Position numbers and translations under genes: made by a program | Source: Allocoleopsis franciscana PCC 7113 | Lineage (GTDB): Bacteria; Cyanobacteriota; Cyanobacteriia; Cyanobacteriales; Coleofasciculaceae | DNA length: 64,000 nucleotides | Reading direction: 5' to 3' | NCBI RefSeq assembly: GCF_000317515.1 | Contig: NC_019738.1 | Span: forward strand, 7,342,001-7,406,000 | Shown: piece after piece, positions 1-64,000 of the stretch | Position numbering within the stretch: position 1 is the stretch's first letter | How the letters are laid out: every line of letters begins with the position of its first letter | The notes under the pieces: model-generated | Seen by the model: only the letters and a program-made list of their open reading frames with translations | What the model was told of the DNA's origin: nothing | The model's database searches: none

Positions 1-1
1 C

Positions 2-823
2 TTACTCCGCCGCTTTCAACGTATACCCACATCACCCCTTTTACAGGAGCGATTACAGTTTTTTATTCTCGGATATGCGCTCTTATTTGGATTAACGTTC
101 GTATTTGTCTTACTATCGATGAATTCAATGGTTGCCGAGCGTCAGAGCCGAGAAAAACTAGCGATCGCCAATGAAAAACTGCGGCAGTACGCCCTACGAA
201 TTGAAAATCAAGCCATCCTCCAAGAGCGAAACCGCATTGCCCGTGATATTCATGATTCTCTAGGACATTCCCTAACCGCACTCAATATTCAGCTCGAAAC
301 CGCCCTAAAGCTTTGGCAATCCAATCCTGACAAAGCGAAAACCTTTTTAGCACGGGCGAAAGACCTGGGTTCTCAATCGCTCCAAGAGGTACGACAATCC
401 GTCTCTACTATGCGTTCTGACCCCGTGCAAGGGCGTCCCCTCGAAGATGCGATCGCCGATTTAGCAGAAGAACTTCACCGCTCAACGGGTATCTCTCCCA
501 CTTGTCGCCTGCTTGTCACCCGTCCCCTCCCGGCTGAGTTGCACACGGCTGTCTACCGAATTGTACAAGAATCATTGACAAATATTTGTAAATATGCAGA
601 AGCAAGCGAAGTCAAAATTCAGCTACAAGCCACTACACACGAGCTGAACTTAATTATTCAGGATAATGGCAGAGGATTTAATGTAGAAACCAATACAACG
701 GGTTTTGGCCTACAAGGGATGCGGGAACGCACTTTGGCATTGGGGGGTCAGTTGCTGATTGAAAGTCAACCCGGTGCTGGTTGCCAAATTAACGCCCATT
801 TTCCCTTACCCCACCAACTATAA
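2..823 (+). CDS. Two-component sensor histidine kinase, NarL/DesK type (5' partial)
   Basis: The reading frame is open to the left edge, so the N-terminal sensor part is missing. What remains is a hydrophobic segment (about 59-118, FILGYALLFGL), a short linker helix, then a HisKA_3 dimerisation domain with the phosphoacceptor His in ARDIHDSLGH (codon 251-253). The HATPase domain follows, with an N box (ESLTNICKYAEA) and ATP-lid glycine motifs (DNGRGF, GFGLQGM). This order is typical of membrane kinases that pair with LuxR-type response regulators. Such a regulator gene starts 44 bases downstream on the same strand, so the two very probably form one phosphorelay and operon. The signal sensed cannot be told from the sequence present. 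Confidence 0.93.
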   Translation, partial: LLRRFQRIPTSPLLQERLQFFILGYALLFGLTFVFVLLSMNSMVAERQSREKLAIANEKLRQYALRIENQAILQERNRIARDIHDSLGHSLTALNIQLETALKLWQSNPDKAKTFLARAKDLGSQSLQEVRQSVSTMRSDPVQGRPLEDAIADLAEELHRSTGISPTCRLLVTRPLPAELHTAVYRIVQESLTNICKYAEASEVKIQLQATTHELNLIIQDNGRGFNVETNTTGFGLQGMRERTLALGGQLLIESQPGAGCQINAHFPLPHQL

Positions 824-867
824 AAAGAAGAGAAAACTTCATTCTCGATAGCCCTATTTTTACCATA

Positions 868-1536
868 ATGCCTGACCCATTAATGACAACTGAACCTATG
901 AATATGATTCGGATATTACTTGTCGATGACCAGGGTTTAATTCGTCAAGGATTGAGAGCATTATTAGAACTAGAGACGGATTTAGAAGTTGTGGGAGAAG
1001 CGGAAAACGGGCAAAGTGCGATCGCGCTCGTCGAAACATTACACCCCGATGTCGTGCTGCTGGATATTCGGATGCCTGTGATGGATGGAGTCGCTGTCAC
1101 ACGAGAAATTGGTCAACGCTTTACGGACACAAAAGTCTTAGTCCTAACCACATTTGATGATGAACAATATGTCGCACAGGCGCTGCACTATGGGGCAAAA
1201 GGCTATTTGCTCAAAGACACCCCTTCGGAAGAGCTAGCGGCAGCCATTCGAGCCGTTTACAAAGGTTACACTCAACTGGGGCCAGGATTGTTTGAAAAGG
1301 CAATGCCAAAAGTTCCTACTCCTCCTACTAATCCTCCAGATGGTTGGGAACAGTTAACGCCGAGAGAAAAGGAAGTTTTAAAGTTAATTGCAGCCGGAGC
1401 TAATAATCGCGAGATTGCAGAATCGCTCTACATTTCCGAAGGAACCGTGAAAAATCATGTGACACGTATTCTTAATCAGTTAGGTTTGCGCGATCGCACC
1501 CAGGCCGCCATTTTAGCTCACTCCTTTTTACGCTAG
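868..1536 (+). CDS. NarL/FixJ-family response regulator
   Basis: The protein has an N-terminal receiver domain with the acidic pair in LLVDDQ, the phosphoacceptor Asp in VVLLDIRMP, the conserved Thr in LVLTTFDD and Lys in LLKD. A C-terminal LuxR-type helix-turn-helix follows (LTPREKEVLKLIAAG, SEGTVKNHV). It should be the DNA-binding partner of the kinase just upstream. The start is uncertain. No clear ribosome binding site precedes ATG 868, and starting at ATG 904 would put the phosphoacceptor at residue 54, the usual place in this family, so the first 12 residues may not be translated. Confidence 0.93.
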   Translation: MPDPLMTTEPMNMIRILLVDDQGLIRQGLRALLELETDLEVVGEAENGQSAIALVETLHPDVVLLDIRMPVMDGVAVTREIGQRFTDTKVLVLTTFDDEQYVAQALHYGAKGYLLKDTPSEELAAAIRAVYKGYTQLGPGLFEKAMPKVPTPPTNPPDGWEQLTPREKEVLKLIAAGANNREIAESLYISEGTVKNHVTRILNQLGLRDRTQAAILAHSFLR

Positions 1537-1595
1537 ACCAGGCTGACAAAAATAAGTAACCCGTTTTTCGTCGGTGTTTCTCCCACTCTCCGCGT

Positions 1596-1634
1596 GGGCA
1601 CCTGGCTTTTTAGTGAGGAGGCACTGCCCCTACA
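1596..1634. repeat. Dispersed GGGCA...TGCCC repeat, copy 1
   Basis: The segment begins GGGCACC, contains AGTGAGGAG and ends CTGCCCCTACA. A related copy with the same start, core and end lies at 15415-15457. The outer GGGCA and TGCCC are inverted. It lies in a spacer and looks like a small mobile or structural repeat of the kind common in cyanobacterial genomes. Confidence 0.55.
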
Positions 1635-1681
1635 CCCCACTCTCATCTCCCGTCACTTCCCTTCATGGTGTTGAGCGACCC

Positions 1682-1697
1682 TGTGATGGGTATCACA
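1682..1697. promoter_or_regulatory. Consensus CRP-type operator (TGTGA-N6-TCACA)
   Basis: The bases are TGTGATGGGTATCACA, perfect half-sites for a cAMP-receptor-type regulator such as cyanobacterial SyCRP1. The centre is about 120 bases before the ATG of the 70-residue gene at 1809. A possible promoter (TTGATA at 1752, TACATA 16 bases later) lies between, which would put the site upstream of the -35 element, the usual place for an activator. Confidence 0.55.
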
Positions 1698-1808
1698 AAA
1701 GGATATATCTTCGCATCACACTTTATCTATCTTAGGGATCACAGAGAAATCTTGATAAAAAGTTCATATTAGTTACATAGAAAAGAAAATTTTTTTGGTA
1801 AAGATACT

Positions 1809-2021
1809 ATGTCAGCCCAACTCTTTTCCTCTTCGATGAGCATTGAAGAGCGCGTTGCACAAATCTTGATGGAGCGAAGAGTTACTTATACCGATCAGCA
1901 AATGCTCAGGTGGGCTTTAGTGTCTCAACAGGAGCTTGATGAGCAAGAGCGGACGCTGATTGATCGAGTATTTTACGGTGTGCGGCATGGCTTACTCAGA
2001 GTCGTCGAATCCATCGATTAG
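1809..2021 (+). CDS. Small conserved-looking protein of unknown function (70 aa)
   Basis: I do not recognise a named family. The product is short, charged and apparently all-helical, with no signal peptide, membrane segment or cysteine pattern. Two things support it as a real gene. It stands alone with spacers of more than 250 bases on both sides, and a candidate promoter plus a consensus CRP-type site lie upstream, with a terminator-like hairpin at 2262-2310. The Shine-Dalgarno is weak (GGTAAAG). Confidence 0.6.
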   Translation: MSAQLFSSSMSIEERVAQILMERRVTYTDQQMLRWALVSQQELDEQERTLIDRVFYGVRHGLLRVVESID

Positions 2022-2261
2022 AAACATCAATAGAAAACAGCGGTTTTGGCTACATTAAGAAATAAGAAAATGAGACTCACCGTTTAATTTTAAAAAAGGC
2101 AAAAAACTTTCAAAAATTAACGTTTTATTCCTGATAAATTGAGTAGGCAGTTATCGATTGATAGAGGGTAAACTCAAACAGAATGAAACAATTCAATTGA
2201 TTCTTAATGGGCAAAGCCAGTCTAAACATAAACAAAAGAAGTCACGCTCTACCGCTAAGAG

Positions 2262-2310
2262 GAAGCCTCTTGAGTCAGTTATTTTTCTTGACTCTATTGA
2301 GATAGGCTTC
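2262..2310 (+). terminator. Terminator-like hairpin in the 2022-2497 spacer
   Basis: GAAGCCT (2262-2268) pairs with AGGCTTC (2304-2310), and GAGTCA pairs with TGACTC inside the hairpin. A T-rich run (TATTTTTT) follows. It could end the transcript of the 70-residue gene 240 bases upstream or of an unannotated small RNA. I see no other gene in this 476-base spacer. Confidence 0.6.
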
Positions 2311-2497
2311 TATTTTTTGATGAAGTTTTACGGCTAGTTTTTACGAATTTTAACGGATTCTGTGGGTTAATAATTGTTTACCAAACTTTGGAAAAGTACA
2401 GTTCTTTTTACTAAAAAACAAGGAAGAATAGAAATAGAGATTTTTCAATAAAACCCACCAAAATCTCCTCTAATTTCTGAGGATAATACAGATTATT

Positions 2498-2776
2498 ATG
2501 TTAAAAAAACATTCATGTCCTTGTTGTTCACAGCCCCTACTGAGACATATTTCTTTCAAAAGGACTTTCTGGTTTTGTAGCCACTGCCACCAAGAAATGC
2601 CAGACCTAGCTAACTGGCAAGAGACTCAAGTCTGTCAGCAACATTGGCTCACTAAGAATATACCCGTTCGCCAAGCCAGGACAGAAGAATTCCAGCACAG
2701 TGCAAATTTGTCCTCTCTAGGGCTATCACAAAGATTTTCAGAATTAATCGAAGAATCTCAACTCGCGACCCGATAA
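2498..2776 (+). CDS. Small zinc-ribbon-like protein, unknown function (92 aa)
   Basis: Cysteines at residues 7, 9 and 10 (CPCC) and 27 and 30 (CSHC) form two knuckles about 17 residues apart, as in a zinc ribbon. The C-terminal half is polar and ends in a predicted helix. A GAGGAT motif lies upstream of the ATG, somewhat far away. No partner gene is adjacent. Zinc binding is inferred from the cysteine spacing, and the role (nucleic acid or protein binding) is unknown. Confidence 0.65.
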   Translation: MLKKHSCPCCSQPLLRHISFKRTFWFCSHCHQEMPDLANWQETQVCQQHWLTKNIPVRQARTEEFQHSANLSSLGLSQRFSELIEESQLATR

Positions 2777-2833
2777 CCCTGAGCTTTACAAGGCAGGAGA
2801 TGTTTAAGCTACTTATCCTCAAAAACTCTTGCC

Positions 2834-2874
2834 ATTACCTATTACCTATTACCTATTACCTATTACCTATTACC
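2834..2874. repeat. Heptanucleotide tandem repeat (ATTACCT)n
   Basis: Five perfect copies of ATTACCT plus a partial sixth run without interruption. This is a short tandem repeat of the heptameric kind well known from cyanobacterial intergenic regions and prone to slippage. Confidence 0.95.
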
Positions 2875-2968
2875 AGAAATTACAGAGTGTGACACTCAAC
2901 TCGTGAGGAATGTAAATTTTAACGTTTAAAATCAGACTTTGACGCAAGAAAAACGAATGCCGTTTTTT

Positions 2969-2993
2969 GTAAGGTGGGTCACGCCCACCTTAC
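2969..2993. repeat. Perfect 10-bp stem hairpin, dispersed-repeat type
   Basis: GTAAGGTGGG (2969-2978) pairs with CCCACCTTAC (2984-2993) around a 5-base loop. The GTGGGC/GCCCAC core is a familiar interspersed palindrome in cyanobacteria. It sits just past the 3' end of the minus-strand pentapeptide gene but has no following T-run on that strand, so I treat it as a repeat, not a terminator. Confidence 0.65.
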
Positions 2994-3051
2994 GACTCAT
3001 TTTTCCCACTAACAGAGTTATTGGGGGTTATTCCCTAACCAGAAACAGGAA

Positions 3052-4119
3052 CTACATTCGGTCAGTTTGGCAATAGGTTGTACCGTTGGGCATGATGGCT
3101 CCTTCTAAAGAAGCTTCACTTAAATTAGCTCCCTCCAAATTGGCTCCAATTAAATTCGCTTCATTTAGATTAGTGCTACTGAGATTAGCATTGGTTAGAT
3201 AAGTGAGTAGCAAACCCGATCGCAGCAGATTAGCCTGACTTAAGTTGGCGTCCAGCAAATTCGCCTCCAGCAGATTCGCGCCCGACAAATTCGCCTTCGA
3301 TAAATTCGCTTTGTGCAAGTTGGCTTTACTCAGTTCTGCTCCCCGTAAGTTAGCCTTTTTCAACAGCACTCCAGTCAGGTTCGCTCGCGTCAGATTAGCT
3401 CCTTGCAAGTCAGCGCCACTCAGATCAGCATGGCTTAAATTAGCTTCCCGCAAATCAGCGCCACTCAGATTCGCGCCACTCAGATTTGCCCCACTCAGAT
3501 TTGCTCCTTTGAGATCGGCTTCACTCAGGTCAGCCTCTTCCAGATTAGCCTGACGCAAGTTCACTCGATTCAAATAAGCCCGAACCAAACTCGCTCCACT
3601 CAAATTGGCTTCACTCAAATCAGCTTCACCGAGGATGGCTCGATTTAATATGGCCTTTTTCAAATCCGCTTGGACAAGAATAGCTCGGCTTAACGTTGCT
3701 CCCGTCAAGTTCACTTTTGTCAGTTTTGCGCCTTTGATTAAGGCACCAATCAGGCTGACACCAATCAAAGTAGCCCCTTTTAAGTCAGCTCCTGATAGCA
3801 ATGCACCTGATAAAATGGCTCCACTCAAATCTGCCTCACTCAAAATTGCCTGAGTCAGGTCTGCTCGTGAGAGAGTGGTTTCAATGAGTTGCGCTTTTGT
3901 GAAATTGGCAACCCTCAAATCGGCATTGCTGAGATTCGCTCTAATCAGCTTAGTCTTTGTGAAATTAGCCCCATTCAAATGGGCTGAACTGAGATTGATT
4001 CGATTGAGATTAGAGCCACTTAAATCAACTCCACTGAGTTTGGCACCCGAAAAATTACGTTCTCCTGTTTCGTGCCGACTCAAAAGTTCGTTTTCAGTTG
4101 AAAATTCGCTTGCTTTCAT
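3052..4119 (-). CDS. Pentapeptide-repeat protein
   Basis: Nearly the whole protein is made of A(N/D)LXX repeats (for example LSGANLSGANLSGADLREA), which fold into a right-handed quadrilateral beta-helix. There is no signal peptide, kinase or membrane domain. I prefer the ATG at 4119 (MKASEF, then a HETGERNF segment). The same kind of N-terminus (MDTSEF, QAGERDF) begins the second pentapeptide protein at 14259-15017, whereas the frame's first start is a TTG at 4197. Function is unknown. Some family members mimic DNA and bind gyrase, but most cyanobacterial ones have no assigned role. Confidence 0.93.
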   Translation of the reverse strand: MKASEFSTENELLSRHETGERNFSGAKLSGVDLSGSNLNRINLSSAHLNGANFTKTKLIRANLSNADLRVANFTKAQLIETTLSRADLTQAILSEADLSGAILSGALLSGADLKGATLIGVSLIGALIKGAKLTKVNLTGATLSRAILVQADLKKAILNRAILGEADLSEANLSGASLVRAYLNRVNLRQANLEEADLSEADLKGANLSGANLSGANLSGADLREANLSHADLSGADLQGANLTRANLTGVLLKKANLRGAELSKANLHKANLSKANLSGANLLEANLLDANLSQANLLRSGLLLTYLTNANLSSTNLNEANLIGANLEGANLSEASLEGAIMPNGTTYCQTDRM

Positions 4120-5161
4120 AAATTTTGCCTGATTTTCCTTGCTGTTTATCAGCTCCAGGCTCGACCTGATTTTCTTAAAAGAACGCTCAGGTGGCAAAGG
4201 TTAGCTAATAACTCCTTGGAACTTACTAAAGTTAAGAAATGCTTGACGAAAAGAAGAGTAGTGGTCAAAACGTTGATGTTAGATTCTTGGTGCAATCTAA
4301 GAACTATCAAAATTTTTGACTCATGGCTAAATTAGCCATCTAAAGCCATGTCAATGAATGAAAAAATGATCGGAGCAGAGGAAAACGAATAGGATTTTAT
4401 TAAGAAAGTAGAGTTCATCTCAAGACTTTTTCTCAGTTAAGAGCTAGCCTTTTCATGACCTCAACCGCTAAGGGTTATCTCCCGCTCGAACATCAGTGAG
4501 TTATCTCAAGCTGAGCGCAGGAAACCTTCCCTAGCCATAGGGACTCTCGATAGAGCCACGATTAATGGTGTCCATAACCTCTGTGAAACAAAGAAAGCTG
4601 TTTTCAGGCGACTCAGCTTATGTCACCTCCCTCATATCCTGCACTAATTTGGTCAGACGGAATCACAGAAGAACTTCCATCTGTATTGGGGTTTACCCAA
4701 AGCCTGCTGTCACAACCGCTACAAAAATCCTTCCCAGAACAGCTGGTTTTGCTTCCAGCCAGGTCTCGGCATCAAACTGGAAAAGTCTCTTGTCTTAAAT
4801 GCCCCGGTGGACTTGACTGCTGCTCCCAAGTCTTGGCTCGGCGTCATACAGTTGGATCAGGATTGTGTTCCGTTTAGCTAGTGCTTACTGAATAATCTGT
4901 CTTTAGAACTATAACGTGCTTTAAAGAAAGCGCCTTGTTTGGCACTTATCCGTTCCAATCCTACAGAAGCACTCCCAGTGCAAAGATCGTGGGCATGGTC
5001 AATTGAATTTGCCCTCGAACGGCAAGAAGCCAACTCTAAAAAACTTATTCTATAAAGATAAGGGTTGCATGTCAGCGTCGGCAAGCTACAGTTACTATTT
5101 TCAACGTTTTGTGCTATTCAACTCCAAGAACTGACCTTATTAGCGACATAGGAGATAGCCT
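4120..5161. other. Gene-poor spacer, about 1 kb, no convincing gene
   Basis: Only short overlapping frames occur, at 4565-4798, 4620-4877 and 4878-5084 (minus). None has a ribosome binding site, a recognisable domain or a repeat flank. The two plus-strand frames overlap heavily and their composition does not favour either. The last part holds the AGGAGAT ribosome binding site of the next gene. The stretch could be decayed coding sequence or a long regulatory spacer. Confidence 0.6.
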
Positions 5162-5875
5162 GTGATTGACTTTGATTCCTTGATTCATGAGGAAGTCCTA
5201 CTTGCGCCCCCACATCCCCTAGAGCAGAATTTGGAATTGCCGATTCCCGATTATCGCAGTGCTTCTGTTCAGGAAATTCGGGAGATTCAGCGGCGCGATC
5301 GCATTCCTGGAGTCGTCAAACGTTTCGTTTTCTTGGATGCCGATACCTTTTGGGAATACTGGTGGTGTGTACCTGGTCGTATCCTTTTACCAGAAGATGT
5401 GGAACTGTTAGCTCGTGATCTCTCCCGTGTGGAGAACATCCTCGCTAAACTGATTTGGCTGTTTGGAGGATTCTGTTTTACTAAAAACAGCCACCGTGAT
5501 GGTGAACAAATCCCGATCCATAACTGGCAAGATGTGATCAAGTTTGCTCAGCAGCAAGGATTCGAGTCTTATTTCCTGGATATCGACTTTATGCCTCTGG
5601 CCATTAAGCACGATTTTCGGCATTCCACCTCAGATGAAACAGACTCTCAAGCCTCTCATATTGCAGTTGAACCCGCACATTGGCATATTGAATTTTTGCG
5701 GCTTATCCCTACTCTAGGTGGGTTTGAACTCCAAGATCAAAAGATAGTTTGTAGTTGCCAAATCTGGACAGGAAAACCCTTCTTAAAGCATCTAGCTTCG
5801 GGCATATCTTCAACTCGTTATGACTTATGGGTTGCCCGTCCTATGGACATTACCCAACCCCCTTGGCTCAAGTAG
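5162..5875 (+). CDS. Conserved-looking hypothetical protein (237 aa)
   Basis: The start is GTG with a good ribosome binding site (AGGAGAT) about 7 bases upstream. The protein is soluble and rich in aromatic residues (FWEYWWCVPGR, WLFGGFCF), with no membrane segment, signal peptide or motif that I know. The C-terminal half contains an acidic strand-like segment (YFLDIDFMP). It stands alone between a 1-kb spacer and the CHAD gene. No function is proposed. Confidence 0.75.
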   Translation: MIDFDSLIHEEVLLAPPHPLEQNLELPIPDYRSASVQEIREIQRRDRIPGVVKRFVFLDADTFWEYWWCVPGRILLPEDVELLARDLSRVENILAKLIWLFGGFCFTKNSHRDGEQIPIHNWQDVIKFAQQQGFESYFLDIDFMPLAIKHDFRHSTSDETDSQASHIAVEPAHWHIEFLRLIPTLGGFELQDQKIVCSCQIWTGKPFLKHLASGISSTRYDLWVARPMDITQPPWLK

Positions 5876-5984
5876 TCTATATCACAAACATATATTCAGG
5901 TTTATGTTAAGCTGAGGTGCCTAAACTCAATTAATAAAATTGGGCTTTCAATTGTGTTCAGATGAAAGCCAGCCTCTTGTGCCA

Positions 5985-6968
5985 ATGACAAAAACTACAG
6001 GGTTAGCCCCAAAAGCCTTAGGTTATTGGGCGTATCTAGCGATCGAAAAACACTTCCAAAAAACGCTAAAACACGAAAGCGACGTTATTGCCGACAAAGA
6101 CCCAGAAGCTTTACATCAAATGCGCGTCGGGATGCGCCGTCTGCGTACAGCCGTTCATGGTTTTTCACCCGCACTCTCACTCCCAACAGCCGCTCAAGAG
6201 AAAAAAATTGCCAAAGTTGCCCGACAATTGGGCGAATTGCGGGATATCGATGTACTGCAAGACACCCTGAAAAATCAGTACCTCCAGACCCTACCGCCAC
6301 CCGAACAAGACGCTCTCAAAAAAGTTTTGGCAACCCTCAAAAAGCAGCGTCAAAAATCATTAGAACTCGTTCAAACAACCCTCAAAGAGGGACGCTATGA
6401 GGAACTCAAACAGGGGTTTCAAAACTGGCTCAGGCAACCGAGTTATGGAGAATTTGCAGAATTTCCCATTGATGAGATTTTGCCAGATTTGCTCCTGCCC
6501 CTCCTGAGTCAATTTTTGCTCCATCCAGCTTGGCTAGTCGGCGTAAAGCTGACGGGTGGGGAGATTGCGGCTCCCAGCGGCCTAAATTCGGAAATCGTGG
6601 TGCAGCTTTTAACCGCGCACGGAGATAGTATTCATAGCCTGCGGAAACAAGCCAAGCGAGTGCGCTATCAGATGGAACTCTTTACAGACTTCTATCCCTC
6701 AACTTATGAGAATTATCTCAAAGACATCAAAAATATCCAAAGCATTTTGGGGCACATTCAAGACAGTTTCGTATTAGCTGAATTTTTGCAAGGAACTCTT
6801 GATTCAGGGAATATCAATCAACTGCCAACCCTGGCGAGTCAGTTCACAGAAGCGCGTTACCAAGCTTGGCAGGAATGGCGACCTTTACAACAACGATATC
6901 TTAATCCCCAAACCCGAAGAGATTTGCATCAGACCTTACTCAAACCTGTTGCTCCAAAAACAGATTAG
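5985..6968 (+). CDS. CHAD domain-containing protein
   Basis: The CHAD (conserved histidine alpha-helical) signature is clear. HQMRVGMRRLRTAV lies near residues 43-56 and a second basic helix, LRKQAKRVRYQMELF, lies near residues 219-233. The protein is all-helical, with basic and histidine residues that bind polyphosphate in characterised members, and is often found near polyphosphate metabolism genes, although none is adjacent here. I chose ATG 5985 because MTKTTGLAPKALG leads directly into the domain. The frame extends to a TTG at 5940, but those 15 residues look like leader sequence. No ribosome binding site is strong at either position. Confidence 0.9.
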   Translation: MTKTTGLAPKALGYWAYLAIEKHFQKTLKHESDVIADKDPEALHQMRVGMRRLRTAVHGFSPALSLPTAAQEKKIAKVARQLGELRDIDVLQDTLKNQYLQTLPPPEQDALKKVLATLKKQRQKSLELVQTTLKEGRYEELKQGFQNWLRQPSYGEFAEFPIDEILPDLLLPLLSQFLLHPAWLVGVKLTGGEIAAPSGLNSEIVVQLLTAHGDSIHSLRKQAKRVRYQMELFTDFYPSTYENYLKDIKNIQSILGHIQDSFVLAEFLQGTLDSGNINQLPTLASQFTEARYQAWQEWRPLQQRYLNPQTRRDLHQTLLKPVAPKTD

Positions 6969-7110
6969 GGAGCAGTAGACCCTTTGAGGAATTGCTCTGA
7001 CTCTCAGGTGAGTGCTTAATCTTGGGATTACCCAGCCTTTACCTGGGTGGCTTAAAGTAGGGCTGGCAATCTACGCCAGTTAGTACACAGCACCAAAAGA
7101 GTTGCACCTC

Positions 7111-7737
7111 ATGCCCCAAGCTACCAGAGCAATTCTCGAACTCGACCACAATGAGTTAAGGGAAGGACGCCGCTTACATTTTTATGCCAAAGGTGAAGGC
7201 ATCCCCCTCGTTTCCCAGGGTGTCTGGCAGGTTTGCCAGGGACTCGTGCAGTTAAGTACGCCATGCCTGAATGGCGAAGAGGTGTGGCTGGGTTGGGCAG
7301 ACCCTTCCATGTTCTTCGGTCAGTGGTTTTCCTTGCTGCAAGCGTACCAAGCAACAGCCTTGTCTGATGTTCATCTCATCTGGTTTTCTTTAGCAGAAAT
7401 CAACGCTTCCCCACGTCTGTCTCAGATTGTTTTACCGCAGATGGTACGTCGGATGCGGCAGACAGAAGCGTTGCTCGCGATTTCAGGTCAACGCCGGGTT
7501 GAAGAACGCTTGCACCAATTGTTCCTGCTGATGAAGGAAGAAATTGGGGAACCGATGCCCGAAGGGACTCGCCTAAGAGTGCGTTTAACTCACCAGAACT
7601 TAGCCAATGCCATCGGCACTACGCGAGTAACCGTCACGCGACTCCTTAGCAAGCTGAAACGTGAAGGTGCCATTACTATTGATCGCGATCGCCATATTAT
7701 CCTGAATGACAGCTTCAAAAATCTTGCCAATTGGTGA
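7111..7737 (+). CDS. Crp/Fnr-family transcriptional regulator
   Basis: The N-terminal part fits a cyclic-nucleotide-binding-like beta-roll. A long dimerisation helix follows (MVRRMRQTEALLAISGQRRVEERL), then a C-terminal Crp-type winged helix-turn-helix (LTHQNLANAIGTTRVTVTRLL). The sensory domain lacks an obvious cAMP phosphate-binding cassette and has no Fe-S cysteine set, so the ligand is unknown. It resembles the NtcA/CnaN-like group but is not NtcA by sequence. ATG 7111 is preferred over TTG 7102. A consensus CRP-type site lies at 1682, but nothing links it to this regulator. Confidence 0.9.
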   Translation: MPQATRAILELDHNELREGRRLHFYAKGEGIPLVSQGVWQVCQGLVQLSTPCLNGEEVWLGWADPSMFFGQWFSLLQAYQATALSDVHLIWFSLAEINASPRLSQIVLPQMVRRMRQTEALLAISGQRRVEERLHQLFLLMKEEIGEPMPEGTRLRVRLTHQNLANAIGTTRVTVTRLLSKLKREGAITIDRDRHIILNDSFKNLANW

Positions 7738-7819
7738 GCGCCATTTACGAAAAAATCCTTTAGAATATCAGCTTCACATCTATTACAAATAGTGAGTTGC
7801 ATTCTTTAGGAGTAAGGCT

Positions 7820-8446
7820 CTGTCTCTCGACGCTCTTTCAATTCCCCCAGCTTCGGGTCAGACCCCCCATGGACTGATCGTAATCTTACATGGATGGGGA
7901 GCCAACGCCCAAGATTTGGCCTCTCTCGTGCCAATGTTAAATCTGCCCGATTACCACTTCCTGCTTCCTAATGCTCCTTTTTCTCACCCTCAGGTAGCGG
8001 GAGGCAAGATGTGGTATGACTTAGCCAGAGAAGATTATAAGGGTTTAACCCTCAGCCAAGAACTGCTAGAAGATTGGCTCAAGTCTTTAGCCAGTACAAT
8101 CGGTGTTCCCTTGGAAGCCACCATTTTGAGTGGGTTTTCTCAAGGTGGCGCAATGACCCTTGATGTCGGTTTAATGTTACCGCTAGGGGGTTTAATCTGT
8201 ATGAGTGGCTACCTGCATCGAACACCACAAGATATTGAACCGCCTTTGCCATCGGTTTTAATTGTGCATGGGAGACAAGATACTGTGGTGCCAATTACAG
8301 CCGCTCAAAGAGTACGAGATTTTTTACTCAGCCTGGGGGCACCGATGCAGTATAAAGAATTTGAGATGGGGCATGAGATTCGACCCGAAGTCGTAGAGGT
8401 GATTCGGGAGTTTATTTTAGTTAATACTGGAGTTGCCCCAGATTAA
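7820..8446 (+). CDS. Alpha/beta hydrolase, phospholipase/carboxylesterase family, apparent CTG start
   Basis: The fold motifs are an oxyanion strand with HGWG at residues 24-27, nucleophile Ser107 in GFSQGG, Asp154 in GRQDTVVPI and His185 in MGHEIRPEV. These are the complete triad of the small esterase family that includes carboxylesterase and acyl-protein thioesterase. The first standard start codon in frame (TTG 7916) would remove the oxyanion HGWG. An in-frame stop lies about 20 bases upstream of CTG 7820, and no ATG, GTG or TTG lies between. CTG 7820 follows an AGGAG motif by 7 bases and gives an N-terminus (S-L-D-A-L-S-I-P-P) that fits related proteins as I remember them. It follows the regulator gene by 82 bases. 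Confidence 0.85.
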   Translation: MSLDALSIPPASGQTPHGLIVILHGWGANAQDLASLVPMLNLPDYHFLLPNAPFSHPQVAGGKMWYDLAREDYKGLTLSQELLEDWLKSLASTIGVPLEATILSGFSQGGAMTLDVGLMLPLGGLICMSGYLHRTPQDIEPPLPSVLIVHGRQDTVVPITAAQRVRDFLLSLGAPMQYKEFEMGHEIRPEVVEVIREFILVNTGVAPD

Positions 8447-8671
8447 ATCACGCCAAATCTAGAACTGTTCTCCCTTTCCTGCTCGATTTCGAGCCAATTC
8501 AAAGGTGATTTTATTGACTTTTGTGGGGACAGCCTTAAAATTTCACAACACCTTCACTTAATACTTCGTAGTTTTAAACCCAGTCCTGTCAAGGAATAGG
8601 GATAATAGGATAGGCGGATGTTAAAGCTATTTAGCATTTGACACAGCGGCTAATCAAGGGAGGCGCGAGCA

Positions 8672-8890
8672 ATGGCAACTTTAACCTTAACTCTTCGAGA
8701 GCGCGATTTAATGGCTCTCACGGCAGATGACGTTGCAGAACTAGCTGGACGTTTAGAACGGGATGATTACACCAATGCGTTTGAGGGACTGGACGATTGG
8801 CATTTACTTCGTGCTTTAGCATTTCAACGTCCAGAGTTAATCGAACCCTACCTCTACTTGCTCGATCTAGAAGGGTACGATGAAGCCTGA
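8672..8890 (+). CDS. DUF2555 family protein
   Basis: This small acidic protein is restricted to cyanobacteria and recognised by the run [20 protein letters not shown] and the end [11 protein letters not shown] strong ribosome binding site (GGGAGG) lies 10 bases before the ATG. Its stop codon lies inside the start of coaBC (11-base overlap), which implies translational coupling. Function is not known. The fixed overlap suggests a link with coenzyme A synthesis or simply operon packing. Confidence 0.92.
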
Positions 8891-10142
8891 GCAACTCCCT
8901 AACCAGGGCTGGGAAGGCAGGCGAGTTCTAGTTGGTGTAGGCGGCGGCATCGCCGCCTATAAAGTTTGTCAGGTGATTTCTACCTTATTTAAATCAGGGG
9001 TAGACGTGAGAGTCATTCTCACCCAATCCGCTCAAGAATTTATCACTCCCTTAACCCTAACCACACTTTCGCGCCATCCAGCTTATACAGACTCAGCTTT
9101 TTGGCAACCCACTCACACTCGTCCGTTACATATTGAGTTAGGGGAATGGGCACAGGTGTTTGTGATTGCTCCCCTGACGGCAAATACTGTGGGGAAATTA
9201 GCCCACGGCTTAGCCGATAATTTACTAACGAATACAGTCCTCGCTTCTGGTTGTCCCATACTGTTGGCACCGGCAATGAATACCCAAATGTGGGAACAGC
9301 AGTCGGTGCAACGAAACTGGCAGCAATTGCTGAGGGATTCTCGATATCATCATGTCGGGCCAGATGCAGGATTGTTGGCGTGCGCTAGCGTAGCGGACGT
9401 GAAACGTCATCGCATCGGTTCTGGACGCATGGCAGAACCGGATGAGATCTTGGCATCGGTGCGATCGCTCCTGCATACAAATGGTAAGCGCGATTTAGTC
9501 GGCAAGCGAGTTTTAATCAGCACCGGCGGAACCCAGGAATATCTTGACCCAGTTCGCTTCATTGGCAATCCATCTACAGGTAAGATGGGTCTAGCTTTGG
9601 CACAAGCGGCATTGCACCGAGGAGCCACAGTCACCCTGATTCATGCCCCCATCACCTGGGAGGTACCATCAGGCATTCGCGCCATTGCGGTGGTGAGTGC
9701 AGCCCAGATGGGACAAGCCATGTTGGAATGCTTTCCCGATGCAGATGTGATTGTGATGGCAGCCGCAGTAGCAGATGTCAAGCCGGCTGAATATACCCCG
9801 GAGAAGTTACCAAAAAAATTACTCCCCAATTCCTTACCCTTAGAACCTGTGCCGGATATCTTGGCAGAGTTAGGGCAACGCAAACAGCCGCATCAATGCT
9901 TAATTGGCTTTGCTGCACAAACTGGGGATATTGTCAAGCCTGCCTTGGAGAAATTGCGGAACAAGAAATTAGATGCGATCGCGGCTAACCCGATCGATAA
10001 ACCGAATAGTGGTTTTGGTAGCGATACGAATCAAGCCATATTTCTCGATAAGCAAGGACGGCAGGTAGAAATTGAACCTTGTAGTAAATTACAACTCGCT
10101 CATCATTTGTTTGATTTTGTCGGTAATATTCCACGCGAGTAG
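8880..10142 (+). CDS. coaBC: Bifunctional phosphopantothenoylcysteine decarboxylase / phosphopantothenate-cysteine ligase
   Basis: The protein makes 4'-phosphopantetheine for coenzyme A in two steps. The N-terminal CoaC flavoprotein domain has the FMN-binding GGGIAAYK (21-28), catalytic His84, the PAMNTQMW loop (131-138) and catalytic Cys168. The C-terminal CoaB domain has ISTGGTQE, the [12 protein letters not shown] nucleotide-binding segment and AAAVADVKP. About eight extra residues (around 170-178, ASVADVKR) sit between Cys168 and GRM, where the family normally has only a short loop. The DNA there looks like a GCGCTAGCGTAGCG-type dispersed repeat. The start overlaps the DUF2555 gene. Confidence 0.96.
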
Positions 10143-10238
10143 AGGGCAGTTGCTTGACAGCCTATACTAGGAAAATTCTGGAATAGTTGATAAAACAGAG
10201 TATCGGGTTTCACGTTTTAGGTCAGGGGCAGTTCGATA

Positions 10239-11744
10239 GTGAAGTTGTTCTCAGAGAATGTTTATCAAGTTCCGAATCAGCGTCAAGCCCAGAATTTATC
10301 TGATTCAGGCTTGCCTGTACAAGCAGTAGCTGAAACTAAGGGAAGTTACCCTCGGCGTTCATCTAAGAGAAATCAGCCCCCACCAGGATGTCCTCGAATA
10401 CCCCCCTCGATTAAACTCCGACAGTATCAGCGGCAAGCTGTAGCGAACTGGTTTGGCAATCAGGGGCGAGGCACACTGAAGATGGCGACGGGGAGTGGAA
10501 AGACAATTACAGCCCTTGCGATCGCCACTGAACTGTATGAAAAAATCGGTTTACAAGTCTTACTCGTCGTCTGCCCCTACCGCCATCTCGTTACCCAGTG
10601 GGCGCGAGAATGTGAAAACTTTAACCTACAACCCATCTTAGCCTTCGAGAATCTCCACAACTGGCAAAGTCAACTTTCCACCGCACTTTACAACATTCAA
10701 TCTGGCAACCATTCCTTTGTTACCGTCATTACCACCAATGCCACTTTAATCGGAGAAGGGTTACAATCTCAGCTCAATTATTTCCCTGAAAAAACGTTAA
10801 TTGTCGGCGATGAAGCCCATAACTTAGGTTCACCTCGCTTAGAACAAAGTCTACCTCGCAATATTGGCTTGCGCCTCGCCCTTTCCGCCACCCCAGAACG
10901 GTATTTTGATGAGCAGGGAACGCATTTTTTATTGGATTACTTTGGTAGTGTTTTACAACCCGAACTCACCTTAGCGGATGCCATTCGACAAGGGGCACTT
11001 GTTCACTATCTTTACTATCCCATTTTGGTGGAATTAACCGAATCCGAGACACTTTCCTATGCCAAATTAACCAAACGCATTGGTTGGGCACTGATGGATG
11101 AGGAGGATTTTGAGAGCAATGACACCGTCACATCTTTATTAATGCAACGTGCTCGATTAATTGGAGCAGCGGCGAATAAGTTAGAAGCTTTGCGACAATT
11201 AATGATGGGGCGTCTCGATACGTCTCATACCCTATTTTATTGCGGTGATGGTACGATAGAAGGCTCTCTGAGTCAGGAAAATCAGCATCAAATTGGTGCC
11301 GTCACCCGGTTACTAGGGGCAGAACTTGGCTATCGCATCAATACTTATACTGCCGATACCCCCTTGATAGAACGAGAAGAATTGCGCCGTCAATTTGAAC
11401 AGGGTGAATTGCAAGGTTTAGTAGCCATTCGTTGTTTAGATGAAGGTGTTGATATCCCTGCCATTCAAACCGCTGTAATTCTCGCCAGTAGTGGCAATCC
11501 GCGCCAGTTTATTCAGCGACGGGGGCGGATTTTGCGCCCACATTCAGGCAAGCAACGCGCTACTTTATTCGACATGATTGTTTTACCACCAGACTTGGGG
11601 CGAGAAACCTTGGAAGTGGAACGCAATCTTTTGAAAAAAGAGTTGAAGCGATTTTTAGAATTTGCTGACTTAGCCGATAATGCCGGAGAAGCTAGAATCA
11701 AACTTTTACAGCTACAAAAAAGATACGGGCTGTTGGATATGTAA
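10239..11744 (+). CDS. Superfamily 2 DEAD/DEAH helicase, Dnd-restriction-like
   Basis: The protein has 501 residues with a GTG start. About 60 basic, proline-rich residues precede the Q-region RQYQRQAV. Then come Walker A ATGSGKT (83-89), motif II GDEAHN (about 189-194), motif III LSATPE (about 214), motif V DEGVDIP and motif VI QRRGRILRP (about 424). No nuclease or methylase domain is visible. The layout recalls the ssl2/UvsW-like helicases that accompany DNA phosphorothioation systems, but this is from memory. It heads an operon: 19 bases separate it from the next gene, which in turn overlaps the DndD-like ATPase. Confidence 0.9.
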   Translation: MKLFSENVYQVPNQRQAQNLSDSGLPVQAVAETKGSYPRRSSKRNQPPPGCPRIPPSIKLRQYQRQAVANWFGNQGRGTLKMATGSGKTITALAIATELYEKIGLQVLLVVCPYRHLVTQWARECENFNLQPILAFENLHNWQSQLSTALYNIQSGNHSFVTVITTNATLIGEGLQSQLNYFPEKTLIVGDEAHNLGSPRLEQSLPRNIGLRLALSATPERYFDEQGTHFLLDYFGSVLQPELTLADAIRQGALVHYLYYPILVELTESETLSYAKLTKRIGWALMDEEDFESNDTVTSLLMQRARLIGAAANKLEALRQLMMGRLDTSHTLFYCGDGTIEGSLSQENQHQIGAVTRLLGAELGYRINTYTADTPLIEREELRRQFEQGELQGLVAIRCLDEGVDIPAIQTAVILASSGNPRQFIQRRGRILRPHSGKQRATLFDMIVLPPDLGRETLEVERNLLKKELKRFLEFADLADNAGEARIKLLQLQKRYGLLDM

Positions 11745-11763
11745 AGGAGGGGAAAAATTAGAC

Positions 11764-12012
11764 ATGGTGATGGCATTTAGCTACTCTAACATTCCGGCTA
11801 CCGTTCGACCCATCGTTGTATCGGAAAAGCGTTCTTCTTACAACGCGCCCATTGAATTGGGTGATGTACAGGAGCCGATTCTTAGCGCTCCCCCGGAAGT
11901 TCGACAAATTATTGAGCGGGTGTTACAGGCTGAAAAAGATAAACTCTACATGAAAGTTCCCCGAAACATTAATGACGATATTTTAAAAATAATCAAGGAA
12001 GAAGTACAATGA
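11764..12012 (+). CDS. Small protein between helicase and DndD-like ATPase (82 aa)
   Basis: ATG 11764 is preceded by an excellent ribosome binding site (AAGGAGGGG, 11744-11752). The TGA stop overlaps the ATG of the next gene (ATGA), so translation is coupled. The first half is extended and hydrophobic-polar. The second half is a strongly charged helix (residues after PPEVRQIIERVLQAEKDK). It is not recognisably DndE, which is the small protein of standard Dnd operons. Its position suggests an adaptor between helicase and ATPase. Function unknown. Confidence 0.8.
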   Translation: MVMAFSYSNIPATVRPIVVSEKRSSYNAPIELGDVQEPILSAPPEVRQIIERVLQAEKDKLYMKVPRNINDDILKIIKEEVQ

Positions 12013-14075
12013 AGCTGATATCGATTCGGCTTTGTAACTTTCGTCAATTCTATGGCAAAACTCCAGAAATCGTCTTAGCGAGTGGCGAGCAAAATACGAC
12101 CGTTATTCATGGTAATAATGGTGCGGGGAAAACAACGCTGCTTAATGCTTTTACCTGGGTATTATATGAGAAGTTCAGTGCGGCCTTTGCCTCGGAAGAA
12201 CAATTAGTTAATAAACGAGCGATTGCCGAATCTCCTATGGGGGACGCTGTAGACTGCTGGGTGGAATTGGGGTTTGAACATCAAAATAAACGTTACCAAG
12301 CAAAGCGTCTTTGCCGTGCCTACAAAACGGAACTTGGAGTTGAACAGGGACAAAGCGAATTGTATCTTCAGATAGCTGGCGATGATGGACGCTGGTTATT
12401 GCCGCAACAACTCCCAGAAGATATCATTGGTCGAATTTTGCCTACCAGCTTACATCAATATTTCTTCTTTGATGGTGAACGGATTGAACAAATTGTTCGC
12501 TCGGATAAAAAAGCAGAAATTGCTGAAGCTACAAAGACTTTGCTGGGTGTGGAGGTTTTAAATCGCTCAATCAAACATTTAAAGGAAGCAAAAAAAAGCT
12601 TAGAAGCCGAGTTAGCTTTGATTGGAGATTTTGAAACCCGAAAGCTTTTAAAAGAACAGGAAAAACTTGAGCAAGAAAGCCAGGTAATTTCAAATCGCCA
12701 AAAGGAAATTGAGCAAGAAATAGCACACCAGGATGAACTAAAAAAGACAGTTGGCAATCGTTTATTAGAACTGGGTGGTGCCCAAGAGTTACAGCGTCTT
12801 CGGGATGAACTGGAAGCTAAAGAAAAATTAGTCCGAGAACAGCTTAAACAATCTCAAGAAGCTCAGAAACGAGCGATATCCACACGAGGATATACGGTTT
12901 TGCTCTCAGAGGTAACGGCAGAGTTTCGAGAAATTGTTGATGAATTACGGAAAGCAGGGGAGTTGCCTGTTGGGATTAAACGGCAATTTGTTAGCGATTT
13001 ACTCCACGAACAACGCTGTATTTGTGGCACAGAATTGATCGAGGGAACTTCCACTCATCAGCATGTATCTGCTTGGATGGATAAGGCAGGAATGGCTGAT
13101 GTGGAAGAAACGGCAATCCGCATGAGTGCACAGGTGGAGGAAATCGACAAGCAAGTGCCTGAATTTTGGGAAAATGTGGATCGGCAACAAGCTAATATTG
13201 CTCAGGGAAGAGCCGATCTTTCTCAAATCGAGACGCAGTTGGATGATATTAATAAAAAGCTGCGGACTTATCCCAATGAGGATATTCAACAGTTACAAAA
13301 ACGATTGGATGAAACGGAAGAAAAGATTCGGGATTTGACCTTAGAAAAAGGAGCCAATCAGCAGAAAATAGAAAGCTTGAAGGCCGAAATAGATCGACAG
13401 ACGAAGCAAATTACCAAGCACAAGATGAATGAGGCAAAGCAAGCTTTAGCGCAACGACGAATTGCCACAACTCAGGAGGCGATTGAACGCTTAACCGAAG
13501 TGCGATCGCGTTTAGAAAATCAGTTCCGCTCTTCTTTAGAAAAGCGAGTTCAAGAAATATTTACTTCCATTTCTTTCACGCCTTATATCCCTAAATTAAG
13601 TGAAAAATATGAATTGATGCTGGTTGACCCTACAGGAGGACAAGAAACAATTGTTGCCGCCTCTACAGGGGAGAACCAAATTCTTAGCTTATCGTTTATT
13701 GGCGGTATTATTGACCGAGTACGGGAATGGATTCAAGAAAATACTTTGATGGGTCTAGATAGTAGTACGTTTCCCATGGTTATGGATTCTCCTTTCGGAA
13801 GTTTGGATGAAATTTACCGCCGACAAATTGCCAAAAAACTTCCTCAATTAGCCAATCAGCTCGTGGTTTTAGTGACTAAGACGCAATGGCGGGGAGAAGT
13901 GGAACAAGAGATGGCTCATCGCCTCGGTCGAGAATATGTTTTGACTTATAATTCTCCTAAACTTGATTGCGAAGAAGATGCGATTGAGTTAGGGGGAATT
14001 CCCTATCTTTTGGTGAAACGCAGTTCCAGTGAGTTTGAATATACAGAAATTGTCGAAGTGGATTATAGTTTTTAA
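12009..14075 (+). CDS. DndD-like / Rad50-SMC-type ATPase
   Basis: The 688-residue protein has split ABC ATPase halves around a long coiled coil. Walker A GNNGAGKTT lies at 35-43 after an LCNFRQFYG strand, as in DndD and SbcC. Heptad-rich helices run from about 180 to 530, with a CIC motif at 337-339 near the hinge, reminiscent of the zinc hook. The ABC signature region is STGENQILSLSF (about 552), and Walker B with D-loop is MVMDSPFGSLDE (about 588-600). In DndD this ATPase supports DNA phosphorothioation. Here no dndB, dndC or dndE is adjacent, so the biochemical role is open. Confidence 0.88.
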   Translation: MKLISIRLCNFRQFYGKTPEIVLASGEQNTTVIHGNNGAGKTTLLNAFTWVLYEKFSAAFASEEQLVNKRAIAESPMGDAVDCWVELGFEHQNKRYQAKRLCRAYKTELGVEQGQSELYLQIAGDDGRWLLPQQLPEDIIGRILPTSLHQYFFFDGERIEQIVRSDKKAEIAEATKTLLGVEVLNRSIKHLKEAKKSLEAELALIGDFETRKLLKEQEKLEQESQVISNRQKEIEQEIAHQDELKKTVGNRLLELGGAQELQRLRDELEAKEKLVREQLKQSQEAQKRAISTRGYTVLLSEVTAEFREIVDELRKAGELPVGIKRQFVSDLLHEQRCICGTELIEGTSTHQHVSAWMDKAGMADVEETAIRMSAQVEEIDKQVPEFWENVDRQQANIAQGRADLSQIETQLDDINKKLRTYPNEDIQQLQKRLDETEEKIRDLTLEKGANQQKIESLKAEIDRQTKQITKHKMNEAKQALAQRRIATTQEAIERLTEVRSRLENQFRSSLEKRVQEIFTSISFTPYIPKLSEKYELMLVDPTGGQETIVAASTGENQILSLSFIGGIIDRVREWIQENTLMGLDSSTFPMVMDSPFGSLDEIYRRQIAKKLPQLANQLVVLVTKTQWRGEVEQEMAHRLGREYVLTYNSPKLDCEEDAIELGGIPYLLVKRSSSEFEYTEIVEVDYSF

Positions 14076-14130
14076 TCCTTTACTTTCTATCCTCTGATAT
14101 CATGTCTGGTTCTTTTAAGAAAATGAGTTC

Positions 14131-14179
14131 GTAGTAGGCGCTTGAGCGCCCCTCACAAGAGGACTAAAGTCCTCACTAC
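14131..14179. repeat. Palindromic dispersed repeat after the DndD-like gene
   Basis: Two palindromes lie side by side: GGCGCTTGAGCGCC and AGGACTAAAGTCCT, the latter flanked by GAGG/CCTC and a CACTAC end. This type of 'aggactaaagtcct' element is widespread in cyanobacterial spacers. It sits between the convergent DndD-like and pentapeptide genes and might also help end transcription. Confidence 0.6.
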
Positions 14180-14258
14180 AAACTATTAGCTGATGCAACA
14201 CATTTTATTCCTCCAGAGCAAGGAGGACTCATCAAAAAGTCTTTATATCTAACGATTT

Positions 14259-15017
14259 TTACAGCAAGATTTCCCGGCTAGAAAAAGCGTTAATCAATCG
14301 GCTTAATTTGGCATGATCGCCATTAGACCCTTGCAAGCCAGCAGACTGTAAATATCCATCAATTAATTTAGCTTGAGTTAGTGTCGCTGATACCTGCTCA
14401 GCACCTTTGAGGTTAGCACCCTTGAGATTGGCACCACTCAGGTTGGCTGCCAATAAACTGGTTGGATAACATAAATTGGCACCCAACAAATTAGCATAAC
14501 TGAAGTCAGCGCCTAATAAATTGGCATAACTTAAGTCTGCCCCCATTAAGTTAGCTCCGAATAAGTTAGCGCCCAGCAAGTCAGCATAGCTTAAGTCCGC
14601 CCCTAGTAGGTTAGCCCCAAACAGATTAGCCCCCAGCAGGTTAGCGTAACTGAGGTTAGCTGTACTGAGAGTTGCATCGCTTAGGTTGGCATACCTCAGG
14701 CTGACACTCAACAGATTGGCATCGCTCAGATTGGCATCAGTTAGGTTAGCGCCACTCAAATCAGCCGCGCTTAAGTCTGCACTGCCTAAGTCTGTATTCA
14801 ACAAGTCAGCCGAGCTTAAGTCCGTACCAAATAGATTAGCACCGGATAGATTCGCACCACTTAAGTCCGCCGCACATAAGTCGGCACCACTCAAATCAGC
14901 CCCACTCAGGTTGACACCTAGCAACGTGGTGTTGCATAGATCGGCACCAGGCAAGTGAGCATTACGAAAATCTCGTTCTCCGGCTTGATAACGCGACTGG
15001 AATTCTGATGTATCCAT
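14259..15017 (-). CDS. Pentapeptide-repeat protein
   Basis: The N-terminus MDTSEFQSRYQAGERDF is followed by about 35 A(N/D)LXX-type repeats (for example LLGANLFGANLLGADLSYA) and a short non-repetitive C-terminal tail (about 40 residues). There is no signal peptide or membrane segment. It is a paralogue of the protein at 3052-4119, sharing the GER(D/N)F lead-in. The gene converges on the helicase/DndD-like operon and shares the 184-base spacer with it. Some pentapeptide proteins act on DNA topoisomerases, but no specific role can be assigned. Confidence 0.93.
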   Translation of the reverse strand: MDTSEFQSRYQAGERDFRNAHLPGADLCNTTLLGVNLSGADLSGADLCAADLSGANLSGANLFGTDLSSADLLNTDLGSADLSAADLSGANLTDANLSDANLLSVSLRYANLSDATLSTANLSYANLLGANLFGANLLGADLSYADLLGANLFGANLMGADLSYANLLGADFSYANLLGANLCYPTSLLAANLSGANLKGANLKGAEQVSATLTQAKLIDGYLQSAGLQGSNGDHAKLSRLINAFSSREILL

Positions 15018-15489
15018 AGCTGTGTTTGGGAGTTGTGGCTGTTTAATCGTTTTCCAAAGGAACCCGCGCGATATCGGCGCAGGTTGGAAGAGTTACAACG
15101 TTCAATCAGGCTCAGTAGATGCAGATGCAGTTGGAATATTAGGTGTCACTCAAAATAGACACCTCTGTGTTACTATTATTTTTTGCTTACCCGGTTCGCC
15201 CAAGCCGATAACTAAGCGTGAGGACACCACCAATGGTGAGCGCAAAGTATGGAGTTCAATCACTTGCTTGAGTGATTAGGGCTTGGTGCAGTAGAACACC
15301 CTTGTCAAGTATTTACACGTATCTTTACCTATCTAGGGAAAGAATGTAAAGTATTTTTAAGTACATTGACTAAAAATTTTCACAACTGAGCTCCGGCAAT
15401 CTTCTCAGGAAGCTGGGCAACCACGGCCGGAGCTTTAGTGAGGAGATTGCCCCTACAGATGGTATTTGTGGGTAAATTCTATATTGGGT
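15018..15489. other. Spacer between pentapeptide and Omp85 genes
   Basis: This is 472 bases with no supported gene. The frame at 15022-15279 has no ribosome binding site or domain. Both flanking genes are on the minus strand, so the right half follows the Omp85 stop and the left half should hold the pentapeptide promoter. It contains dispersed-repeat copy 2 at 15415-15457. Confidence 0.7.
15415..15457. repeat. Dispersed GGGCA...TGCCC repeat, copy 2
   Basis: GGGCAACC starts the element, followed by GGAGCTTTAGTGAGGAG and an end of TTGCCCCTACA. It matches the core and both ends of the element at 1596-1634. The inverted GGGCA/TGCCC ends can form a stem. Confidence 0.55.
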
Positions 15490-17226
15490 TCAAAATCGAG
15501 TCCCGGTGCCGAGTTCAGTATAAAATCGGACTTCGCCTTGGTCATTGACACCTAAATCAACTCGCAGGATGCCAAAAGGCGATCGCCATCGTGCGCCAAC
15601 TCCGGTACCAAACCCAGTTCCAGGTTTATTCCGCACCACAGCCGGTTCTCCGACGACTGAGTTCCCCGTCCCTAAATCCGAGGCAAAATCGGCGAAGATC
15701 ACTCCTCCCACCCCGGAGAAGATGGGAAAGCGATATTCTCCAGTGGCTAAGATATAACTACGACCACTGCCCAGATTACCTTCTTCGTATCCTCGCACGG
15801 AATTAATCCCGCCCAGACGAAACGCCTGAGTCGGTGACATCTCTCCAATCACCGTACCGGCTTGCAAATTAAAAGCAAACATTTCGGGAAACACATCTCG
15901 TTGAGCATTTTGCGCCTCAGAACTCAGCCAGCGCACGGGTACATATTGAATATAGTTACCCACTAAGCGATTTTGGAGAATATTACCCACACCGATGGGA
16001 ATTGACTGTTCGGTAGTCAGAGAGAGAATTGAGCCTCGTTTGGGGTTAAAGGGATTATCTCGCCAGTCACGAGTGACACCCAAGGATACGGTATATAAGT
16101 CATCAATTCCTGTACCGCTGAAGGTGAGGGGATTGCCGAGTTCATCCTCACGGGCAATTGTGCCATCGCGATCGCGTGTACTGATGCGAGTGTAGTTCAA
16201 CCCGACTGTCCCCCACCATTCACCGATGGGACGTGTCAACGCAGCTGCAGCACCTGAACGTAATTCTCGTACTCTCTCACCACTGAGGAGGTCAATCTCG
16301 CGATCAAAAATATTGGACGTGGTACGCTTGCGAAACACGCTGAAGCTATACCCTAAACCATCATTCGCTGTCTGATAAGGACTGACATATTGGGCATTAA
16401 AGTCAACATTCTTCAGGCTGATTTGAGTATTTCCCTCAACGCGCTGGGGGTTAGGTAAGAGTTTGAAGTCTCGATAGCTTAATGTACCGTATACACCCAC
16501 ATCATCGTTATAACCGCCACCAGGATTGATCGAACGGGCTGGACGCTGTTGGATGTTATAAACGACATTCACACCCTCATCGGCGGGTACAACGGAGACA
16601 TCGACTCGCTCAAATAATCCTAATTGCTGCAACTGCTGCAAATCTCTGCGAATGACAGCTTGTGTTAAGACATCACCGGGCTGGAGTTGAATTTCATTGG
16701 CGATGTATTCTCTAGGGATTCGTCCCTGGATGGGATTACCGTCTTTATCGACGGCTTCTCCTTTATTGTTGACGAAGCGAATCTCCACATCCTTGACAAT
16801 GAAGTCATTTTCTGCAACAGAATCAGGTAAAATGACAGGCTCGGAATCGATAGATTGTTGCAGGTTGAGTGCAGAAGCGGGAGTGGAAGCCGGATTACTG
16901 ACATTGCTGCCATCCTCCATCCTCAAAAAATCCCCCTCGTACACAGCCTGATGCTGCTTTTCTGAGGGCAGGATATGGGGTGTCTCTTGAGTCACTGCGA
17001 TTTGAGGCAATTGAGTGATGAGTTCTTTTGTCAAAATCTCTGAATCATCCTTCCCCAATTCTCTCCTCGTCTGAGGGCTAATATCGACTGTGTCGGAATT
17101 GTCGATATTAATAGGGTTTGCTTGTTTCTGTGTATTGATGGATTGGGCGTTTCCCATCTTGACTGGGGCGATACCCCAGGCAACTAAACTGATCACCGTA
17201 GAAATTGCAACCCTTGGGATATGCAT
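15490..17226 (-). CDS. Omp85/BamA-family outer membrane protein with one POTRA domain
   Basis: The N-terminus is signal-peptide-like (residues 1-28, ending near MGNAQS), followed by a low-complexity linker. One POTRA-type unit lies at about 145-230 (VKDVEIRFVNN through RDLQQLQQLGLFERVDV). The C-terminal 16-strand barrel carries the hallmark RGYEEG motif of loop L6 and ends in a terminal Phe, as beta-barrel proteins do. With one clear POTRA and 578 residues it is shorter than the main cyanobacterial Omp85 (three POTRAs), so it is more likely a secondary paralogue for outer-membrane protein or lipid handling. The flanking genes give no clue. Confidence 0.9.
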   Translation of the reverse strand: MHIPRVAISTVISLVAWGIAPVKMGNAQSINTQKQANPINIDNSDTVDISPQTRRELGKDDSEILTKELITQLPQIAVTQETPHILPSEKQHQAVYEGDFLRMEDGSNVSNPASTPASALNLQQSIDSEPVILPDSVAENDFIVKDVEIRFVNNKGEAVDKDGNPIQGRIPREYIANEIQLQPGDVLTQAVIRRDLQQLQQLGLFERVDVSVVPADEGVNVVYNIQQRPARSINPGGGYNDDVGVYGTLSYRDFKLLPNPQRVEGNTQISLKNVDFNAQYVSPYQTANDGLGYSFSVFRKRTTSNIFDREIDLLSGERVRELRSGAAAALTRPIGEWWGTVGLNYTRISTRDRDGTIAREDELGNPLTFSGTGIDDLYTVSLGVTRDWRDNPFNPKRGSILSLTTEQSIPIGVGNILQNRLVGNYIQYVPVRWLSSEAQNAQRDVFPEMFAFNLQAGTVIGEMSPTQAFRLGGINSVRGYEEGNLGSGRSYILATGEYRFPIFSGVGGVIFADFASDLGTGNSVVGEPAVVRNKPGTGFGTGVGARWRSPFGILRVDLGVNDQGEVRFYTELGTGTRF

Positions 17227-17336
17227 CGAATTAGCCTCACACTCAACACTGATTCATTAAGAATGCAGGAGATTGCTACTTTCCGTAAAGAAGCGGCCTC
17301 ACTTCCCTCAATAGTAGACACGTAAAGCCCCGCTCT

Positions 17337-17446
17337 CTTGCAAGATAAAATAATCCCTATCAGGGATTAAAACAACTCATACTCGAAAATGACATCAGCG
17401 ATCGCTTCCCTTGCAAGACACAATAATCCCTATTAGGGATTAACAG
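17337..17446 (-). CRISPR. Isolated two-repeat CRISPR-like element
   Basis: Two 37-base direct repeats (17337-17373 and 17410-17446) agree at 32 positions and are separated by 36 bases. Each has a central palindrome (AATCCCTATCAGGGATT or AATCCCTATTAGGGATT). Read on the minus strand, the first copy starts GTTTTAATCCCTGATAGGG, the shape of many cyanobacterial CRISPR repeats. The stop codon of the Uma2 gene (17433-17435) lies inside copy 2. No cas gene is in the window. A two-copy dispersed palindrome is the alternative. Confidence 0.45.
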
Positions 17447-18008
17447 AAACATCCGGTAATTTTGCCTCTCCAAAAATCTGCTGAGGAGTAAGTTGAAGCC
17501 CCTCCAACAGAGAATCCGTGATTAACTCATCTTTAGTATAAGTTCGCGGTGGCGCATCAGGATAGAAAACTGTGATACTTCTCGCCTGAGGATCGACAAC
17601 CCAAACCCGCGATACTCCAGCTTCTAAATAATCAGTTGCTTTTTTCACTAATTGCCCAAATCTCTGTCCTTGTGAAATAATTTCAATGACTAACTCCGGT
17701 GCTACCGGACACGCTTCATCTTCCATCACCTCTACGGGAAGACACTGATAGGAAACATAAGTTAAATCAGGCACTGGCACCCAATCTTCACCTTGACGCT
17801 TTAATACGATCGCCCATTCAGGATTCACTTCACCCCGCTCCGGGCACCACTGATTCAAGAGTGTATATAGAGCTCCAGTCACTCTGGAATGAAAACGTTT
17901 CGGCGACATTTTCGGTCTAGCTTCACCCTCTATTAATTCATAGGTAATATCAGACTCTGGCATTGCAAAGAATTGTTTAACCGTCAGTCGATATTGAGTC
18001 TGAGTCAT
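17433..18008 (-). CDS. Uma2-family putative endonuclease (DUF820)
   Basis: This 191-residue protein has the restriction-endonuclease-like fold of the Uma2 family. The conserved strand and acidic residues lie in PELVIEIISQGQ and the Lys-Glu helix in VKKATDYLEAGVSRVWVVDP, so the D-ExK-like core (P-D-L, VIEI, KK, YL..GV..VWVV.P) is intact. The family is greatly expanded in cyanobacteria, with unknown cellular targets. GAGG lies about 10 bases before the ATG. The last residues (VNP and stop) are encoded by a CRISPR-like repeat, so the original C-terminus may have been replaced. Confidence 0.9.
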   Translation of the reverse strand: MTQTQYRLTVKQFFAMPESDITYELIEGEARPKMSPKRFHSRVTGALYTLLNQWCPERGEVNPEWAIVLKRQGEDWVPVPDLTYVSYQCLPVEVMEDEACPVAPELVIEIISQGQRFGQLVKKATDYLEAGVSRVWVVDPQARSITVFYPDAPPRTYTKDELITDSLLEGLQLTPQQIFGEAKLPDVSVNP

Positions 18009-18034
18009 TTTTTCAAAACCTCAAATTCGTTAAT

Positions 18035-19318
18035 TCAAACATTAACCGTAGAACGCTGATAAACCGACTGTACTACCTTTGCCAAACGCTGCATGGCAAC
18101 TTCAATTTCCTCGTTACTTGCCGTGAGACTAATGCGAAGACACTGTTGTTTATGCGACCAATCTTCTCGTAAACCAGGGAAGAAAGTGCTGCCCGGTACC
18201 ACAATTACACCAACTTTTTTTAACTCTTGATAGAGTTCCCAATCCGTTATCGGTAAATCCTGTAACCATAACCACGCAAAGATTGCCCCTTCTCCCCGAT
18301 GTAAAAACCAAGGCAATTCTTCAGGCATGGATTGATCGAGGGTATTTTCTAACACATCAAACTTAGAAGCGTAGTAAGGACGAATGATGTTAGAGGAAAT
18401 TTTAGCTAATGCGCCCGATGCGATTGCCCGTGCTGCGATCGCTTGTCCATATCGGGGAGAATGAATACATAAATTCGTTTGAAATGACTCCAAAATCCCA
18501 ATCAACTTTGGATCACCAATGGCGATACCTACCCGTTCTCCGGGTAACCCCGCTTTAGACAGACTCATACAATGAATGATATTACTGCCAAATACGGGCG
18601 TCATTTCTGTAAAATTCAACGCCGGAAAAGGGGGTGCATAAGCCGAATCAATTAATACTGGCACATCAAATGATGCCGCTAGATCGGCAATTTTCTTCAC
18701 CTCTTCCTGGGTGAGAACATTACCCGTAGGATTACAAGGACGGGAAAAAATCACACAGCCAGTCTCTTCTGTAATCGTCAATTGGCTGAAGTCAGGGCGA
18801 TATTTAAAGTGGTGTGCTTTCTCATCAATTTCTAAGGCGGGTTTATAGGCAACAACTGCCTCCGGTGTTAAGCAAACTCCACCATAGCCGGTATAATCTG
18901 GGCTTAAAGGCAGAACGACTTGTTTTAATTTGCCGCTAGTTGTATAACCGCCAAATGCATTCGTGGCGTAGAAGTAGATCGACTGACTGCCTGGGGTAAT
19001 TAAGATATTACGTTCGGTCAAGTTTAGCCCATAGCGTTGATTGAAATCATTTGCGATCGCTTCAATTAACGGCTGATATCCCTGACTCGATCCATAGCGG
19101 CAAATCACCTCACCATATTCAGAACTGGCTAGCAATTGTTCGGTACAATCCCGCCAAAGTTGCTCCACTTCTGGCAAAATCACCGGATTTCCCGCACTTA
19201 AATTAATAAAATCCTGTCCCTCACCCGTTCTTAATGTTTCAATAATATCTTTCATAATCGCTCGGACACCCGTAAGGTTGGACATCTGGGTACCGAATTG
19301 AGACAAATTAGGGTTCAT
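18035..19318 (-). CDS. avtA: Valine-pyruvate aminotransferase-like PLP enzyme
   Basis: This is a fold-type I aminotransferase of 427 residues with a GSQSIYFYATN PLP-phosphate contact region, the Asn in RPCNPTGNVLT, Asp-Ser-Ala-Tyr in VLIDSAYAPPF and the Schiff-base Lys in SLSKAGLPGERVG. The overall sequence agrees with valine-pyruvate transaminases, which link alanine and valine pools. Related aspartate-type aminotransferases are the alternative. I use ATG 19318 (MNPNLSQFG) and not the in-frame GTG six codons upstream. It is divergent from the Tab2 gene. Confidence 0.85.
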   Translation of the reverse strand: MNPNLSQFGTQMSNLTGVRAIMKDIIETLRTGEGQDFINLSAGNPVILPEVEQLWRDCTEQLLASSEYGEVICRYGSSQGYQPLIEAIANDFNQRYGLNLTERNILITPGSQSIYFYATNAFGGYTTSGKLKQVVLPLSPDYTGYGGVCLTPEAVVAYKPALEIDEKAHHFKYRPDFSQLTITEETGCVIFSRPCNPTGNVLTQEEVKKIADLAASFDVPVLIDSAYAPPFPALNFTEMTPVFGSNIIHCMSLSKAGLPGERVGIAIGDPKLIGILESFQTNLCIHSPRYGQAIAARAIASGALAKISSNIIRPYYASKFDVLENTLDQSMPEELPWFLHRGEGAIFAWLWLQDLPITDWELYQELKKVGVIVVPGSTFFPGLREDWSHKQQCLRISLTASNEEIEVAMQRLAKVVQSVYQRSTVNV

Positions 19319-19469
19319 AGCGGTATGGCAATGCACAAAAGCGAGTGGTTGACAACGTTGAGGTAAGCTGGCTTGTCATTATAACCTTTCGTTTGGCATT
19401 TACCTGATCCATTGAGTTTCGAGGATGTAGATTTATTGATAGCCTGGGGATACCTAAAGGTGCAACAAG

Positions 19470-20306
19470 ATGGGGATTTGGCAAGCAGATTTTTATCGGC
19501 GTCCACTACGAGATGCAACGGGGCAAGTGTTATGGGAGTTATTAATTTGTGACGCAACTCGTCATTTTACCTATCAAGCCTGGTGTGCTCAGTCAGAAGT
19601 CAATGCTAACTGGCTGGTTGCCCAACTGCGGCAGGCGGCGGGTGACAACTGGCCCGATGTGATTCAAGTGTTTCGCCCCCAGTCACTGAGTTTAATGGAA
19701 GCGGCAGCGCAGCAACTCGGTATCGCCGTGGAACCAACACGAGGCACAACAACGTTGAAACAATGGTTACAACAACGGGCGTTGCAATACCCTAAGCAGG
19801 AGGGTTACACGGCGGAGGCTTATAATCCCATTGCCATCGATAAACCACCACCCTTGCCACTGCCCGAAAATCTCTGGGGCGATCGCTGGCGCTTTGCGTC
19901 CATTCCTGCGGGTAATATTGAGGAAGCATTTGGCGATCGCCCCATCCCAATTTTAGAGATGCCGGAATCTCTCTTACCTCTCAATCTGGGTTTAGCCTCA
20001 ACCGTAGCGGTGCCGGGAGTGATTATTGATGGAGGGCGCAAGTCAATGCAACTTGCTCGTTGGCTTCAGAATGTTACACCTGTCTCATTGAACTACATCG
20101 CGGGTGCGCCGGATGGGTTAATTCTAGAAGCTGGATTGGTTGATCGATGGGTTGTTGCTACATTTGAGGATACAGAGGTGGCAACAGCCGCACGGATGTA
20201 TGAACAACGCCAATCCCTTAGTCAGGGATTGCATTTTTTGTTAGTACAACCCGATGATTCGGGGATGACTTATACAGGTTTTTGGTTATTGCAAACAGAA
20301 AATTAG
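19470..20306 (+). CDS. Tab2/Atab2-family RNA-binding protein (DUF1092)
   Basis: This is the cyanobacterial homologue of the chloroplast Tab2/Atab2 protein, which binds AU-rich RNA and promotes psaB translation and photosystem assembly in plastids. Family hallmarks are the N-terminal WQADFYRRPLRD and WELLICD, the central LWGDRWRFASIPAGNI and the C-terminal GLHFLLVQPDDSGMTYTGFWLL. The length (278 residues) is normal. A ribosome binding site (AAAGG) precedes the ATG by 9 bases. It is transcribed away from the aminotransferase gene. Its role in cyanobacterial photosystem I expression is inferred from the plastid family. Confidence 0.92.
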   Translation: MGIWQADFYRRPLRDATGQVLWELLICDATRHFTYQAWCAQSEVNANWLVAQLRQAAGDNWPDVIQVFRPQSLSLMEAAAQQLGIAVEPTRGTTTLKQWLQQRALQYPKQEGYTAEAYNPIAIDKPPPLPLPENLWGDRWRFASIPAGNIEEAFGDRPIPILEMPESLLPLNLGLASTVAVPGVIIDGGRKSMQLARWLQNVTPVSLNYIAGAPDGLILEAGLVDRWVVATFEDTEVATAARMYEQRQSLSQGLHFLLVQPDDSGMTYTGFWLLQTEN

Positions 20307-20350
20307 CGGTTGATTACCTACGGGGATAGATAAGAGGCTTATTTAAGCTG

Positions 20351-21148
20351 TCACTCAATCTCATCTGGGTTAATCCCCTGAGAACGCAAGTAGGCGGCTA
20401 ATTTCTCAGCTCGCTGGTGTTCTTGTTCAGCTCGCTGGCGCTCTTGTTCAGCTCGCTGGCGCTCTTGTTCAACTTGCTGGCGTTCCTGCTCCAAACGTTC
20501 TACACCCCACAGCAGCAAATTTTCTCCCTCGTCCCACCAGCGCAACCAATACCCTGTGCGTCCTTCTTTCTCTCCCCGCCATACTCCCAAAAATAATCCC
20601 ATTTCAGGAAACCAGTGGCGTCCTTCCGAGTCGGGCAATTCTAAATCATACCGTTGCTCCTGCAATCGATAAACCTCTAGCAATCCGGTGTCTGGCTCGA
20701 AGATCACATAGGTGGGGACGTTCAAAACTTGCTCGTAAAAAAACCATTTACCGGGGGGATAGCTACGCTTGACTGAATATTCCCCACCTTCCGTGTCGGA
20801 TAGGAATTCCATCACGATGGTGGGAGTATCCCCTTCTAAATTGGGTGTATAGCTTTTGCGTTCGCATCCTTGTGTTAGCGGTTGTACCTTAGGGACGTAA
20901 AACCAATCCGGTGCCTTAATCACCAACTCTCCGTTTACCGTCGCGCAAATACCCAAGTTGGAGGCGATGAGCATTTCGGGTTTAATATACCCGATCAGTT
21001 CTAAAGGTTCGCGTAAGGCTCCAGCAATCAGCGGTTGCCCAGTATTCTCCACAGGTTCTTCTTCTAGTTTGTAGTCGTCTGGGAGCCTTTCCCAAGTCAC
21101 ACTTAGGGTTGCCGCTGGTCTGATTATATTTTCTTGGCTAATCACCAT
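20351..21148 (-). CDS. Uma2-family putative endonuclease with coiled-coil tail
   Basis: The core has the Uma2 features: TIVMEFLSD acidic strand, a WFFYEQVLNVPTYVIFEP helix-strand unit, and a downstream YDLELPDSEGRHWFPEMGLFLG stretch usual in the longer cyanobacterial subgroup. The C-terminus carries four tandem QQ(V/R)EQE or RAEQE heptad-like repeats (about residues 218-245) and ends SQGINPDEIE, a common Uma2 tail. The DNA of the tail is a perfect short tandem repeat. It is a different subgroup from the Uma2 gene at 17433-18008. Confidence 0.9.
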   Translation of the reverse strand: MVISQENIIRPAATLSVTWERLPDDYKLEEEPVENTGQPLIAGALREPLELIGYIKPEMLIASNLGICATVNGELVIKAPDWFYVPKVQPLTQGCERKSYTPNLEGDTPTIVMEFLSDTEGGEYSVKRSYPPGKWFFYEQVLNVPTYVIFEPDTGLLEVYRLQEQRYDLELPDSEGRHWFPEMGLFLGVWRGEKEGRTGYWLRWWDEGENLLLWGVERLEQERQQVEQERQRAEQERQRAEQEHQRAEKLAAYLRSQGINPDEIE

Positions 21149-21303
21149 AGCTCTACCAAGGGCAATTATAAAGCTGTTATATGCATTGATTCTACCTTTT
21201 TGCGTGGGAGTCTTCGTTAACCTGTTTTAATCGGATGTCCGGCAATAGAACCGTCATATTTTTAGGATGGGGATTACCCAGACACCCGATCAATGTATTG
21301 GCT

Positions 21304-23625
21304 TTAGCGGCGTTGATAACAAGCTAACCGTTGATTTAACCGAGTCCGAATAGCATTATTTTCTAGCCGTTGTGCCACTTGCCGAGCTTGGGTATGTTGT
21401 CCCGCTTTGGCATATTCAAGCGCGATCGCTTCTAAAAAACTACCTCGATCTGAGTCATCGTCTACGATTGTCTGATCGGGTGGCGCTCTGAACACAAGGG
21501 TTTTAGATTCTGGCCCTTCAATGGTGAGCGTGACTTGCAAAGCCTGAGCTAAAATTTGAGAGGCTTGGGTTGTGTTTCCGGCTTGGATATATTGACGAGC
21601 GATCGCAACTAACCATCTCGCTTTTTCTTCGGGTGTTTTCAGGGAATTGATCACCGGATAAGCTTTCGCGTATTGTCCTGCCTCGATTGACTTTACAAAA
21701 ATTCCCTGCAAAATAGAACTTTGTTCATACCCATCTTTCAGCCCTTGAGCTACTTGAAATGCTAAATCGTAGTGTTGGGCAGAAATCAATTGTTCGGCAG
21801 TTTCTCGGAATGCAGCCCCTTGTACATTTCCTTCTTCTATGGTTTGCCCAATTTGTAGAGCTTGAGATAAGGTTTGGGAGGCTGGTTTGAGTTGTTGGGT
21901 ATTGGCATAGGCTAAAGCAACAGCCCCCAGTGCCGAAATTTTGCTATTAGTATCTTCCGCTGCATTGGCAGCTTGCACTGCTTGAGTGAAAATACTAGAG
22001 GCGCGTTGGGATTGTCCTGCTTTATGCAATTGGGTTGCGATCGCTCCTAAAGTTTTCGCTCGATAAGCGAGCCGACTGTCTAGTGTTTGAGCGACTTGTA
22101 AGGCTTTGTCGTATTGTCCAGCTTTAGTGTGAGCTAAGGCAACTCGATGCAATACCGTACTTCTGTGTTCCACAAACTTGGTGTCAATCGCTGGCATAAC
22201 TTGCATTGCTAAGTCAGTCTGCCCTGCATCTGCTGCTTGCACCGCAATCTCCCGTAAGGAATCCGCTCTGGTAAACTCATCCTCAATCGCTTGGGCAATT
22301 TGAGCGGCGAAGTCAAAGCGTTTCGCCTCAATAAAGCTAAGAATAATATCCGCCCTGGCATTGGATTTTTCGTTGGCATCAGACGTGGCGGCAATGGTAT
22401 CTAGAGTTTGCGATAAGGCTTGAGAGGCTTTGGCTTGTTGTCCAGCTTTTGCGAAACTAATGGCGATCGCGGCTAATGTTCTGGATTTAAAATAATCAGG
22501 ATTGGCAGTTTTACGAAGCAACTGCAGTGCGGCATCCGGTTGTCCAGCTTGGGCATAGTTAACAATCACATCGGACAGTATGCGCGATTGCTCATAAGGA
22601 CTGTCTACAATTTGTGCCGTTTGTATCGCTTGGGCAAAAACTTGAGCGGCTTTATCTGGCTTTCCCGTTTGAATATACTCATGACCAATATCCGCCAACC
22701 GTTTTGCCTTAATGTCGGCTGTATCCTTATGATTCTCAATCATTTGAGCCGTTCGCAGGGCTGATTCCGGTTCGGTTTGTTGGCTATACTGGCGAGAAAC
22801 AGCAGCGATCGCATTCGCTTTATGATAAGGAGCCTTGGTAATTAGTTGTGCCACCTTTAACGCTTGGTTGTACTGTTTGGCTTGGGCGTAGGTACTAGCA
22901 ACAGCCGCCAATAACTCACCTTGGCGATAAGGATTGGGATTTTGAACCGTCGTGGCATAACCCAATGATTGATCTAAGATTCCCGATGCTTGTTCAAATT
23001 TTCCGGCGGCTACATAGGCTTGGGCAATGGCGGTTAAGGCTTGAGTTTTAAATTCAGCACCTTGGATGGATTTTTCGGTTTGGACAGATTGGTCTAAAAT
23101 CTTTAGGGCTGGCTCGGTTTGTCCGATTGCGGCATACTGAAGTGCGATCGCAGCAAGAGATTTCGTTTTAGCATAGCTTCGTCCACTGCTTAAAGTTTGG
23201 ACAGTTTGCAGCGCTTCAGCTAAAACTGCGGCAGCTTGTTGTTTTTGTTTGGCGGTAATGTATAAGTCAACCGTATCTGCTAACAGTCGGGAATTCTGAC
23301 TGCGTATTTCCGAAGATAGGATTTCCTCTAAGATGGCAGCTTTATTCGAGCCATTTTCCAAGCGGCGCAGGTTTCGGAACAATTGAGTGAGAGTTTGGCT
23401 AGCTTTTTCTTTATTTTTCAAGTTCGCATACTGTCGCGCCTTATTTTGCAACTGAAATACACTCGATTGAGTCTCCGAATCGCGCTCTTCTTGACAATTG
23501 ACAGGCAGCAGGATACTAGGTGAATTTTGAGTGGGTTGGGTGGTTTGAGCCATCGCACTCGAAGGGCTGAAAATTACAAATAATCCTAGAGAAGTCGTAA
23601 CAAGCTGGAATAGAATTTTGTTCAC
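21304..23625 (-). CDS. Secreted helical-repeat (TPR-like) protein
   Basis: The signal peptide is clear (residues 1-27, hydrophobic core LVTTSLGLFVIF, cleavage near AMAQT). The rest of the 773 residues is a solenoid of about 35-residue helical pairs recognised by recurring AxxYxxAGQxxxAxQ and LxxIAxxYAxAG. These are TPR-like units, more than fifteen by eye. No enzyme domain is seen. It is probably periplasmic or cell-envelope, acting as a protein-interaction scaffold. Neighbours are a Uma2 gene and an SH3b gene on the same strand, too distant to infer an operon. Confidence 0.85.
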   Translation of the reverse strand: MNKILFQLVTTSLGLFVIFSPSSAMAQTTQPTQNSPSILLPVNCQEERDSETQSSVFQLQNKARQYANLKNKEKASQTLTQLFRNLRRLENGSNKAAILEEILSSEIRSQNSRLLADTVDLYITAKQKQQAAAVLAEALQTVQTLSSGRSYAKTKSLAAIALQYAAIGQTEPALKILDQSVQTEKSIQGAEFKTQALTAIAQAYVAAGKFEQASGILDQSLGYATTVQNPNPYRQGELLAAVASTYAQAKQYNQALKVAQLITKAPYHKANAIAAVSRQYSQQTEPESALRTAQMIENHKDTADIKAKRLADIGHEYIQTGKPDKAAQVFAQAIQTAQIVDSPYEQSRILSDVIVNYAQAGQPDAALQLLRKTANPDYFKSRTLAAIAISFAKAGQQAKASQALSQTLDTIAATSDANEKSNARADIILSFIEAKRFDFAAQIAQAIEDEFTRADSLREIAVQAADAGQTDLAMQVMPAIDTKFVEHRSTVLHRVALAHTKAGQYDKALQVAQTLDSRLAYRAKTLGAIATQLHKAGQSQRASSIFTQAVQAANAAEDTNSKISALGAVALAYANTQQLKPASQTLSQALQIGQTIEEGNVQGAAFRETAEQLISAQHYDLAFQVAQGLKDGYEQSSILQGIFVKSIEAGQYAKAYPVINSLKTPEEKARWLVAIARQYIQAGNTTQASQILAQALQVTLTIEGPESKTLVFRAPPDQTIVDDDSDRGSFLEAIALEYAKAGQHTQARQVAQRLENNAIRTRLNQRLACYQRR

Positions 23626-23799
23626 TTTTTCGTTTTAAGTGCTACTTTTCAGTACTCCAACTTGTCCCATAATCTTTTAGGAAAAATACTATCTTTTCTT
23701 CCATAAATCACCCAGTTGGGTGAGTCAATGGAAAACAGGGTGATGCCCCTGATGTGTGATCAAATGCGCCGAGGCAACTGGAACAAGAGGTTAATTGCC

Positions 23800-24195
23800 T
23801 TATTGCCGCCAGCGCTCAAACTGATCTTCCGAACATCCATTAATATATTGGTTGCTGACCCAACCATTCAGGGGTTTAACCACTTCTGGCATTTTTCCAG
23901 GAGGTGAGGTTACTCTTCCAGTCAGTTGAACCCAGTTACCCGATCGCCGTAGAGCTCTGACACCGTCTCCCCTTCTGAGTTTTGTCACAACGCGGGATTG
24001 AGGATTCGGGCTACTGCGAATATTCACATTATTTCCAGTAATAAATGAACAGACACTCTGATCTGCTGCCAGCGCCAATTCAAGCGGTACAGTTGGCAGT
24101 TCCGCACTTGCTTTAGTACTAGAGATAAACGACCAGCCAGTGGCACATACAGATAGTAGCGCCGCCAAAGTTAAAGATTTTCTGGAATGGTGCAT
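23800..24195 (-). CDS. Secreted bacterial SH3-domain protein
   Basis: The protein has 131 residues. The signal peptide spans residues 1-32 (LTLAALLSVCATGWSF, ending near ASA). The mature part is one SH3b domain with the signature VNIRSSPNPQSRVVTKLRRGDGV followed by NWVQL and GWVSNQYI. Cysteines at both ends of the domain (VCSFITG and INGCSED) may form a disulphide. SH3b domains usually bind cell-wall peptides. It was probably produced as a small wall-associated protein. Confidence 0.88.
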   Translation of the reverse strand: MHHSRKSLTLAALLSVCATGWSFISSTKASAELPTVPLELALAADQSVCSFITGNNVNIRSSPNPQSRVVTKLRRGDGVRALRRSGNWVQLTGRVTSPPGKMPEVVKPLNGWVSNQYINGCSEDQFERWRQ

Positions 24196-24619
24196 TGTTG
24201 TGAGGGTGTTAGAACTAATGCCTACGTAGAAGTATTAAATTAGCTTAGTTTAACTTACTCGCCACCGCTAAATATTGATATTGAGAGGTTTGTTCACATA
24301 TAAAGTGCATCCAAACACTCTGAAATAGCAGATTCTGCGATAATTGGCAATCCTTGATAGTTTTAGAAATGCCTATTGCAGTCCTCACTGATTTATGAGA
24401 ATCTCTGTTTCTCTCCTGGAGCGGCATGGAGTGCCTAGAGGGGTTCGTTTAAAAAAGGCAATCTTATTCACGATGGATAAGTCAAGATAATAAATTTCTC
24501 AATCATCAAATCAATCAAGAATTGCTCAAAAGGTTTAAGTCCAAAGATGGATGAAATTTTTCTAACCGTTGCTCTAAGGTAATGCATATAACAAACTAAT
24601 GTTATTGGAGGAAAGCCCA
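24196..24619. other. Divergent spacer, nothing recognised
   Basis: This is about 424 bases between the SH3b gene (minus) and the acidic-protein gene (plus). It should carry both promoters. A 60-codon minus-strand frame (24245-24427) lacks a ribosome binding site and domain. I see no strong hairpin or repeat. Confidence 0.6.
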
Positions 24620-24976
24620 GTGGATACAGAAAAAAAATTGCCCCAACCTGAAGTTGACGTAGAAGGCGATAACTATGATCGCGGGATTGTTCCTGCTGAA
24701 ACCGCAGCCCGGAAAGACAGAGAAGGGGCAGACTTCAAGAAAAATCCCCAGGATGATAGACCTGAAACCCACGGTTTTACAGTAGATAAAGAGGGACTGA
24801 TTGATAACTTTGCCATTGAACCCGAAATGTATGTCAATGAGCCGGGGGATTTAAGAGCAAAAGAAGAGGAACTAGAGGCTGAACGCCTGGAAGAATTTGA
24901 AGAAATTAACGAAGATAAAGACGGGGACTTAACAATGGACGCTGATCGGCGGGGTAAAGGGCCTGGGATTATCTAA
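24620..24976 (+). CDS. Small acidic hydrophilic protein, unknown function
   Basis: The start is GTG 24620, since GGAGGA (24607-24612) lies 7 bases upstream. The earlier ATG 24599 would place that ribosome binding site inside the gene. The product is about 118 residues, very rich in Asp, Glu and Lys, with no hydrophobic core and motifs such as RKDREGADFKKNP and LRAKEEELEAERLEEFEEI. It is likely disordered in part, with one helix. It resembles stress-induced hydrophilic proteins in composition only. It lies 203 bases upstream of mtnP with no sign of coupling. Confidence 0.75.
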   Translation: MDTEKKLPQPEVDVEGDNYDRGIVPAETAARKDREGADFKKNPQDDRPETHGFTVDKEGLIDNFAIEPEMYVNEPGDLRAKEEELEAERLEEFEEINEDKDGDLTMDADRRGKGPGII

Positions 24977-25179
24977 TTTAAGCCTTTGGCGCTTGGCATC
25001 ATGTTTTGAAAGAAGATAAAAAGTCAATAACTGAAGCTAAGCCCAAAACATTGAATACCACAATCATTAAACAGCTGGCTTAAGAACATCTTGGTATGAG
25101 TCAGCTGGCTTTTTGCTGATTGTCGTCTGTTTGCCGCTAAAATAACTTGGCGTGACAGCAAAGGCATAAGGCAAAGACG

Positions 25180-26052
25180 ATGGTTCAGGCAAAGATTGGA
25201 ATTATTGGCGGTAGTGGGCTGTACAAAATGGAATCCCTCAAAGAAGTGGAAGAGGTGTTCTTAGATACACCTTTTGGGACTCCCTCTGATGCCTTGATTG
25301 TGGGGACGCTGGAAGGTACGCGAGTCGCTTTCTTAGCCCGTCACGGTCGCAATCATCACCTGATGCCCTCGGAGTTGCCATTCCGTGCGAATATCCATGC
25401 AATGAAGCAATTGGGTGTGGAGTATCTGATCTCAGCGTCAGCGGTAGGTTCCCTCAAGGAAGAGGCTAAACCCTTGGATATGGTTGTGCCAGACCAATTT
25501 ATTGACCGGACAAAAAACCGGATTTCTACCTTTTTTGGGGATGGAATTGTTGCTCATATCACCTTTGGTGACCCCGTATGCCCTAATTTGGCTGGGGTTC
25601 TAGCTGATGCCGTTGCCAGTCTTGAGTTACCGGATGTGACGCTGCATCGGGGGGGTACCTATGTTTGCATGGAAGGGCCAGCCTTTTCCACCAAAGCGGA
25701 GTCCCATCTTTACCGCAGTTGGGGCGCAACCATCATTGGTATGACGAATTTACCGGAGGCGAAGCTGGCACGAGAGGCAGAAATTGCCTATGCTACTTTG
25801 GCGCTGGTGACCGATTATGACTGTTGGCATCCCGACCATGACAGCGTGACGGTGGAGATGGTAATTGGGAATTTGCATCGCAATGCGACGAATGCTCAGA
25901 AGGTGATTCAAGAAACGGTGCGGCGTCTGAGTGAGAATCCACCGGTATCGGAGGCGCATTCGGCATTAAAGTATGCAATTTTGACGCAACTGGATCAGGT
26001 TCCGGCAGCAGCCAAGGAGAAGTTGGGGTTGTTGTTGAAGAAGTATTTGTAA
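25180..26052 (+). CDS. mtnP: S-methyl-5'-thioadenosine phosphorylase
   Basis: It cleaves 5'-methylthioadenosine to adenine and 5-methylthioribose-1-phosphate in methionine salvage and polyamine metabolism. The sequence shows the phosphate-binding IGGSGLYKM at the start, [19 protein letters not shown], the active-site [10 protein letters not shown], the [14 protein letters not shown] substrate segment with [15 protein letters not shown], and VTDYDCW. The length (290 residues) is standard for the MTAP type. It is a single-gene unit convergent with the helicase gene, with only 52 bases between. Confidence 0.96.
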
Positions 26053-26104
26053 GCGGGTAGATAGGGATTAATCGATTGAAGCGATCGCCTCTAACACATT
26101 AGCC

Positions 26105-29100
26105 TCACTCAACAAAAATAACCCCTGCGGCTAATTGAACCTGATCCAGACTGATATCTCGGCGCTGCGCGATCGCTCTCAACTTAATGTCTAACTCTCG
26201 ATTCACCTTATTCAGTAATCCTTCTGTTGCCGGAATCATCTGAAGTTTGCTCTCAAAACGGAACCGCTCAATGCGTTCCTTCAATTCTGACTGTCTGCGG
26301 TTGGCATAGTCCTCAGCACTCCGTTGCTGCACATCACAGCGATTCTTATTTTCAACCTCAAAATCTTCTGCTGCTCGGTTAAATGCATCTTCTAGGTACT
26401 CATCACAGTCATTGTAAGCCGCTAAGATTCGCTCCATGTCACCGAGTAAGTTGACGGCATTCGGCTTAGGTTTGCCTTTACGTGCTGTCAAACTGACTAA
26501 GGATTCAGACCGTTCATCAGAGAGCATCCTCCCATCGGCACATCGAGCAACTTTAGAAGCAATTTGGTTTTCAGTTCTTAGTCCTGTAAATGACCAACGG
26601 TGTATAACGTAGACGTATAGTCCGGTTGCGATATCAATGTTGTGATGTTGGATGTCCCGACTCTCCAACTGACACGCAGAAACCTCATGAAACTTGGGTG
26701 CTGCTGTTTCGTAGCGATATCTTATCCATTGAATGAGAGGATGGGTTGGGTCTAGTAACTCGTTCCGCTTACCCATTGTGCCTGCTACTTTGGGGTTAAA
26801 GAAACAGGTAACAGAGGTACTAGACGCGTGAAGGCGAGTTGGCGTTGAACACTGATGCTTGCTCAAAAACATCTGTAATTCAACTTTGGCATCTTCTGCC
26901 AATCTGATATTAAAGACCTGTGGTTTGTTCGGAACTGATTCAATGGTTGTGCCAGGATGATAACGAGCGAAGTAATCCTCAACAAATGAGTGCAGTTCTT
27001 CTGGATGAAGCCACCTGCCTTGGTCGCGGCTTTTTGTAATTTCACCCAGAATGCGATCGGAGAAAGCTAGTAGATTAATCGCTTCGGTTTCAAGCCGATC
27101 TTGTTCAGCTCTCTGCTTGATGATTGCCATTGCCGTTTCTTCAGCACGACGAATGCGATCGGTGACACTTAGATTTGGCTCAAATAGCTCGATAAGTAGC
27201 TGCTCTGTCATTTCACCGAGTATATTTTCCAGGTCGCCAATACTCTCTGTAAATACATTAATTCGCTCATAAAGTCTTTCCAAAATCCGTTCTTCAACCG
27301 TGTCTACTAGACTGAAGTTGACGATAGAAATCCTCTCAGCTTTTTGTCCCAAGCGGTCTAGGCGTCCGATGCGTTGTTCAACCCGCATTGGATTCCAAGG
27401 TAAGTCGTAGTTAATCAAAAATCGACAAAATTGGAGGTCAATCCCTTCACTGCCAACTTCAGAAGAAAGCAGAACCGAAGCAGTTCCTGTCTCAAATTCA
27501 TTTAAGACAGCCTGTTTATCGTCCATGTTGCCAAGAATCATGCAGGTACTAATTTTGTCTACCTCCAGTCGCCGTTGGAGGTAATGGAGGGTACCTCGAA
27601 AATAAGCAAAGAGAACAAATTTTTCTGTAGGATTTTTCTTGAGTTCCTGGCGGATAAATTCAACAAGTTTTTTGTACTTTGTGTCTTCCTTCTCTAATTG
27701 AGCGTAATTAAGTTTACCTTCAGGAAACAGCAAAGCTGGGATATCCCAATCAGGTTTTTCCTCAGAATCAGTACTGAGTTGAGCAGATACTCCAAAATCT
27801 TCCCAAAAAAGCTCATCCTCTTGAATAAATTCATTAAGAATGCCTTTCTGCGACCAAGCTTGAAGGGCAGCAACCATACAGCTTGCCATCTGTCGCTGAC
27901 GAGTGATTATTCTGAAAAGGGAAATTCCTTTTTGCCCTTGTGTTTGTTTCCTGATTTGACAAGTGACGTAATCGTAAATTTGCCTTTCTAGAGGAGAAAA
28001 GTGAACCACTAACGTCTGAGGTGCGCGTTCTACACGATTGGAAATGACATCACGCTTTCGATTCCTGGTAATATATTGACCGATTAATGATAAGTTTTCC
28101 AACTTATAACCTAAACGCACTCGCGCTTCGTTATCAATTTTCTCAGGTGCGGCTAAATCTTTTTTTATCTGATGTAACGTAGGGTTCTTGAAAAAATATT
28201 CAGATTGAAGTGCCTTATCTACTTCTCGCTGGGTTCCTGCAAAATCGGGTGGATTTCGCCAAGTAAGTCGCAATGCCCTGACAATTGGAGCATTAGCCTC
28301 TAGCATTTCTTGAAAGATAGACTCATTAAAAAAGTCCTCTGGGCTGATTAGCCTAAGTAATTGATACAGATTGGAGTTGTGAATTTGAATAGGAGTGGCT
28401 GTGAGTAAAAGAAGATGCCGAGATGCATCTCGCATTAATCGTCCAATGCGGTGATTGGCTGTCGCTGGATTGCGAAGATAATGTGCTTCATCAATAATGG
28501 TTAAGTCAAAGATGCCCAACTCGTCAGTTGCCGTGTTTTTATCCAAAAGTCTTGCTAGTTCTGCCCTTGCTCCTTTCACATTTTCATCTTCCCAATTAGC
28601 GCTAGGACGTAAACCTTCTAAGCTGACAATACAAGTGAAAGAATTTTGAGAACGAGTTTCTAATAAACCTCGTATTTTTTGCAAAAGTCCTTGAGCATTA
28701 GTAATTTCAGCACTAATATTGAAGCCGTTCAGGAGTTCTTTCTGCCATTTTGCACACAAAATGGAAGGACAAATAATCAACAATCGACGAGCATCTGCTC
28801 TTGCTTGAAGCTCTTTCCAGACATACATAGCTTCAATGGTTTTACCTAAGCCAACTTCATCAGCAATTAATAATCGACCGACTGGAGATTCAATAAATTT
28901 TAAGACGGGCTTAAATTGGTGAGGATAGAAGTCTGTATTACTCGACTCCATGCTGTAAAAAATGTTGGTTAAGTGCCCTCTCAGTTTCTCAAATGTAATA
29001 ATTTTTCTCAAATCATTTGAACCGCTAAACCGTCCTTGTTTTAGTAAGTCGGGAATACCCTCTGGTTCTCCACAAAGTTCCAGTAAGTTGTAAGGCTTAT

Positions 29101-29257
29101 AGGATTTTTCATTAGGACTAAACTGAACTTGCACTAAGAGTTGACTTCCAGATTGCCGATTTTTTCCAGTTGTCATACCTCGCTGACCAGGGTTAGCTTT
29201 CAGGCGAACTTCCTGCCCTGCAATATTCGGATTCCAATCTTTGGTTTCTTTATCCAT
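26105..29257 (-). CDS. SNF2/RapA-type DEAH helicase
   Basis: This is a 1050-residue protein. Counted from ATG 29257, an N-terminal region of about 115 residues precedes Walker A DEVGLGKT (133-140), motif II DEAH (256-259), motif III TATP (286-289), the second RecA domain (VLFAYFRG, about 548), SSEVGSEGIDLQ, NYDLPWNP and motif VI RIGRLDRLGQ (629-638). About 400 C-terminal residues are mainly helical and of unknown function, with no nuclease motif seen. It resembles RapA/HepA and the DrmD-like helicases of phage-defence loci. TTG 29278 is an alternative start. The gene follows the Hsp70-like gene by 81 bases on the same strand. Confidence 0.9.
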   Translation of the reverse strand: MDKETKDWNPNIAGQEVRLKANPGQRGMTTGKNRQSGSQLLVQVQFSPNEKSYKPYNLLELCGEPEGIPDLLKQGRFSGSNDLRKIITFEKLRGHLTNIFYSMESSNTDFYPHQFKPVLKFIESPVGRLLIADEVGLGKTIEAMYVWKELQARADARRLLIICPSILCAKWQKELLNGFNISAEITNAQGLLQKIRGLLETRSQNSFTCIVSLEGLRPSANWEDENVKGARAELARLLDKNTATDELGIFDLTIIDEAHYLRNPATANHRIGRLMRDASRHLLLLTATPIQIHNSNLYQLLRLISPEDFFNESIFQEMLEANAPIVRALRLTWRNPPDFAGTQREVDKALQSEYFFKNPTLHQIKKDLAAPEKIDNEARVRLGYKLENLSLIGQYITRNRKRDVISNRVERAPQTLVVHFSPLERQIYDYVTCQIRKQTQGQKGISLFRIITRQRQMASCMVAALQAWSQKGILNEFIQEDELFWEDFGVSAQLSTDSEEKPDWDIPALLFPEGKLNYAQLEKEDTKYKKLVEFIRQELKKNPTEKFVLFAYFRGTLHYLQRRLEVDKISTCMILGNMDDKQAVLNEFETGTASVLLSSEVGSEGIDLQFCRFLINYDLPWNPMRVEQRIGRLDRLGQKAERISIVNFSLVDTVEERILERLYERINVFTESIGDLENILGEMTEQLLIELFEPNLSVTDRIRRAEETAMAIIKQRAEQDRLETEAINLLAFSDRILGEITKSRDQGRWLHPEELHSFVEDYFARYHPGTTIESVPNKPQVFNIRLAEDAKVELQMFLSKHQCSTPTRLHASSTSVTCFFNPKVAGTMGKRNELLDPTHPLIQWIRYRYETAAPKFHEVSACQLESRDIQHHNIDIATGLYVYVIHRWSFTGLRTENQIASKVARCADGRMLSDERSESLVSLTARKGKPKPNAVNLLGDMERILAAYNDCDEYLEDAFNRAAEDFEVENKNRCDVQQRSAEDYANRRQSELKERIERFRFESKLQMIPATEGLLNKVNRELDIKLRAIAQRRDISLDQVQLAAGVIFVE

Positions 29258-29338
29258 ACCATGTTTATTCCTGACCAAACTGCTCTATTGCTTGAGCTTT
29301 ATTGGAAATATATTCTTTTTAATATATCCTACTCTTGT

Positions 29339-31687
29339 TCAACAAGAATCTTTCGTATCTTCGTAACGAAGAGGCTTTGAGCTAATAGTAGCTTTTAGAG
29401 TCTGTGGTTCAGCTTTGTCCATCTCACTGGGTAGCCTGATTTCTGGACAATCTCCTTCTGGGATAGATAATCCGTAAGCCACAGAAAACCGATGAAACTC
29501 TTGAGAACTCAAGCCATTCATAGCAAGGTCTTTGGGAATCGGAATAGCTTTTTGGACATAGGAGGGAATCCCAGCCTTTTTGTGCTGAAATAGAGAATGG
29601 GTAGCCAAAATTGTTGTTTTATAAAAGCTAGTTAAGCTGCCGCCGCCACCGATTAAAATGCTCAATCCATCTTCAAAAACTGAATCCTTGAATACTGGAC
29701 GGTGAATACCATGTTTCTGACGACCTTCCATGACAACTCTCCCGACTAGCTGCTGAATTTGTTTTCGGGATTGAGTAGAGTTGAATTGAGTTAAGTTTGA
29801 ATTTGATGCTTGCAAGATGTCGCGTCTTACTTGGTCTTCTGAAATATTGAGTTCACTAGCTAAACATTGTGAGATGGCGCTAACACCCAGTGGCTTCACT
29901 GATGCTGAGTAAAAATCAACTTTAGGTTCACCTTGGTCTCGCCAATAGCGAAACGATACACCATCGAGAGTGCCACAACCCACATCAAAGAAGGTATAAA
30001 AACCGTCGTCAAACTCGCGGGAATTTAAGCAAGACCAGACTTCTGCTGAAATTTCAGGAATGGCATGACAATCAATTGGGTTGTCAGCAATACGCGATCG
30101 CAGTTGGTTGAGGTGCTCACCTAAACTCTCCAAGGTAAACAGTTCAGTCTTTGGCTCATTGCTCAACAACCATGCCAGAGACAAGACTTTTTTAAAACGG
30201 GCGATCGCAGGTGAATCACAGTATTCAACAGGTACACCGACATTGGCAGACCATTCAATCTTTTGATTCTTAACTAGATCGGGTTTGTTACACCGAATCC
30301 AAGATTGAGCGCGTGTAATGACACAACTTAAGTAGTAAGCGCAAAGGTTTTCCACTGTTTCAGGTCGATCCAGCTCCGGTAACCGATCAAGCCTCCAGCG
30401 ATCGCTCTCTTGCGAGATATCCAGATCAGCCAAGCGCATTTTAATATACTTAATTGGTGTTTTAATCCGTTGCTCGATAGCTGCCCATTCTGCCTTTGTC
30501 AGTCCTGATCGCAATGTCCCGTCTGCCAAAATTGCGATTTGGGTTGGCACAAGTGCTTCATCCAGATTGGCTTGTCCATCGGTAAAAGTAACCACTTCAG
30601 AAAAGTCTCGCCCAATATCACGGAAGCAAACTTTGGTAAAACTGGTACCAAAATCAATACCTAGGTTGATATAGAGCAGCTCAAGTTCTACTACTGGGAC
30701 TTCTGGTTCAGAGGGTCTACGCCTAATAAGAGCCTGTAATTCGTTTTGCAGTTGTGCAAGTTCTGCTTGTAGGTTATTTTGCTGCTGCTGCAAGTCACTC
30801 CGCCACTGTTCCAAGCCAGCCTGTACTTGAAGAATCTCCTCTTGGAGACTATTCACCCATCCTGTTGAGGGGAAACTCTCTAAGCGCTGGTCAAAGCTGG
30901 CGGTTGATTCTCGCAAGTTGTCATACTGACCTTGCAGCTGAGTAATCGTTTGAAAAACAGACCTGAAATTGAGAGACTCTATTGAAGCAATCCGGCTGTG
31001 TAGATCAGCGAGTTCTTGTTGGACGATTTGAAGCGCTGCTGTGTCTAGGGTAGGTTCTTGAGATTGAAGCTGTTGACGAAGGGTAGAAACGCTTGCTTGC
31101 AGTTGGGAAAAACTTTGCTCGAACTGAGCTTGGAGCTGATAAAGATTTTGAGGGACTAATTCTAAATTGAGAGACTCAAAAGTCGTAATGCGTTCTTGTA
31201 GCCTAGAGAGTCCTTGCTGGATGTCTTGAAGCGTTGCAGGATTAACAACAGTCGCTTGAGACTGAACAAACTGACGAATGGCTTGAATCTCACTGGAGAT
31301 ATTAGCACTCAGTTGTGAAAGCCTCACCTCAAACCGAGCGATCGCATCTGGGAGATTGACCGATGCTTGTTGGGATGAAGTTAATTGGTAATCAAGCGTT
31401 TGAATTTGTTGATTGAGTGAGTTCCTTACTTCCTGTTGTAAACGAGAAAAGTCCTGATTCAGTTGTGAGAGTTGCCGCTCAACTTGAGCCGCCGTGGCTG
31501 TAAGGCTCTGCTGCATTTGCTGCTCAAACCGTTGCCGATTGAGCAGATTGAGAAAGATAGAGAGCGATAAAGGAGCAGCAGCATAGACCACTTGTCTTGA
31601 AGCAGTTGAAATGACTACTCCAGCGACAGAAGCTGCAAGGGAGGTATACTCAGCAACCTTCAGGAAGCGCAATCCATTCGACTGCAT
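29339..31687 (-). CDS. Membrane-anchored coiled-coil Hsp70/actin-like ATPase
   Basis: Of 782 residues, 11-50 hold two short hydrophobic stretches (VAEYTSLAASVAGVVIS, YAAAPLSLSIFLNLL), probably a membrane hairpin. Residues 55-325 are a glutamine-rich coiled coil containing two related units (151-207 and 217-270, each with ESLN). The C-terminal part is an Hsp70/actin ATPase: phosphate-1 LGIDFGTSFTKV (342-353), phosphate-2 FDVGCGTLDG (567-576) and adenosine motif ILIGGGGS (677-684). A substrate-binding Hsp70 C-domain is absent, so it is not DnaK. It is first in a two-gene operon with the helicase. I infer a sensor or regulator role for that helicase. Confidence 0.85.
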   Translation of the reverse strand: MQSNGLRFLKVAEYTSLAASVAGVVISTASRQVVYAAAPLSLSIFLNLLNRQRFEQQMQQSLTATAAQVERQLSQLNQDFSRLQQEVRNSLNQQIQTLDYQLTSSQQASVNLPDAIARFEVRLSQLSANISSEIQAIRQFVQSQATVVNPATLQDIQQGLSRLQERITTFESLNLELVPQNLYQLQAQFEQSFSQLQASVSTLRQQLQSQEPTLDTAALQIVQQELADLHSRIASIESLNFRSVFQTITQLQGQYDNLRESTASFDQRLESFPSTGWVNSLQEEILQVQAGLEQWRSDLQQQQNNLQAELAQLQNELQALIRRRPSEPEVPVVELELLYINLGIDFGTSFTKVCFRDIGRDFSEVVTFTDGQANLDEALVPTQIAILADGTLRSGLTKAEWAAIEQRIKTPIKYIKMRLADLDISQESDRWRLDRLPELDRPETVENLCAYYLSCVITRAQSWIRCNKPDLVKNQKIEWSANVGVPVEYCDSPAIARFKKVLSLAWLLSNEPKTELFTLESLGEHLNQLRSRIADNPIDCHAIPEISAEVWSCLNSREFDDGFYTFFDVGCGTLDGVSFRYWRDQGEPKVDFYSASVKPLGVSAISQCLASELNISEDQVRRDILQASNSNLTQFNSTQSRKQIQQLVGRVVMEGRQKHGIHRPVFKDSVFEDGLSILIGGGGSLTSFYKTTILATHSLFQHKKAGIPSYVQKAIPIPKDLAMNGLSSQEFHRFSVAYGLSIPEGDCPEIRLPSEMDKAEPQTLKATISSKPLRYEDTKDSC

Positions 31688-31734
31688 AGAATTCTTGTCA
31701 CCTAATTAAGTTCACATTTTTCCCTAAGCCCTAC

Positions 31735-32280
31735 TTAGTGATGAATATCCAGATTCAAAACATAGCGACCCAACTGAACTTGTTCTGACCATAGCTCATA
31801 TTCCAATCGCAAATGTTGGGGCAAAGGACGACCCTCTAACTTCAAACTCCGGGTATAATTTCGCAGACGAAACCCGTCGTGCCCTTGCAGGGAATCGCTT
31901 TGCAACCAATAGCGGTTGACGCCATACACCCCTTGTTCCCAAAAGTGGCGATAACTCAATTTCCCATTGCCCTGCATCGTCATAATCACGCGGTAGGGCG
32001 AGATTTCCATCCACAACATTCGGAGAGGGTTATGCCTCGCCCGATAGGTATGATCAACCATTGTCTGTTCCGGTTCCCACTCCGGTGGGATGGGTTCGCT
32101 CAACAGCAGGTGAAATCGCTCTTGGTCTTTTTGATAAAGCGTAGCGGCTGTTTCCACCGTTGACCAAACAGGCAGATCCGTAGACACAAGGGACAGGCAA
32201 ACAGGTTTCCGGTGATGCGTCAGCATAGGAAGTGAGGAGACAGAAGGACACAAATAGCATAGCTTTACCTTACATACCAA
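31735..32280 (-). CDS. Hypothetical protein, cyanobacterial type (181 aa)
   Basis: No named domain is recognised. The product is a soluble, Trp/Tyr/Arg-rich protein (YRHFWEQGVYGVNRYWLQSD, LRLEYELWSEQVQLGRYVLNL), plausibly beta-rich. The first 18 residues include a Cys-rich run that looks like read-in. The Met at 32226 (MLTHHRKP) is an alternative start. It lies 47 bases upstream of the Hsp70-like gene on the same strand, so it could be part of that operon, although no such association is known to me. Confidence 0.7.
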   Translation of the reverse strand: MVCKVKLCYLCPSVSSLPMLTHHRKPVCLSLVSTDLPVWSTVETAATLYQKDQERFHLLLSEPIPPEWEPEQTMVDHTYRARHNPLRMLWMEISPYRVIMTMQGNGKLSYRHFWEQGVYGVNRYWLQSDSLQGHDGFRLRNYTRSLKLEGRPLPQHLRLEYELWSEQVQLGRYVLNLDIHH

Positions 32281-32390
32281 GATTCACAGGGGCGTGCCAA
32301 CCGTATTTTTACTAATTTTTGCCAAAGGGCTTGCCAAATGATGTGGGTTGTCGGTAATATTGGTAATCGTGACAAGCGTTAGCTACACAA

Positions 32391-32462
32391 TCCTCAGTAG
32401 CTCAGTGGTAGAGCGGTCGGCTGTTAACCGATTGGTCGCTGGTTCGAGTCCGGCCTGGGGAG
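32391..32462 (+). tRNA. tRNA-Asn (GUU)
   Basis: The acceptor stem TCCTCAG pairs with CTGGGGA (one G-T pair). The D-arm is GCTCAGTGGTAGAGC. The anticodon stem GTCGG/CCGAT has loop CTGTTAA with anticodon GTT. The T-arm contains GGTTCGAGTCC. CCA is not encoded. It is 72 bases with the discriminator. Confidence 0.97.
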
Positions 32463-32488
32463 TTGACTCAAAAGGTGAAAGATGAAGT

Positions 32489-33718
32489 GTGAAGGATGAA
32501 ACCCAAAATTTCAAACTTCAAAGTTCGGACTTCCAACAGTTCTGGTCGCTTGACCCATCTGTAACCTTTCTCAATCATGGTTCTTATGGTGCCTGTCCTG
32601 TGCCAGTCCGACGTGCACAACAGCGATTCCGAGAGCAGCTAGAACGGCAACCCCTGCGCTTCTTTATGCGGGAGTTTGAAGCGTTACTCGATGCTTCACG
32701 CCGCTCATTGGCAGCATTTGTAGGTGCACAGCCAGATGAGTTGGTGTTTGTCCCCAATGCTACAACGGGAGTTAATGCGGTATTAAGGTCGCTCTCCTTC
32801 AACTCAGGAGACGAATTACTCACCACCAACCAAGAATATAACGCTTGCCGTAACGCTCTCGATTTTATCGCGAGTCGCACCGGAGCAACGGTAGTCATCG
32901 CAACAATACCCTTTCCCCTTGAGTCACCGGATCAGGTGATTGAAGCGGTAATAGAACGAGTCTCAGCGAAAACCCGCCTAGCACTGTTGGATCATGTAAC
33001 CAGTAAAACCGGGCTAATCTTTCCCATCCAGCAATTAGTCCATGAATTAGCGGCGAGGGGTGTGGATACCCTGGTTGATGGTGCCCATGCACCAGGAATG
33101 GTGTCCCTGAACCTGCATGAGATTGGGGCTACGTACTATACAGGCAACTGCCATAAGTGGTTATGTGCACCAAAGGGGGCGGGATTTCTCTATGTCCGAG
33201 GCGATCGCCAATCCACGATTCGTCCCTTAACCATTAGTCACGGTGCCAACTCACCCCGGACGGATAAGTCCCGTTTTCAACTAGAGTTTGACTGGATGGG
33301 TACCGACGATCCAACCGCCTATCTGTGTGTCCCGGAAGCCATTGAGTTCCTCGGTTCCCTACTGCCGGGTGGATGGACTCAATTGATGGAAAACAATCGT
33401 GCAAAGGCACTCTGGGCAAGACAAGTCCTGTGTGAAGCATTAGGTGTATCCCCTCCCTGCCCCGATGAAATGATTGGCTCCATGGCTGTTGTACCTTTAC
33501 CCTATGAGTTGTTTGGGTACGAGCAAGCAGGGCAAGTTCGGGAATGGCCTATACTACAGGATCTATTGTGCGATCGCTTCAATATTGAGGTGCCGGTGAT
33601 TCCGTGGACGACACCATTCCAGCAAATGGTGCGAATCTCGGCTCAGCTATACAACACACCAGAGCAGTATCACACTCTCGCCGAAGCACTCATAACACTA
33701 CTATCTGACTTACTTTAG
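32489..33718 (+). CDS. Class V aminotransferase, isopenicillin-N-epimerase-like
   Basis: This is a fold-type I PLP enzyme of 409 residues. Seen in it are FLNHGSYGACP at the start, FVPNATTGVNAVLRSL (PLP phosphate region), LLDHVTSKTGLIFPI, the Asp in VDGAHAPGM and the Schiff-base Lys in GNCHKWLCAPKGAGFL. This is the pattern of the isopenicillin-N-epimerase/ergothioneine-lyase group (class V). The substrate cannot be told. In cyanobacteria these enzymes usually are stand-alone. The start is GTG 32489, 27 bases after the tRNA. The leader is so short that co-transcription with the tRNA is possible. Confidence 0.88.
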   Translation: MKDETQNFKLQSSDFQQFWSLDPSVTFLNHGSYGACPVPVRRAQQRFREQLERQPLRFFMREFEALLDASRRSLAAFVGAQPDELVFVPNATTGVNAVLRSLSFNSGDELLTTNQEYNACRNALDFIASRTGATVVIATIPFPLESPDQVIEAVIERVSAKTRLALLDHVTSKTGLIFPIQQLVHELAARGVDTLVDGAHAPGMVSLNLHEIGATYYTGNCHKWLCAPKGAGFLYVRGDRQSTIRPLTISHGANSPRTDKSRFQLEFDWMGTDDPTAYLCVPEAIEFLGSLLPGGWTQLMENNRAKALWARQVLCEALGVSPPCPDEMIGSMAVVPLPYELFGYEQAGQVREWPILQDLLCDRFNIEVPVIPWTTPFQQMVRISAQLYNTPEQYHTLAEALITLLSDLL

Positions 33719-33834
33719 GCACACACGAAAGAGCATCGGACTAAGCTAGCAATACTGAATTACTCCAAGGGAGCTATTAGTATCAGTGGACACTCTTGCC
33801 ATTAGGGAATGCGTAGCCACATAGTTACAAAAAA

Positions 33835-33859
33835 GCCCTCTTGAGGCAGTTAAGAGGGC
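33835..33859 (-). terminator. Minus-strand terminator-like hairpin 1
   Basis: GCCCTCTT pairs with AAGAGGGC, followed on the minus strand by TTTTTTG. It lies about 32 bases after motif copy 1 (33891-33915), so a transcript of about 50-60 bases could end here. Confidence 0.7.
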
Positions 33860-33890
33860 CTACTTCTACACTCATCTATAAGCCTACTAA

Positions 33891-33915
33891 GCGAGTGTGA
33901 ATAATTTGTGAAATG
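33891..33915 (-). promoter_or_regulatory. Doubled TTCACA promoter-like element, copy 1
   Basis: Minus-strand reading is TTTCACAAATTATTCACAC: two TTCACA boxes 11 bases apart. The second could act as the -35 element, with TAGATG 17 bases downstream as the -10. An 11-base direct-repeat period is typical for PhoB/OmpR-type response regulators. Confidence 0.45.
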
Positions 33916-33955
33916 AAGTAAAAATATCTAAATCTTGCAGAATTTGGCAAAAAAA

Positions 33956-33980
33956 TGCTCCCCCTTGCCACAGGGAGAGC
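33956..33980 (-). terminator. Minus-strand terminator-like hairpin 2
   Basis: GCTCTCCCT pairs (one mismatch) with AGGGGGAGC on the minus strand, followed by ATTTTTTTG. It lies about 40 bases beyond motif copy 2. Confidence 0.65.
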
Positions 33981-34020
33981 TTTAGATAGGTGATTACCGA
34001 AACAATTAAAGTCTATCCAT

Positions 34021-34047
34021 CGAGTGTGAAAAATTTGTGAAAAATGA
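34021..34047 (-). promoter_or_regulatory. Doubled TTCACA promoter-like element, copy 2
   Basis: Minus-strand reading is TTTCACAAATTTTTCACAC, one base different from copy 1 over the core and with the same CTCG following. The -10 element is weak (TAATTG at 16 bases). Confidence 0.4.
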
Positions 34048-34290
34048 CGATTGCACATTTTTCGGTAAAAAGCTAACCCTAAAAGACTCTCTCTACACTT
34101 CTCAATCCGATGGTATTGAACTGAAGAGGGAAGTGAGCAATTTAATATGAAGAAAATGTGAAGAATTTATGAAGTTTGGGAGAACGATATCCCGAAAGTG
34201 TAAAGAACACGATGCCACTTGATCCACTTCTACAAAGCATTGAAGTTACGAAAGCATTGGGAAGACATGTTCTTACAAGTCCCAAGCAAA

Positions 34291-34315
34291 AAGCTCAGCT
34301 ATGATAACTGAGCTT
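34291..34315 (-). terminator. Minus-strand terminator-like hairpin 3
   Basis: AAGCTCAG pairs with CTGAGCTT around 9 bases, with TTTTTG following on the minus strand. It could end the transcript of the small gene at 34634-34855, about 320 bases upstream on this strand. Confidence 0.6.
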
Positions 34316-34633
34316 ATAGAGTATGCTTTTGACTGATAATTGAGTGCGCTCTTCACTCTTCTAGCATGACCTTGAGTTCCTCTATTTTCCTCTGCTCATG
34401 GGACAGTCTTTTTTCTGGCTCACGGCTCACCCCTTACGGGTCTAATCAAGGTATTCTAGAGTTTTTTCTCGTCTCTTCTTCCCCTTGTGCCTTAGGGATT
34501 ATTGACCTCATTGGCTCACAGAGAACTTACATTCCCACATTAATGGTAGTTCATCGCCAATGACACTCATTCTGGAAGGTTGAGTTGTTGAAAACCGCAC
34601 TGGAAAGGTAGTCCGAGTTGACAACAAACTAAA

Positions 34634-34855
34634 CTATACAACAACCATCTGACGAGTCTGACTATCCTGTCTTACTGGATTTTCAAGTGTTAGACTCCCA
34701 TCCTTTAAAAAATTAATCTCAATCGACTCACATCCTAAGCCATATTCATCAAATTGGAATTGAGAATTAAGATACTCAGCGAAAGAAACAGAGGAAACAA
34801 ATTTTGAACCCACACAGCAGGAAACACCGTTAGAGTAGTTAATTTTGACGAGCAT
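34634..34855 (-). CDS. Small protein of unknown function (73 aa)
   Basis: It is short and begins MLVKINYSNG, with a paired Cys (SCCVG) and an acidic region. No family is recognised. Support comes mainly from upstream sequence. On the minus strand, TTCACA at about 34911-34916 is followed after 17 bases by TAGAAT, a good -35/-10 pair, and the -35 is part of a doubled TTCACA element like those in the next kilobase. AGAGAAGAA precedes the ATG as a modest ribosome binding site. Probably a real small regulated gene. Confidence 0.55.
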   Translation of the reverse strand: MLVKINYSNGVSCCVGSKFVSSVSFAEYLNSQFQFDEYGLGCESIEINFLKDGSLTLENPVRQDSQTRQMVVV

Positions 34856-34887
34856 ATAAGTTCTTCTCTGTCTAAGAATGAGCTTGA

Positions 34888-34929
34888 TATTCTAAGATCT
34901 TAGTGGCGCAATGTGAATATTTTGTGATA
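34888..34929 (-). promoter_or_regulatory. Promoter of the 73-residue gene with doubled TTCACA box
   Basis: Minus strand: ATCACA, five bases, TTCACA (-35), 17 bases, TAGAAT (-10). The box overlapping the -35 matches elements at 33891 and 34021, which points to one shared activator. The 5' leader would be about 30 bases. Confidence 0.5.
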
Positions 34930-35019
34930 GCCCAGATTAATCGAGAGACAGGAAAGCCTAATTGGCAAAAAACATGTTTTGTACGGATTATTTGTAAAGA
35001 AATTAGAAGTTTCAATGGC

Positions 35020-36669
35020 TTATTTGTTTTGGGCGAAATCGTTGAGAATCGCCTCCGCTTGGGGAGGAATTTCAGTAATTAGGCGCATGGGAAAGCGCTC
35101 AGTGGAAACCAATTGAGCATACTCTGGTGTGAGAAAAATAGCGTATTGGCTTGCCTCATTCGTTAGTTGTGCCGCCATCGCCAGCACGATCGCTTTGACG
35201 TAGTTGCGAACTTCAATTGATTGCTCACCGACAATTTCACCGCCACTATATAGGGTACTCGGTTCACGCGCCTGAGCCACAGTTGTGTCGGGGTCTTTCA
35301 CACTCAAATGGGTGGCACCCACAAAACCAACCAGCCATTTGGGAGAGGGGAGTTGATCAAAGGGTATCACCTGCTCCGGTAAAATGGGCGTTGTCTTATC
35401 GGCGGAAGCGGCTGTAATTAAGGTGGGAACGGTCACTTTACTCAAGCCGGTTTCACCAAACAGCAAAGAGGCAGTAGGAGAAAGTGCGATCGCGGCTTTT
35501 ATCCTAGGATCGCCTAGTTGGTAGCGCTCTTCGGGAAGCCCTTCAGCAAAGCATTGTGCATTTTCTCCCAGACTATTAGCCAGCACGTTTCCAGGACAGC
35601 GTTCTTTCAACGAAGTAAGCTGTAACTCTGCGCCGGCAAGGGATAGAGAAGTAGAACCTCCGAAGGAATAGCCCACGATTAGGGTGCGATTGGGTGCTAG
35701 TTTCCCTTGGAGTGGCCCTGATTTTTGGTTGAGCGATTCGAGTTCATCCAGAACAAAGCTAATATCCTTAGGCCGATTTAAAAACTCTTGGGCTTCTAAT
35801 ATTGGAGCTTTCAGCGCGAGTGCTTGCTTCACATGAGTTTCATTGCTGCCCGGATGTTCCAAGGCAACGACAACATAGCCATAGGAGGCAAGATGCTGAG
35901 CGAGGTAACGCAAATCCGTGCGAACTGAACCCAATCCATGGGAAAAGACAATAATGGGTTTATCGGGGGAGGATTGGGTTGACCAATACACATCCACCGG
36001 AATTTCTCGACGGCGTTCCCGATCATTTAGGTTTAACGGCAACACCTGCACGGTGGCATTCCCCGGTTGAGTGGGGTCAAAGGGTAGATTAATCTGAGGA
36101 CGTTGAGCCGCCAGTTGGGGAGCAATTGCCGCCATAAACGCCTGAGATTGCCAAAACGATTTATTAAAGTTTTCAGCAACCAGAAACGCCCGATCCAGAT
36201 TAATTTCCAGTTTGGCAGTGGGATAGGCTTCAATAAAACTAATCAGAGACAGTCCTTTCGCCGCGTTAGCGCCCGAAACGAGTGCTGATTTGACCAATAG
36301 CTCACCTACCCGATCAGAGCGAGAGGTAGCGCTAGCCAGCGCTGAAACCAGGACATTACCACTTGGGGTATCGAGGAAGTTACGCACCGCTACCGGGTTC
36401 ATGTTGAAATTGGCTCGGAATGCGGACAGAAGTGTCTCTTGTTCCTGAGGGCGCAACCTTCGTGCATAAGATTGGAGGCTGGATGAGGCTTTCCCGGTTT
36501 CAGCTAGGGTTTTAAGGTCAGCCAAGGGGATAGATTGGCTGGACGTGCCACGACGCACAACAACGGTTTGAGCCGCTTGCACGGCGGTGGTTGCTCCCTG
36601 GATGAGACTCAGGGAAATCGCGCCAACGACAGCGATCAGGGAGGACTGCCAATGAAAAATAGGTCGCAT
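35020..36669 (-). CDS. Secreted alpha/beta hydrolase with DUF1400 N-domain
   Basis: ATG 36669 starts a signal peptide (MRPIFHWQSSLIAVVGAISL, ending near VQAAQ). The frame runs on upstream to a GTG at 36732. Residues about 35-150 of the mature part match DUF1400, a domain seen in cyanobacteria. An alpha/beta hydrolase follows with PIIVFSHGLGS (oxyanion), nucleophile Ser in VGYSFGGSTS and His in GATHLSV, as in dienelactone-hydrolase-like esterases or lipases. It is probably periplasmic. The substrate is unknown. It stands alone, with tRNA-Gln 176 bases upstream. Confidence 0.88.
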   Translation of the reverse strand: MRPIFHWQSSLIAVVGAISLSLIQGATTAVQAAQTVVVRRGTSSQSIPLADLKTLAETGKASSSLQSYARRLRPQEQETLLSAFRANFNMNPVAVRNFLDTPSGNVLVSALASATSRSDRVGELLVKSALVSGANAAKGLSLISFIEAYPTAKLEINLDRAFLVAENFNKSFWQSQAFMAAIAPQLAAQRPQINLPFDPTQPGNATVQVLPLNLNDRERRREIPVDVYWSTQSSPDKPIIVFSHGLGSVRTDLRYLAQHLASYGYVVVALEHPGSNETHVKQALALKAPILEAQEFLNRPKDISFVLDELESLNQKSGPLQGKLAPNRTLIVGYSFGGSTSLSLAGAELQLTSLKERCPGNVLANSLGENAQCFAEGLPEERYQLGDPRIKAAIALSPTASLLFGETGLSKVTVPTLITAASADKTTPILPEQVIPFDQLPSPKWLVGFVGATHLSVKDPDTTVAQAREPSTLYSGGEIVGEQSIEVRNYVKAIVLAMAAQLTNEASQYAIFLTPEYAQLVSTERFPMRLITEIPPQAEAILNDFAQNK

Positions 36670-36844
36670 GAACCGATTCACCTTCCGCACTTCTAAATTC
36701 GAGCGGCTAATGTCTTGCGATGCGCTCTTCACACAAAGATTACGCTACTCTTCGTTACTCCAGCAATCCCAGAAACGTTTCAATCTGTTACTGATAGGAG
36801 TGAGCTAAATCATTGGCATTTAACGATTGATTCGCTTTAACTAA

Positions 36845-36916
36845 CTGGGGCGCTAGGATTCGAACCTAGGAATGGCGGGACCAAAACCCGCTGCCTTACC
36901 ACTTGGCTACGCCCCA
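36845..36916 (-). tRNA. tRNA-Gln (UUG)
   Basis: On the minus strand the acceptor TGGGGCG pairs with CGCCCCA. The anticodon stem GCGGG/CCCGC carries loop TTTTGGT with anticodon TTG. The T-arm is CTAGGTTCGAATCCTAG. CCA is not encoded. It is 72 bases with the discriminator. Confidence 0.97.
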
Positions 36917-37115
36917 TTGCTGTAACCTTGATTATGGTAACAGTTAGTACCCGCCAAGTGTCAAGCCTTTTTCTAGAATTGGGAAGAAAAGTTGAAAGTT
37001 AGAAGGTTTTTTAGGTTGAAGGTTACCCAGTTCAGGAATTTTCTAATCTTCAACCTATCCCTACCCGTTCGGGGAAGGCTACGCGAACAACCTTCTAACC
37101 TCCAACCCAGTTCCC

Positions 37116-38951
37116 TCAAGCGGGGTAGATCCGCAAACGCCGATTCGGCTCATCCCCAAAACTATCGGACTTGAGGCGATAGTGTTCGACGAGTTCGTGT
37201 TGCATCTTACGCACTTTTGGCGATCGCGGCAGCAACTCGACCGGTTGTCCCTTGGGTAGCACAATTTGCTCTACCGCAAGGCGGGCTTCTTCGAGGGCTT
37301 CGATTTCGTCTTCAGTGCCACTTTGAGTAAACAAGCGTAAGTCAGTGACCTCCGGCATACTGGGGTCATCCATATCCAGCATGTGCCGCAAGGCACGGGT
37401 AATCTGAGGGATCGTACTCGATTTCACCGAGTGAATGGGCACATGACGAGCTTTAGCAATAGAGCGCAGCTTACCGTGGTTTTTAACATGCGATCGCAAA
37501 CTCAACACCGCATCCGCACTATCCATATCCTTGGTCAATACCACCGGCAAGTTGAGCACCTGAATCACCTGCTCCAATTGATGACGACTCACGCCATAGG
37601 GATAAATATGCAACGGCAAATCTTCCCCATTAGGCCCAGGCATTCTCACCCCATTGGCAAAGTCATCTTGCTCTTGCCAGGATTGATTGAGCAACTGTTC
37701 AAAGTTGCGATTTTCGGAATACGGTTCTGCTAATGGACGGGATAAAGGTTTCATCTGTCCAGACGAGCGCCAACCCGTTGATTTGGCCTGAACAGAAGAG
37801 AGTCCAGCTCGATTCGGCGGCGTGGCGACGGGTGCCGTCGGGAATTCACGGGTAATCGTCACCTTGCCATTTTCATGCGCCGTCCTCACTTGCGGATTCG
37901 GTTGGCGACCTCGCAGCAAGTCATCGACGGTATCCGAAACACTCTCATGAACAACCCAGCGCTGCCGCTCCAGCATTTCGATCGCAATATCAAAGGTTGG
38001 GGGAGCTTTACGCTCTAAAACCGTTTTCTGAGAGCCTCGGCGTCTGGCTTCATCATCCCCCAGCGTTACAGCCTGGATACCACCCACCAAATCGGAAAGG
38101 GTAGGATTTTTAATCAAGTTTTCAATGCGATTGCCGTGAGCCGTGCCTACTAGCTGCACACCTCGTTCCGCAATGGTTCGAGCCGCCAGCGCCTCAAGTT
38201 CCGTGCCAATTTCATCAATCACGATGACTTCAGGCATGTGATTTTCCACCGCTTCAATCATCACCTGATGTTGAAGTTCAGGGCGGGCGACTTGCATCCG
38301 TCTAGCGCGACCAATCGCTGGATGAGGAATATCCCCATCCCCTGCAATTTCGTTGGAGGTATCGATAATCACAACCCGTTTATGCAAATCATCCGCCAAT
38401 ACCCTGGCAATTTCCCGCAAAGCTGTCGTTTTACCCACACCCGGACGCCCCAGCATCAGAATCGACTGACCGGTTTCCACCAAGTCACGAATCATGCCGA
38501 TGGTGCCAAAAACGGCTCGACCCACACGGCAGGTTAAGCCAATAATTTCACCGGGACGGTTGCGAATCGCGCTAATTCGGTGCAGGGTTCGCTCAATGCC
38601 CGCACGGTTATCTCCACTAAAGTGTCCCACGCGCTGGACACAGTGATTAATTTGTTCTTGAGTGATTGGGGTTTCCAAAAGGTACTCCGCCCCCTGAGGA
38701 AAGCGTACCTCTGGAAAGCGACCCAAATCCATGACCACTTCAATCAGACGGTCTTGCTGGGGGTGTTGCTCCAATACTGAGCGAATTTCTTCGGGTAAAA
38801 TGTCCAGCAACTTTTGCAGGTCGTCTGTAATCTGCATTCTTTGCGAAGTAATGTTTTCTGGTAAAACCGATGATTCTTGATTAGATAGCACTTTTTGATC
38901 GGAGGGATTGATTTCGTGGGAATACACCATAGGGTCGTGTCCAAACAGCAT
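37116..38951 (-). CDS. R3H-domain AAA ATPase, Ycf45 homologue
   Basis: This 611-residue protein is of the Ycf45 type, found in cyanobacteria and some plastids. It has an N-terminal region (DDLQKLLDILPEEI), a RecA/VirB11-like ATPase with Walker A GRPGVGKTT and Walker B VIVIDEIGT, similar to SpoIIIAA, followed by a linker and a C-terminal R3H-type nucleic-acid-binding domain (LRSIAKARHVPIHSVKSS). The role is unknown; a link to RNA or DNA is inferred from R3H. The start may be the internal Met before QITDDL. It is 42 bases downstream of ldpA on the same strand. Confidence 0.92.
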   Translation of the reverse strand: MLFGHDPMVYSHEINPSDQKVLSNQESSVLPENITSQRMQITDDLQKLLDILPEEIRSVLEQHPQQDRLIEVVMDLGRFPEVRFPQGAEYLLETPITQEQINHCVQRVGHFSGDNRAGIERTLHRISAIRNRPGEIIGLTCRVGRAVFGTIGMIRDLVETGQSILMLGRPGVGKTTALREIARVLADDLHKRVVIIDTSNEIAGDGDIPHPAIGRARRMQVARPELQHQVMIEAVENHMPEVIVIDEIGTELEALAARTIAERGVQLVGTAHGNRIENLIKNPTLSDLVGGIQAVTLGDDEARRRGSQKTVLERKAPPTFDIAIEMLERQRWVVHESVSDTVDDLLRGRQPNPQVRTAHENGKVTITREFPTAPVATPPNRAGLSSVQAKSTGWRSSGQMKPLSRPLAEPYSENRNFEQLLNQSWQEQDDFANGVRMPGPNGEDLPLHIYPYGVSRHQLEQVIQVLNLPVVLTKDMDSADAVLSLRSHVKNHGKLRSIAKARHVPIHSVKSSTIPQITRALRHMLDMDDPSMPEVTDLRLFTQSGTEDEIEALEEARLAVEQIVLPKGQPVELLPRSPKVRKMQHELVEHYRLKSDSFGDEPNRRLRIYPA

Positions 38952-38993
38952 TGGCTGCTCTTAGGGGTGGGCGTTTTGAAAATCTGTGTTTAT

Positions 38994-40337
38994 TCAATGT
39001 TCGGGTTTGGTTTTATCTGAGTTGGGGTCATGTTTTTGAGAGAATTTTAACTGGGAAACTAAAGAATGAGCGGTTTCTACTGCTTGCCAAAGTAGCCTGG
39101 GGGACTCTTCCAGGCATCCAAGGCTTGGATTTTGCAGTGATATGAGATTGGCATCAGCGGCTTCCCCCCTAGGTTGTTCTAATTTCTCTAGAATCGGTGA
39201 AAGTAGGACACGAGCATAACTGCCGTAAGCAATACCCGCTACATGGGTTTTTGGATTTTGGATGTGATTAACGGGTTCATCTGGGTGATTCCTCCTTCCC
39301 TGTTCATTCAGAAGTCCAACATCTCTTAACTTCATGACCGTATGATCATTCGTACCCCCCGCAAGCTGGACGTATCCGGGCAATCTCGCGGCAAGGACTT
39401 TCTGAGAAAGCTTGACAGCGGCGCGAGTAGCACCCATGCCAATATCTCCGCTCATGGGACGACCATCAGTTTGCCAAACTAAGGGACAGGGTAGGGGCAT
39501 AATCAGGTCGTGCAGCGCCCAGAGGTAATCCATTAAACCGTCACCATCTGGACAGCTAATCGCTAGGAGTTTGAGCCGATTCACCCACGGCGCGATCGCT
39601 TTCCATAAGCGTTGAAAATCTGTGAAGTGACCGACTTTCGTATGGATTTCTAGGGCGTCAACACCAGCAGGAAGAATCAGTTGTGCGATCGCCTCCGGCG
39701 CAAAAACATAGGAGCGAGGATATATGATCTGACTCGGACAAATCGGCAGACATCGACCACAACCATAGCAACGTTGGTCGATTACTCCAGAGAAGCCCTG
39801 AATCGATTTTAGGTTTTCGTCTGCCCTTGATAAGGGAGTAAATTTTGGATTCTCTGCCCAATCATGTGTGTTTTCGCTACCAATTCGAGCTTGGTGATGT
39901 GAGAGGTTAGAACTTACCCCTGCTGTAAATTGGCTTCCCTGTTCTCCGGTTGCGGTTTGGAAAACAATCGCTTGTGCTGGGCAAATCTTTTCGCAAGGAC
40001 GAGGACAGTCTGCCGGACACAATTGGGGGTCAAATTCGGCTTTGCGAAAATGCGGGTCTTCCCCATCATTTAAGCTCACCATCAGCAATGGTCGGTGACT
40101 GAATCCAAATCCTCGCACTTGGGCTTCCTCACCTAGTTCAGTGGCTACTTGTAAGGCGTCTAGTGCCGACGCAATCACTGCCGGGTCGGCTGCGACATCA
40201 ATACAATCAGCACCGGCGAGGGTGTAAGCCAAGGTGAGGTTTCGGACAGCAGGGAGGTGTTGAAAGCTAGCTCCGCAGATTAGCTTAAACCAGTTACCTT
40301 CCCTTAAGGAGCGTAATGGATAGTACAGTTCAGTCAC
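38994..40337 (-). CDS. ldpA: Light-dependent period protein LdpA (Fe-S)
   Basis: LdpA is a redox-sensing iron-sulphur protein that adjusts the circadian period to light in Synechococcus elongatus. The sequence has the typical beginning SLREGNWFKLICGASFQH, then two ferredoxin-like cysteine clusters (CPADCPRPCEKICP and CYGCGRCLPICP). A TIM-barrel-like C-terminal part is of unknown function. At 447 residues it is longer than the S. elongatus protein as I remember it. It is upstream of the Ycf45 homologue. The VWA gene cluster separates it from ndhN. Confidence 0.94.
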   Translation of the reverse strand: MTELYYPLRSLREGNWFKLICGASFQHLPAVRNLTLAYTLAGADCIDVAADPAVIASALDALQVATELGEEAQVRGFGFSHRPLLMVSLNDGEDPHFRKAEFDPQLCPADCPRPCEKICPAQAIVFQTATGEQGSQFTAGVSSNLSHHQARIGSENTHDWAENPKFTPLSRADENLKSIQGFSGVIDQRCYGCGRCLPICPSQIIYPRSYVFAPEAIAQLILPAGVDALEIHTKVGHFTDFQRLWKAIAPWVNRLKLLAISCPDGDGLMDYLWALHDLIMPLPCPLVWQTDGRPMSGDIGMGATRAAVKLSQKVLAARLPGYVQLAGGTNDHTVMKLRDVGLLNEQGRRNHPDEPVNHIQNPKTHVAGIAYGSYARVLLSPILEKLEQPRGEAADANLISLQNPSLGCLEESPRLLWQAVETAHSLVSQLKFSQKHDPNSDKTKPEH

Positions 40338-40538
40338 CCCTATATGCTAAATCCTTGAGAAAAAAATGGGGAGGTGAAATTTCCCGACTTGTTCCTTGAA
40401 GAGGGCTGAGGGCGGAAGTCCCAATGGAGCTAATCAAGCTGTGCGATCGCCCCGAATTTCCCCTTAGATGTGTAGATATGGGGAACCCTACCAGCGTTTC
40501 ACCCTAAATCTGGGGGTTAGCACCTAACTCGGTGACCT

Positions 40539-40569
40539 AAAAAATAGCGAGGAGATGGCTCCTCGGCTA
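40539..40569 (-). terminator. Terminator of the VWA gene cluster
   Basis: On the minus strand TAGC plus GAGGAG pairs with CTCCTC plus GCTA (one G bulge) around a 4-base loop, followed by ATTTTTTAGG. It lies about 50 bases past the stop of the last VWA gene. Confidence 0.75.
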
Positions 40570-40618
40570 TGATTAATTTTCTTTACGTTGTCGTCCAAAA
40601 CCCACTAGGGTTCATCTT

Positions 40619-41221
40619 CTAATCATTGATGGCGTTCAGCAAGACTTCTGATAAAGATAGATCAGCCATGTCATCCATCGTAATGGCGTCACAAATATCA
40701 AATTTGGCTCCGACCCCTTGCAACTGATCGTCTAACGCCTTGAGAAACTGAGTTGCAGTTGGGTCATTACCCACTTGAATCATCGAAATTCCTAGTTCTT
40801 CATCTCGTTCCATCTGCCGAGAGGCTTCAACAATCGCGACCATCACACCTTTGCGGTCATCCGGTTCCCCATCGGTTATCACCAATATGGTTTCTCCACC
40901 AGGCTTGGTTTGTCCAGCCGCTTTATGTTGAAAGTAGCGATCGGTCGCATCTTTGAGTACAGCCGCCAGATTGGTGGTACCCGCCGGGTCATTTTCTTGA
41001 AAAATTTGTGCCACCTTACTAGAGGTGACATTGTCGTAGCGTTTAAAGCGACTGGAAAACAGGTAAACCGTAATTCCATCCGGATCGAATTGTTCACACT
41101 TTCTCGCCAACGCTAAGGTAGATTCCTGTGCTGCCTCCCAGCGACTTCGTCCACCCGCTTGGTCGGGAGTGGACATACTGCCGCTCTTGTCAATGATTAG
41201 GGTGTAATCACGGTCTTGCAC
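40619..41221 (-). CDS. VWA domain protein (third paralogue)
   Basis: The product is 200 residues and is essentially a single von Willebrand factor type A domain. The metal-binding MIDAS motif is complete (DKSGSMS at residues 9-15, the Thr in GTTNLAAVL, the Asp in VITDGEPDD). The start is GTG 41221 with AGGAGA about 10 bases upstream, giving MQDRDYTLIID. It is nearly identical over most of its length to the two genes at 41246 and 42457 (by eye about 80-85%). No signal peptide. VWA proteins commonly pair with MoxR AAA ATPases or bind partners via metal, but no MoxR gene is present here. Confidence 0.92.
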   Translation of the reverse strand: MQDRDYTLIIDKSGSMSTPDQAGGRSRWEAAQESTLALARKCEQFDPDGITVYLFSSRFKRYDNVTSSKVAQIFQENDPAGTTNLAAVLKDATDRYFQHKAAGQTKPGGETILVITDGEPDDRKGVMVAIVEASRQMERDEELGISMIQVGNDPTATQFLKALDDQLQGVGAKFDICDAITMDDMADLSLSEVLLNAIND

Positions 41222-41245
41222 AATCTAAAGTCTCCTGCGAATAAC

Positions 41246-41848
41246 TTAATCGTTGATGGCGTTCAGCAACACTTCCGCCAAAGACATATTCTCCATGTCA
41301 TCCAGCGTCACTGTATCTACAATGTCGAACTGTGCCCCAGCACCTTGCAGTTCATCGTCTAGTGCTTTGAGGAAACGAGTGGCAGTGGCATCGCTACCCA
41401 CTTGAATCAGCGAAATCCCCAGTTCTTCATCTCGTTCCATGTGCCGTGATGCCTCAATGATGACTCGCATCACCGCTTTACGGTCATCCGGTTCCCCATC
41501 AGTGATGACTAAAATTGTTTCTCCGTTCGGCTTCGTTGCACCAGATGCCTTGCGTTGAAAGTAATTATCAGTAGCATCCTTCAGCACGCTGGCAAGGTCA
41601 GTGGTACCCATCGGGTCGTTTTCCATAAAAATCTGAGCGACTTTGTTAGCCGTCACATTTTCGTAACGCTTAAAGCGACCGGAAAACAGGTAAACGGTAA
41701 TTCCATCTGGATCGAATTGTTCACATTTTCTAGCCAGTGCCAAGGTCGATTCTTGGGCAATGTCCCAACGGCTTCTTCCACCCGCTTGATCCGGGGTAGA
41801 CATGCTACCGCTCTTATCAATGATTAATGTATAGTCACGGTCTTCCAC
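41246..41848 (-). CDS. VWA domain protein (second paralogue)
   Basis: The product is 200 residues, one VWA domain with full MIDAS (DKSGSMS, Thr in GTTDLASVL, Asp in TDGEPDD). I chose GTG 41848. The ATG 15 bases upstream (41863) lies in the GGAGGT ribosome binding site, and a GTG start gives the same length and MEDRDYTLIID opening as the other copies. The gene is 24 bases upstream of the third paralogue, so the two are likely translated from one message. Confidence 0.92.
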   Translation of the reverse strand: MEDRDYTLIIDKSGSMSTPDQAGGRSRWDIAQESTLALARKCEQFDPDGITVYLFSGRFKRYENVTANKVAQIFMENDPMGTTDLASVLKDATDNYFQRKASGATKPNGETILVITDGEPDDRKAVMRVIIEASRHMERDEELGISLIQVGSDATATRFLKALDDELQGAGAQFDIVDTVTLDDMENMSLAEVLLNAIND

Positions 41849-41930
41849 AATAGAACCTCCCATAGTGAGAATTTACCTCCCGTGATGGTCACAGTTTCCT
41901 CTCTAAGCCTATACGACTCCCGGATGAATT

Positions 41931-42416
41931 TTACCCATGAGTTTCTCGTAAGGCCGTCAAATAATCAATTGCGGCATCTAACTTAGAAGGATAAGAATAA
42001 GAAAACTCTTCAAACCACAAACCTTCTTCCGAGCGAGAATTTAGTTTTTTTAACCATTCCGTTGCTTCTTGAGTCAGTGCCTCTCGTTTCCTTTTGCGCC
42101 TCTGCTCTTCCTTGATTTGTTCTTCTCTCAGTTGTTGTTCTTTTTGAAGCTGTTCTTCTCTTAGTTGTTGCTGCTTTTTAAGTTCCTCTGCTTGCTCTTT
42201 TTCCTCAAACTCAGCCCGAACATCAGCTAATAAATTTTCCTCAGCTAAACTGAGAAAATTGCTCTGAATAGATTGGGAGTGATAAGTCGGAGAAACAGGT
42301 GGTGGAGATTGAAAGTCTTCTTCCTTAAAAAGAGGCTCTTTTTGGGGTTTTAATCCTAGCTCTTTTTCTTGATACTCCGCTTTGACTTGAGCTAATAAGT
42401 CATCGATTGATTCCAT
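41931..42416 (-). CDS. Coiled-coil protein within the VWA cluster
   Basis: This 161-residue protein has two copies of a LLA(Q/D)V(K/R)AE(Y/F)(Q/E)EKE unit (near residues 7-21 and 60-74). A charged helix full of REEQLQKEQQ heptads spans about 80-115. The C-terminal portion (WLKKLNSRSEEGLWFEEFSYSYPS) looks like a small folded region. I do not recognise the family. Its place between two VWA paralogues suggests it is a partner, perhaps a ligand that bridges MIDAS sites. This is inference from position only. Confidence 0.75.
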   Translation of the reverse strand: MESIDDLLAQVKAEYQEKELGLKPQKEPLFKEEDFQSPPPVSPTYHSQSIQSNFLSLAEENLLADVRAEFEEKEQAEELKKQQQLREEQLQKEQQLREEQIKEEQRRKRKREALTQEATEWLKKLNSRSEEGLWFEEFSYSYPSKLDAAIDYLTALRETHG

Positions 42417-42456
42417 GAGTTTGACCCTCAGCTAAAACACTTGTAATTGTGCCTAC

Positions 42457-43062
42457 CTAGTCTGTAATGGCATTGAGTAAAACTTCTGTTAAGGTCATGT
42501 CTTCCATGTCCTCCATAGTCACTGTGTCCACAATGTCAAACTTGGCACCAGCGCTTTGGAGTTCGTCATCTAATATTTTGAGAAATTTGGTAGCTTGGGC
42601 ATCGGTGCCAACTTGAATGAAGGAAATGGCTAATTCTTCATCCCGTTCCATCCGCCTGGATGCTTCTATAATGACCTTCATGACAGCTTTGCGGTCATCG
42701 GGTTCACCATCGGTAACAACTAGGATTGTCTCTCCGTTTGGCTTAGTCTGACCAGCGGCCTTGCGTTGGAAGTAATTACTGGTAGCATCTTGTAACACGC
42801 TCGCTAAGTCAGTACGACCTGAGGGTTCATTTTCTTTAAAGACTTGGGTAACTTTGTTCGCGGTTACATTGTCGTAGCGTTTGAAGCGACCGGAAAACAA
42901 GTACACCGTGATCCCGTCTGGGTCAAATTCTTCGCATTTACTGGCTAAGGCGAGGCTAGACTCTTGCATGGTTTCCCAGCGGCTTTTATTACCCAACTGG
43001 TCACGAGTCGCCATGCTGCCGCTTTTGTCGATGATTAATGTATAGTCGCGCTGCTCTAGCAT
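42457..43062 (-). CDS. VWA domain protein (first paralogue)
   Basis: The product is 201 residues, a single VWA domain with MIDAS motif DKSGSMA, Thr in GRTDLASVL and Asp in VTDGEPDD. ATG 43062 (MLEQRDYTLIID) is chosen because GGGGGAGA is about 6 bases upstream. An upstream TTG would overlap that site. It is the most upstream of three tandem copies and carries a slightly different set of changes (for example NKSRWETMQ instead of GGRSRW), so it may be the parental copy. The cluster's promoter should lie between it and ndhN. Confidence 0.92.
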   Translation of the reverse strand: MLEQRDYTLIIDKSGSMATRDQLGNKSRWETMQESSLALASKCEEFDPDGITVYLFSGRFKRYDNVTANKVTQVFKENEPSGRTDLASVLQDATSNYFQRKAAGQTKPNGETILVVTDGEPDDRKAVMKVIIEASRRMERDEELAISFIQVGTDAQATKFLKILDDELQSAGAKFDIVDTVTMEDMEDMTLTEVLLNAITD

Positions 43063-43175
43063 GAAAATCTCCCCCAATCTGCTCAGTATGTTTTAAGGGT
43101 ATCAAAACCCGTAATCTGAGCTACAAGTTGAGGGAGGATTAAAGTCGTTGGGCTTGGGATATATTGGCGTTTGAG

Positions 43176-43643
43176 CTAACTCGCTAAGACCATTTCCGAT
43201 AAGGCATCTTTGAGTGGCTTCCAACGGAAAGAGCGATCGCCACCCATTTCCACAGCCACTTTGACTCGCGGTTCTTGTTGGGGCAAAGTGATTAGATATT
43301 CCACTTCCTGACTCGACAGGATATTGCCTTCAATCAGCCACAGCACTAAGCCTTTAGACTTCGGAGGCAAATGTTCTAGTTGGTAGGTCAGAACGGGTGG
43401 CAGATAATAAACCCTAATATCTTTTTTGCCCAAATGAGGAGGACGCACACCGTGGACACCTGTCAGGTAGGTCGATAGGTCACCTAACCCTCTAGCGGTC
43501 ATGCACAAACTGGCATAGCCTGCGGCGCGCAAGCGGCGTCGATAACGCCCCTCGAAGCCCCCTTCTAAGGGCATGTATATGGCGAGTGAACCCGATTGTT
43601 CCAAGTTGCGGATGAAGGAGTTGCCGGTCGTAATCAGTGCCAT
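43176..43643 (-). CDS. ndhN: NAD(P)H-quinone oxidoreductase subunit N
   Basis: NdhN is a small peripheral-arm subunit of the NDH-1 complex specific to cyanobacteria and chloroplasts, needed for respiratory and cyclic electron flow in the thylakoid membrane. The sequence shows the family's LITTGNSFIRNLEQ start, LEGGFEGRYRRRLRAAGY, TARGLGDLSTYLTGVHGVRPPHLGKK, YYLPPVLTYQLEHLPPK and VAVEMGGDRSFRWKPL. The length (155) is standard. GGGAGG precedes the ATG by a few bases. Its neighbours on the minus strand are the VWA cluster and ldpA. Confidence 0.96.
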   Translation of the reverse strand: MALITTGNSFIRNLEQSGSLAIYMPLEGGFEGRYRRRLRAAGYASLCMTARGLGDLSTYLTGVHGVRPPHLGKKDIRVYYLPPVLTYQLEHLPPKSKGLVLWLIEGNILSSQEVEYLITLPQQEPRVKVAVEMGGDRSFRWKPLKDALSEMVLAS

Positions 43644-43963
43644 TTCTACCTCCCTTTTTTCCTTAAGTTTTATTAATGAGCATTAGGGACTTATTATATA
43701 TAGATGATGGTCTTGTTTGCTGAAGAGTAAACGAGTCGCGAAAAAGTATCAAGAATAACTAGACAGATGTAGAAAAATAACTTATAGTATACGATTGTGA
43801 CCAAAATGACAGTTGTTTAAAAGCAACTCAGATTGGGATAACCGCTGTTCTTTGAGCCGCAGGTTCAAGACCAGAATGTCTTTACAGTCGGTCATTTGTC
43901 TTCTCTGCCTTCAGGTTGAGGCAAAGCCAAAGGCCAGTGCTGTAAGAGAATCTGCCAGGTTCT

Positions 43964-43991
43964 TTGACTGACAGCTTCTGACTTATATGTA
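43964..43991 (+). promoter_or_regulatory. Candidate promoter of the ribosomal cluster
   Basis: TTGACT and TATGTA are separated by 16 bases, about 270 bases before the rplC start. No other pair of this quality is obvious in the spacer. Not confirmed. Confidence 0.35.
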
Positions 43992-44123
43992 CTTGCATAT
44001 TCGCTGCGTAGGGATACTGAGGCGTTTACGGCTTAAGTCCCGGCGAACCAAGGTGACGCGGTTAGCCAGTACTGATCCCTAAAAACGGTTCACACAATCT
44101 GGTTCTTAAGTCTTACAGGGCTA

Positions 44124-44166
44124 CCAGACGGCAAAAATTCCCCGAACTAAGGGAATTACCGTCTGG
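44124..44166 (+). promoter_or_regulatory. Long leader hairpin upstream of rplC
   Basis: CCAGACGG (44124-44131) pairs with CCGTCTGG (44159-44166), and inside AATTCCC (44136-44142) pairs with GGGAATT (44151-44157) around an 8-base loop. This two-part stem sits about 95 bases before the rplC start and could be an autoregulatory ribosomal protein target. It lacks a following T-run, so it is not a simple terminator. Confidence 0.6.
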
Positions 44167-44261
44167 AAGTCAAACTGACAAAGTTCGTGGGATAGAGCGA
44201 ATTCACAGAATATCGTTGAATCCTGCCCTGCTGTGATGTCTAAATTAAGGAGAAACCCGCC

Positions 44262-44897
44262 GTGTCTGTCGGTATCCTCGGCACTAAACTCGGCATGACC
44301 CAAATTTTCGATGAGGAAGGAAAAGCAATTCCTGTCACCGTCGTCCAAGCAGGTCCATGCACCGTAACCCAAATAAAAACCAAACAGACGGATGGCTATA
44401 CCTCCGTTCAAATTGGTTATGACGAAGTCAAGCCCAAGGCACTCAACAAGCCAGAATTGGGGCACTTAGCCAAATCAAGCGCCCCACCCTTACGCCATCT
44501 GCGGGAGTACCGCTTGGATGACACCGCTTCATTTGAGCTAGGTCAAGCCCTAAAGGCGGATATTTTTACCGCTGGTCAAATTGTTGATGTCGCCGGAACC
44601 AGTATTGGTCGTGGCTTTGCCGGTTATCAAAAGCGCCACAACTTCAAGCGGGGACCGATGGCGCATGGTTCCAAAAACCACCGCTTACCCGGTTCGACTG
44701 GAGCTGGAACAACACCAGGCCGCACCTTTCCCGGAAAGAGAATGGCGGGTCGCCTCGGAGGCACAAGAGTGACCATCCGTAAGCTACAAGTCGTGCGCGT
44801 AGACACAGAACGCAATTTGCTGCTGATTAAAGGGGCTGTTCCCGGTAAACCAGGGGCGCTTTTGAGCATTGCACCGACAAATAAGGTCGGTCGATAG
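44262..44897 (+). CDS. rplC: 50S ribosomal protein L3
   Basis: L3 organises the 3' end of 23S rRNA. The 211 residues start [19 protein letters not shown] and contain [23 protein letters not shown] and the [15 protein letters not shown] loop that reaches the peptidyl transferase centre. The start is GTG with AAGGAG 10 bases upstream. First gene of the cyanobacterial S10-spc-alpha supercluster (rpsJ is not in front of it, as expected in cyanobacteria). Confidence 0.98.
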
Positions 44898-44989
44898 TCA
44901 TGGTTCTGGTTCAGCGGTCATGACAATGAATTATGAGAAATGAGCCACGAACAAAAGGATAAATGACTAAGGACTAAGGACTAAAGATT

Positions 44990-45622
44990 ATGGTTGATTG
45001 TGTGGTGCGAGACTGGCAAGGAGAAGAAGTCGGACAAGCGACTTTAGACTTGCGAGTTGCCAAAGAAGAAAGTGCGGCTCACGTCGTTCACCGAGCACTG
45101 GTGATGCAGATGACCAACGCTCGTCAAGGAACCGCTTCCACGAAAACCCGTGCTGAAGTTAGGGGGGGAGGACGCAAACCCTGGCGGCAAAAAGGAACCG
45201 GTCGAGCGCGTGCTGGCTCAAACCGTTCACCTCTGTGGCGCGGCGGCGGTGTAACCTTTGGTCCCAAACCCAGAGACTACAACATCAAAATGAACCGCAA
45301 AGAGCGCCGATTAGCTTTACGGACGGCGTTTCAGAGTCGCTCAGAAGATTTGATTGTGGTGAAAGACTTTGCTGACCAATTCCCACGACCTAAGACTAAA
45401 GAGTTGCTAGGAGCATTTGTTCGCTGGGGAATTGAGCCAGAAGTGAAGGTTCTCATCATCGTGCCGGAAATAGAAGAAATGGTCTATTTGTCAGCGCGAA
45501 ACATCCCTACCGTTAAATTAATTGGCGCGAGCAGCTTGAATGTCTATGACCTACTCAATGCTGACAAAATCGTGACGACCGACACAGCTCTTGCCAAACT
45601 TCAGGAGGTTTACAGTGACTGA
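44990..45622 (+). CDS. rplD: 50S ribosomal protein L4
   Basis: The 210 residues include the rRNA-binding loop ([24 protein letters not shown] and [13 protein letters not shown]) that lines the exit tunnel. In other bacteria L4 represses its own operon through a leader, so the hairpin before rplC is of interest. The spacer before it is a GACTAAG-type repeat. The last codons overlap rplW by 8 bases. Confidence 0.98.
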
Positions 45623-45917
45623 GTATGACCCCCGCTACCTTGCCGATCTGGTGCGGCGTCCCATTGTGACGGAGAAGGCAACTCTGCTATTGGAGCAGAA
45701 TAAGTATGTCTTTGAAGTAATTCCCAAGGCGACCAAACCCCAAATCAAAGCGGCGATTGAAAGCCTTTTTGAGGTCAAGGTAACCAGTGTCAACACCTTA
45801 AATCCGCCGCGTAAAAAGCGTCGAGTTGGTAAATTTGTAGGTTACAAGGCTCAGTACAAAAAGGCTATTGTTACCTTAGCCGAAGGAGATTCGATTACCT
45901 TGTTCCCCGAAGTATAG
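45615..45917 (+). CDS. rplW: 50S ribosomal protein L23
   Basis: GTG 45615 is preceded by AGGAGG (45603-45608). This gives the standard 100 residues ([22 protein letters not shown]). The longer frame from TTG 45591 would bury the ribosome binding site. L23 sits at the tunnel exit and contacts trigger factor and SRP. Overlap with rplD implies coupled translation. Confidence 0.97.
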
Positions 45918-46039
45918 GACACAGGACTGAGGAGCGGGAAAGTCGTAAGTGTGAATTTCAAATTTCATCTACCTCTAGTCCCAATCCTAAGTTTCCGAAT
46001 CCCTAATCCCTAATACAGAGTAAATAAAGGATATTTGTT

Positions 46040-46903
46040 ATGGGCATCCGTTCTTATCGGCCCTACACTCCCGGTACTCGTCAAGGTACGGTCTCAGATT
46101 TTGCCGAGATTACGCGGGGTGAGCCAGAAAAATCATTAGTTGAGTTCAAGCATCGCCCCAAGGGTCGCAACAATCGCGGTGTCATTACCAGTCGGCGTCG
46201 CGGGGGCGGACACAAACAGCTCTATCGCATCATTGACTTTCGCCGCGATAAGCGCAATATCCCAGCTAAAGTGGCAACCATTGAGTATGACCCTAACCGC
46301 AATGCTCGGATTGCACTTCTTTACTATCAAGATGGGGAAAAACGATATATTCTTCATCCCGATAAGCTAGCTGTAGGGACAACCGTAATATCGGGGCCCG
46401 AAGCTCCAATTGAGATTGGCAATGCTCTACCCCTGAAAAATATTCCTCTCGGTACCAACGTTCATAATGTTGAGCTGATTCCAGGACGGGGGGGTCAGAT
46501 TGTGCGTGCCGCTGGCGCAACCGCTCAAGTCGTGGCGAAAGAGGGTGACTATGTTACCCTGAAACTTCCTTCGACTGAAGTCCGAATGATTCGTCGGGAT
46601 TGTTACGCGACGATTGGACAAGTTGGGAACCTAGAACACAGAAACCTGAGTTTGGGTAAAGCTGGTCGCAACCGACACAGAGGTCGTCGTCCCAAGGTCA
46701 GAGGAAGCGTTATGAACCCGGTGGATCATCCACATGGCGGTGGTGAGGGAAGAGCACCCATTGGTCGCTCTGGCCCAGTCACACCTTGGGGTAAACCGGC
46801 TTTGGGCGCTAAAACCCGTAAAAAGAAAAAGCAAAGCTCTGCTTTAATTGTCCGGCGTCGGCGGAAGACCTCAAAACGAGGACGTGGCGGTCGTCAGTCT
46901 TAG
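46040..46903 (+). CDS. rplB: 50S ribosomal protein L2
   Basis: The 287 residues carry the universal L2 motifs: [18 protein letters not shown], the [21 protein letters not shown]3-like core and [14 protein letters not shown] with the conserved His near the peptidyl transferase centre. AAAGGATAT lies before the ATG. The spacer to rpsS (125 bases) is made of AACCTTCAA-like repeats. Confidence 0.98.
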
Positions 46904-46948
46904 GCACTTGGAAGGTTAGAAGGTTGCAGGGGAAGCTAGTAACACAAC

Positions 46949-47020
46949 TTTTAACCTTCAACTTTTAACCTTCAACTGTTAACTTTCAATCTTTAACCTT
47001 TGAACCTTCAAACCTTCAAC
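46949..47020. repeat. Degenerate TTAACCTTCAAC short tandem repeat
   Basis: About seven units of TTTAACCTTCAA and variants fill the rplB-rpsS spacer up to the rpsS start. Similar runs occur at 53319-53370, 59645-59690 and 60716-60770 (the last two reversed in sense). Confidence 0.85.
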
Positions 47021-47028
47021 ATTGAATT

Positions 47029-47307
47029 ATGGGTCGTTCTTTAAAAAAAGGTCCTTTTGTCGCTGATAGTCTTCTCCGGAAGATTGAAGTTCTCAACTCG
47101 AGGGGAGAAAAACAGGTTATTAAAACCTGGTCACGAGCTTCAACCGTTTTGCCCCAAATGGTAGGCCATACGATCGCGATTCACAATGGACGGACTCATG
47201 TCCCAATTTTTATCAATGAACAAATGGTGGGGCATAAGCTGGGCGAATTTGCGCCAACTCGAACATTTCGAGGCCACTCCAAAAGTGACCGAAAAGCGGG
47301 ACGCTAG
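47029..47307 (+). CDS. rpsS: 30S ribosomal protein S19
   Basis: The 92 residues, [17 protein letters not shown] through [19 protein letters not shown], are complete and standard. No Shine-Dalgarno is visible in the 15 bases before the ATG, because the repeat tract runs up to it. S19 binds S13 in the head of the small subunit. Confidence 0.98.
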
Positions 47308-47346
47308 AAGGATTTCGTTCCTCAAATTTTTAGAGTAAAGACAACT

Positions 47347-47709
47347 ATGGCGATAGATACTACAGCAGAAACTAAAGCGATCGCACGATACATCCGCATG
47401 TCTCCCTTTAAGGTCAGGCGGGTTCTCGATCAAATTCGGGGTCGCTCGTACCGTGAAGCCCTGATTATTTTGGAGTTTATGCCTTATCGGGCTTGTGAAC
47501 CCATTCTAAAAGTCCTGCGCTCCGCCGTCGCCAATGCTGAACATAATGCGGGTCTAGACCCAGCTAATCTGGTCATCACTCAAGCTTTTGCTGACATGGG
47601 TCCGAGCTTAAAGCGTTTTCGCCCAAGAGCTCAAGGTCGCGCTTATCAGATTCGCAAGCCAACTTGCCATATCACCGTGGCCGTTTCTCCAGATGTTAAG
47701 GGCGAATAA
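47347..47709 (+). CDS. rplV: 50S ribosomal protein L22
   Basis: The product is 120 residues with [36 protein letters not shown] and the beta-hairpin [21 protein letters not shown] that lines the exit tunnel. The gene follows rpsS by 39 bases. Confidence 0.98.
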
Positions 47710-47834
47710 GGCGAGCCTTCTTTAGAACAGGAGATAACACAAGTTGTTCAGGTTGATTTTTTAGGGAATAAATCCAAGATTTTCTCAAAATCAACAACAA
47801 ACAACTCATATTTTTTAGAAAAAAGGAAGGAGTC

Positions 47835-48560
47835 GTGGGACAGAAAATTCATCCAATTGGGTTTCGACTAGGTATTACGCAAGAGCATCGCTCTCGCTGG
47901 TTTGCCGACACCAAACGCTACCCCGAAATCCTTCAAGAAGACCATAAAATTCGGCAGTTTGTTGAACAAAAACTAAACAACGCTGGAATTGCTAACATTC
48001 GGATCGAACGCAAAGCTGACCAAGTGGATTTAGAAATTCACACCGCACGACCGGGCGTTGTTGTGGGTCGTGGGGGAGCGGGAATCGAGAATTTACGAGT
48101 CGGTCTTCAGGAAGCCTTGGGTGGGCATCGTCAAATTCGCATTAACGTGGTTGAAGTCGCACGAGTCGATGCGGATGCAGAACTGATTGCCGAATACATC
48201 GCTCAACAGCTAGAGCGAAGAGTTTCCTTCCGACGAGTAGTTCGTCAAGCCATTCAACGTGCCCAACGCGCTGATGTTCAAGGAATCAAAATCCAGGTCA
48301 GCGGTCGGTTAAATGGAGCAGAAATTGCTCGAACCGAGTGGACTCGTGAAGGCCGAGTTCCCTTACATACCCTACGCGCCAATATCGACTTTGCCTACCG
48401 TCAGGCGAAAACCATTTACGGAATTTTAGGTGTGAAGGTTTGGGTGTTCAAAGGGGAAGTCATTCCGGGTCAAGAGGAGCAGCCAGCTCAGCCGACCACT
48501 CAACCCCGCCGCCGCCAACAGCGACGCCGTCAGCAGTTTGAAGACCGCTCTAACGAATAG
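47835..48560 (+). CDS. rpsC: 30S ribosomal protein S3
   Basis: GTG start with AAGGAG just upstream. The product has the S3 signature [13 protein letters not shown], the KH domain with [14 protein letters not shown] (GRGG loop) and [10 protein letters not shown] near the end. The last 30 residues are a Pro/Gln/Arg tail ([12 protein letters not shown]), typical of cyanobacterial S3 but longer than in E. coli. Total 241 residues. Confidence 0.98.
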
Positions 48561-48629
48561 TCGTAGCTCATTCGTCATTGGTCATTAGTAACTGAAAACT
48601 GACTACTAATAACTAACACCTAACCGATC

Positions 48630-49049
48630 ATGTTAAGTCCTAGAAGAACGAAATTCCGTAAACAGCAGCGCGGGCGGATGAAAGGTCTGGCTACTCGTGG
48701 CAGCACCTTAAACTTTGGTGACTTTGCGCTGCAAGCAACAGAACCGGCCTGGATTACAGCTCGTCAAATTGAAGCCGGTCGTCGTGCCATGACGCGCTAT
48801 ATCCGCCGGGGTGGAAACATCTGGATTCGTATTTTTCCAGATAAACCCGTCACTCAACGTGCGGCTGAAACTCGTATGGGTTCTGGTAAAGGTTCGCCAG
48901 AGTTTTGGGTAGCCGTTGTCAAGCCCGGTCGGATTCTCTATGAAATCGCTGGAGTTCCGGAAGAAACGGCCCGTGAGGCGATGCGTCTAGCGGCTAACAA
49001 ATTGCCAATTAAAACGAAGTTCATTACCCGCGAAGGGGAACAGGTGTAA
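48630..49049 (+). CDS. rplP: 50S ribosomal protein L16
   Basis: The 139 residues start [18 protein letters not shown] and contain [21 protein letters not shown], which faces the A-site tRNA. The gene ends 3 bases before rpmC, so the two are translated together. Upstream is a 69-base spacer of short CTAATAACTAA-type repeats. Confidence 0.98.
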
Positions 49050-49052
49050 ATC

Positions 49053-49364
49053 ATGCCTCTGCCCAAAATTGAAGATGCCCGAAAAATGAGCGATGAGGAG
49101 CTCAATGATGCGATTTTAGCGGCGAAGCGTGAGCTATTTAATCTTCGCCTACAAAAGGCCACCCGACGCCTGGAAAAACCGCATCAGTTCAAGCACACTC
49201 GGCACCGCATTGGTCAAATGATGACAGTGGTTCGGGAACGCGAATTCGCGGCACGCCAGAGTGCTAATCAAGTGCCAGCAACCTCAGAAGCATCTGCTGC
49301 ATCAAGTTCTAAAGCCTCAACTCAGGTGGCTGATGCCCCACAACCCGATCAAGAACAGGAGTAG
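49053..49364 (+). CDS. rpmC: 50S ribosomal protein L29 with C-terminal extension
   Basis: The L29 helical hairpin occupies about residues 1-70 (MSDEELNDAILAAKRELFNLRLQKA, HTRHRIGQMMTVVRERE). A further 30 residues form a Ser/Ala/Gln-rich acidic tail (ASAASSSKASTQVAD...DQEQE), so the protein is 103 residues against about 65-75 in most bacteria. The gene is 6 bases upstream of rpsQ. Confidence 0.95.
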   Translation: MPLPKIEDARKMSDEELNDAILAAKRELFNLRLQKATRRLEKPHQFKHTRHRIGQMMTVVREREFAARQSANQVPATSEASAASSSKASTQVADAPQPDQEQE

Positions 49365-49370
49365 AACCCG

Positions 49371-49622
49371 ATGGCTGTTAAAGAAAGAGTCGGTGTGGTG
49401 GTCAGCGACAAAATGGATAAAACTGTCGTGGTCGCTGTTGAGAACCGCTCTCCCCACCCGAAATACGGCAAGATTGTCGTGAGGACAAAGCGATATAAAG
49501 CGCATGACGAAGAAAATCAGTGTAAGGAAGGCGACCGCGTTCGTATTCACGAAACACGACCGTTGAGCCGAACCAAACGCTGGAAAGTGGCGGAAATCCT
49601 CACCCATACTTCCCTAGCTTAA
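49371..49622 (+). CDS. rpsQ: 30S ribosomal protein S17
   Basis: The 83 residues form an OB fold with [27 protein letters not shown] and [17 protein letters not shown]. It binds 16S rRNA early in assembly. A 215-base spacer with scattered GCGTTAGCG/GCGATAGCG repeats separates it from rplN. Confidence 0.98.
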
Positions 49623-49837
49623 GCATTGTTGTTCGTTGTTAGTTCAAAGAGGACTAACAGCACACCCCCCAATAAGTTTACGGGCGTTAGCGTGACGCAT
49701 AGCGATAGCGAGCACAGCTTTTCGTCAGCGGTAGTGAGTTTGCTCTGGTCAGCCTTCATGCCGATGACTTGTTGGTAAACTCGGTGATTTTTTACACGAA
49801 TGCTTCGCCCCTACCAACCTAAAAGGAGGTTCATCCC

Positions 49838-50206
49838 ATGATTCAACAAGAGACTTACTTAAATGTCGCTGACAACAGCGGAGCACGTAAATTACAGTGT
49901 ATTCGCGTTTTAGGTGCCGGCAACCGACGCTACGGCGGTGTAGGTGATGTGATCATTGCCGTTGTGAAGGATGCCATCCCCAATATGGCTGTGAAGAAGT
50001 CAGATGTCGTAAGAGCTGTGATTGTTCGCACCCGCAAGGGACTGCGCCGTGACAGCGGGATGAGCATTCGCTTTGACGACAACGCTGCCGTCATCATCAA
50101 TAACGACGGTAACCCAAGGGGAACCCGCGTTTTCGGTCCCGTAGCGCGGGAACTGCGCGACAAAAACTTCACCAAAATTGTTTCCCTGGCTCCGGAGGTA
50201 CTCTGA
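49838..50206 (+). CDS. rplN: 50S ribosomal protein L14
   Basis: The product has 122 residues: [49 protein letters not shown] and AREL....[20 protein letters not shown] precedes the ATG by about 9 bases. The stop overlaps the rplX start by one base (TGATG). Confidence 0.98.
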
Positions 50207-50571
50207 TGGCAAATCAATTCAAGAGCAAGAGCGCAAAAGAGACAACTCAGCGCTACAAAATGCATGTTAAAAAAGGCGATACCGTTCAAATTATTGCGGG
50301 TCGGGATAAGGGGAAAGTTGGAGAAGTGTTGCAGACTTTGCCGAAGCGCAGCGCGGTGATTGTCAAAGGAATTAACGTCAAAACTAAGCACGTTAAGCCT
50401 CAACAGGAAGGAGAAACGGGTCAGATTGTGACCTTCGAGTCTCCCATCCACAGCTCCAACGTGATGCTTTATTCCACTCAGCAAAAGATTGCCAGCCGCA
50501 TCTGCTACACCTTTAATGCAGACGGTCGGAAGGTACGGATGCTCAAAAAAACGGGCGAAATTATTGACTAA
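50206..50571 (+). CDS. rplX: 50S ribosomal protein L24
   Basis: The KOW motif is clear in [20 protein letters not shown] and the rest matches L24 ([21 protein letters not shown]). 121 residues. It starts the assembly of the large subunit at the 5' domain of 23S rRNA. Translation is coupled to rplN. Confidence 0.98.
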
Positions 50572-50646
50572 TAGATTTTGGATGGAATCTAACATCTAAA
50601 ACTTGGGAGTCCCTGACCAAGCCCAGGGTTGAAAAGGATAAAAACC

Positions 50647-51192
50647 ATGTCAGAACAACTGAAAACTCTCTACCAAGAAACGATAGTCCCAAAGCTTAAA
50701 GAGCAGTTCGGCTATACAAACATTCATCAAGTCCCCAAGCTGGTTAAAGTTACAGTTAATCGGGGATTGGGAGAAGCCTCTCAAAATGCTAAAGCCCTCG
50801 AATCCTCGGTGAATGAACTCGCGATTATCACCGGACAAAAACCTGTTGTTACACGAGCTAAAAAAGCGATCGCGGGATTTAAAATCCGCCAAGGTATGCC
50901 TGTTGGTGTCATGGTTACCCTCCGGGGAGAGCGCATGTACTCGTTTCTCAATCGGTTAATTAACCTGTCACTCCCGCGAATTCGAGACTTTCGTGGCGTC
51001 AGCCCTAAAAGCTTCGATGGTCGAGGAAACTATACCCTTGGTATTCGAGAGCAACTAATCTTTCCCGAAGTCGAGTACGACAGCATCGACCAAATTCGTG
51101 GAATGGATATTTCGATTATCACAACAGCAAACACCGACGAAGAGGGCCGCGCCTTACTCAAAGAGATGGGTATGCCCTTCCGGGAAACCTAA
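50647..51192 (+). CDS. rplE: 50S ribosomal protein L5
   Basis: ATG 50647 ([17 protein letters not shown]) follows AAAAGGAT by 8 bases. The frame extends to a TTG at 50629, which is ignored. 181 residues including [37 protein letters not shown] and [20 protein letters not shown]5 binds 5S rRNA. As usual in cyanobacteria, rpsN does not follow. Confidence 0.98.
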
Positions 51193-51216
51193 AAGTTTAG
51201 CAATAGGAAGGAACTA

Positions 51217-51618
51217 ATGGCGGCAAACGACACAATTGCAGATATGCTAACCCGCATTCGTAATGCATGTATGGTACGGCATCAAACAACAAATATCCCA
51301 TCCACAAAAATGACCCGAAGTGTTGCCAAAGTCCTCAAAGATGAAGGCTTCATTGGTGACTTTGAGGAAGTAGGCGAAGGGGTCAAAAAACAATTGGTGG
51401 TTTCTCTCAAATATAAAGGCAAAAACCGCCAACCCATTATCAGAGCTATGAAACGGGTCAGTAAGCCCGGATTAAGAGTTTACTCCAACTGCAAAGAATT
51501 ACCCAGAGTTTTGGGCGGTATTGGCATTGCGATTATCTCTACATCCAGTGGCATCATGACTGACCGAGAAGCACGGCGTCAGGGCATTGGTGGCGAAGTC
51601 TTGTGCTACGTCTGGTAA
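51217..51618 (+). CDS. rpsH: 30S ribosomal protein S8
   Basis: The 133 residues include [16 protein letters not shown] and the C-terminal RNA-binding [39 protein letters not shown] precedes the ATG. In other bacteria S8 represses the spc operon by binding mRNA near rplE. No comparable site was identified here. Confidence 0.98.
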
Positions 51619-51699
51619 AGAAAAAGTTTTGAATTTTGAGTTATACCCTTTAAGGTAAGTAACTCATCACTCATAACTTAATTAAAGGAGAATTGAGTC

Positions 51700-52239
51700 A
51701 TGTCGCGGATTGGCAAGCGCCCAATAACCGTTCCTGGTAAAGTAACCGTGAATATTGACGGTCAGCACGTTGCCGTCAAAGGTCCAAAAGGAGAATTAAG
51801 TCGGATTCTGCCGGAGCAAGTTGCTATCGAGCAAGACGGTGAAACGCTCCGAGTGGTGCGGCGAGATGAATCGAGAGCAGCCCGTCAGCGTCACGGACTG
51901 TCTCGCACGCTAGTGGCGAACATGGTGGAGGGAGTCTCTCAAGGCTTTGAGAAACGCCTCTCTATCCAAGGGGTTGGTTATCGAGCACAAGTTCAGGGTC
52001 GGAACCTGATTTTGAATGTAGGTTACAGCAAGCCGGTTGAAATTGTTCCGCCAGATGGTATCCAAGTGGCGGTTGAAAACAACGTCAACGTGATTGTTAG
52101 TGGAATCAATAAAGAAATTGTGGGCAACACAGCCGCCCGCATTCGAGCAGTCCGCCCCCCTGAGGTTTACAAGGGTAAAGGCATTCGTTATGCCAATGAA
52201 GTAGTCAGACGTAAAGCTGGTAAGGCAGGTAAGAAGTAA
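51700..52239 (+). CDS. rplF: 50S ribosomal protein L6
   Basis: The 179 residues have [16 protein letters not shown], the two duplicated L6 domains and the C-terminal signature [31 protein letters not shown] lies before the ATG. The gene is 2 bases before rplR. Confidence 0.98.
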
Positions 52240-52241
52240 AC

Positions 52242-52604
52242 ATGAAACTTACTCGGAAAGAATCAATCCGGCGTCGGCATCGGCGGGTGCGCCGGAAAGT
52301 CAGCGGAACTGCCGAGCGTCCCAGATTAGCGGTCTTTCGCTCTAACGAGCATATTTATGTACAGTTGATTGATGACAATCAGCAACAGACCCTAGCTGCC
52401 GCTTCCACCTTAGAATCTAATCTGAAAACCGAATTAAAATCGGGTGCAACTTGTGAGGCTTCAGCCGCTGTCGGAAAGTTGATTGCTCAGCGGTCTATTG
52501 AAAAAGGCATTACAAGAGTCGTATTTGACCGGGGTGGCAACCTCTATCATGGTCGCGTCCAAGCGTTGGCAGAAGCCGCTCGCGAAGCCGGATTAGACTT
52601 TTAG
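52242..52604 (+). CDS. rplR: 50S ribosomal protein L18
   Basis: The product is 120 residues. [25 protein letters not shown] binds 5S rRNA, and [28 protein letters not shown] is the family's closing signature. It follows rplF by 2 bases, probably by translational coupling. Confidence 0.98.
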
Positions 52605-52760
52605 GAAATGCTAAAAAAGTCTGAAGTGTGAAGAATGAAGGATGAGAACGTGAGTTAGTCAATATTTTCTCAGTTTACTGTTCGTGAAAACCCGAACAAG
52701 CACCGACTTCATACTTCATACTTTATATTTCATACTTCTGTAATTTTTCAGGATAAGACT

Positions 52761-53282
52761 ATGGCAACTCGTCGAAAAAGTAACCGCGCTAAAGAAAAAG
52801 AGACGACCTGGCAAGAGCGAGTTATTCAAATCCGTCGTGTCAGTAAGGTTGTTAAAGGGGGTAAAAAATTAAGCTTCCGTGCGATTGTAGTCGTGGGGAA
52901 TGAGCGCGGTCAAGTTGGGGTGGGTGTCGGTAAAGCTAGTGATGTAATTGGCGCTGTCCGTAAGGGAGTTGCCGACGGGAAAAAGCAATTGATTGATGTC
53001 CCTCTGACCAAATCCAATTCCATCCCTCACCCTTCTAATGGTGCTGCCGTGGGAGCCAAGGTAATGATGCGACCGGCAGCACCCGGTACAGGGGTAATTG
53101 CCGGCGGTGCCGTGCGGACTGTCCTGGAATTAGCTGGGGTTCGTAATATCTTAGCGAAGCAACTAGGCTCCAATAACCCTCTCAACAATGCCAGAGCGGC
53201 TGTCAACGCCCTTGATTCTCTGCGTACCTTCTCAGAAGTCGCCGAAGAACGGGGTGTTCCCATCGAGAACCTCTACGCTTAA
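52761..53282 (+). CDS. rpsE: 30S ribosomal protein S5
   Basis: The 173 residues carry the dsRNA-binding-like N-domain ([25 protein letters not shown]) and the C-domain with [28 protein letters not shown]5 affects decoding fidelity. The upstream spacer (156 bases) holds TGAAGAATGAAGGATGAG-like and CTTCATACTT-like repeats. Confidence 0.98.
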
Positions 53283-53390
53283 AGAAAGTTAGAGGTTGGA
53301 AGGTTAACGAACCACATGTTTTAACCTTTAGCTTTCAACCTTTAACTTTCAACTTGCTCGCCTTCAACTTTAATATCTAAGTGCAAGATT

Positions 53391-53852
53391 ATGAGAATCA
53401 ACGATGCAGTACCCCAAAAAGGGTCTAAAAAGCGCCGTCGTCGGCTAGGTCGAGGCATCGCTGCTGGTCAAGGAGCGAGTGCTGGCAAAGGAATGCGGGG
53501 TCAAAAGGCGCGTTCCGGCGGAAATACACGACCCGGATTTGAAGGTGGACAGATGCCGTTGTATCGTCGTCTGCCGAAGTTAAAACACTTTACGGTTATC
53601 AATCGTAAACATTACACTACGATTAACGTGGGCAAGCTATCATCACTTCCTGCCAATACAGAGGTGACCTTAGCCTCGTTAATGGAGGCAGGTATTGTGA
53701 CCACTAATGATGGGCCATTGAAACTTCTCGGTGACGGGGAACTCAATGTAGCTCTCAATATCAAAGCCGCTGCCTTCACCGCTGGTGCCCGCCAGAAAAT
53801 TGAGGCCGCTGGTGGAAGCTGTGAAGTTATCGGCGTCAATGCAACGGCATGA
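53391..53852 (+). CDS. rplO: 50S ribosomal protein L15
   Basis: The 153 residues include the glycine-rich Arg tail [33 protein letters not shown]. The [21 protein letters not shown] segment matches the L15 family. It follows rpsE directly, with no rpmD, as in other cyanobacteria. Confidence 0.97.
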
Positions 53853-53910
53853 CGTCCTGCTAAGGTCGGTGTGCTTGCCTCACCCCCGTATCCTGTAGAG
53901 GTAGCCCTTT

Positions 53911-55257
53911 ATGGTTGTTAGTCGAGACAAAGCTCCAACCGCTCAAGAAACATTTATGCAAATGGCTCAAGCTGCTGGCCTTAGAGGCCGGTTACTTGTG
54001 ACCATTGGCTTATTGATTGTTGCTCGCATGGGTATCTTTTTACCTTTGCCGGGAATTGACCGCGCACGATTTTCAGCAGATATCCAAAATAACTCTGTTC
54101 TTGGATTCTTGGACATTTTCTCTGGAGGCGGTATTTCCGCCGTAGGGATTTTTGCCCTGGGAATTTTGCCCTTCATTAATGCCTCAATCATCCTACAGCT
54201 CCTGACCGCTGCGATTCCTTCTTTAGAAAATTTACAGAAGAATGAAGGAGAGGCTGGGCGTCGCAAGATTTCTCAGCTTACCCGCTACGTGGCAGCCGGA
54301 TGGGCCGTGATTCAAAGTGTAGGGATTACGGCTGGGTTGCTCAGACCCTATGCCCTCGATGGAGGCGGCCCTCTATTCATTGCCGAAACCGCGTTAGCCT
54401 TAACGGCGGGTTCGATGTTTGTCATGTGGCTATCGGAACTGGTCACCGAACGCGGGATTGGTAACGGAGCCTCTCTTTTAATTTTTGTCAATATCGTTGC
54501 CGTTCTTCCCAAAACTTTGGGTCAAACCATCGAATTGGCTCAGACAGGCGGTCGAGAAACGGTTGGTAAAGTGGTGATTCTCCTGCTCGTATTCCTGGTC
54601 ATGATTGTCGGGATTGTCTTTGTGCAGGAAGGAACACGCCGAATTCCCATTATTTCAGCACGGCGTCAAGTTGGGCGTCGTCTCTACCGAGAGCGCACCA
54701 GTTACCTCCCCCTACGCCTTAACCAGGGCGGCGTGATGCCGATTATTTTTGCTTCTGCTGTGTTGATTCTTCCAGCCTCTCTGGCTCAATTTACAGGCGG
54801 GAGTGCGAATAAGGGATTTTTCGCGCAAGTCCACCAAGGGTTAGTTCAGGTTTCTAATTATTTAAGCCCAAACGGACCAACTCCTTGGCTGTATGTCTTG
54901 GTTTATTTAGTCTTGATTGTATTCTTTAGTTACTTCTACGCTTCACTGATTGTTAATCCAGTGGATATGGCGCAGAACCTGAAGAAGATGGGAGCGAGTA
55001 TTCCTGGTATTCGTCCCGGACGGACGACGAGTGAATATGTGGAGCGGGTCTTAAATCGGTTGACGTTTTTGGGCGCGATTTTCCTGGGATTGGTGGCTGT
55101 TGTGCCAACAGCGGTAGAAAGCGCTACTGGCGTCACGACATTTAAAGGATTGGGTGCTACATCTTTGCTGATTTTAGTTGGTGTAGCCATTGACACAGCT
55201 AAGCAGATTCAAACCTATGTAATTTCCCAGCGTTACGAAGGTATGGTCAAGCAGTAG
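53911..55257 (+). CDS. secY: Preprotein translocase subunit SecY
   Basis: This is the central channel of the SecYEG translocon in the plasma and thylakoid membranes. It has 448 residues with ten hydrophobic segments. Family motifs seen include IFLPLPGID, GILPFINASIILQLL, the plug-side GNGASLLIFVNI and the cytosolic GIRPGRTTSEYVERVLNRLTFLGA. It sits between rplO and adk as in many bacteria. Confidence 0.98.
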   Translation: MVVSRDKAPTAQETFMQMAQAAGLRGRLLVTIGLLIVARMGIFLPLPGIDRARFSADIQNNSVLGFLDIFSGGGISAVGIFALGILPFINASIILQLLTAAIPSLENLQKNEGEAGRRKISQLTRYVAAGWAVIQSVGITAGLLRPYALDGGGPLFIAETALALTAGSMFVMWLSELVTERGIGNGASLLIFVNIVAVLPKTLGQTIELAQTGGRETVGKVVILLLVFLVMIVGIVFVQEGTRRIPIISARRQVGRRLYRERTSYLPLRLNQGGVMPIIFASAVLILPASLAQFTGGSANKGFFAQVHQGLVQVSNYLSPNGPTPWLYVLVYLVLIVFFSYFYASLIVNPVDMAQNLKKMGASIPGIRPGRTTSEYVERVLNRLTFLGAIFLGLVAVVPTAVESATGVTTFKGLGATSLLILVGVAIDTAKQIQTYVISQRYEGMVKQ

Positions 55258-55392
55258 AAGGAGACTGGGGTGAGACAAAGAGCGATTGGCTTGGCGATTG
55301 GTCACCCAAAAATGAAAGGCTTGCCTGTTTTAAATCTGGGTTACCGACACCATCACTCAAGCTAATCGCTCAATCATCATTGTTAAAAACTA

Positions 55393-55947
55393 ATGGCAAG
55401 ATTAATCTTTTTAGGTCCTCCAGGTGCAGGCAAAGGGACTCAAGCCCAACTTTTGGCTGGGCTATTGGCAATTCCTCATATTTCGACGGGTGATATCTTA
55501 AGGAGTGCGATCGCTCAATCCACTCCTTTGGGTCAAAAGGCTAAGTCCTATATGGAAAAGGGCGAGTTAGTTCCTGATGAGTTACTGCTCGATTTAGTAC
55601 GAGATCGCCTCCAGCAACCGGATGCACAGAATGGTTGGATTCTAGATGGCTTTCCGCGTAATGTCAGCCAAGCGACTTTTCTAGAAAAGCTGTTGCAAGA
55701 ACTCAATCAGACGTTTGATTATGCCGTAAACCTGGACGTTCCAGATGAGATATTAATGGGTCGGCTATTGGGACGGGGACGCCATGACGATAACGAACAG
55801 ACCGTTCGCAAACGCCTGGAAGTCTATCGCAACGAGACGGAACCTGTGATTGGTTTTTACAAGGAGCGAGCGTCCTTAAAAGTGATCGATGGTGATCGCT
55901 CTGTAGAAGAAGTGACGCAATCGCTTCAGCAATCAGTGGCTTTCTAA
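55393..55947 (+). CDS. adk: Adenylate kinase
   Basis: The enzyme catalyses ATP + AMP = 2 ADP. The P-loop [10 protein letters not shown] is at residues 7-16, the AMP-site motif [11 protein letters not shown] follows, and [14 protein letters not shown] and [22 protein letters not shown] are the other signatures. 184 residues, the short form without the full zinc-lid insertion. Placed between secY and infA. Confidence 0.97.
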
Positions 55948-56117
55948 TATCCTTGGCAGAACTTCAGTCCCATCGCTTTTTTTGAGTCAAGCATCAGCTT
56001 GATTGAAACTCAGCCATTTCAATCCCATTTTTGATAAAATATGTTAAGACTCCCTGGACAAATATGCAAGACTATTGAATCTAAGGGGGTGGTCAACAAA
56101 AATGAGGAGCGAAGATA

Positions 56118-56399
56118 TTGTCTAAGCAAGACTTAATTGAAATGGAAGGCACGGTAACAGAATCCCTGCCCAATGCGATGTTTCGGGTTGATCTGGACAA
56201 TGGAGTTAACATCCTGGCTCACGTTTCCGGGAAACTTCGTCAAAATAACATCAGAATCCTACCAGGAGATCGGGTCAAAGTTGGAGTGAGTCCCTACGAT
56301 TTAACCAAAGGGAGAATCACCTACCGCGATCGCCCAAATCATGGCTCTGGCTCAAAAGGTTCAGTCCCCCGTGTTAAAGGGCGCGTTGGCTCCCGATGA
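56118..56399 (+). CDS. infA: Translation initiation factor IF-1, divergent tandem copy
   Basis: The first 70 residues are nearly those of the second copy ([23 protein letters not shown]), an OB-fold protein that binds the ribosomal A site. TTG start with GAGGAG (56104-56109) 8 bases upstream. It differs in some core residues (KLRQNNIRI for [15 protein letters not shown] for ELTPYD). The standard end RLRKK is replaced by about 24 Gly/Ser/Arg-rich residues ([11 protein letters not shown]...). This copy and its leader are offset from the second by exactly 663 bases. Confidence 0.85.
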
Positions 56400-56780
56400 T
56401 CACCGTTCCGGGTCAGGGCGTGATTGCTAAAGCGATCGCCCAAAGCAAAAAAATGTGGCCTTATAGAGAAATCCGTTGCAGGCGTTTAGACGTTTAGCGC
56501 AACAAACGCCAACAGCGATGGATTGGTAAAGGTAATGTTCGTCTTCTCAAAGAATCAATAGCGATCACCCCTGGAAATCCGTCTCAGGGTTACTCAAGCC
56601 AACCCTAGCTGCCTAAAAGTCACGGTTCAGTGTCCCAAGAGACCAAGAACAGACCTGTAGGGGGCTAAATTTCTCCGCTGCTGAGCAGACATTTTTGATA
56701 AAATATGTTAAGAATCCCTAGACAAACATCCACCAGTTTGGACATGTAGGAGGGGTTGATCGTATTGAGGATTGCGTCCA
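56400..56780. other. Spacer between the two infA copies
   Basis: Bases 56400-56688 have no supported gene and contain HIP1-like sites. From 56689 to 56730 the sequence repeats the leader of copy 1 (56026-56067) with three or four mismatches, then diverges. The remainder is the leader of copy 2. Confidence 0.75.
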
Positions 56781-57005
56781 TTGGCTAAACAAGACTTAAT
56801 TGAAATGGAAGGCACGGTGACCGAATCCTTGCCGAACGCCATGTTTAGGGTAGATCTGGACAATGGCTTTAACGTCCTTGCCCACATATCAGGAAAAATT
56901 CGACGAAATTACATTAAAATCTTGCCCGGAGATCGCGTTAAAGTTGAACTCACGCCCTACGATCTGACGAAAGGCCGAATAACCTACCGCCTACGGAAGA
57001 AATAG
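56781..57005 (+). CDS. infA: Translation initiation factor IF-1
   Basis: TTG 56781 gives the standard 74 residues ([15 protein letters not shown] to TYRLRKK), after GAGGA (56767-56771) 9 bases upstream. The earlier TTG at 56772 is possible but adds MRP only. It has all features of cyanobacterial IF-1 ([38 protein letters not shown]), so it is presumably the functional copy. Confidence 0.96.
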
Positions 57006-57052
57006 TATTCAGCTAAAGTTTATCTTTACAGTCCAAAATTGACCCAAAAAGA

Positions 57053-57082
57053 TTAACAGTCATATCTTAAAAGTGATATAAT
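57053..57082 (+). promoter_or_regulatory. Near-consensus promoter upstream of rpmJ
   Basis: TTAACA (57053-57058) and TATAAT (57077-57082) are 18 bases apart, about 30 bases before the rpmJ start. This suggests that rpmJ and the genes downstream can be transcribed independently of the upstream cluster. Confidence 0.55.
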
Positions 57083-57112
57083 GTTAAGCTTGCAGTGTGG
57101 CCCAAAAAAGGC

Positions 57113-57226
57113 ATGAAAGTAAGAGCATCAGTCCGTAAAATGTGTGAAAAGTGCCGCGTCATTCGGCGTCGCGGTCGAGTCATGGTGATTTGTCAAAATC
57201 CCAAGCATAAACAGCGTCAAGGATAG
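57113..57226 (+). CDS. rpmJ: 50S ribosomal protein L36
   Basis: The gene encodes 37 residues: [20 protein letters not shown] and a [13 protein letters not shown] end. The zinc ligands (C11, C14, C27, H32) are all present, so it is the zinc-binding form. Located 57 bases before rpsM, as in most bacteria. Confidence 0.97.
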
Positions 57227-57283
57227 CCAATCGGCTCTTAAGACTCATTTGTAGCACAAAACAAAGAATAGGGAGAAGAAAGC

Positions 57284-57667
57284 GTGGCACGGATTGCCGG
57301 TATAGACCTTCCTCGCGATAAGCGTGTAGAAATTGGTCTGACCTACATCTATGGAATCGGTCTATCGCGGTCTAAAGAAATTTTGGCATCCACAGGAGTG
57401 AATCCTGATACAAGGGTCAAAGATTTAAGCGATTCCGAAGTGGCGGCTCTCAGAGCGGCTGTAGAAAGTAACTATCAGGTGGAAGGGGATCTCAGACGCT
57501 GGGAGTCCATGAACATCAAGCGTTTGGTTGACATTGGCACCTACCGGGGTCGCCGTCATCGTATGGGATTACCAGTACGAGGTCAGCGGACTCGCACCAA
57601 CGCTCGCACCCGCCGTGGGCGGCGTGTTGCCGTTGCTGGGAAGAAGAAGCCACCGGCTAAGAAGTAA
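57284..57667 (+). CDS. rpsM: 30S ribosomal protein S13
   Basis: The 127 residues (GTG start; GGGAGAA upstream) have [25 protein letters not shown] and the C-terminal [29 protein letters not shown]13 contacts S19 and the P-site tRNA. The helix-turn-helix region and tail are intact. Confidence 0.98.
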
Positions 57668-57714
57668 GCCATTTATTTCAGTTACCACCCATACAATTAA
57701 ATCGATAGAGCGAC

Positions 57715-58107
57715 ATGGCGCGACCAACGAAAAAAACAGGTGCAAAAAAGCAAAAACGGAATGTACCCAATGGAGTAGCCTACATCCAGTCCACCTTTAA
57801 CAACACAATCGTCACAATCGCCGATACGAGAGGCGACGTAGTGTCGTGGGCTTCAGCTGGCTCAAGTGGCTTCAAAGGAGCCAAAAAAGGAACACCCTTT
57901 GCTGCTCAAACAGCGGCTGATTCAGCGGCGCGTAGAGCCGCAGACCAGGGAATGCGTCAGATTGAAGTGATGGTGAGTGGTCCGGGTGCTGGTCGCGAAA
58001 CCGCGATTCGAGCCATTCAAGGGGCAGGACTGGAAATTACCTTGATTCGGGATGTGACACCCATCCCCCATAACGGCTGCCGTCCGCCCAAGCGGCGTCG
58101 AGTTTAA
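57715..58107 (+). CDS. rpsK: 30S ribosomal protein S11
   Basis: The 130 residues include [41 protein letters not shown] and [17 protein letters not shown]. It lies 47 bases after rpsM. A hairpin at 58238-58265 separates it from rpoA. Confidence 0.98.
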
Positions 58108-58237
58108 CCAACCATTGGTCTTGTATTAGAGATTGAGGAGTGTCAGCTAGAAAGAGTGCATCACGCCGTTATACTAACCTGCTGGTGCTTCGCTAATTGG
58201 CATATTGCACCTGACCCATTGTCGGGAGCAAAAAATG

Positions 58238-58265
58238 AGAAAGCACAATAACAGTGCTTTCTTTT
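58238..58265 (+). terminator. Terminator/attenuator hairpin before rpoA
   Basis: AGAAAGCAC pairs with GTGCTTTCT around a 7-base loop, and TTTTGGG follows. It ends about 16 bases before the rpoA ribosome binding site. Because no room remains for a promoter between it and rpoA, it is more likely an attenuator or processing site than an end of an operon. Confidence 0.6.
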
Positions 58266-58293
58266 GGGTCTTATGAATAAGGGAGGTTACTCC

Positions 58294-59241
58294 GTGGCGC
58301 AGTTTCAGATTGAGTGTGTAGAGTCTAAAACACTGAAGAATCAGAGTCAATATAGTAAATTTGTCCTGGAGCCTCTCGAGCGCGGTCAAGGTACAACAGT
58401 TGGTAATGCCTTAAGACGGGTTCTTCTATCAAACCTGGAAGGGGCAGCCGTCACCGCTGTCCGAATTGCTGGTGTGAACCATGAGTTTGCCACCATAGAG
58501 GGGGTCAGAGAGGACGTTCTGGAAATTCTTCTAAACATGAAGGAAATTGTCCTCAAAAGCTATACCTCTGCGCCTCAGATTGGTCGAGTCATGATTACGG
58601 GGCCTGCGACCGTGAGAGCGGCTCAGTTCGATTTACCCTCTGAAGTAGACATTGTCGATCCGGGCCAGTATATTGCTACTTTAGCTCCAGGGGCAAGGCT
58701 GGAGATGGAGTTCCGGATCGAAAAAGGGAAAGGATATCGCTCCGTAGAACGAGGGCGCGAAGATGGTTCGGCGGTAGACTTCCTCCAGATTGACGCGGTG
58801 TTTATGCCGGTGAGTAAGGTCAATTACAGCGTTGAAGATGCTCGAATTGACGGCTCTCTGGAAAAAGACCGCTTGCTGTTGGAAATTTGGACGAATGGTA
58901 GCTTAACCCCTCAAGAAGCATTGAGCCAAGCCGCCAATCTCCTGGTTGATCTGTTTAATCCGTTAAAAGATATCAATCTGGAATCCATTAAAGATGAATA
59001 TCCAGATGATGAAGACCCAACCAGCCAAATTCCAATTGAAGAATTGCAACTGTCTGTGCGAGCTTATAACTGTTTGAAGCGGGCTCAGATTAACTCTGTA
59101 GCAGACTTGCTGGATTACAGTCAAGAAGACCTCCTGGAAATCAAAAACTTTGGTCAAAAGTCGGCTGAAGAAGTGATTGAAGCCTTGCAGCGGCGTTTGG
59201 GGATCACACTGCCTCAAGAAAAATCCGCAAAACCGAGCTAG
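58294..59241 (+). CDS. rpoA: RNA polymerase alpha subunit
   Basis: GTG 58294 (AQFQIECVESKT) is the family start, with GGGAGGT (58281-58287) 6 bases upstream. The upstream frame from TTG 58264 would overlap that site. 315 residues: N-terminal assembly domain (LEPLERGQGTTVGNALRRVLL) and C-terminal domain with two HhH motifs (IEELQLSVRAYNCLKRAQINSVADLL, NFGQKSAEEVIEALQRRL). It builds the polymerase core. Confidence 0.98.
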   Translation: MAQFQIECVESKTLKNQSQYSKFVLEPLERGQGTTVGNALRRVLLSNLEGAAVTAVRIAGVNHEFATIEGVREDVLEILLNMKEIVLKSYTSAPQIGRVMITGPATVRAAQFDLPSEVDIVDPGQYIATLAPGARLEMEFRIEKGKGYRSVERGREDGSAVDFLQIDAVFMPVSKVNYSVEDARIDGSLEKDRLLLEIWTNGSLTPQEALSQAANLLVDLFNPLKDINLESIKDEYPDDEDPTSQIPIEELQLSVRAYNCLKRAQINSVADLLDYSQEDLLEIKNFGQKSAEEVIEALQRRLGITLPQEKSAKPS

Positions 59242-59293
59242 GCATTGACAGGAACAATTCAGTTGTAGTGGAAGTGTATAGGAAGAGAAAAAG

Positions 59294-59644
59294 ATGCGTC
59301 ACCGATGTCGTGTACCCCAACTGGGAAAGCCCGCTGACCAGCGGAAGGCTCTGCTGAGAGCTCTAGCCACTGAACTGATTCGTCACGGGCGAATCACCAC
59401 AACTAAAGTGCGGGCGAAAGCCGTGCGGGCGGAAGTGGAAAAAATGATTACCTTAGCTAAAAATGGTTCCTTGGCGTCCCGGCGTCAGGCGCTGGGCTAT
59501 ATTTACGACAAGCAGTTGGTTCATTCCCTATTTGAGGGAGTTAAAGACCGCTATGGCGATCGCAATGGCGGATATACCCGCGTCCTCAGAACCGTACCCC
59601 GTCGTGGTGATAACGCGGAAATGGCCATCATCGAGTTGGTTTGA
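59294..59644 (+). CDS. rplQ: 50S ribosomal protein L17
   Basis: The 116 residues start [22 protein letters not shown] and end [24 protein letters not shown]. It lies 52 bases after rpoA, the usual neighbour. Immediately downstream is an AAGGTTGAAGGTT repeat tract that leads into the truA region. Confidence 0.98.
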
Positions 59645-59817
59645 TCAAAGGTTGAAGGTTAAAAGGCTGAAGGTTGAAGGTTGTTGGCGATAGCATTGCG
59701 ATAGCGACATTAGGCGCGTCAGCGTTCCCTGTTCCCCCAAGGATAGGGGAAGGCTCAAACGAACAGTGGTTAGAGCCGTACCGGAGTTCTTCCGAAAATG
59801 CAGATCAGGTTAAAGGT

Positions 59818-60714
59818 TTGAAGGTTGACCCGTCCAAGAACGCCGAGGCAACCGACAACCTATTAACCAGTAACCGACAACCGGACTCTCAGCGAATTGC
59901 CCTGGTGATTCAATACCTGGGTACCAACTTTTCTGGCTGGCAGAGGCAACCTCATGATCGCAGCGTACAGCAGGAAATTGAACAAGCGATCGCTTCCGTG
60001 CTAAAGCACCCCGTGACCCTACATGGGGCGGGTCGCACGGATACAGGGGTTCACGCGGCGGCTCAGGTCGCACACTTTAATGCCACAGGAGCGATCCCAG
60101 CCCACCGCTGGGCAAATGTGATCAATAGCCGACTGCCTGACGATATCCTAATTCGGGCGTCAGCGTCGGTGCCTTCGGACTGGCACGCTCGTTTCAGTGC
60201 TAGCTGGCGTCGCTACCGATATACCCTCTATGTAGACAAGCGACCCAACTTGTTTGTGCGACCCTTTAGTTGGCATTATTATTATGCACCCCTGGATGAG
60301 TCTCTCATTCAGGAGGCTTTAAACCCTCTGATGGGTAGACATCATCTGGCAGCCTTTCATCGTGCCAACTCAGGGCGATCGCATTCTTGGGTCGATGTCC
60401 AGGCGGCAGAATGTTACCGCAATGGCCCGTTTATTCATATAGAAATTCAAGCTAATGGATTTTTATATGGTATGGTGCGGCTCTTGGTGGGAATGTTGGT
60501 ACGAGTCGGGAAAGGTGAGATACACCCCAAAGATTTCACAGAACTTTGGGTTAACCAGCGCCGCGAAAAAGTAAAATACGCAGCCCCAGCTAAGGGGCTG
60601 TGCTTATTACGTGTCGGCTACCCCAACTCGCCCTTTCCCCCAGAAATTTGGTTTGATACCCAACCCAAGTTCCTCTTACCCACCTCGGTTGAAGCTGAAT
60701 ACTGCCTTAATTGA
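59818..60714 (+). CDS. truA: tRNA pseudouridine synthase A
   Basis: It converts U38-40 of the tRNA anticodon arm to pseudouridine. The catalytic Asp is in GRTDTGVHAAAQVAHF. Other motifs are IQYLGTNFSGWQRQP at the start of the domain and the C-terminal GFLYGMVRLLVGMLVRVG. The frame runs from TTG 59674, but bases 59674-59817 consist of spacer repeats (AAGGTTGAAGGTT and CAGCGTTCCC-type), so I take TTG 59818 as start. No standard start lies between it and the domain. Confidence 0.93.
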   Translation: MKVDPSKNAEATDNLLTSNRQPDSQRIALVIQYLGTNFSGWQRQPHDRSVQQEIEQAIASVLKHPVTLHGAGRTDTGVHAAAQVAHFNATGAIPAHRWANVINSRLPDDILIRASASVPSDWHARFSASWRRYRYTLYVDKRPNLFVRPFSWHYYYAPLDESLIQEALNPLMGRHHLAAFHRANSGRSHSWVDVQAAECYRNGPFIHIEIQANGFLYGMVRLLVGMLVRVGKGEIHPKDFTELWVNQRREKVKYAAPAKGLCLLRVGYPNSPFPPEIWFDTQPKFLLPTSVEAEYCLN

Positions 60715-60899
60715 CGGGTTGAAGGTTACAGGTTAAAAGATTGCAGGTTACGACAACTTTCAATCTAGCCCGACATCCTGCGGAGAACGCTGCGCGAACG
60801 GGAAGTAAAACTCCTAACGTCGCTTTCGCCAACCCTGTATAACCTTCTAACTTTCACCCCTAAAACCCAACTGTCAACTCTCAACTTAGATACAGACTG

Positions 60900-61355
60900 A
60901 TGGAAAAAACATACCTCCCCCCTCAAGAATCCCTGGAAAAAAGTTGGTACGTCGTAGACGCCACAAACCAACGTCTAGGACGGCTAGCCAGTGAGATTGC
61001 CATGATTCTCACCGGTAAAAACAAACCGACCTACACTCCTCACATGGATACCGGTGACTTCGTCATCGTACTCAATGCTGAAAAAGTCATGGTCACCGGG
61101 AAAAAGCGCACTCAGAAGCTTTATCGCCGTCATTCCGGTCGTCCGGGTGGGATGAAAACCGAGACCTTTGCCAAGTTGCAAGCCCGTATCCCGGAACGGA
61201 TTATTGAACATGCGGTCAAAGGAATGCTGCCCAAGAGCTCCCTTGGTAAGAGCCTGTTCACCAAACTGAAAGTGTATGCCGGAGACAGCCACCCCCACGA
61301 AGCCCAAAAACCACAAGCCCTAACCATTCAGACCATCCCAGGAGGAGATAAATAA
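60900..61355 (+). CDS. rplM: 50S ribosomal protein L13
   Basis: The 151 residues have [40 protein letters not shown] and the [23 protein letters not shown] signature. L13 is an early assembly protein. The stop codon overlaps the rpsI start by one base (TAATG). The spacer in front (185 bases) contains repeat material. Confidence 0.98.
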
Positions 61356-61768
61356 TGCAAGCTACAGAAACAACGGATCGCGCCGTATACTGGGGCACAG
61401 GTCGCCGGAAGTCTTCCGTGGCTCGCGTGCGTCTAGTTCCAGGTAATGGTGAACTCACCGTCAATGGTCGCCCAGGAGACCTTTACTTCCAATTCAATGC
61501 CGCTTACCTCACCCTCCTCAAGGCTCCCCTGGAAACCTTGGGACTGGAAAATGAGTACGACATTTTAGTGAATGCTCACGGGGGTGGCTTAACCGGTCAA
61601 GCGGACTCCATTCGTCTGGGAGTGGCTAGAGCCTTGTGTGAACTAGACCCCGAAAACCGTTCACCGCTCAAAATAGAGGGCTACTTAACCCGCGACCCAC
61701 GAGCCAAAGAACGTAAGAAATACGGCTTACACAAAGCTCGTAAAGCACCTCAGTACTCCAAGCGATAA
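61355..61768 (+). CDS. rpsI: 30S ribosomal protein S9
   Basis: The 137 residues include [43 protein letters not shown] and the basic C-terminal tail [24 protein letters not shown] that reaches the P-site tRNA. Translation is coupled with rplM. Confidence 0.98.
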
Positions 61769-61939
61769 ACACCTTGAGTTTCTTAGCTGTCAGCTAATTA
61801 CTAACCCAAACAGGCATGGGGAATGGGTATTCTCCTGTAGTTCCCTAACCCCCAGTCCTCAGTAGGGAAATCCTTGGCTCAACAGCAAAAAGCTAAAATT
61901 AAACTAGAGTTGACAAAAGTTTAAGGTCAAAGAAAAACC

Positions 61940-62188
61940 ATGCCAAAAGCTGATATTCATCCCAAGTGGTATCCAGAAGCAAAGGTTTATTGCAACGGAG
62001 AAGTTGTAATGACCATTGGCTCAACCAAGCCAGAACTCCATGTTGATGTATGGTCGGGCAATCATCCGTTCTACACAGGTACGCAGAAAATGATTGATAC
62101 CGAAGGACGAGTCGAGCGCTTTATGCGGAAATACGGGATGCTCGATGATACGGCTCCAGCGAACCAATCGGGTTCTAAAGAAAAATAG
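61940..62188 (+). CDS. rpmE: 50S ribosomal protein L31
   Basis: The 82 residues begin MPKADIHPKWYPEAKVYCNGE and have VDVWSGNHPFYTGTQKMIDTEGRVERF. Only one Cys is present, so this is the non-zinc type of L31, usual in cyanobacteria. It is followed by a terminator-like hairpin. Confidence 0.97.
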   Translation: MPKADIHPKWYPEAKVYCNGEVVMTIGSTKPELHVDVWSGNHPFYTGTQKMIDTEGRVERFMRKYGMLDDTAPANQSGSKEK

Positions 62189-62209
62189 CTTCCTTGGCTT
62201 GCTGTCATC

Positions 62210-62246
62210 ACCCAGTCACTGTTAAGAGCTGGGTCGATTTTTTTTA
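62210..62246 (+). terminator. Terminator after rpmE
   Basis: ACCCAG (62210-62215) pairs with CTGGGT (62229-62234), followed by CGATTTTTTTT. It lies 21 bases after the rpmE stop, so prfA is probably transcribed at a reduced level by readthrough or from its own promoter. Confidence 0.75.
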
Positions 62247-62290
62247 TTTGTAAGCCAATCCGCTATTTTGATGGAGCGATCGCACAAGTC

Positions 62291-63403
62291 ATGGCCGAAA
62301 CCTACCTGCTGGAGAAACTACAATCTGTCGAGCAAACCTTTCATGAATTAACGCGGCGTCTGGCTGATCCAGATATCGCGACTGACCCAACGGAGATGCA
62401 ACGGGTCACCAAAGCACGTTCCTCTCTGGAGGAAGTGGTCAATACCTACGATACATGGAAGACCACTCAAGAAGAGTTAGCTGGAGCACGCAGCGTCCTC
62501 AAAGAATCCAGTAGCGACCCAGAATTACACCAGATGGCCGCATTGGAAGTTGAAGAACTGGAAACCAAGCTCAACGAGTTGGAAGTCCGTCTGAAAGTTT
62601 TACTATTGCCTCGTGACCCCAATGATGATAAAAACATCATGTTGGAAATACGAGCCGGAACAGGCGGCGATGAGGCGAGCATTTGGGCTGGTGACTTGGT
62701 GCGGATGTACTCGCGTTACGCCGAATCTCAAAAGTGGCGAGTCAAATTGCTCTCTGAATCCTTGGCTGATATGGGCGGATTTAAAGAGGCGATTCTGGAA
62801 ATTCAGGGCGACCAAGTTTACAGTAAGCTGAAGTTTGAAGCAGGCGTCCATCGGGTACAACGAGTACCTGTTACGGAAGCCGGGGGTCGCGTTCATACTT
62901 CTACAGCAACGGTGGCAGTGATGCCGGAAGTGGATGAAGTAGAAGTCCAGATTGACCCGAAAGATATAGAAATGAAAACCGCTCGTTCCGGCGGTGCTGG
63001 CGGACAGAACGTCAACAAAGTGGAAACAGCCGTTGACCTGATCCACAAGCCCACAGGGATTCGAGTGTTCTGTACGGAAGAGCGCTCTCAACTCCAAAAC
63101 CGAGAGCGGGCGATGCAGATTCTCCGCGCCAAGCTTTACGAGATTAAGCTCCAGGAGCAACAACAAGCAGTAAGATCGATGCGGCTGTTGCAAGTGGGTA
63201 CCGGTTCTCGCTCTGAGAAAATCCGGACTTACAATTACAAAGACAATCGCGTCACCGATCACCGTCTGGGTCAAAACTATTCACTCAACCCAGTTCTTGA
63301 AGGCGATTTGGAAACCATGATTCAATCTTGTATTAGCCAAGATCAGCAGGAGCGCTTAGAAGAGTTAGCAGCGTCCACGTCTAGCACCGAATCGCATAAA
63401 TAA
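62291..63403 (+). CDS. prfA: Peptide chain release factor 1
   Basis: RF1 recognises UAA and UAG. The 370 residues have the N-terminal helices, the recognition motif RVPVTE (PxT type, as in RF1 and not the SPF of RF2), and the catalytic GGQ in [11 protein letters not shown] followed by [13 protein letters not shown]. This is the last gene of the supercluster. A clear terminator follows. Confidence 0.97.
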
Positions 63404-63430
63404 GATTTAAGCTTGTCATCTCAACAAAAG

Positions 63431-63460
63431 CCCCGGTATTTCTACCGGGGTTTGTTTTTG
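63431..63460 (+). terminator. Terminator after prfA
   Basis: CCCCGGTA (63431-63438) pairs perfectly with TACCGGGG (63443-63450) around a TTTC loop, followed by TTTGTTTTTG. It lies between two convergent genes and may act for both, as the opposite strand carries CTTTTG after the stem. Confidence 0.85.
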
Positions 63461-63461
63461 C

Positions 63462-64000
63462 TTATTCAGCCTTGATGCGCTTTTCCAAATACTGACCAAT
63501 CATCTTCTGTTCGCCAGCACGAGAGATGATAGTTTGCCTAGTGCGATAGTTTTCGCCAATCAGTTTAAGTTCTTCCTCAAACACGGAGCCTTGGTATTCG
63601 GTTCGCAAGCACAAGGTTTGGGGATTGGAGAAGTAATACTGCGCGGTAATGGGCTTAGAGGTGGCAAAACCGCGATCGCGATACAGGATATCTCCTAACA
63701 CCCCAAAGACGGTCGAATCTTCAGACTGCTTACGCCCCGTAACGGAATCATTACTTTTCCAGCTCACATGACTACCGCAGGTGAGCGAAATTCCATCGGG
63801 TAGCTTGTGCTGCCGCTGTAGCTCAAGCAGTTCATCACAACCTTGCTCTAGAAACCGAACAGTAATCAGGCTGACTATTTCCTTGGTATCTCCATCAGGC
63901 AGCGTGTAGTAGCGGCGTTCAGAGCGCCAGTGCCCAACTGATTTACGGAAAAAAGCTGCAATTAAGGATTCTTCTAGGGTTTGGGTATTTCTTAGGCGTG
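63462..64000 (-). CDS. CpcS/CpeS-family phycobiliprotein lyase-like protein (5' partial)
   Basis: The frame is open to the right edge, so the N-terminus is missing. The remaining ~179 residues include HWRSERRYYTLPDGD at the beginning of the lipocalin-like barrel, LPDGISLTCGSHVSW and ILYRDRGFATSKPITAQYYF. The ending AGEQKMIGQYLEKRIKAE is typical of the CpcS/CpeS lyases. These attach phycocyanobilin or phycoerythrobilin to Cys of phycobiliproteins. Which subfamily (S, U or T-like) cannot be decided from this part. Convergent with prfA. Confidence 0.85.
   Translation of the reverse strand, partial: RLRNTQTLEESLIAAFFRKSVGHWRSERRYYTLPDGDTKEIVSLITVRFLEQGCDELLELQRQHKLPDGISLTCGSHVSWKSNDSVTGRKQSEDSTVFGVLGDILYRDRGFATSKPITAQYYFSNPQTLCLRTEYQGSVFEEELKLIGENYRTRQTIISRAGEQKMIGQYLEKRIKAE

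What the first reader, a model, noticed from the sequence alone, without database searches (positions are those of the whole stretch)
10239..14075. Three-gene operon: SF2 helicase, small protein, DndD/Rad50-like ATPase
Seen: complete helicase motifs, an 82-residue protein with an excellent ribosome binding site, then a coiled-coil ABC ATPase whose start overlaps the small gene (ATGA). Known: helicase plus DndD-type ATPase occur in DNA phosphorothioation (Dnd) loci, and helicase plus SMC-like ATPase sets occur in several defence systems. Here dndB, dndC and dndE are absent and the small protein does not look like DndE. Inference: an independent DNA-targeting or anti-phage module, or a reduced relative of Dnd restriction.
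Basis: partly seen in the sequence, partly recalled or inferred. Interest (0 to 1): 0.85.

Follow-up and report, generated by a model that had tools for sequence, protein, structure and literature searches.

The report
Nuclease-less DNA-sulfur (Pbe) defence module
These three cyanobacterial genes are part of a known system that blocks invading DNA lacking the cell's own sulfur mark, but here its presumed DNA-cutting domain has been lost, and nearly a whole order of cyanobacteria keeps this cutter-free version as an inherited chromosomal gene set, which suggests that it works without cutting DNA.

Summary
In detail: helicase (10239-11744), 82-aa protein (11764-12012) and coiled-coil ATPase (12009-14075) form one tight operon. 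They are pbeA-pbeB-pbeC of the phosphorothioate-linked Pbe ("CxC ATPase") module, not an independent new system. The missing partners are in the same genome at three other places: dndB-HNH-dndC-dndD, dndE, and pbeD. What is unusual: PbeA has lost the N-terminal phospholipase-D (HKD) nuclease domain that 76 of 80 PbeA loci sampled mostly outside the order carry. Every intact copy of this PbeA lineage in the host's order is nuclease-less (89 copies). 87 of 105 sampled genomes of the order carry pbeA, pbeC, pbeD and dndC together, 9 carry none intact. PbeA evolves like a housekeeping gene (distance correlation with neighbouring ArgF 0.85, dN/dS 0.05-0.13), with one PLD loss before the order diversified and at least two separate losses in Bacillota. 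Most likely it senses unmarked DNA and blocks it without cutting, as reported for archaeal PbeABCD. A chromosome-maintenance role is not excluded. This bears on two published claims: that cyanobacteria lack phosphorothioate restriction partners, and that Pbe must act by cleavage. New variant of a known kind.

The parts
10239..11744 (+). pbeA, nuclease-less: XPB-like SF2 helicase/translocase (501 aa); lacks the ~230-aa N-terminal PLD/HKD nuclease domain of canonical PbeA
   Evidence: TIGR04095 668.7 bits (cut-off 600); PADLOC PbeA PDLC02704 540 bits, residues 29-485 on profile 224-681 of 682; alignment to PLD-bearing PbeA; nearest solved structures RAD25/XPB
11743..11752 (+). ribosome-binding site of pbeB (AAAGGAGGGG)
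   Evidence: sequence
11764..12012 (+). pbeB: 82-aa adaptor-like protein with a conserved ~50-aa C-terminal core (EPI..APPEVRQIIERV..EK.KL....INDDILKIIKE.V)
   Evidence: no Pfam/NCBIfam/PADLOC family; same place and core in cyanobacteria and Bacillota; AF2 predicts helices 33-40, 44-63, 69-81 at mean pLDDT 65
12009..14075 (+). pbeC: CxC-type coiled-coil ABC ATPase (688 aa), sister of DndD; start overlaps the pbeB stop (ATGA)
   Evidence: PADLOC PbeC PDLC02753 1128 bits over 647 residues; DndD model TIGR03185 only 168.3 bits, below its cut-off 245.85; CxC in 66 of 66 relatives
8880..10142 (+). upstream neighbour (coaBC/dfp-like by its sequence, not family-searched), not part of the system
   Evidence: in relatives pbeA has other neighbours, often lexA-argF
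14259..15017 (-). downstream neighbour: pentapeptide-repeat protein, convergent, not part of the system; pbeD is not here

Best explanation
The operon encodes PbeA-PbeB-PbeC of a split phosphorothioate-exclusion (DndBCDE + PbeABCD) system whose other genes lie elsewhere on the same chromosome. DndBCDE put sulfur marks on host DNA. PbeC, a Rad50/DndD-like ATPase, with PbeD, the DndE counterpart, scans or clamps DNA and distinguishes marked from unmarked DNA. PbeB couples PbeC to PbeA. PbeA, an XPB-like translocase that has lost its nuclease domain, is loaded on unmarked DNA and blocks its replication or expression without cutting it. Shown here: gene identities, completeness in trans, loss of the nuclease domain, intact ATPase motifs, coordinated retention, vertical inheritance and purifying selection. 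From the literature (archaeal system): need for pbeB, pbeC and pbeD, dependence on phosphorothioation, block of viral DNA replication without cleavage. Inferred: the division of labour between the subunits and that the cyanobacterial version acts the same way.
For: Identity. Partners in the same genome: dndC, dndB/dndD/HNH, dndE beside the Dnd-associated methyltransferase TIGR04096, pbeD = TIGR04062. Co-occurrence over 386 genomes of the phylum: pbeA with dndC 90 both, 8 pbeA only, 4 dndC only, 284 neither; within the order 87 of 105 genomes have pbeA, pbeC, pbeD and dndC, 9 have none intact. Linkage: in 29 genomes pbeA lies within 15 kb of dndC, and in G062 (same family) pbeABC-pbeD-HNH-dndC is one cluster. 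Nuclease loss: 89 of 89 intact order copies are 450-538 aa, with no PLD remnant within 2 kb upstream; the short clade nests inside PLD-bearing cyanobacterial PbeA. Function kept: DExH and QxxGR motifs in 98 of 98 PbeA, dN/dS 0.05-0.13 for PbeA and 0.06-0.18 for PbeC. Non-cleaving mode: PMC6459918.
Against: No activity has been measured for any cyanobacterial Pbe. In archaea PbeA still carries its PLD domain, so the absence of cleavage there does not prove that the domain is idle. An HNH enzyme related to phosphorothioate-dependent nucleases sits between dndB and dndC in this genome and could supply cleavage. Near-fixation in an order is unusual for a phage-defence system and could mean a different primary role.
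Confidence: 0.6

Rival explanations
1. Core chromosome function: in this order the Dnd/Pbe set is mainly a genome-maintenance or epigenetic device (for example control of replication or repair at unmarked, newly made or damaged DNA), and exclusion of foreign DNA is secondary.
For: Single-copy, chromosomal, near-fixed in the order (92 of 105 genomes); distances track ArgF (Mantel r 0.85, 0 of 500 permutations) and PbeC (0.93), dN/dS like ArgF and LexA; families mostly cluster together in the tree; the only cyanobacterial plasmid hit listed is a PLD-bearing relative outside the order. Jian et al. propose an antioxidant or epigenetic origin of cyanobacterial Dnd (PMC8569181).
Against: The module as a whole was lost in at least five genera (g7, g16, g32, g33, g54) without obvious harm; homologues act in virus exclusion; no housekeeping phenotype is known.
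Confidence: 0.2
2. Cleavage outsourced: the nuclease role moved to a separate protein, here the HNH enzyme between dndB and dndC, and PbeABC only locate and hold unmarked DNA for it.
For: The HNH protein resembles NF045808 phosphorothioated-DNA-binding restriction endonuclease (102.9 bits, under the cut-off 180) and is linked to dndC/pbeD in about 27 of 80 genomes.
Against: About two thirds of the genomes with the nuclease-less module have no linked HNH. In 48 of 80 genomes no PLD relative was found anywhere; where one was found it is mostly a different, larger PLD-helicase.
Confidence: 0.12
3. An independent new defence system, or a chance arrangement of three genes.
For: No dnd genes inside the 64-kb window (by inspection); the small protein matches no family.
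Against: Curated Pbe/Dnd models match, the partner genes are in the genome, and the trio recurs.
Confidence: 0.02
4. A decaying remnant of a PbeABCD system on its way out.
For: PLD domain lost, genes scattered over four places, pbeD detached.
Against: Intact motifs and frames in nearly all genomes, dN/dS 0.05-0.18 for PbeA and PbeC, coordinated retention across an order. True decay is visible only in rare cases: pseudogenes in G385 and a pbeD fragment in G268.
Confidence: 0.05

Closest known systems
DndCDEA-PbeABCD (Xiong et al. 2019, PMC6459918)
   Same: Helicase, small protein, coiled-coil ATPase in the same order; pbeD and the phosphorothioation genes in the same genome
   Different: PbeA lacks the PLD domain; pbeD and dnd genes are not in the operon; dndB present; vertical core inheritance instead of horizontal transfer
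CxC ABC-ATPase-DndE systems (Rakesh et al. 2024, PMC10853773)
   Same: CxC hook in the ATPase, small protein, SF2 helicase, DndE-like partner
   Different: No HKD nuclease; the small protein has a conserved core across phyla rather than being mostly disordered and rapidly evolving
NCBIfam TIGR04095 (dnd_restrict_1) and TIGR04062 (dnd_assoc_4)
   Same: PbeA and the genome's pbeD are above the curated cut-offs
   Different: The models name the proteins but do not record the absence of a nuclease domain; 'restriction enzyme' in the name is not supported by any nuclease motif here
DndD / canonical DndBCDE
   Same: PbeC is a sister of DndD; the genome also has a true DndD (693 bits)
   Different: PbeC fails the DndD cut-off (168.3 against 245.85)
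DndFGH
   Same: Also a partner of phosphorothioate marking
   Different: No DndF, DndG or DndH among the best matches of the three proteins; genome-wide search for DndFGH not made

Membership tests
PbeABCD / CxC-ATPase system | PbeC: DndD-like ABC ATPase with CxC hook | tested here: met
   PDLC02753 1128 bits; CxC in 66 of 66
PbeABCD / CxC-ATPase system | PbeA SF2 helicase part | tested here: met
   TIGR04095 668.7 bits, PbeA profile 224-681
PbeABCD / CxC-ATPase system | PbeA N-terminal PLD/HKD nuclease domain | tested here: not met
   Absent from the protein and from 2 kb upstream; the only PLD relative in this genome is a 1086-aa ORF on contig C5
PbeABCD / CxC-ATPase system | PbeB small protein between A and C | tested here: met
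   Position, ATGA overlap and conserved core
PbeABCD / CxC-ATPase system | PbeD (DndE counterpart) present | tested here: met
   In trans at G000:C1:1860808-1861263, TIGR04062 194.8 bits
PbeABCD / CxC-ATPase system | Four genes in one operon | tested here: not met
   pbeD is about 2 Mb away round the chromosome if contig C1 is circular, 5.5 Mb along the contig
PbeABCD / CxC-ATPase system | Phosphorothioate-dependent exclusion of unmarked DNA | not testable with these tools
   Needs an experiment; modification genes are present
Canonical Dnd modification (DndBCDE) | The ATPase is DndD | tested here: not met
   168.3 bits, cut-off 245.85; the genome's DndD is another gene
Canonical Dnd modification (DndBCDE) | The small protein is DndE | tested here: not met
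   No family match; DndE is elsewhere
Vertically inherited core gene set | Single copy, near-fixed in the order, distances track a housekeeping gene | tested here: met
   92 of 105, Mantel r 0.85, tree
Vertically inherited core gene set | Loss harms growth | not testable with these tools
   Nine genomes of the order lack the set intact, so it is not essential in all lineages

The most novel reading that the evidence does not exclude
Nearly an entire order of cyanobacteria carries, as vertically inherited core genes, a phosphorothioate-sensing machine made of a Rad50-like clamp and a nuclease-free XPB-like translocase that excludes or silences unmarked DNA without cutting it, and the same domain loss arose independently in Bacillota; cleavage is then dispensable for Pbe immunity.
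Probability: 0.45. Interest if true: 0.75.

Novelty: new variant of a known kind. Interest (0 to 1): 0.55.

Why it matters
There is an open dispute about how Pbe works: Xiong et al. saw no cleavage of viral DNA, while Rakesh et al. argued from the fused HKD nuclease that cleavage must occur. A natural lineage in which that nuclease is gone while helicase, ATPase, small protein and pbeD stay under strong purifying selection makes the question directly testable. It also contradicts the statement that phosphorothioate restriction partners are absent from cyanobacteria (PMC8569181), on which an antioxidant origin of Dnd was built, and weakens the idea that the 'type III restriction enzyme' next to cyanobacterial dnd genes destroys foreign DNA or kills the cell (PMC8546630).

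Tried and rejected
1) Independent system without Dnd: rejected, dnd genes found elsewhere in the genome. 2) Reduced system without pbeD: my own first reading, rejected when pbeD turned up at 1.86 Mb. 3) PLD domain split off as its own gene: upstream tblastn found nothing; the genome's only PLD relative is a 1086-aa ORF on another contig. 4) HNH as universal replacement nuclease: rejected, linked in only about a third of genomes. 5) Fold search with the PbeB model (mean pLDDT 65) gave no match with E under 0.001. 6) PbeC has no PDB relative at E 1e-4 by sequence. 7) RNA families, inverted repeats and promoter/terminator scans around the operon gave nothing above background or nothing usable. 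8) The Pseudanabaena plasmid pbeA annotated as 476 aa is not a further loss: a PLD region lies upstream of, and in frame with, the annotated start.
Full report
OBSERVATION. The three reading frames are at the stated coordinates: helicase 10239-11744 (GTG start, 501 aa), small gene ATG 11764 to stop 12012 (82 aa) behind AAAGGAGGGG, ATPase 12009-14075 (688 aa) with an ATGA overlap. Upstream is a coaBC-like gene (by its sequence), downstream a convergent pentapeptide-repeat gene.

IDENTITY. The helicase passes the curated model TIGR04095 'DNA phosphorothioation system restriction enzyme' (668.7 bits, cut-off 600) and matches PADLOC PbeA over profile positions 224-681 of 682 only. The ATPase matches PADLOC PbeC end to end (1128 bits) and fails the DndD equivalog (168.3 against 245.85); it carries the CxC hook that Rakesh et al. 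(PMC10853773) use to define the clade. The small protein matches no library but is PbeB by position. So the trio is pbeA-pbeB-pbeC.

THE PARTNERS ARE IN THE GENOME. The window is G000:C1:7342001-7406000 of a 7.97-Mb genome. dndC is at C1:1100949-1102277 (692.8 bits); beside it are dndB (443.7 bits), an HNH protein and dndD (693.1 bits). dndE is at C1:1078072-1078383 (135.4 bits), next to the Dnd-associated methyltransferase TIGR04096 (751.9 bits). pbeD, which in cyanobacteria is TIGR04062 'DNA phosphorothioation-associated protein 4', is at C1:1860808-1861263 (194.8 bits). In the related genome G062 the same genes form one cluster, pbeABC-pbeD-HNH-dndC; here they have been dispersed.

DISTRIBUTION. 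Over 386 genomes of the phylum, pbeA was found in 98, pbeC in 94, pbeD in 96 and dndC in 94, nearly all in the host's order. pbeA and dndC: 90 both, 8 pbeA only, 4 dndC only, 284 neither (Fisher p 8e-73; genomes are not independent, so this is descriptive). Reading the four lists together, of 105 genomes of the order 87 have pbeA, pbeC, pbeD and dndC, 9 have none intact (in five genera; one keeps a pbeD fragment full of stops), 9 are partial or broken. In 29 genomes pbeA and dndC lie within 15 kb. pbeB sits directly upstream of pbeC even where pbeA is elsewhere; in family f2 it stays with pbeA instead.

THE NUCLEASE DOMAIN IS GONE. Canonical PbeA is PLD/HKD nuclease plus SF2 helicase (PMC6459918; PMC10853773). 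All 89 intact copies of this PbeA lineage in the order are 450-538 aa; the nine PLD-bearing PbeA in the sampled loci have the HxK motif (HEKxxx), and tblastn finds no PLD remnant in 2 kb upstream of any short copy. The residue alignment shows the window protein beginning at the linker to the helicase. A genome-wide search with the PLD domain in 80 genomes found it in a few second, divergent PbeA copies, in PLD-bearing PbeA outside the order and, mostly, in other larger PLD-helicases; 48 of 80 had no match. Helicase motifs are intact: DExH and QxxGR in 98 of 98, Walker A in 95.

ORIGIN OF THE LOSS. In the tree of phylum sequences the short proteins are separated from the PLD-bearing ones by one change. 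In a tree with 79 loci from a collection-wide scan, the short cyanobacterial clade (SH-aLRT 97) nests in a PLD-bearing cyanobacterial clade (100), so the PLD domain was lost on the way to this order. 76 of the 80 scanned loci have a fused PLD; the four without are two Nostocales and two Bacillota (Exiguobacterium sp. s124, Salipaludibacillus daqingensis). The last two have compact pbeA-pbeB-pbeC-pbeD operons, and Salipaludibacillus groups with PLD-bearing Bacillaceae (99), so the loss happened at least three times. The scan ranked loci against a full-length query, which favours PLD-bearing hits; the fraction without PLD outside cyanobacteria is therefore a lower bound.

INHERITANCE AND SELECTION. 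Pairwise PbeA identity tracks ArgF, the neighbour in many genomes (41 genomes, Mantel r 0.85, 0 of 500 permutations), and PbeC (r 0.93). dN/dS is 0.05-0.13 for PbeA and 0.06-0.18 for PbeC, against 0.02-0.15 for ArgF; PbeB is faster (mostly 0.15-0.26). Rows of one family mostly fall together in the PbeA tree. In 72,556 plasmids the best relative is 75% identical, on a Pseudanabaena plasmid, and its PLD region is present; no other cyanobacterial plasmid is listed. This is core-genome behaviour, unlike the mobile behaviour reported for Pbe in general (PMC6459918).

PbeB. Its last ~50 residues are conserved from cyanobacteria to Bacillota, with invariant I, E, L and K positions, and a small ORF abuts pbeC in 65 of 74 loci from the wide scan. 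AlphaFold2 gives three helices in the C-terminal half at modest confidence (mean pLDDT 65) and no structural match. It looks like a small helical adaptor more than a disordered peptide.

MECHANISM. Established for the archaeal relative: pbeB, pbeC and pbeD are required, pbeA partly; protection needs phosphorothioation; marked virus escapes; viral DNA is not replicated but not cut. Rakesh et al. objected that the fused nuclease implies cutting. The present lineage has no such nuclease in PbeA, so I infer: PbeC/PbeD scan or clamp DNA, PbeB links them to PbeA, and PbeA, whose nearest solved relatives are XPB/RAD25 translocases, blocks unmarked DNA by translocation or remodelling. The HNH protein near dndC (NF045808-like but under the cut-off) is an optional extra, linked in about a third of genomes.

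LITERATURE. Jian et al. (PMC8569181) showed vertical inheritance of Dnd in Cyanobacteriales and stated that phosphorothioate restriction components are absent there, after checking DndFGH; the present survey shows that Pbe partners are almost always present. A Microcoleus study (PMC8546630) noted the 'type III restriction enzyme' beside dnd and assumed that it destroys DNA. In the open-access library searched I found no description of a nuclease-less Pbe; subscription papers and preprints were not searchable.

LIMITS. Some genomes are drafts, so single absences are unsafe. Trees are quick searches. No function was tested.

Noticed in passing
window 26105-29278 (-) and 29339-31687 (-): A DrmD-like SNF2 helicase (PADLOC PDLC02623, 994 bits) next to a 782-aa coiled-coil protein whose C-terminal half looks Hsp70/actin-like; no other DISARM gene was obvious in the ORF list. 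Possibly a second, unusual defence-like pair.
   Followed up: partly
window 40619-43077 (-): Three near-identical VWA/TerF-like proteins in tandem with a small coiled-coil protein between two of them.
   Followed up: partly
L148:6992-10877 (G197): Between pbeD and dndC lies a second, divergent PLD-bearing pbeA followed by a broken pbeC and a DndE-like ORF, beside the genome's nuclease-less pbeABC elsewhere.
   Followed up: partly
L098, L100, L101, L102 (family f2): pbeB is N-terminally extended (112 aa; ORF of 173 aa in L102) and stays with pbeA while pbeC has moved away.
   Followed up: partly
L004:98-1558 and cluster 6 loci: A second DGQHR-domain protein (DndB-like, 27.6 bits to PADLOC DndB) lies divergently beside dndC in many genomes of the order; function unknown.
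   Followed up: no
L037-L136, upstream of pbeA: In about 40 genomes pbeA directly follows argF and lexA in the same orientation; whether it is in the LexA regulon was not examined.
   Followed up: no
L241 and L242: Exiguobacterium and Salipaludibacillus have compact nuclease-less pbeABCD operons; in L242 DndD- and DndE-like genes lie divergently beside pbeA.
   Followed up: partly

What the first reader, a model, noticed from the sequence alone, without database searches (positions are those of the whole stretch)
26105..31687. Operon of a membrane-anchored Hsp70-like ATPase and a SNF2/RapA-type helicase
Seen: a protein with two hydrophobic stretches, 270 residues of coiled coil and an Hsp70/actin ATPase, 81 bases before a 1050-residue DEAH helicase on the same strand, between housekeeping mtnP and a tRNA. 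Known: Hsp70-like and SNF2-like proteins each occur in bacterial conflict systems (for example DrmD-type helicases in DISARM). Inference: the ATPase senses a signal at the membrane and controls the helicase. I know of no named system with this domain layout.
Basis: partly seen in the sequence, partly recalled or inferred. Interest (0 to 1): 0.8.

Follow-up and report, generated by a model that had tools for sequence, protein, structure and literature searches.

The report
Portable helicase plus Hsp70-type ATPase cassette
A cyanobacterium carries a mobile two-gene cassette, a DNA-motor protein always found beside an ATPase built like the engine of the chaperone Hsp70, that recurs across many bacterial phyla alone or inside known antiviral systems and has no published name that I could find.

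Summary
In detail: a 782-aa protein (two hydrophobic segments, long coiled coil, Hsp70-type ATPase domain) lies 81 bp upstream of a 1050-aa RapA-type SNF2/DEAH helicase. The pairing is not incidental. Of 80 helicase homologues found with helicase sequence alone, 77 have the same ATPase adjacent; one has another Hsp70, one ends at the contig edge, one helicase is truncated. The two proteins co-diverge (r 0.92). A sister helicase group carries a sacsin-like Hsp90 ATPase in the same slot; more distant relatives (DrmD, BrxHII, DpdE, HmaA types) carry neither. Here the pair is a 5.65-kb insert missing from the nearest relative. Elsewhere it sits alone, on plasmids, or inside DISARM, BREX, Hma and other restriction-type loci. 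I read it as a portable defence module in which an Hsp70-type ATP switch gates a RapA-like duplex-DNA translocase. Pairing and mobility are shown, defence is inferred from context, the mechanism is a hypothesis. Membrane anchoring is a lineage-specific addition, so the 'membrane sensor' idea is only partly supported. PADLOC labels the helicase DrmD, but true DrmD is a separate gene beside it in a DISARM operon.

The parts
26072..31719 (.). Inserted cassette (5,648 bp) that replaces about 116 bp present in the nearest relative; holds exactly the two genes; 43% GC against 46-48% in the flanks
   Evidence: blastn of the window against G386: homology ends at 26071 and resumes at 31720; GC
26105..29278 (-). 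RapA-type SNF2/DEAH helicase, 1057 aa from TTG (1050 aa from ATG at 29257)
   Evidence: Pfam SNF2-rel_dom 6e-24 and Helicase_C 8e-21; RapA is the full-length structural match, Z about 24 over about 790 residues
29075..29221 (-). N-terminal beta-rich (SH3/Tudor-like, inferred) region, residues 20-68
   Evidence: AlphaFold2 strands 23-68; the Tudor comparison comes from the RapA/BrxHII description in PMC12839542
27209..28966 (-). SNF2 motor (residues 105-690) with GKT, DEAH and QRIGRLDR
26108..27181 (-). RapA-like C-terminal region (residues 700-1057), invariant E840 and H846, terminal helical hairpin
29339..31687 (-). Membrane/coiled-coil/Hsp70-type ATPase, 782 aa
31538..31687 (-). Two hydrophobic segments (residues about 12-50), predicted membrane hairpin; model confidence low here
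   Evidence: sequence; hydropathy peak 1.89; low pLDDT; same module on two other proteins of this genome
30722..31537 (-). Coiled coil, residues 51-322
   Evidence: helix in AlphaFold2 model; matches only to coiled-coil families
29417..30676 (-). Hsp70-type nucleotide-binding domain, residues 338-757, no substrate-binding domain seen
   Evidence: Z 24-26 to DnaK, Hsc70 and Hsp110 nucleotide-binding domains; profile match to BiP 1.8e-5; D345, K416, E545, D568, T573, G681-G682 invariant in 48 homologues

Best explanation
A portable two-gene defence module. One protein is a RapA-type SNF2 translocase, predicted to move on duplex DNA; the other is an Hsp70 nucleotide-binding-domain ATPase without a substrate-binding domain. 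The ATPase most likely acts as an ATP-dependent conformational switch or clamp that loads, gates or resets the translocase on foreign DNA, or on the polymerase complexes bound to it, stopping phages or plasmids without a nuclease of its own. It can act alone, as here, or as an add-on to restriction-type systems that supply modification or cleavage. In the lineage of this cyanobacterium the ATPase gained a membrane hairpin and coiled coil that may tether the complex where DNA enters. Shown: the two-gene unit, co-divergence, intact active sites, folds (predicted), mobility, defence-locus context. Inferred: defence function. Hypothesis: the gating mechanism and the role of the tether.
For: Adjacency in 77 of 80 loci found by helicase alone, plus a different Hsp70 in one. 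Co-divergence r 0.92, no permutation of 5000 above 0.20. Both gene orders occur, often with overlapping ends, so proximity is kept although order changes. Catalytic residues invariant in both. Empty site in the nearest relative; patchy presence, 6 of 386 cyanobacteria; presence on plasmids, two of them conjugative. Inside DISARM between drmD and drmMI (L046), inside BREX between brxC and pglX (L129) or among BREX genes (L130), with HmaB-HmaC, PDC-S68, DrmA/DrmB or Vsr, next to Hachiman on plasmid pAA03. Sister helicases carry a sacsin-like Hsp90 ATPase instead (8 distinct loci), and PDC-S68 or PglZ flank either type: two unrelated chaperone-type ATPases fill the same slot.
Against: No experiment shows defence. 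Many copies stand alone among housekeeping genes, including this one; of 46 loci with at least 4.5 kb on both sides I can tie about 20 to known defence genes. Other roles for an Hsp70-type domain, such as filament formation, are not excluded. Shared context could reflect general clustering in defence islands.
Confidence: 0.5

Rival explanations
1. It is an orphan or remnant of DISARM: the helicase is DrmD and the ATPase a passenger.
For: PADLOC model PDLC02623, named DrmD, matches full length at 1.5e-299; DISARM-like genes flank some homologues.
Against: In L046 the pair lies beside a separate DrmD of another branch. NCBIfam DISARM_DrmD scores 451.8 against a cut-off of 610. No drmA, drmB or drmC near the window copy; the DrmA-like gene of this genome is on another contig. 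The tree separates the pair's helicases from other SNF2 types. The ATPase is conserved, not a passenger.
Confidence: 0.1
2. A housekeeping transcription-recycling or DNA-repair machine like RapA, with a dedicated chaperone-type helper, not a defence system.
For: RapA is the best full-length structural match; many copies sit among housekeeping genes.
Against: Rare and patchy, absent from the closest relative at the same site, carried on plasmids, enriched in restriction-type loci: 15 loci with a second SNF2 gene in 1.45 Mb of fetched DNA, against 6 matches in the 8-Mb host genome.
Confidence: 0.15
3. The ATPase forms actin/ParM-like filaments that position or partition DNA or the helicase at the membrane.
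For: Actin-superfamily fold; ParM appears weakly among profile matches; coiled coil and membrane hairpin in some lineages.
Against: Structural matches are led by Hsp70 nucleotide-binding domains; the slot is filled by an Hsp90-type ATPase in the sister group, a fold not known to make such filaments; most copies lack the membrane part.
Confidence: 0.12
4. Membrane-anchored sensor: the coil detects an envelope event of infection and the ATPase releases or activates the helicase.
For: Membrane segment plus coil arose at least twice on this ATPase (cyanobacteria and L084), and L095 has a separate coiled-coil gene in the same operon.
Against: Most homologues have no predicted membrane segment; the same N-terminal module is used on unrelated proteins in this genome.
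Confidence: 0.13

Closest known systems
RapA (HepA), RNA-polymerase-associated SNF2 ATPase
   Same: Same layout along the whole chain: N-terminal beta domain, SNF2 motor, RapA-like C-terminal region
   Different: About 19% identity; RapA is a core gene of many bacteria without an Hsp70-type partner (general knowledge); this one is mobile and paired
DrmD of DISARM (class 1)
   Same: Large RapA-like SNF2 helicase in restriction-type loci; PADLOC puts both under one name
   Different: Separate branch, below the NCBIfam cut-off, can coexist with true DrmD in one operon; needs no DISARM genes nearby; has an obligatory ATPase partner
BrxHII of BREX type 3, ArmA of ARMADA, HmaA, DpdE
   Same: RapA-like SNF2 helicases of modification-linked defence systems
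   Different: Low-scoring relatives (under 400 bits with my profile) have no adjacent Hsp70-type or sacsin-like gene of their own
CoCoNuT type III CnuD/CnuCD (Hsp70-like domains in McrBC-related systems, PMC11090510)
   Same: Hsp70-like nucleotide-binding domain used in a predicted restriction system; coiled coils present
   Different: Those are built on McrB/McrC homologues, UPF1-like helicases and nucleases, and include a substrate-binding domain; none of these is here
Tiamat (TmtA, GHKL ATPase; its function is recalled, not tested)
   Same: The Hsp90-type partner of the sister helicases matches TmtA models, up to 252.7 bits
   Different: Tiamat is a single-gene system as I recall; here a related ATPase is fixed beside a RapA-like helicase

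Membership tests
DISARM (class 1) | drmA, drmB, drmC core next to the helicase | tested here: not met
   No such genes near the window copy; a DrmA/DrmB-like pair lies on another contig
DISARM (class 1) | helicase passes the DrmD family cut-off | tested here: not met
   NCBIfam NF038317: 451.8 bits against 610; PADLOC PDLC02623 does match
RapA-type SNF2 helicases | full-length RapA-like architecture with SNF2 motifs | tested here: met
   RapA alignment 72-1057, Z 23-24; motifs invariant
Hsp70 chaperones | Hsp70-type nucleotide-binding domain with catalytic residues | tested here: met
   Z 24-26; invariant residues
Hsp70 chaperones | C-terminal substrate-binding domain | tested here: not met
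   The ordered domain ends near residue 757 of 782; the remaining 25 residues are too few and of low confidence
BREX | pglX, pglZ, brxC next to the gene | tested here: not met
   Not in the window; met for homologous loci L129 and, in part, L130
CoCoNuT (McrBC-like) | McrB/McrC homologue in the operon | tested here: not met
   The cassette holds only two genes, neither matching McrB or McrC
Antiphage defence system | protects cells from phage or plasmid | not testable with these tools
   Needs an experiment; only genomic context is available

The most novel reading that the evidence does not exclude
A general, unrecognised design in prokaryotic immunity: a RapA-like DNA motor obligatorily coupled to a chaperone-type ATPase, Hsp70-type in one branch and Hsp90-type (sacsin-like) in the sister branch, the two being interchangeable in the same operon positions and pluggable into BREX, DISARM, Hma and PDC-S68 loci or used alone.
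Probability: 0.45. Interest if true: 0.85.

Novelty: new variant of a known kind. Interest (0 to 1): 0.72.

Why it matters
SNF2 helicases recur in many restriction-type defence systems and how they are controlled is open. A strict partnership with chaperone-type ATPases, kept across more than ten phyla and exchangeable between Hsp70 and Hsp90 types, would give a testable answer and a function for Hsp70 nucleotide-binding domains that lack a substrate-binding domain. It also warns that a widely used annotation model (PADLOC PDLC02623, 'DrmD') lumps this pair with DISARM, so DISARM counts may be inflated.

Tried and rejected
First genome-contig scan with the single helicase failed because the peptide patterns were poor; the alignment-based scan worked. 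Pfam gives no Hsp70 hit for any of 48 ATPase homologues; the fold had to come from a profile search and a model. No direct or inverted repeats of 8-9 bases at the insert ends; promoter-like and terminator-like matches are at or near the shuffled level. Searched for a conserved third gene: none; the commonest extra neighbour is PDC-S68, in 7 loci. Literature searches in the open-access library found no description of the SNF2-Hsp70 or SNF2-sacsin pair; the original DISARM paper is not held, so earlier mention in subscription papers or supplements is not excluded. In one search the first sacsin profile contained two wrong sequences; rebuilt clean, it found the same partners. The trees were quick ones with long branches; the order of the Hsp70 and Hsp90 branches is only moderately supported and a formal clade test did not finish.

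Full report
WHAT IS THERE. The window is from a cyanobacterial chromosome (7.97 Mb assembly). The helicase has SNF2 and Helicase_C domains. Its AlphaFold2 model (mean pLDDT 83) matches RapA over nearly the whole chain, Z 23-24 with about 790 residues aligned, while eukaryotic SNF2 proteins match mainly the motor. The ATPase has no Pfam Hsp70 hit, but a profile of 48 homologues finds BiP and DnaK (1.8e-5) and the model matches Hsp70 nucleotide-binding domains at Z 24-26 over 310-330 residues. No substrate-binding domain follows. Catalytic residues are invariant in both families.

THE PAIR IS A UNIT. Six of 386 cyanobacterial genomes have a close helicase homologue; all six have the ATPase adjacent; nine have any ATPase homologue. 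A scan of 84,980 species genomes with helicase sequence only gave 80 loci; 77 have the ATPase adjacent. The exceptions are explained: L095 has a different, DnaK-like Hsp70 preceded by a separate coiled-coil gene, L096 ends 6 bp after the helicase, L132 has a truncated helicase. Ends often overlap by 3-40 bp. Distances in the two families correlate at r 0.92 over 40 loci, with no permutation above 0.20. Order varies: ATPase first in Leptolyngbya-type cyanobacteria, helicase first elsewhere. The loci cover Cyanobacteriota, Pseudomonadota, Acidobacteriota, Planctomycetota, Spirochaetota, Myxococcota, Bdellovibrionota, Ignavibacteriota, Kiritimatiellota and others, and the tree does not follow the phyla strictly.

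IT MOVES. In the nearest relative (same genus) the flanking mtnP-like and 181-aa genes are 156 bp apart; homology breaks at window 26071 and resumes at 31720, so the cassette is exactly the two genes. GC is 43% against 46-48% in the flanks. Copies are on plasmids of Leptolyngbya, Cyanobacterium, Shinella, Sphingobium and Aminobacter, those of the last two typed as conjugative.

DEFENCE CONTEXT. No third gene is universal. In L046 the pair lies between drmD and drmMI of a class 1 DISARM operon. In L129 it lies between brxC and pglX of BREX, and in L130 between pglX and pglZ. In L071-L073 it follows HmaB-HmaC and precedes PDC-S68; in L108, L111 and L123 it follows DrmA/DrmB-like and NERD-UvrD genes, with Vsr after it in two. 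L048 has SspG and SspH nearby. On pAA03 it is next to Hachiman. About 20 of 46 loci with at least 4.5 kb on both sides have such neighbours; the rest, this one included, look solitary. A second, distinct SNF2 gene occurs in 15 loci, so the pair is an addition and not simply the host system's own helicase.

A SISTER BRANCH WITH AN HSP90-TYPE PARTNER. Helicases scoring 400-800 bits with my profile, against more than 800 for the pair, have a sacsin-like GHKL (Hsp90-type) ATPase in the same slot in 8 distinct loci: L013 (same place as L174), L169, L171, L172, L173, L186, L188, L189. One viral-collection contig (L187) has a minimal 411-aa Hsp70-type ATPase. Those under 400 bits have neither of their own. 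Pfam SACS supports L171-L173 and PADLOC places L169, L171 and L172 near Tiamat TmtA. PDC-S68 follows the pair in both branches (L068, L071; L189) and PglZ accompanies both (L129, L130; L169). The tree groups the Hsp70-paired helicases (SH-aLRT 95) and joins them to the sacsin-paired ones (95), apart from DrmD, BrxHII, DpdE and HmaA types (quick tree, long branches, so the order is provisional).

MECHANISM. Two unrelated chaperone-type ATPases filling one slot beside one motor type argues that the partner works as an ATP-driven conformational clamp or switch, and less for a filament or a passenger (inference). RapA-like motors move on duplex DNA and RapA acts on stalled polymerase (established knowledge). 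I found no canonical nuclease motif conserved in the helicase C-terminus: the invariant polar residues there include E840 and H846, and the BrxHII domain that corresponds to RapA's is described as an inactive restriction-nuclease fold in PMC12839542. Hence the non-nucleolytic model: the motor clears or blocks foreign DNA, the ATPase gates it, and neighbouring systems may add cleavage. L049 keeps the helicase N- and C-terminal regions and L050 the C-terminal region, both have lost the working motor, and both keep a neighbouring ATPase (intact in L049, broken in L050); this hints that the ATPase docks on non-motor parts, though decay is equally possible.

THE MEMBRANE PART. A hydrophobic N-terminus with long coil occurs in the Leptolyngbya-type clade and separately in L084; elsewhere the extension is short or polar. 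The same hairpin-plus-coil begins a WD40 protein and a 1430-aa coiled-coil protein in this genome. It is an add-on that may matter locally.

KNOWN OR NOT. PADLOC calls the helicase DrmD, NCBIfam does not, and plasmid annotations call the ATPase hypothetical. Open-access full text gave no description of the pair. I therefore class it as a new variant of a known kind (RapA/DrmD-type defence modules) with an unreported obligatory partner.

Noticed in passing
window 10239-14075: A second defence-like cluster 12 kb from the pair: PbeA-like helicase lacking its N-terminal third (profile 224-681 of 682), a 110-aa ORF, and a full-length PbeC (DndD-like) ATPase.
   Followed up: partly
L165 5559-16992 (own genome, contig C2, 146 kb): DrmA-like and DrmB-like genes, an 826-aa gene without a PADLOC match, and a cytosine methyltransferase on what may be a plasmid; separate from the pair.
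   Followed up: partly
L163 4066-5682 and L164 5653-9945 (own genome): Two other proteins start with the same hydrophobic hairpin plus coil: one ends in WD40-type repeats, one is a 1430-aa repetitive coiled coil; a reusable cyanobacterial N-terminal module.
   Followed up: partly
L049 7499-10864; L050 7642-10848: Motorless partner: a 501-544 aa protein with the helicase's C-terminal region (and in L049 the N-terminal region) but a degenerate motor, beside the Hsp70-type ATPase. Decay or a working inactive variant is unresolved.
   Followed up: partly
L095 3269-5516: Helicase followed by a coiled-coil gene and a different DnaK-like Hsp70: apparent replacement of the usual ATPase.
   Followed up: partly
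L189 5233-14800: Viral-collection contig with SNF2 helicase, sacsin-like ATPase and PDC-S68 in a row: the same order as Hsp70-type loci with the partner swapped.
   Followed up: yes
window 40619-43077: Three tandem, similar von Willebrand A (TerY-like by eye) proteins of about 200 aa, containing 'RDYTLIIDKSGSM'.
   Followed up: no

Follow-up and report, generated by a model that had tools for sequence, protein, structure and literature searches.

Introduction

In the 64,000-nt stretch of Allocoleopsis franciscana PCC 7113 DNA analysed here (the window), a doubled TTCACA motif recurs on the minus strand in the company of hairpins followed by T-runs. What does this arrangement encode, and what kind of protein would control it? 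The original prediction was of four motif copies forming a series of tandem small RNA genes under one OmpR/PhoB-type response regulator, RpaB-like or SphR-like, an interpretation that is partly supported by the analysis below. We favour, with a probability of roughly 0.74, a reading in which two consecutive and independent genes encode untranslated RNAs of ~55 and ~46 nt that belong to a set of six driven by an OmpR/PhoB-type regulator and acting by base pairing. Searches of titles and the opening lines of abstracts in the open-licence literature listed no description of this box or of these RNAs in cyanobacteria, and by the same portion of that literature the small RNAs of filamentous, non-heterocystous, mat-forming cyanobacteria seem to be little studied.

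Two consecutive units on the minus strand

Inspection of the sequence reveals two short consecutive units on the minus strand at 34041-33829, which share a single layout, TTCACAAATTnTTCACA-N9-TAnnnT, then ~20 nt of leader and a G+C-rich hairpin with a T-run behind it. The two 17-nt boxes (34041-34025 and 33912-33896) have the 11-bp period and the strand originally described, and so do two looser copies of the motif (34173-34142 and 34928-34897); the hairpins with T-runs reported at 34315-34291, 33980-33957 and ~33859-33835 are likewise present in the orientation claimed. The features of the region, given in order along the minus strand within each group, are these.

Unit 1
34025..34041, minus strand: box TTCACAAATTTTTCACA, a direct repeat with an 11-bp period, unchanged in the sister species (G001)
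34010..34015, minus strand: -10 element TAGACT, 9 nt past the box; TAGGCT in G001
33949..34003, minus strand: predicted small RNA 1, about 55 nt; the unit is 95.7% identical in G001
33957..33980, minus strand: terminator hairpin GCTCTCCCT/AGGGGGAGC, then TTTTTTT, as observed

Unit 2
33896..33912, minus strand: box TTCACAAATTATTCACA, unchanged in G001
33881..33886, minus strand: -10 element TAGGCT, 9 nt past the box
33829..33874, minus strand: predicted small RNA 2, about 46 nt; the unit is 100% identical in G001
33835..33859, minus strand: terminator hairpin GCCCTCTT / AAGAGGGC, then TTTTTT, as observed

Other features
34897..34928, minus strand: motif copy ATCACAAAATATTCACA, 9 nt ahead of TAAGAT; its G001 counterpart is degenerate
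34634..34855, minus strand: 73-aa ORF downstream of the 34908 copy; no Pfam match
34291..34315, minus strand: isolated hairpin with a short T-run, attached to no box
34142..34173, minus strand: loose motif copy TTCATAAATTCTTCACA with TATTAA; its G001 counterpart is degenerate, and no terminator comes before the unit 1 box

The ends given for small RNA 1 assume a start 7 nt past the -10 element and a 3' terminus at the final T of the run. Because the 3' neighbour of unit 2 is a convergent aminotransferase gene (32489-33718, plus strand) and the upstream neighbour of the units is an alpha/beta hydrolase gene (35020-36732, minus strand), units 1 and 2 are taken to be free-standing. With a hairpin and T-run less than ~100 nt from the promoter, no ORF and no attachment to a neighbouring gene, they have the layout of intrinsically terminated small RNA genes and would be transcribed as such. 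Folded singly, the RNAs other than that of unit 1 are only moderately better than their shuffles (z -1.16 to -3.55 over the set). Of 17 units, 11 have pyrimidine runs resembling CCCTC/CTCC; most of these runs fall in the hairpin's 5' arm, and they could pair with ribosome-binding sites. No unit was matched by Rfam 15 at the gathering cut-off, in a search of the window and 19 loci of which 18 are unit-bearing relatives or the window itself. A single Rfam match at 17337-17373 in the window is to CRISPR-DR5, just at the cut-off.

Between the genome of the window (G000) and the sister species G001, the six units that we find are 95.7, 100, 99.0, 94.0, 94.3 and 96.9% identical, and their 150-nt flanks are 70.1-91.3% identical, the values near 91% arising because some flanks contain a neighbouring unit. 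One pair of the unit 1 hairpin is U-G in G000 and U-A in G001, and in one G001 orthologue the T-run is interrupted (TCTTTCTT). Further afield, the leader core of unit 2, ATGAGTGTAGAA, recurs together with the complete hairpin-loop in G006. An orthologous unit in G003, G014 and G017 has an almost unchanged leader and a changed hairpin, with one A-U/G-C double change and one U-A/U-G change that leave 24 of 24 cells paired; with three sequences, this pairing does not exceed the shuffle control (182/500). The comparison with related genomes called for at the outset separates the motif copies, as units 1 and 2 are kept in G001 whereas those at 34154 and 34908 are found there in decayed form.

The box, the terminator and the family of units

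The box and its -10 element occur in the genome more often than chance. A pattern of 17 fixed bases, allowed up to two mismatches, gave 28 matches in G000 (nine of them exact) against one for the reversed pattern that served as control. A scan free of the -10 element, for TTCACA-N(2-9)-TTCACA, listed 17 sites, ten with a spacing of N5, three with N3, one each with N6 and N7 and two with N8; the reversed control gave 11 matches with all spacings pooled, and unit 2 was dropped by the scan as the final base of the pattern had to differ from G. At eight of the ten listed N5 sites TAnnnT follows exactly 9 nt on, the opposite of a motif scattered genome-wide without promoter features. Even box positions left free in the search are biased, the middle linker base being T in 88%.

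Across the 19 genomes of the family, box plus -10 element with up to one mismatch gave 74 matches in 11 genomes against one in the control, and was absent from the other eight. The exact pattern was found 38 times in 16 of 148 genomes of the order, with no control match, and a stricter pattern including the T-run matched in seven of 388 order genomes, the controls being zero in all 388. Four of these seven (G000, G001, G004 and G006) hold units; the sites in the remaining three (G113, G173 and G381) were judged by eye not to be units.

The link between box and terminator is statistical. A terminator-like hairpin was sought within 85 nt of the -10 element at 69 family sites, all of the 74 but five in G001, and found at 26, compared with 4/68 upstream, 1/67 at +300, 1/63 at +600 and 1/69 on the opposite strand. 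Three of the 26 calls are doubtful, L019 and its orthologue L187 having weak hairpins before a protein gene and L224 lying near a gene. The other 23 are unit-like: G000 and G004 have six each, G001 has five, G006 three, and G003, G014 and G017 have one each. A sixth G001 unit is present though below the hairpin criterion, a further unit occurs in Symplocastrum torsivum (L118), and G004, Coleofasciculus sp. S288, has at least six. The six in G000 comprise the pair in the window and four elsewhere on C1 (191282, 2148196, 6619602 and 6619727), among which there is a second tandem pair (G000:C1:6619602-6619819).

In most units the leaders and hairpin sequences are unlike one another, although the units at 2148196 and 6619727 have the RNA stretch TTTGGACTACT in common. 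The comparison took in 22 units, without the L224 site and without the G001 orthologues that nearly duplicate unit 2, 191282 and 6619727; the leaders were too dissimilar to align, and for this reason no covariance model was built. The occurrence of paralogues and orthologues elsewhere strengthens the small RNA reading of units 1 and 2. At the level of sequence we regard the unit layout, the paralogy, the orthology and the statistical association of box and terminator as established, and units 1 and 2 read as real members of a multi-copy small RNA family that is absent from Rfam and has a common operator.

The putative regulator and other genes behind the box

From head-to-tail hexamers with an 11-bp period, placed 9 nt before TAnnnT without a separate -35 element, we infer a protein of the OmpR/PhoB type. 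Hexamer direct repeats of 11-bp period about 10 bp before the -10 element are the promoter layout of such regulators, and according to the accessible part of PMC1906773 the PhoB boxes of E. coli are separated by 10 bp from a TAN3T/A downstream. Each gene would have its own promoter, in which the pair of TTCACA half-sites, an 11-bp direct repeat, stands in place of the -35 element 9 nt before TAnnnT, and each RNA would stop at its strong intrinsic terminator. Upon a signal, a winged-helix regulator of the OmpR/PhoB family would bind the direct repeat as a head-to-tail dimer and recruit RNA polymerase as a class II activator, so that activation rather than repression is predicted; it would in this way turn on the whole scattered set of RNAs and a few protein genes, and the RNAs in turn would act on mRNAs through base pairing.

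The RpaB-like or SphR-like identity originally proposed is not supported, as core sequence and period differ from those of HLR1 and the Pho box. Were the sites to belong to RpaB (HLR1), SphR/PhoB (Pho box) or another housekeeping regulator, the RNAs would fall within the high-light or phosphate response, which we think unlikely. Direct repeats upstream of the -10 element are indeed a feature of these regulators too, and in G113 a gene that reads as PstS-like begins 325 nt past an exact box (L308). Judged by excerpts of the cited papers, RpaB is moreover an OmpR-family regulator that acts at a direct repeat near the promoter and has a small RNA, PsrR1, in its regulon (PMC13421787, PMC6202907), and Pho boxes are direct repeats spaced by 11 bp, as here (PMC1906773, PMC11126600). 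The same excerpts, however, give HLR1 as KTTACAWW-N2-KTTACAWW, with a TTACA core and a 10-bp period (PMC13421787), the SphR box as CTTAACCT with a TTAA core (PMC1906773, PMC11126600), and cyanobacterial Pho boxes as three such repeats, and neither core is that of the present box, TTCACAAA-N3-TTCACA with its 11-bp period. The box-bearing genes that we saw do not read as photosystem genes, the PstS-like gene being a single case. To our knowledge regulators of the RpaB and SphR type are nearly universal in cyanobacteria; the box is absent, at up to one mismatch, from the eight family genomes noted above.

CopR of Synechocystis was also considered, a two-component regulator whose repeat is TTCAT-N4-5-TTCAT in the portion of PMC4182526 available. 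Its TTCAT half-site and period of 9-10 differ from those here, the present half-site having C in fifth position. Among the genes at the sites read none stood out as a copper gene, with the exception of a divergent one in G006 that reads as a metal ATPase. CopR was rejected together with RpaB and SphR, as neither sequence nor period fits.

A doubtful candidate for the OmpR/PhoB-type regulator is a putatively autoregulated winged-helix-PAS protein with an N-terminal Trans_reg_C domain (G000:C1:6188291-6189025). Its gene is preceded by a perfect box and -10 element about 120-200 nt upstream in G003, G014 and G017, by a 1-mismatch box just upstream but in opposite orientation in G016, and by a 2-mismatch box in G000, and the G017 protein matches PF00486 with E = 9.3e-19 (the only domain found by search; PAS was assigned by reading). 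Against it, the box faces away from the gene in G000 and G016; near-full-length homologues also occur in G005, G009, G011 and G012, which are free of the box at up to one mismatch, and none is listed for the box-bearing G004, G006, G007, G015 and G018. No near-consensus box lies in the stretch examined in G005, G009 and G012, while the stretches examined in G001 and G011 did not read as a gene start. As the presence of the protein does not follow that of the box, we retain it merely as a rival to the more general OmpR/PhoB-type assignment.

Several protein genes lie behind the box. By reading of the translation these include a PEP-synthase-like gene in G000 and G007; there is a ComFB gene in G014 (PF10719), with genes that read alike in G003 and G017, and a small unnamed protein in G000, G004 and G016. 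An exact TTCACA box stands upstream of two G000 copies (L016 and L019) of an uncharacterised small protein family, core 'SLKNFLT', and again in the distant Acaryochloridaceae cyanobacterium RU_4_10 (L067:6500-7122), which makes this protein family a candidate core target. Pfam gave nothing informative for the box-bearing small proteins, the one exception, DUF2949, following a 2-mismatch site. In genomes beyond the cyanobacterial family, namely G050, G106, G113 and a Nostoc, the box is repeatedly followed by a gene that reads as a CheY-type single-domain receiver (L305, L307, L312 and L069).

Exact box plus -10 sites are also many in Clostridia among the matches listed (L043-L122), several of them upstream of apparent OmpR-type regulator genes and of a recurring gene whose product starts MEEN. 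The number of clostridial sites among those matches suggests a generic OmpR-type operator, with a grammar widespread outside cyanobacteria, and not one that cyanobacteria invented.

Alternatives to free-standing RNA genes

Multi-copy units in tandem and dispersed positions could in principle represent a small repeated element, mobile or extragenic, and not genes. The copies are scattered, several to a genome, G000 has two tandem pairs, and some stretches are shared, such as that of the 2148196 and 6619727 units, but the parts held in common are the box, the -10 element and a terminator of free sequence, the leaders and hairpins mostly differing. All six units are orthologous in G001, no shared element ends are apparent by eye, and the T-run is one-stranded, as seen in the single opposite-strand terminator among 69 sites. 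We consider a repeat element very improbable. A coding role for very short peptides, or a role as leader or attenuator regions of downstream genes, seems to us likewise very improbable: unit 2 has an ATG near its predicted start, within ATGAGTGTAGAA, that is kept in G006, and about 80 nt separate the terminator-bearing site L224 from a gene downstream, but none of the six G000 units has a closed ORF of at least 8 codons, such ORFs occur in only 3 of 17 units overall, all with TTG starts, the reading frame of unit 2 continues into its terminator, and the gene that follows unit 2 is convergent.

Targets and likeness to known systems

For the small RNA genes that we prefer, base pairing with mRNAs would be the expected mode of action. 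Exact complements of two conserved stretches, TTTGGACTACT and the unit 2 loop, are not clearly above reversed controls: one search, of G000 and G001, gave 7 and 4 matches against 11 and 12 control matches, and the other, of G000, G001 and G006, gave 12, 4 and 11 against 10, 6 and 6, the units themselves being counted in each. No conserved target near a start was found among the loci compared, and only one pair of target loci could be aligned between G000 and other genomes, L278/L276 (3 kb), at most a candidate for a translation start. Since most leaders of the paralogues are unlike, a target common to them is not evident from their sequences.

The closest working analogue is the CiaR/csRNA regulon of streptococci. 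As far as the available part of PMC3091779 describes them, csRNAs are intergenic, terminator-ended RNAs of 51-202 nt under one response regulator, CiaR, whose repeat NTTAAG-N5-TTTAAG is followed by the -10 box ten bases on. The present units are alike in being several short, terminator-ended RNAs behind a hexamer direct repeat with an N5 spacer; they differ in the TTCACA hexamer, which is not the CiaR repeat, in the 9 nt to the -10 element and in their cyanobacterial host. A CAU complementary to the start codon, reported in that source for 53 of 61 csRNAs, is by eye not general in the units.

The two systems may nevertheless be counterparts, a proposal to which we give slightly less than even odds. 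An OmpR-type regulator acting at TTCACAAAWTHTTCACA-N9-TAnnnT would control lineage-specific, fast-evolving sibling RNAs, in which box and terminator stay fixed and the RNA between them turns over, and the same operator would also control a small protein core, including an uncharacterised family that has the box in a distant cyanobacterium as well. If so, the operator would drive a nursery of new small RNAs, the second case beside the streptococcal csRNAs of an N5-spaced operator seeding a set of short RNAs, and one knock-out or footprint would expose a regulator that governs at least six RNAs at a time. The predicted 5' ends (34003 and 33874) make testing simple.

NsiR1 of Nostoc offers a second comparison from within cyanobacteria. 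The accessible text of PMC9045159 describes an sRNA of ~60 nt in 12 copies upstream of hetF, seven of them identical, with the DIF1 motif and dependence on HetR. It is similarly a cyanobacterial sRNA in tandem copies, each with its own promoter, whereas the units here occur in pairs, have another box, and form no near-identical array, the RNA parts of 1 and 2 being unlike.

The looser copies and the stray hairpin

The four-copy series of the original prediction is thereby halved. Box, -10 element and terminator come together in two of the four copies, but those at 34154 and 34908 are degenerate in G001, so that tandem small RNA genes under one OmpR/PhoB-type regulator are upheld for 34041-33949 and 33912-33829 and not for these two. 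As third and fourth units they were rejected, there being no terminator after the 34154 copy and the ORF after the 34908 copy being broken. The copy at 34142..34173 is probably no unit, and the stretch downstream of it folds no better than shuffles.

At 34908 the 17-nt spacer from TTCACA to TAGAAT is present as described, but the -10 element that this copy has in common with the others is TAAGAT, not TAGAAT. The small gene said to follow exists as an ORF in G000; the start codon and frame of this 73-aa ORF (34634-34855) are lost in G001, however, and it has no homologue in the other 17 genomes of the 19-genome family set. We regard the copy at 34897..34928 as a decayed or weak promoter.

The hairpin at 34291, formerly counted in the series, belongs to no unit, lying ~580 nt downstream of the 34908 box and upstream of the 34154 copy; compared with G001 its stem is kept and its loop altered. 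The stretch 34640-34290 is without an intact ORF, yet is strongly alike in G001, and a frame within it that ends in HEQRKIEELKVMLEE suggests a decayed gene.
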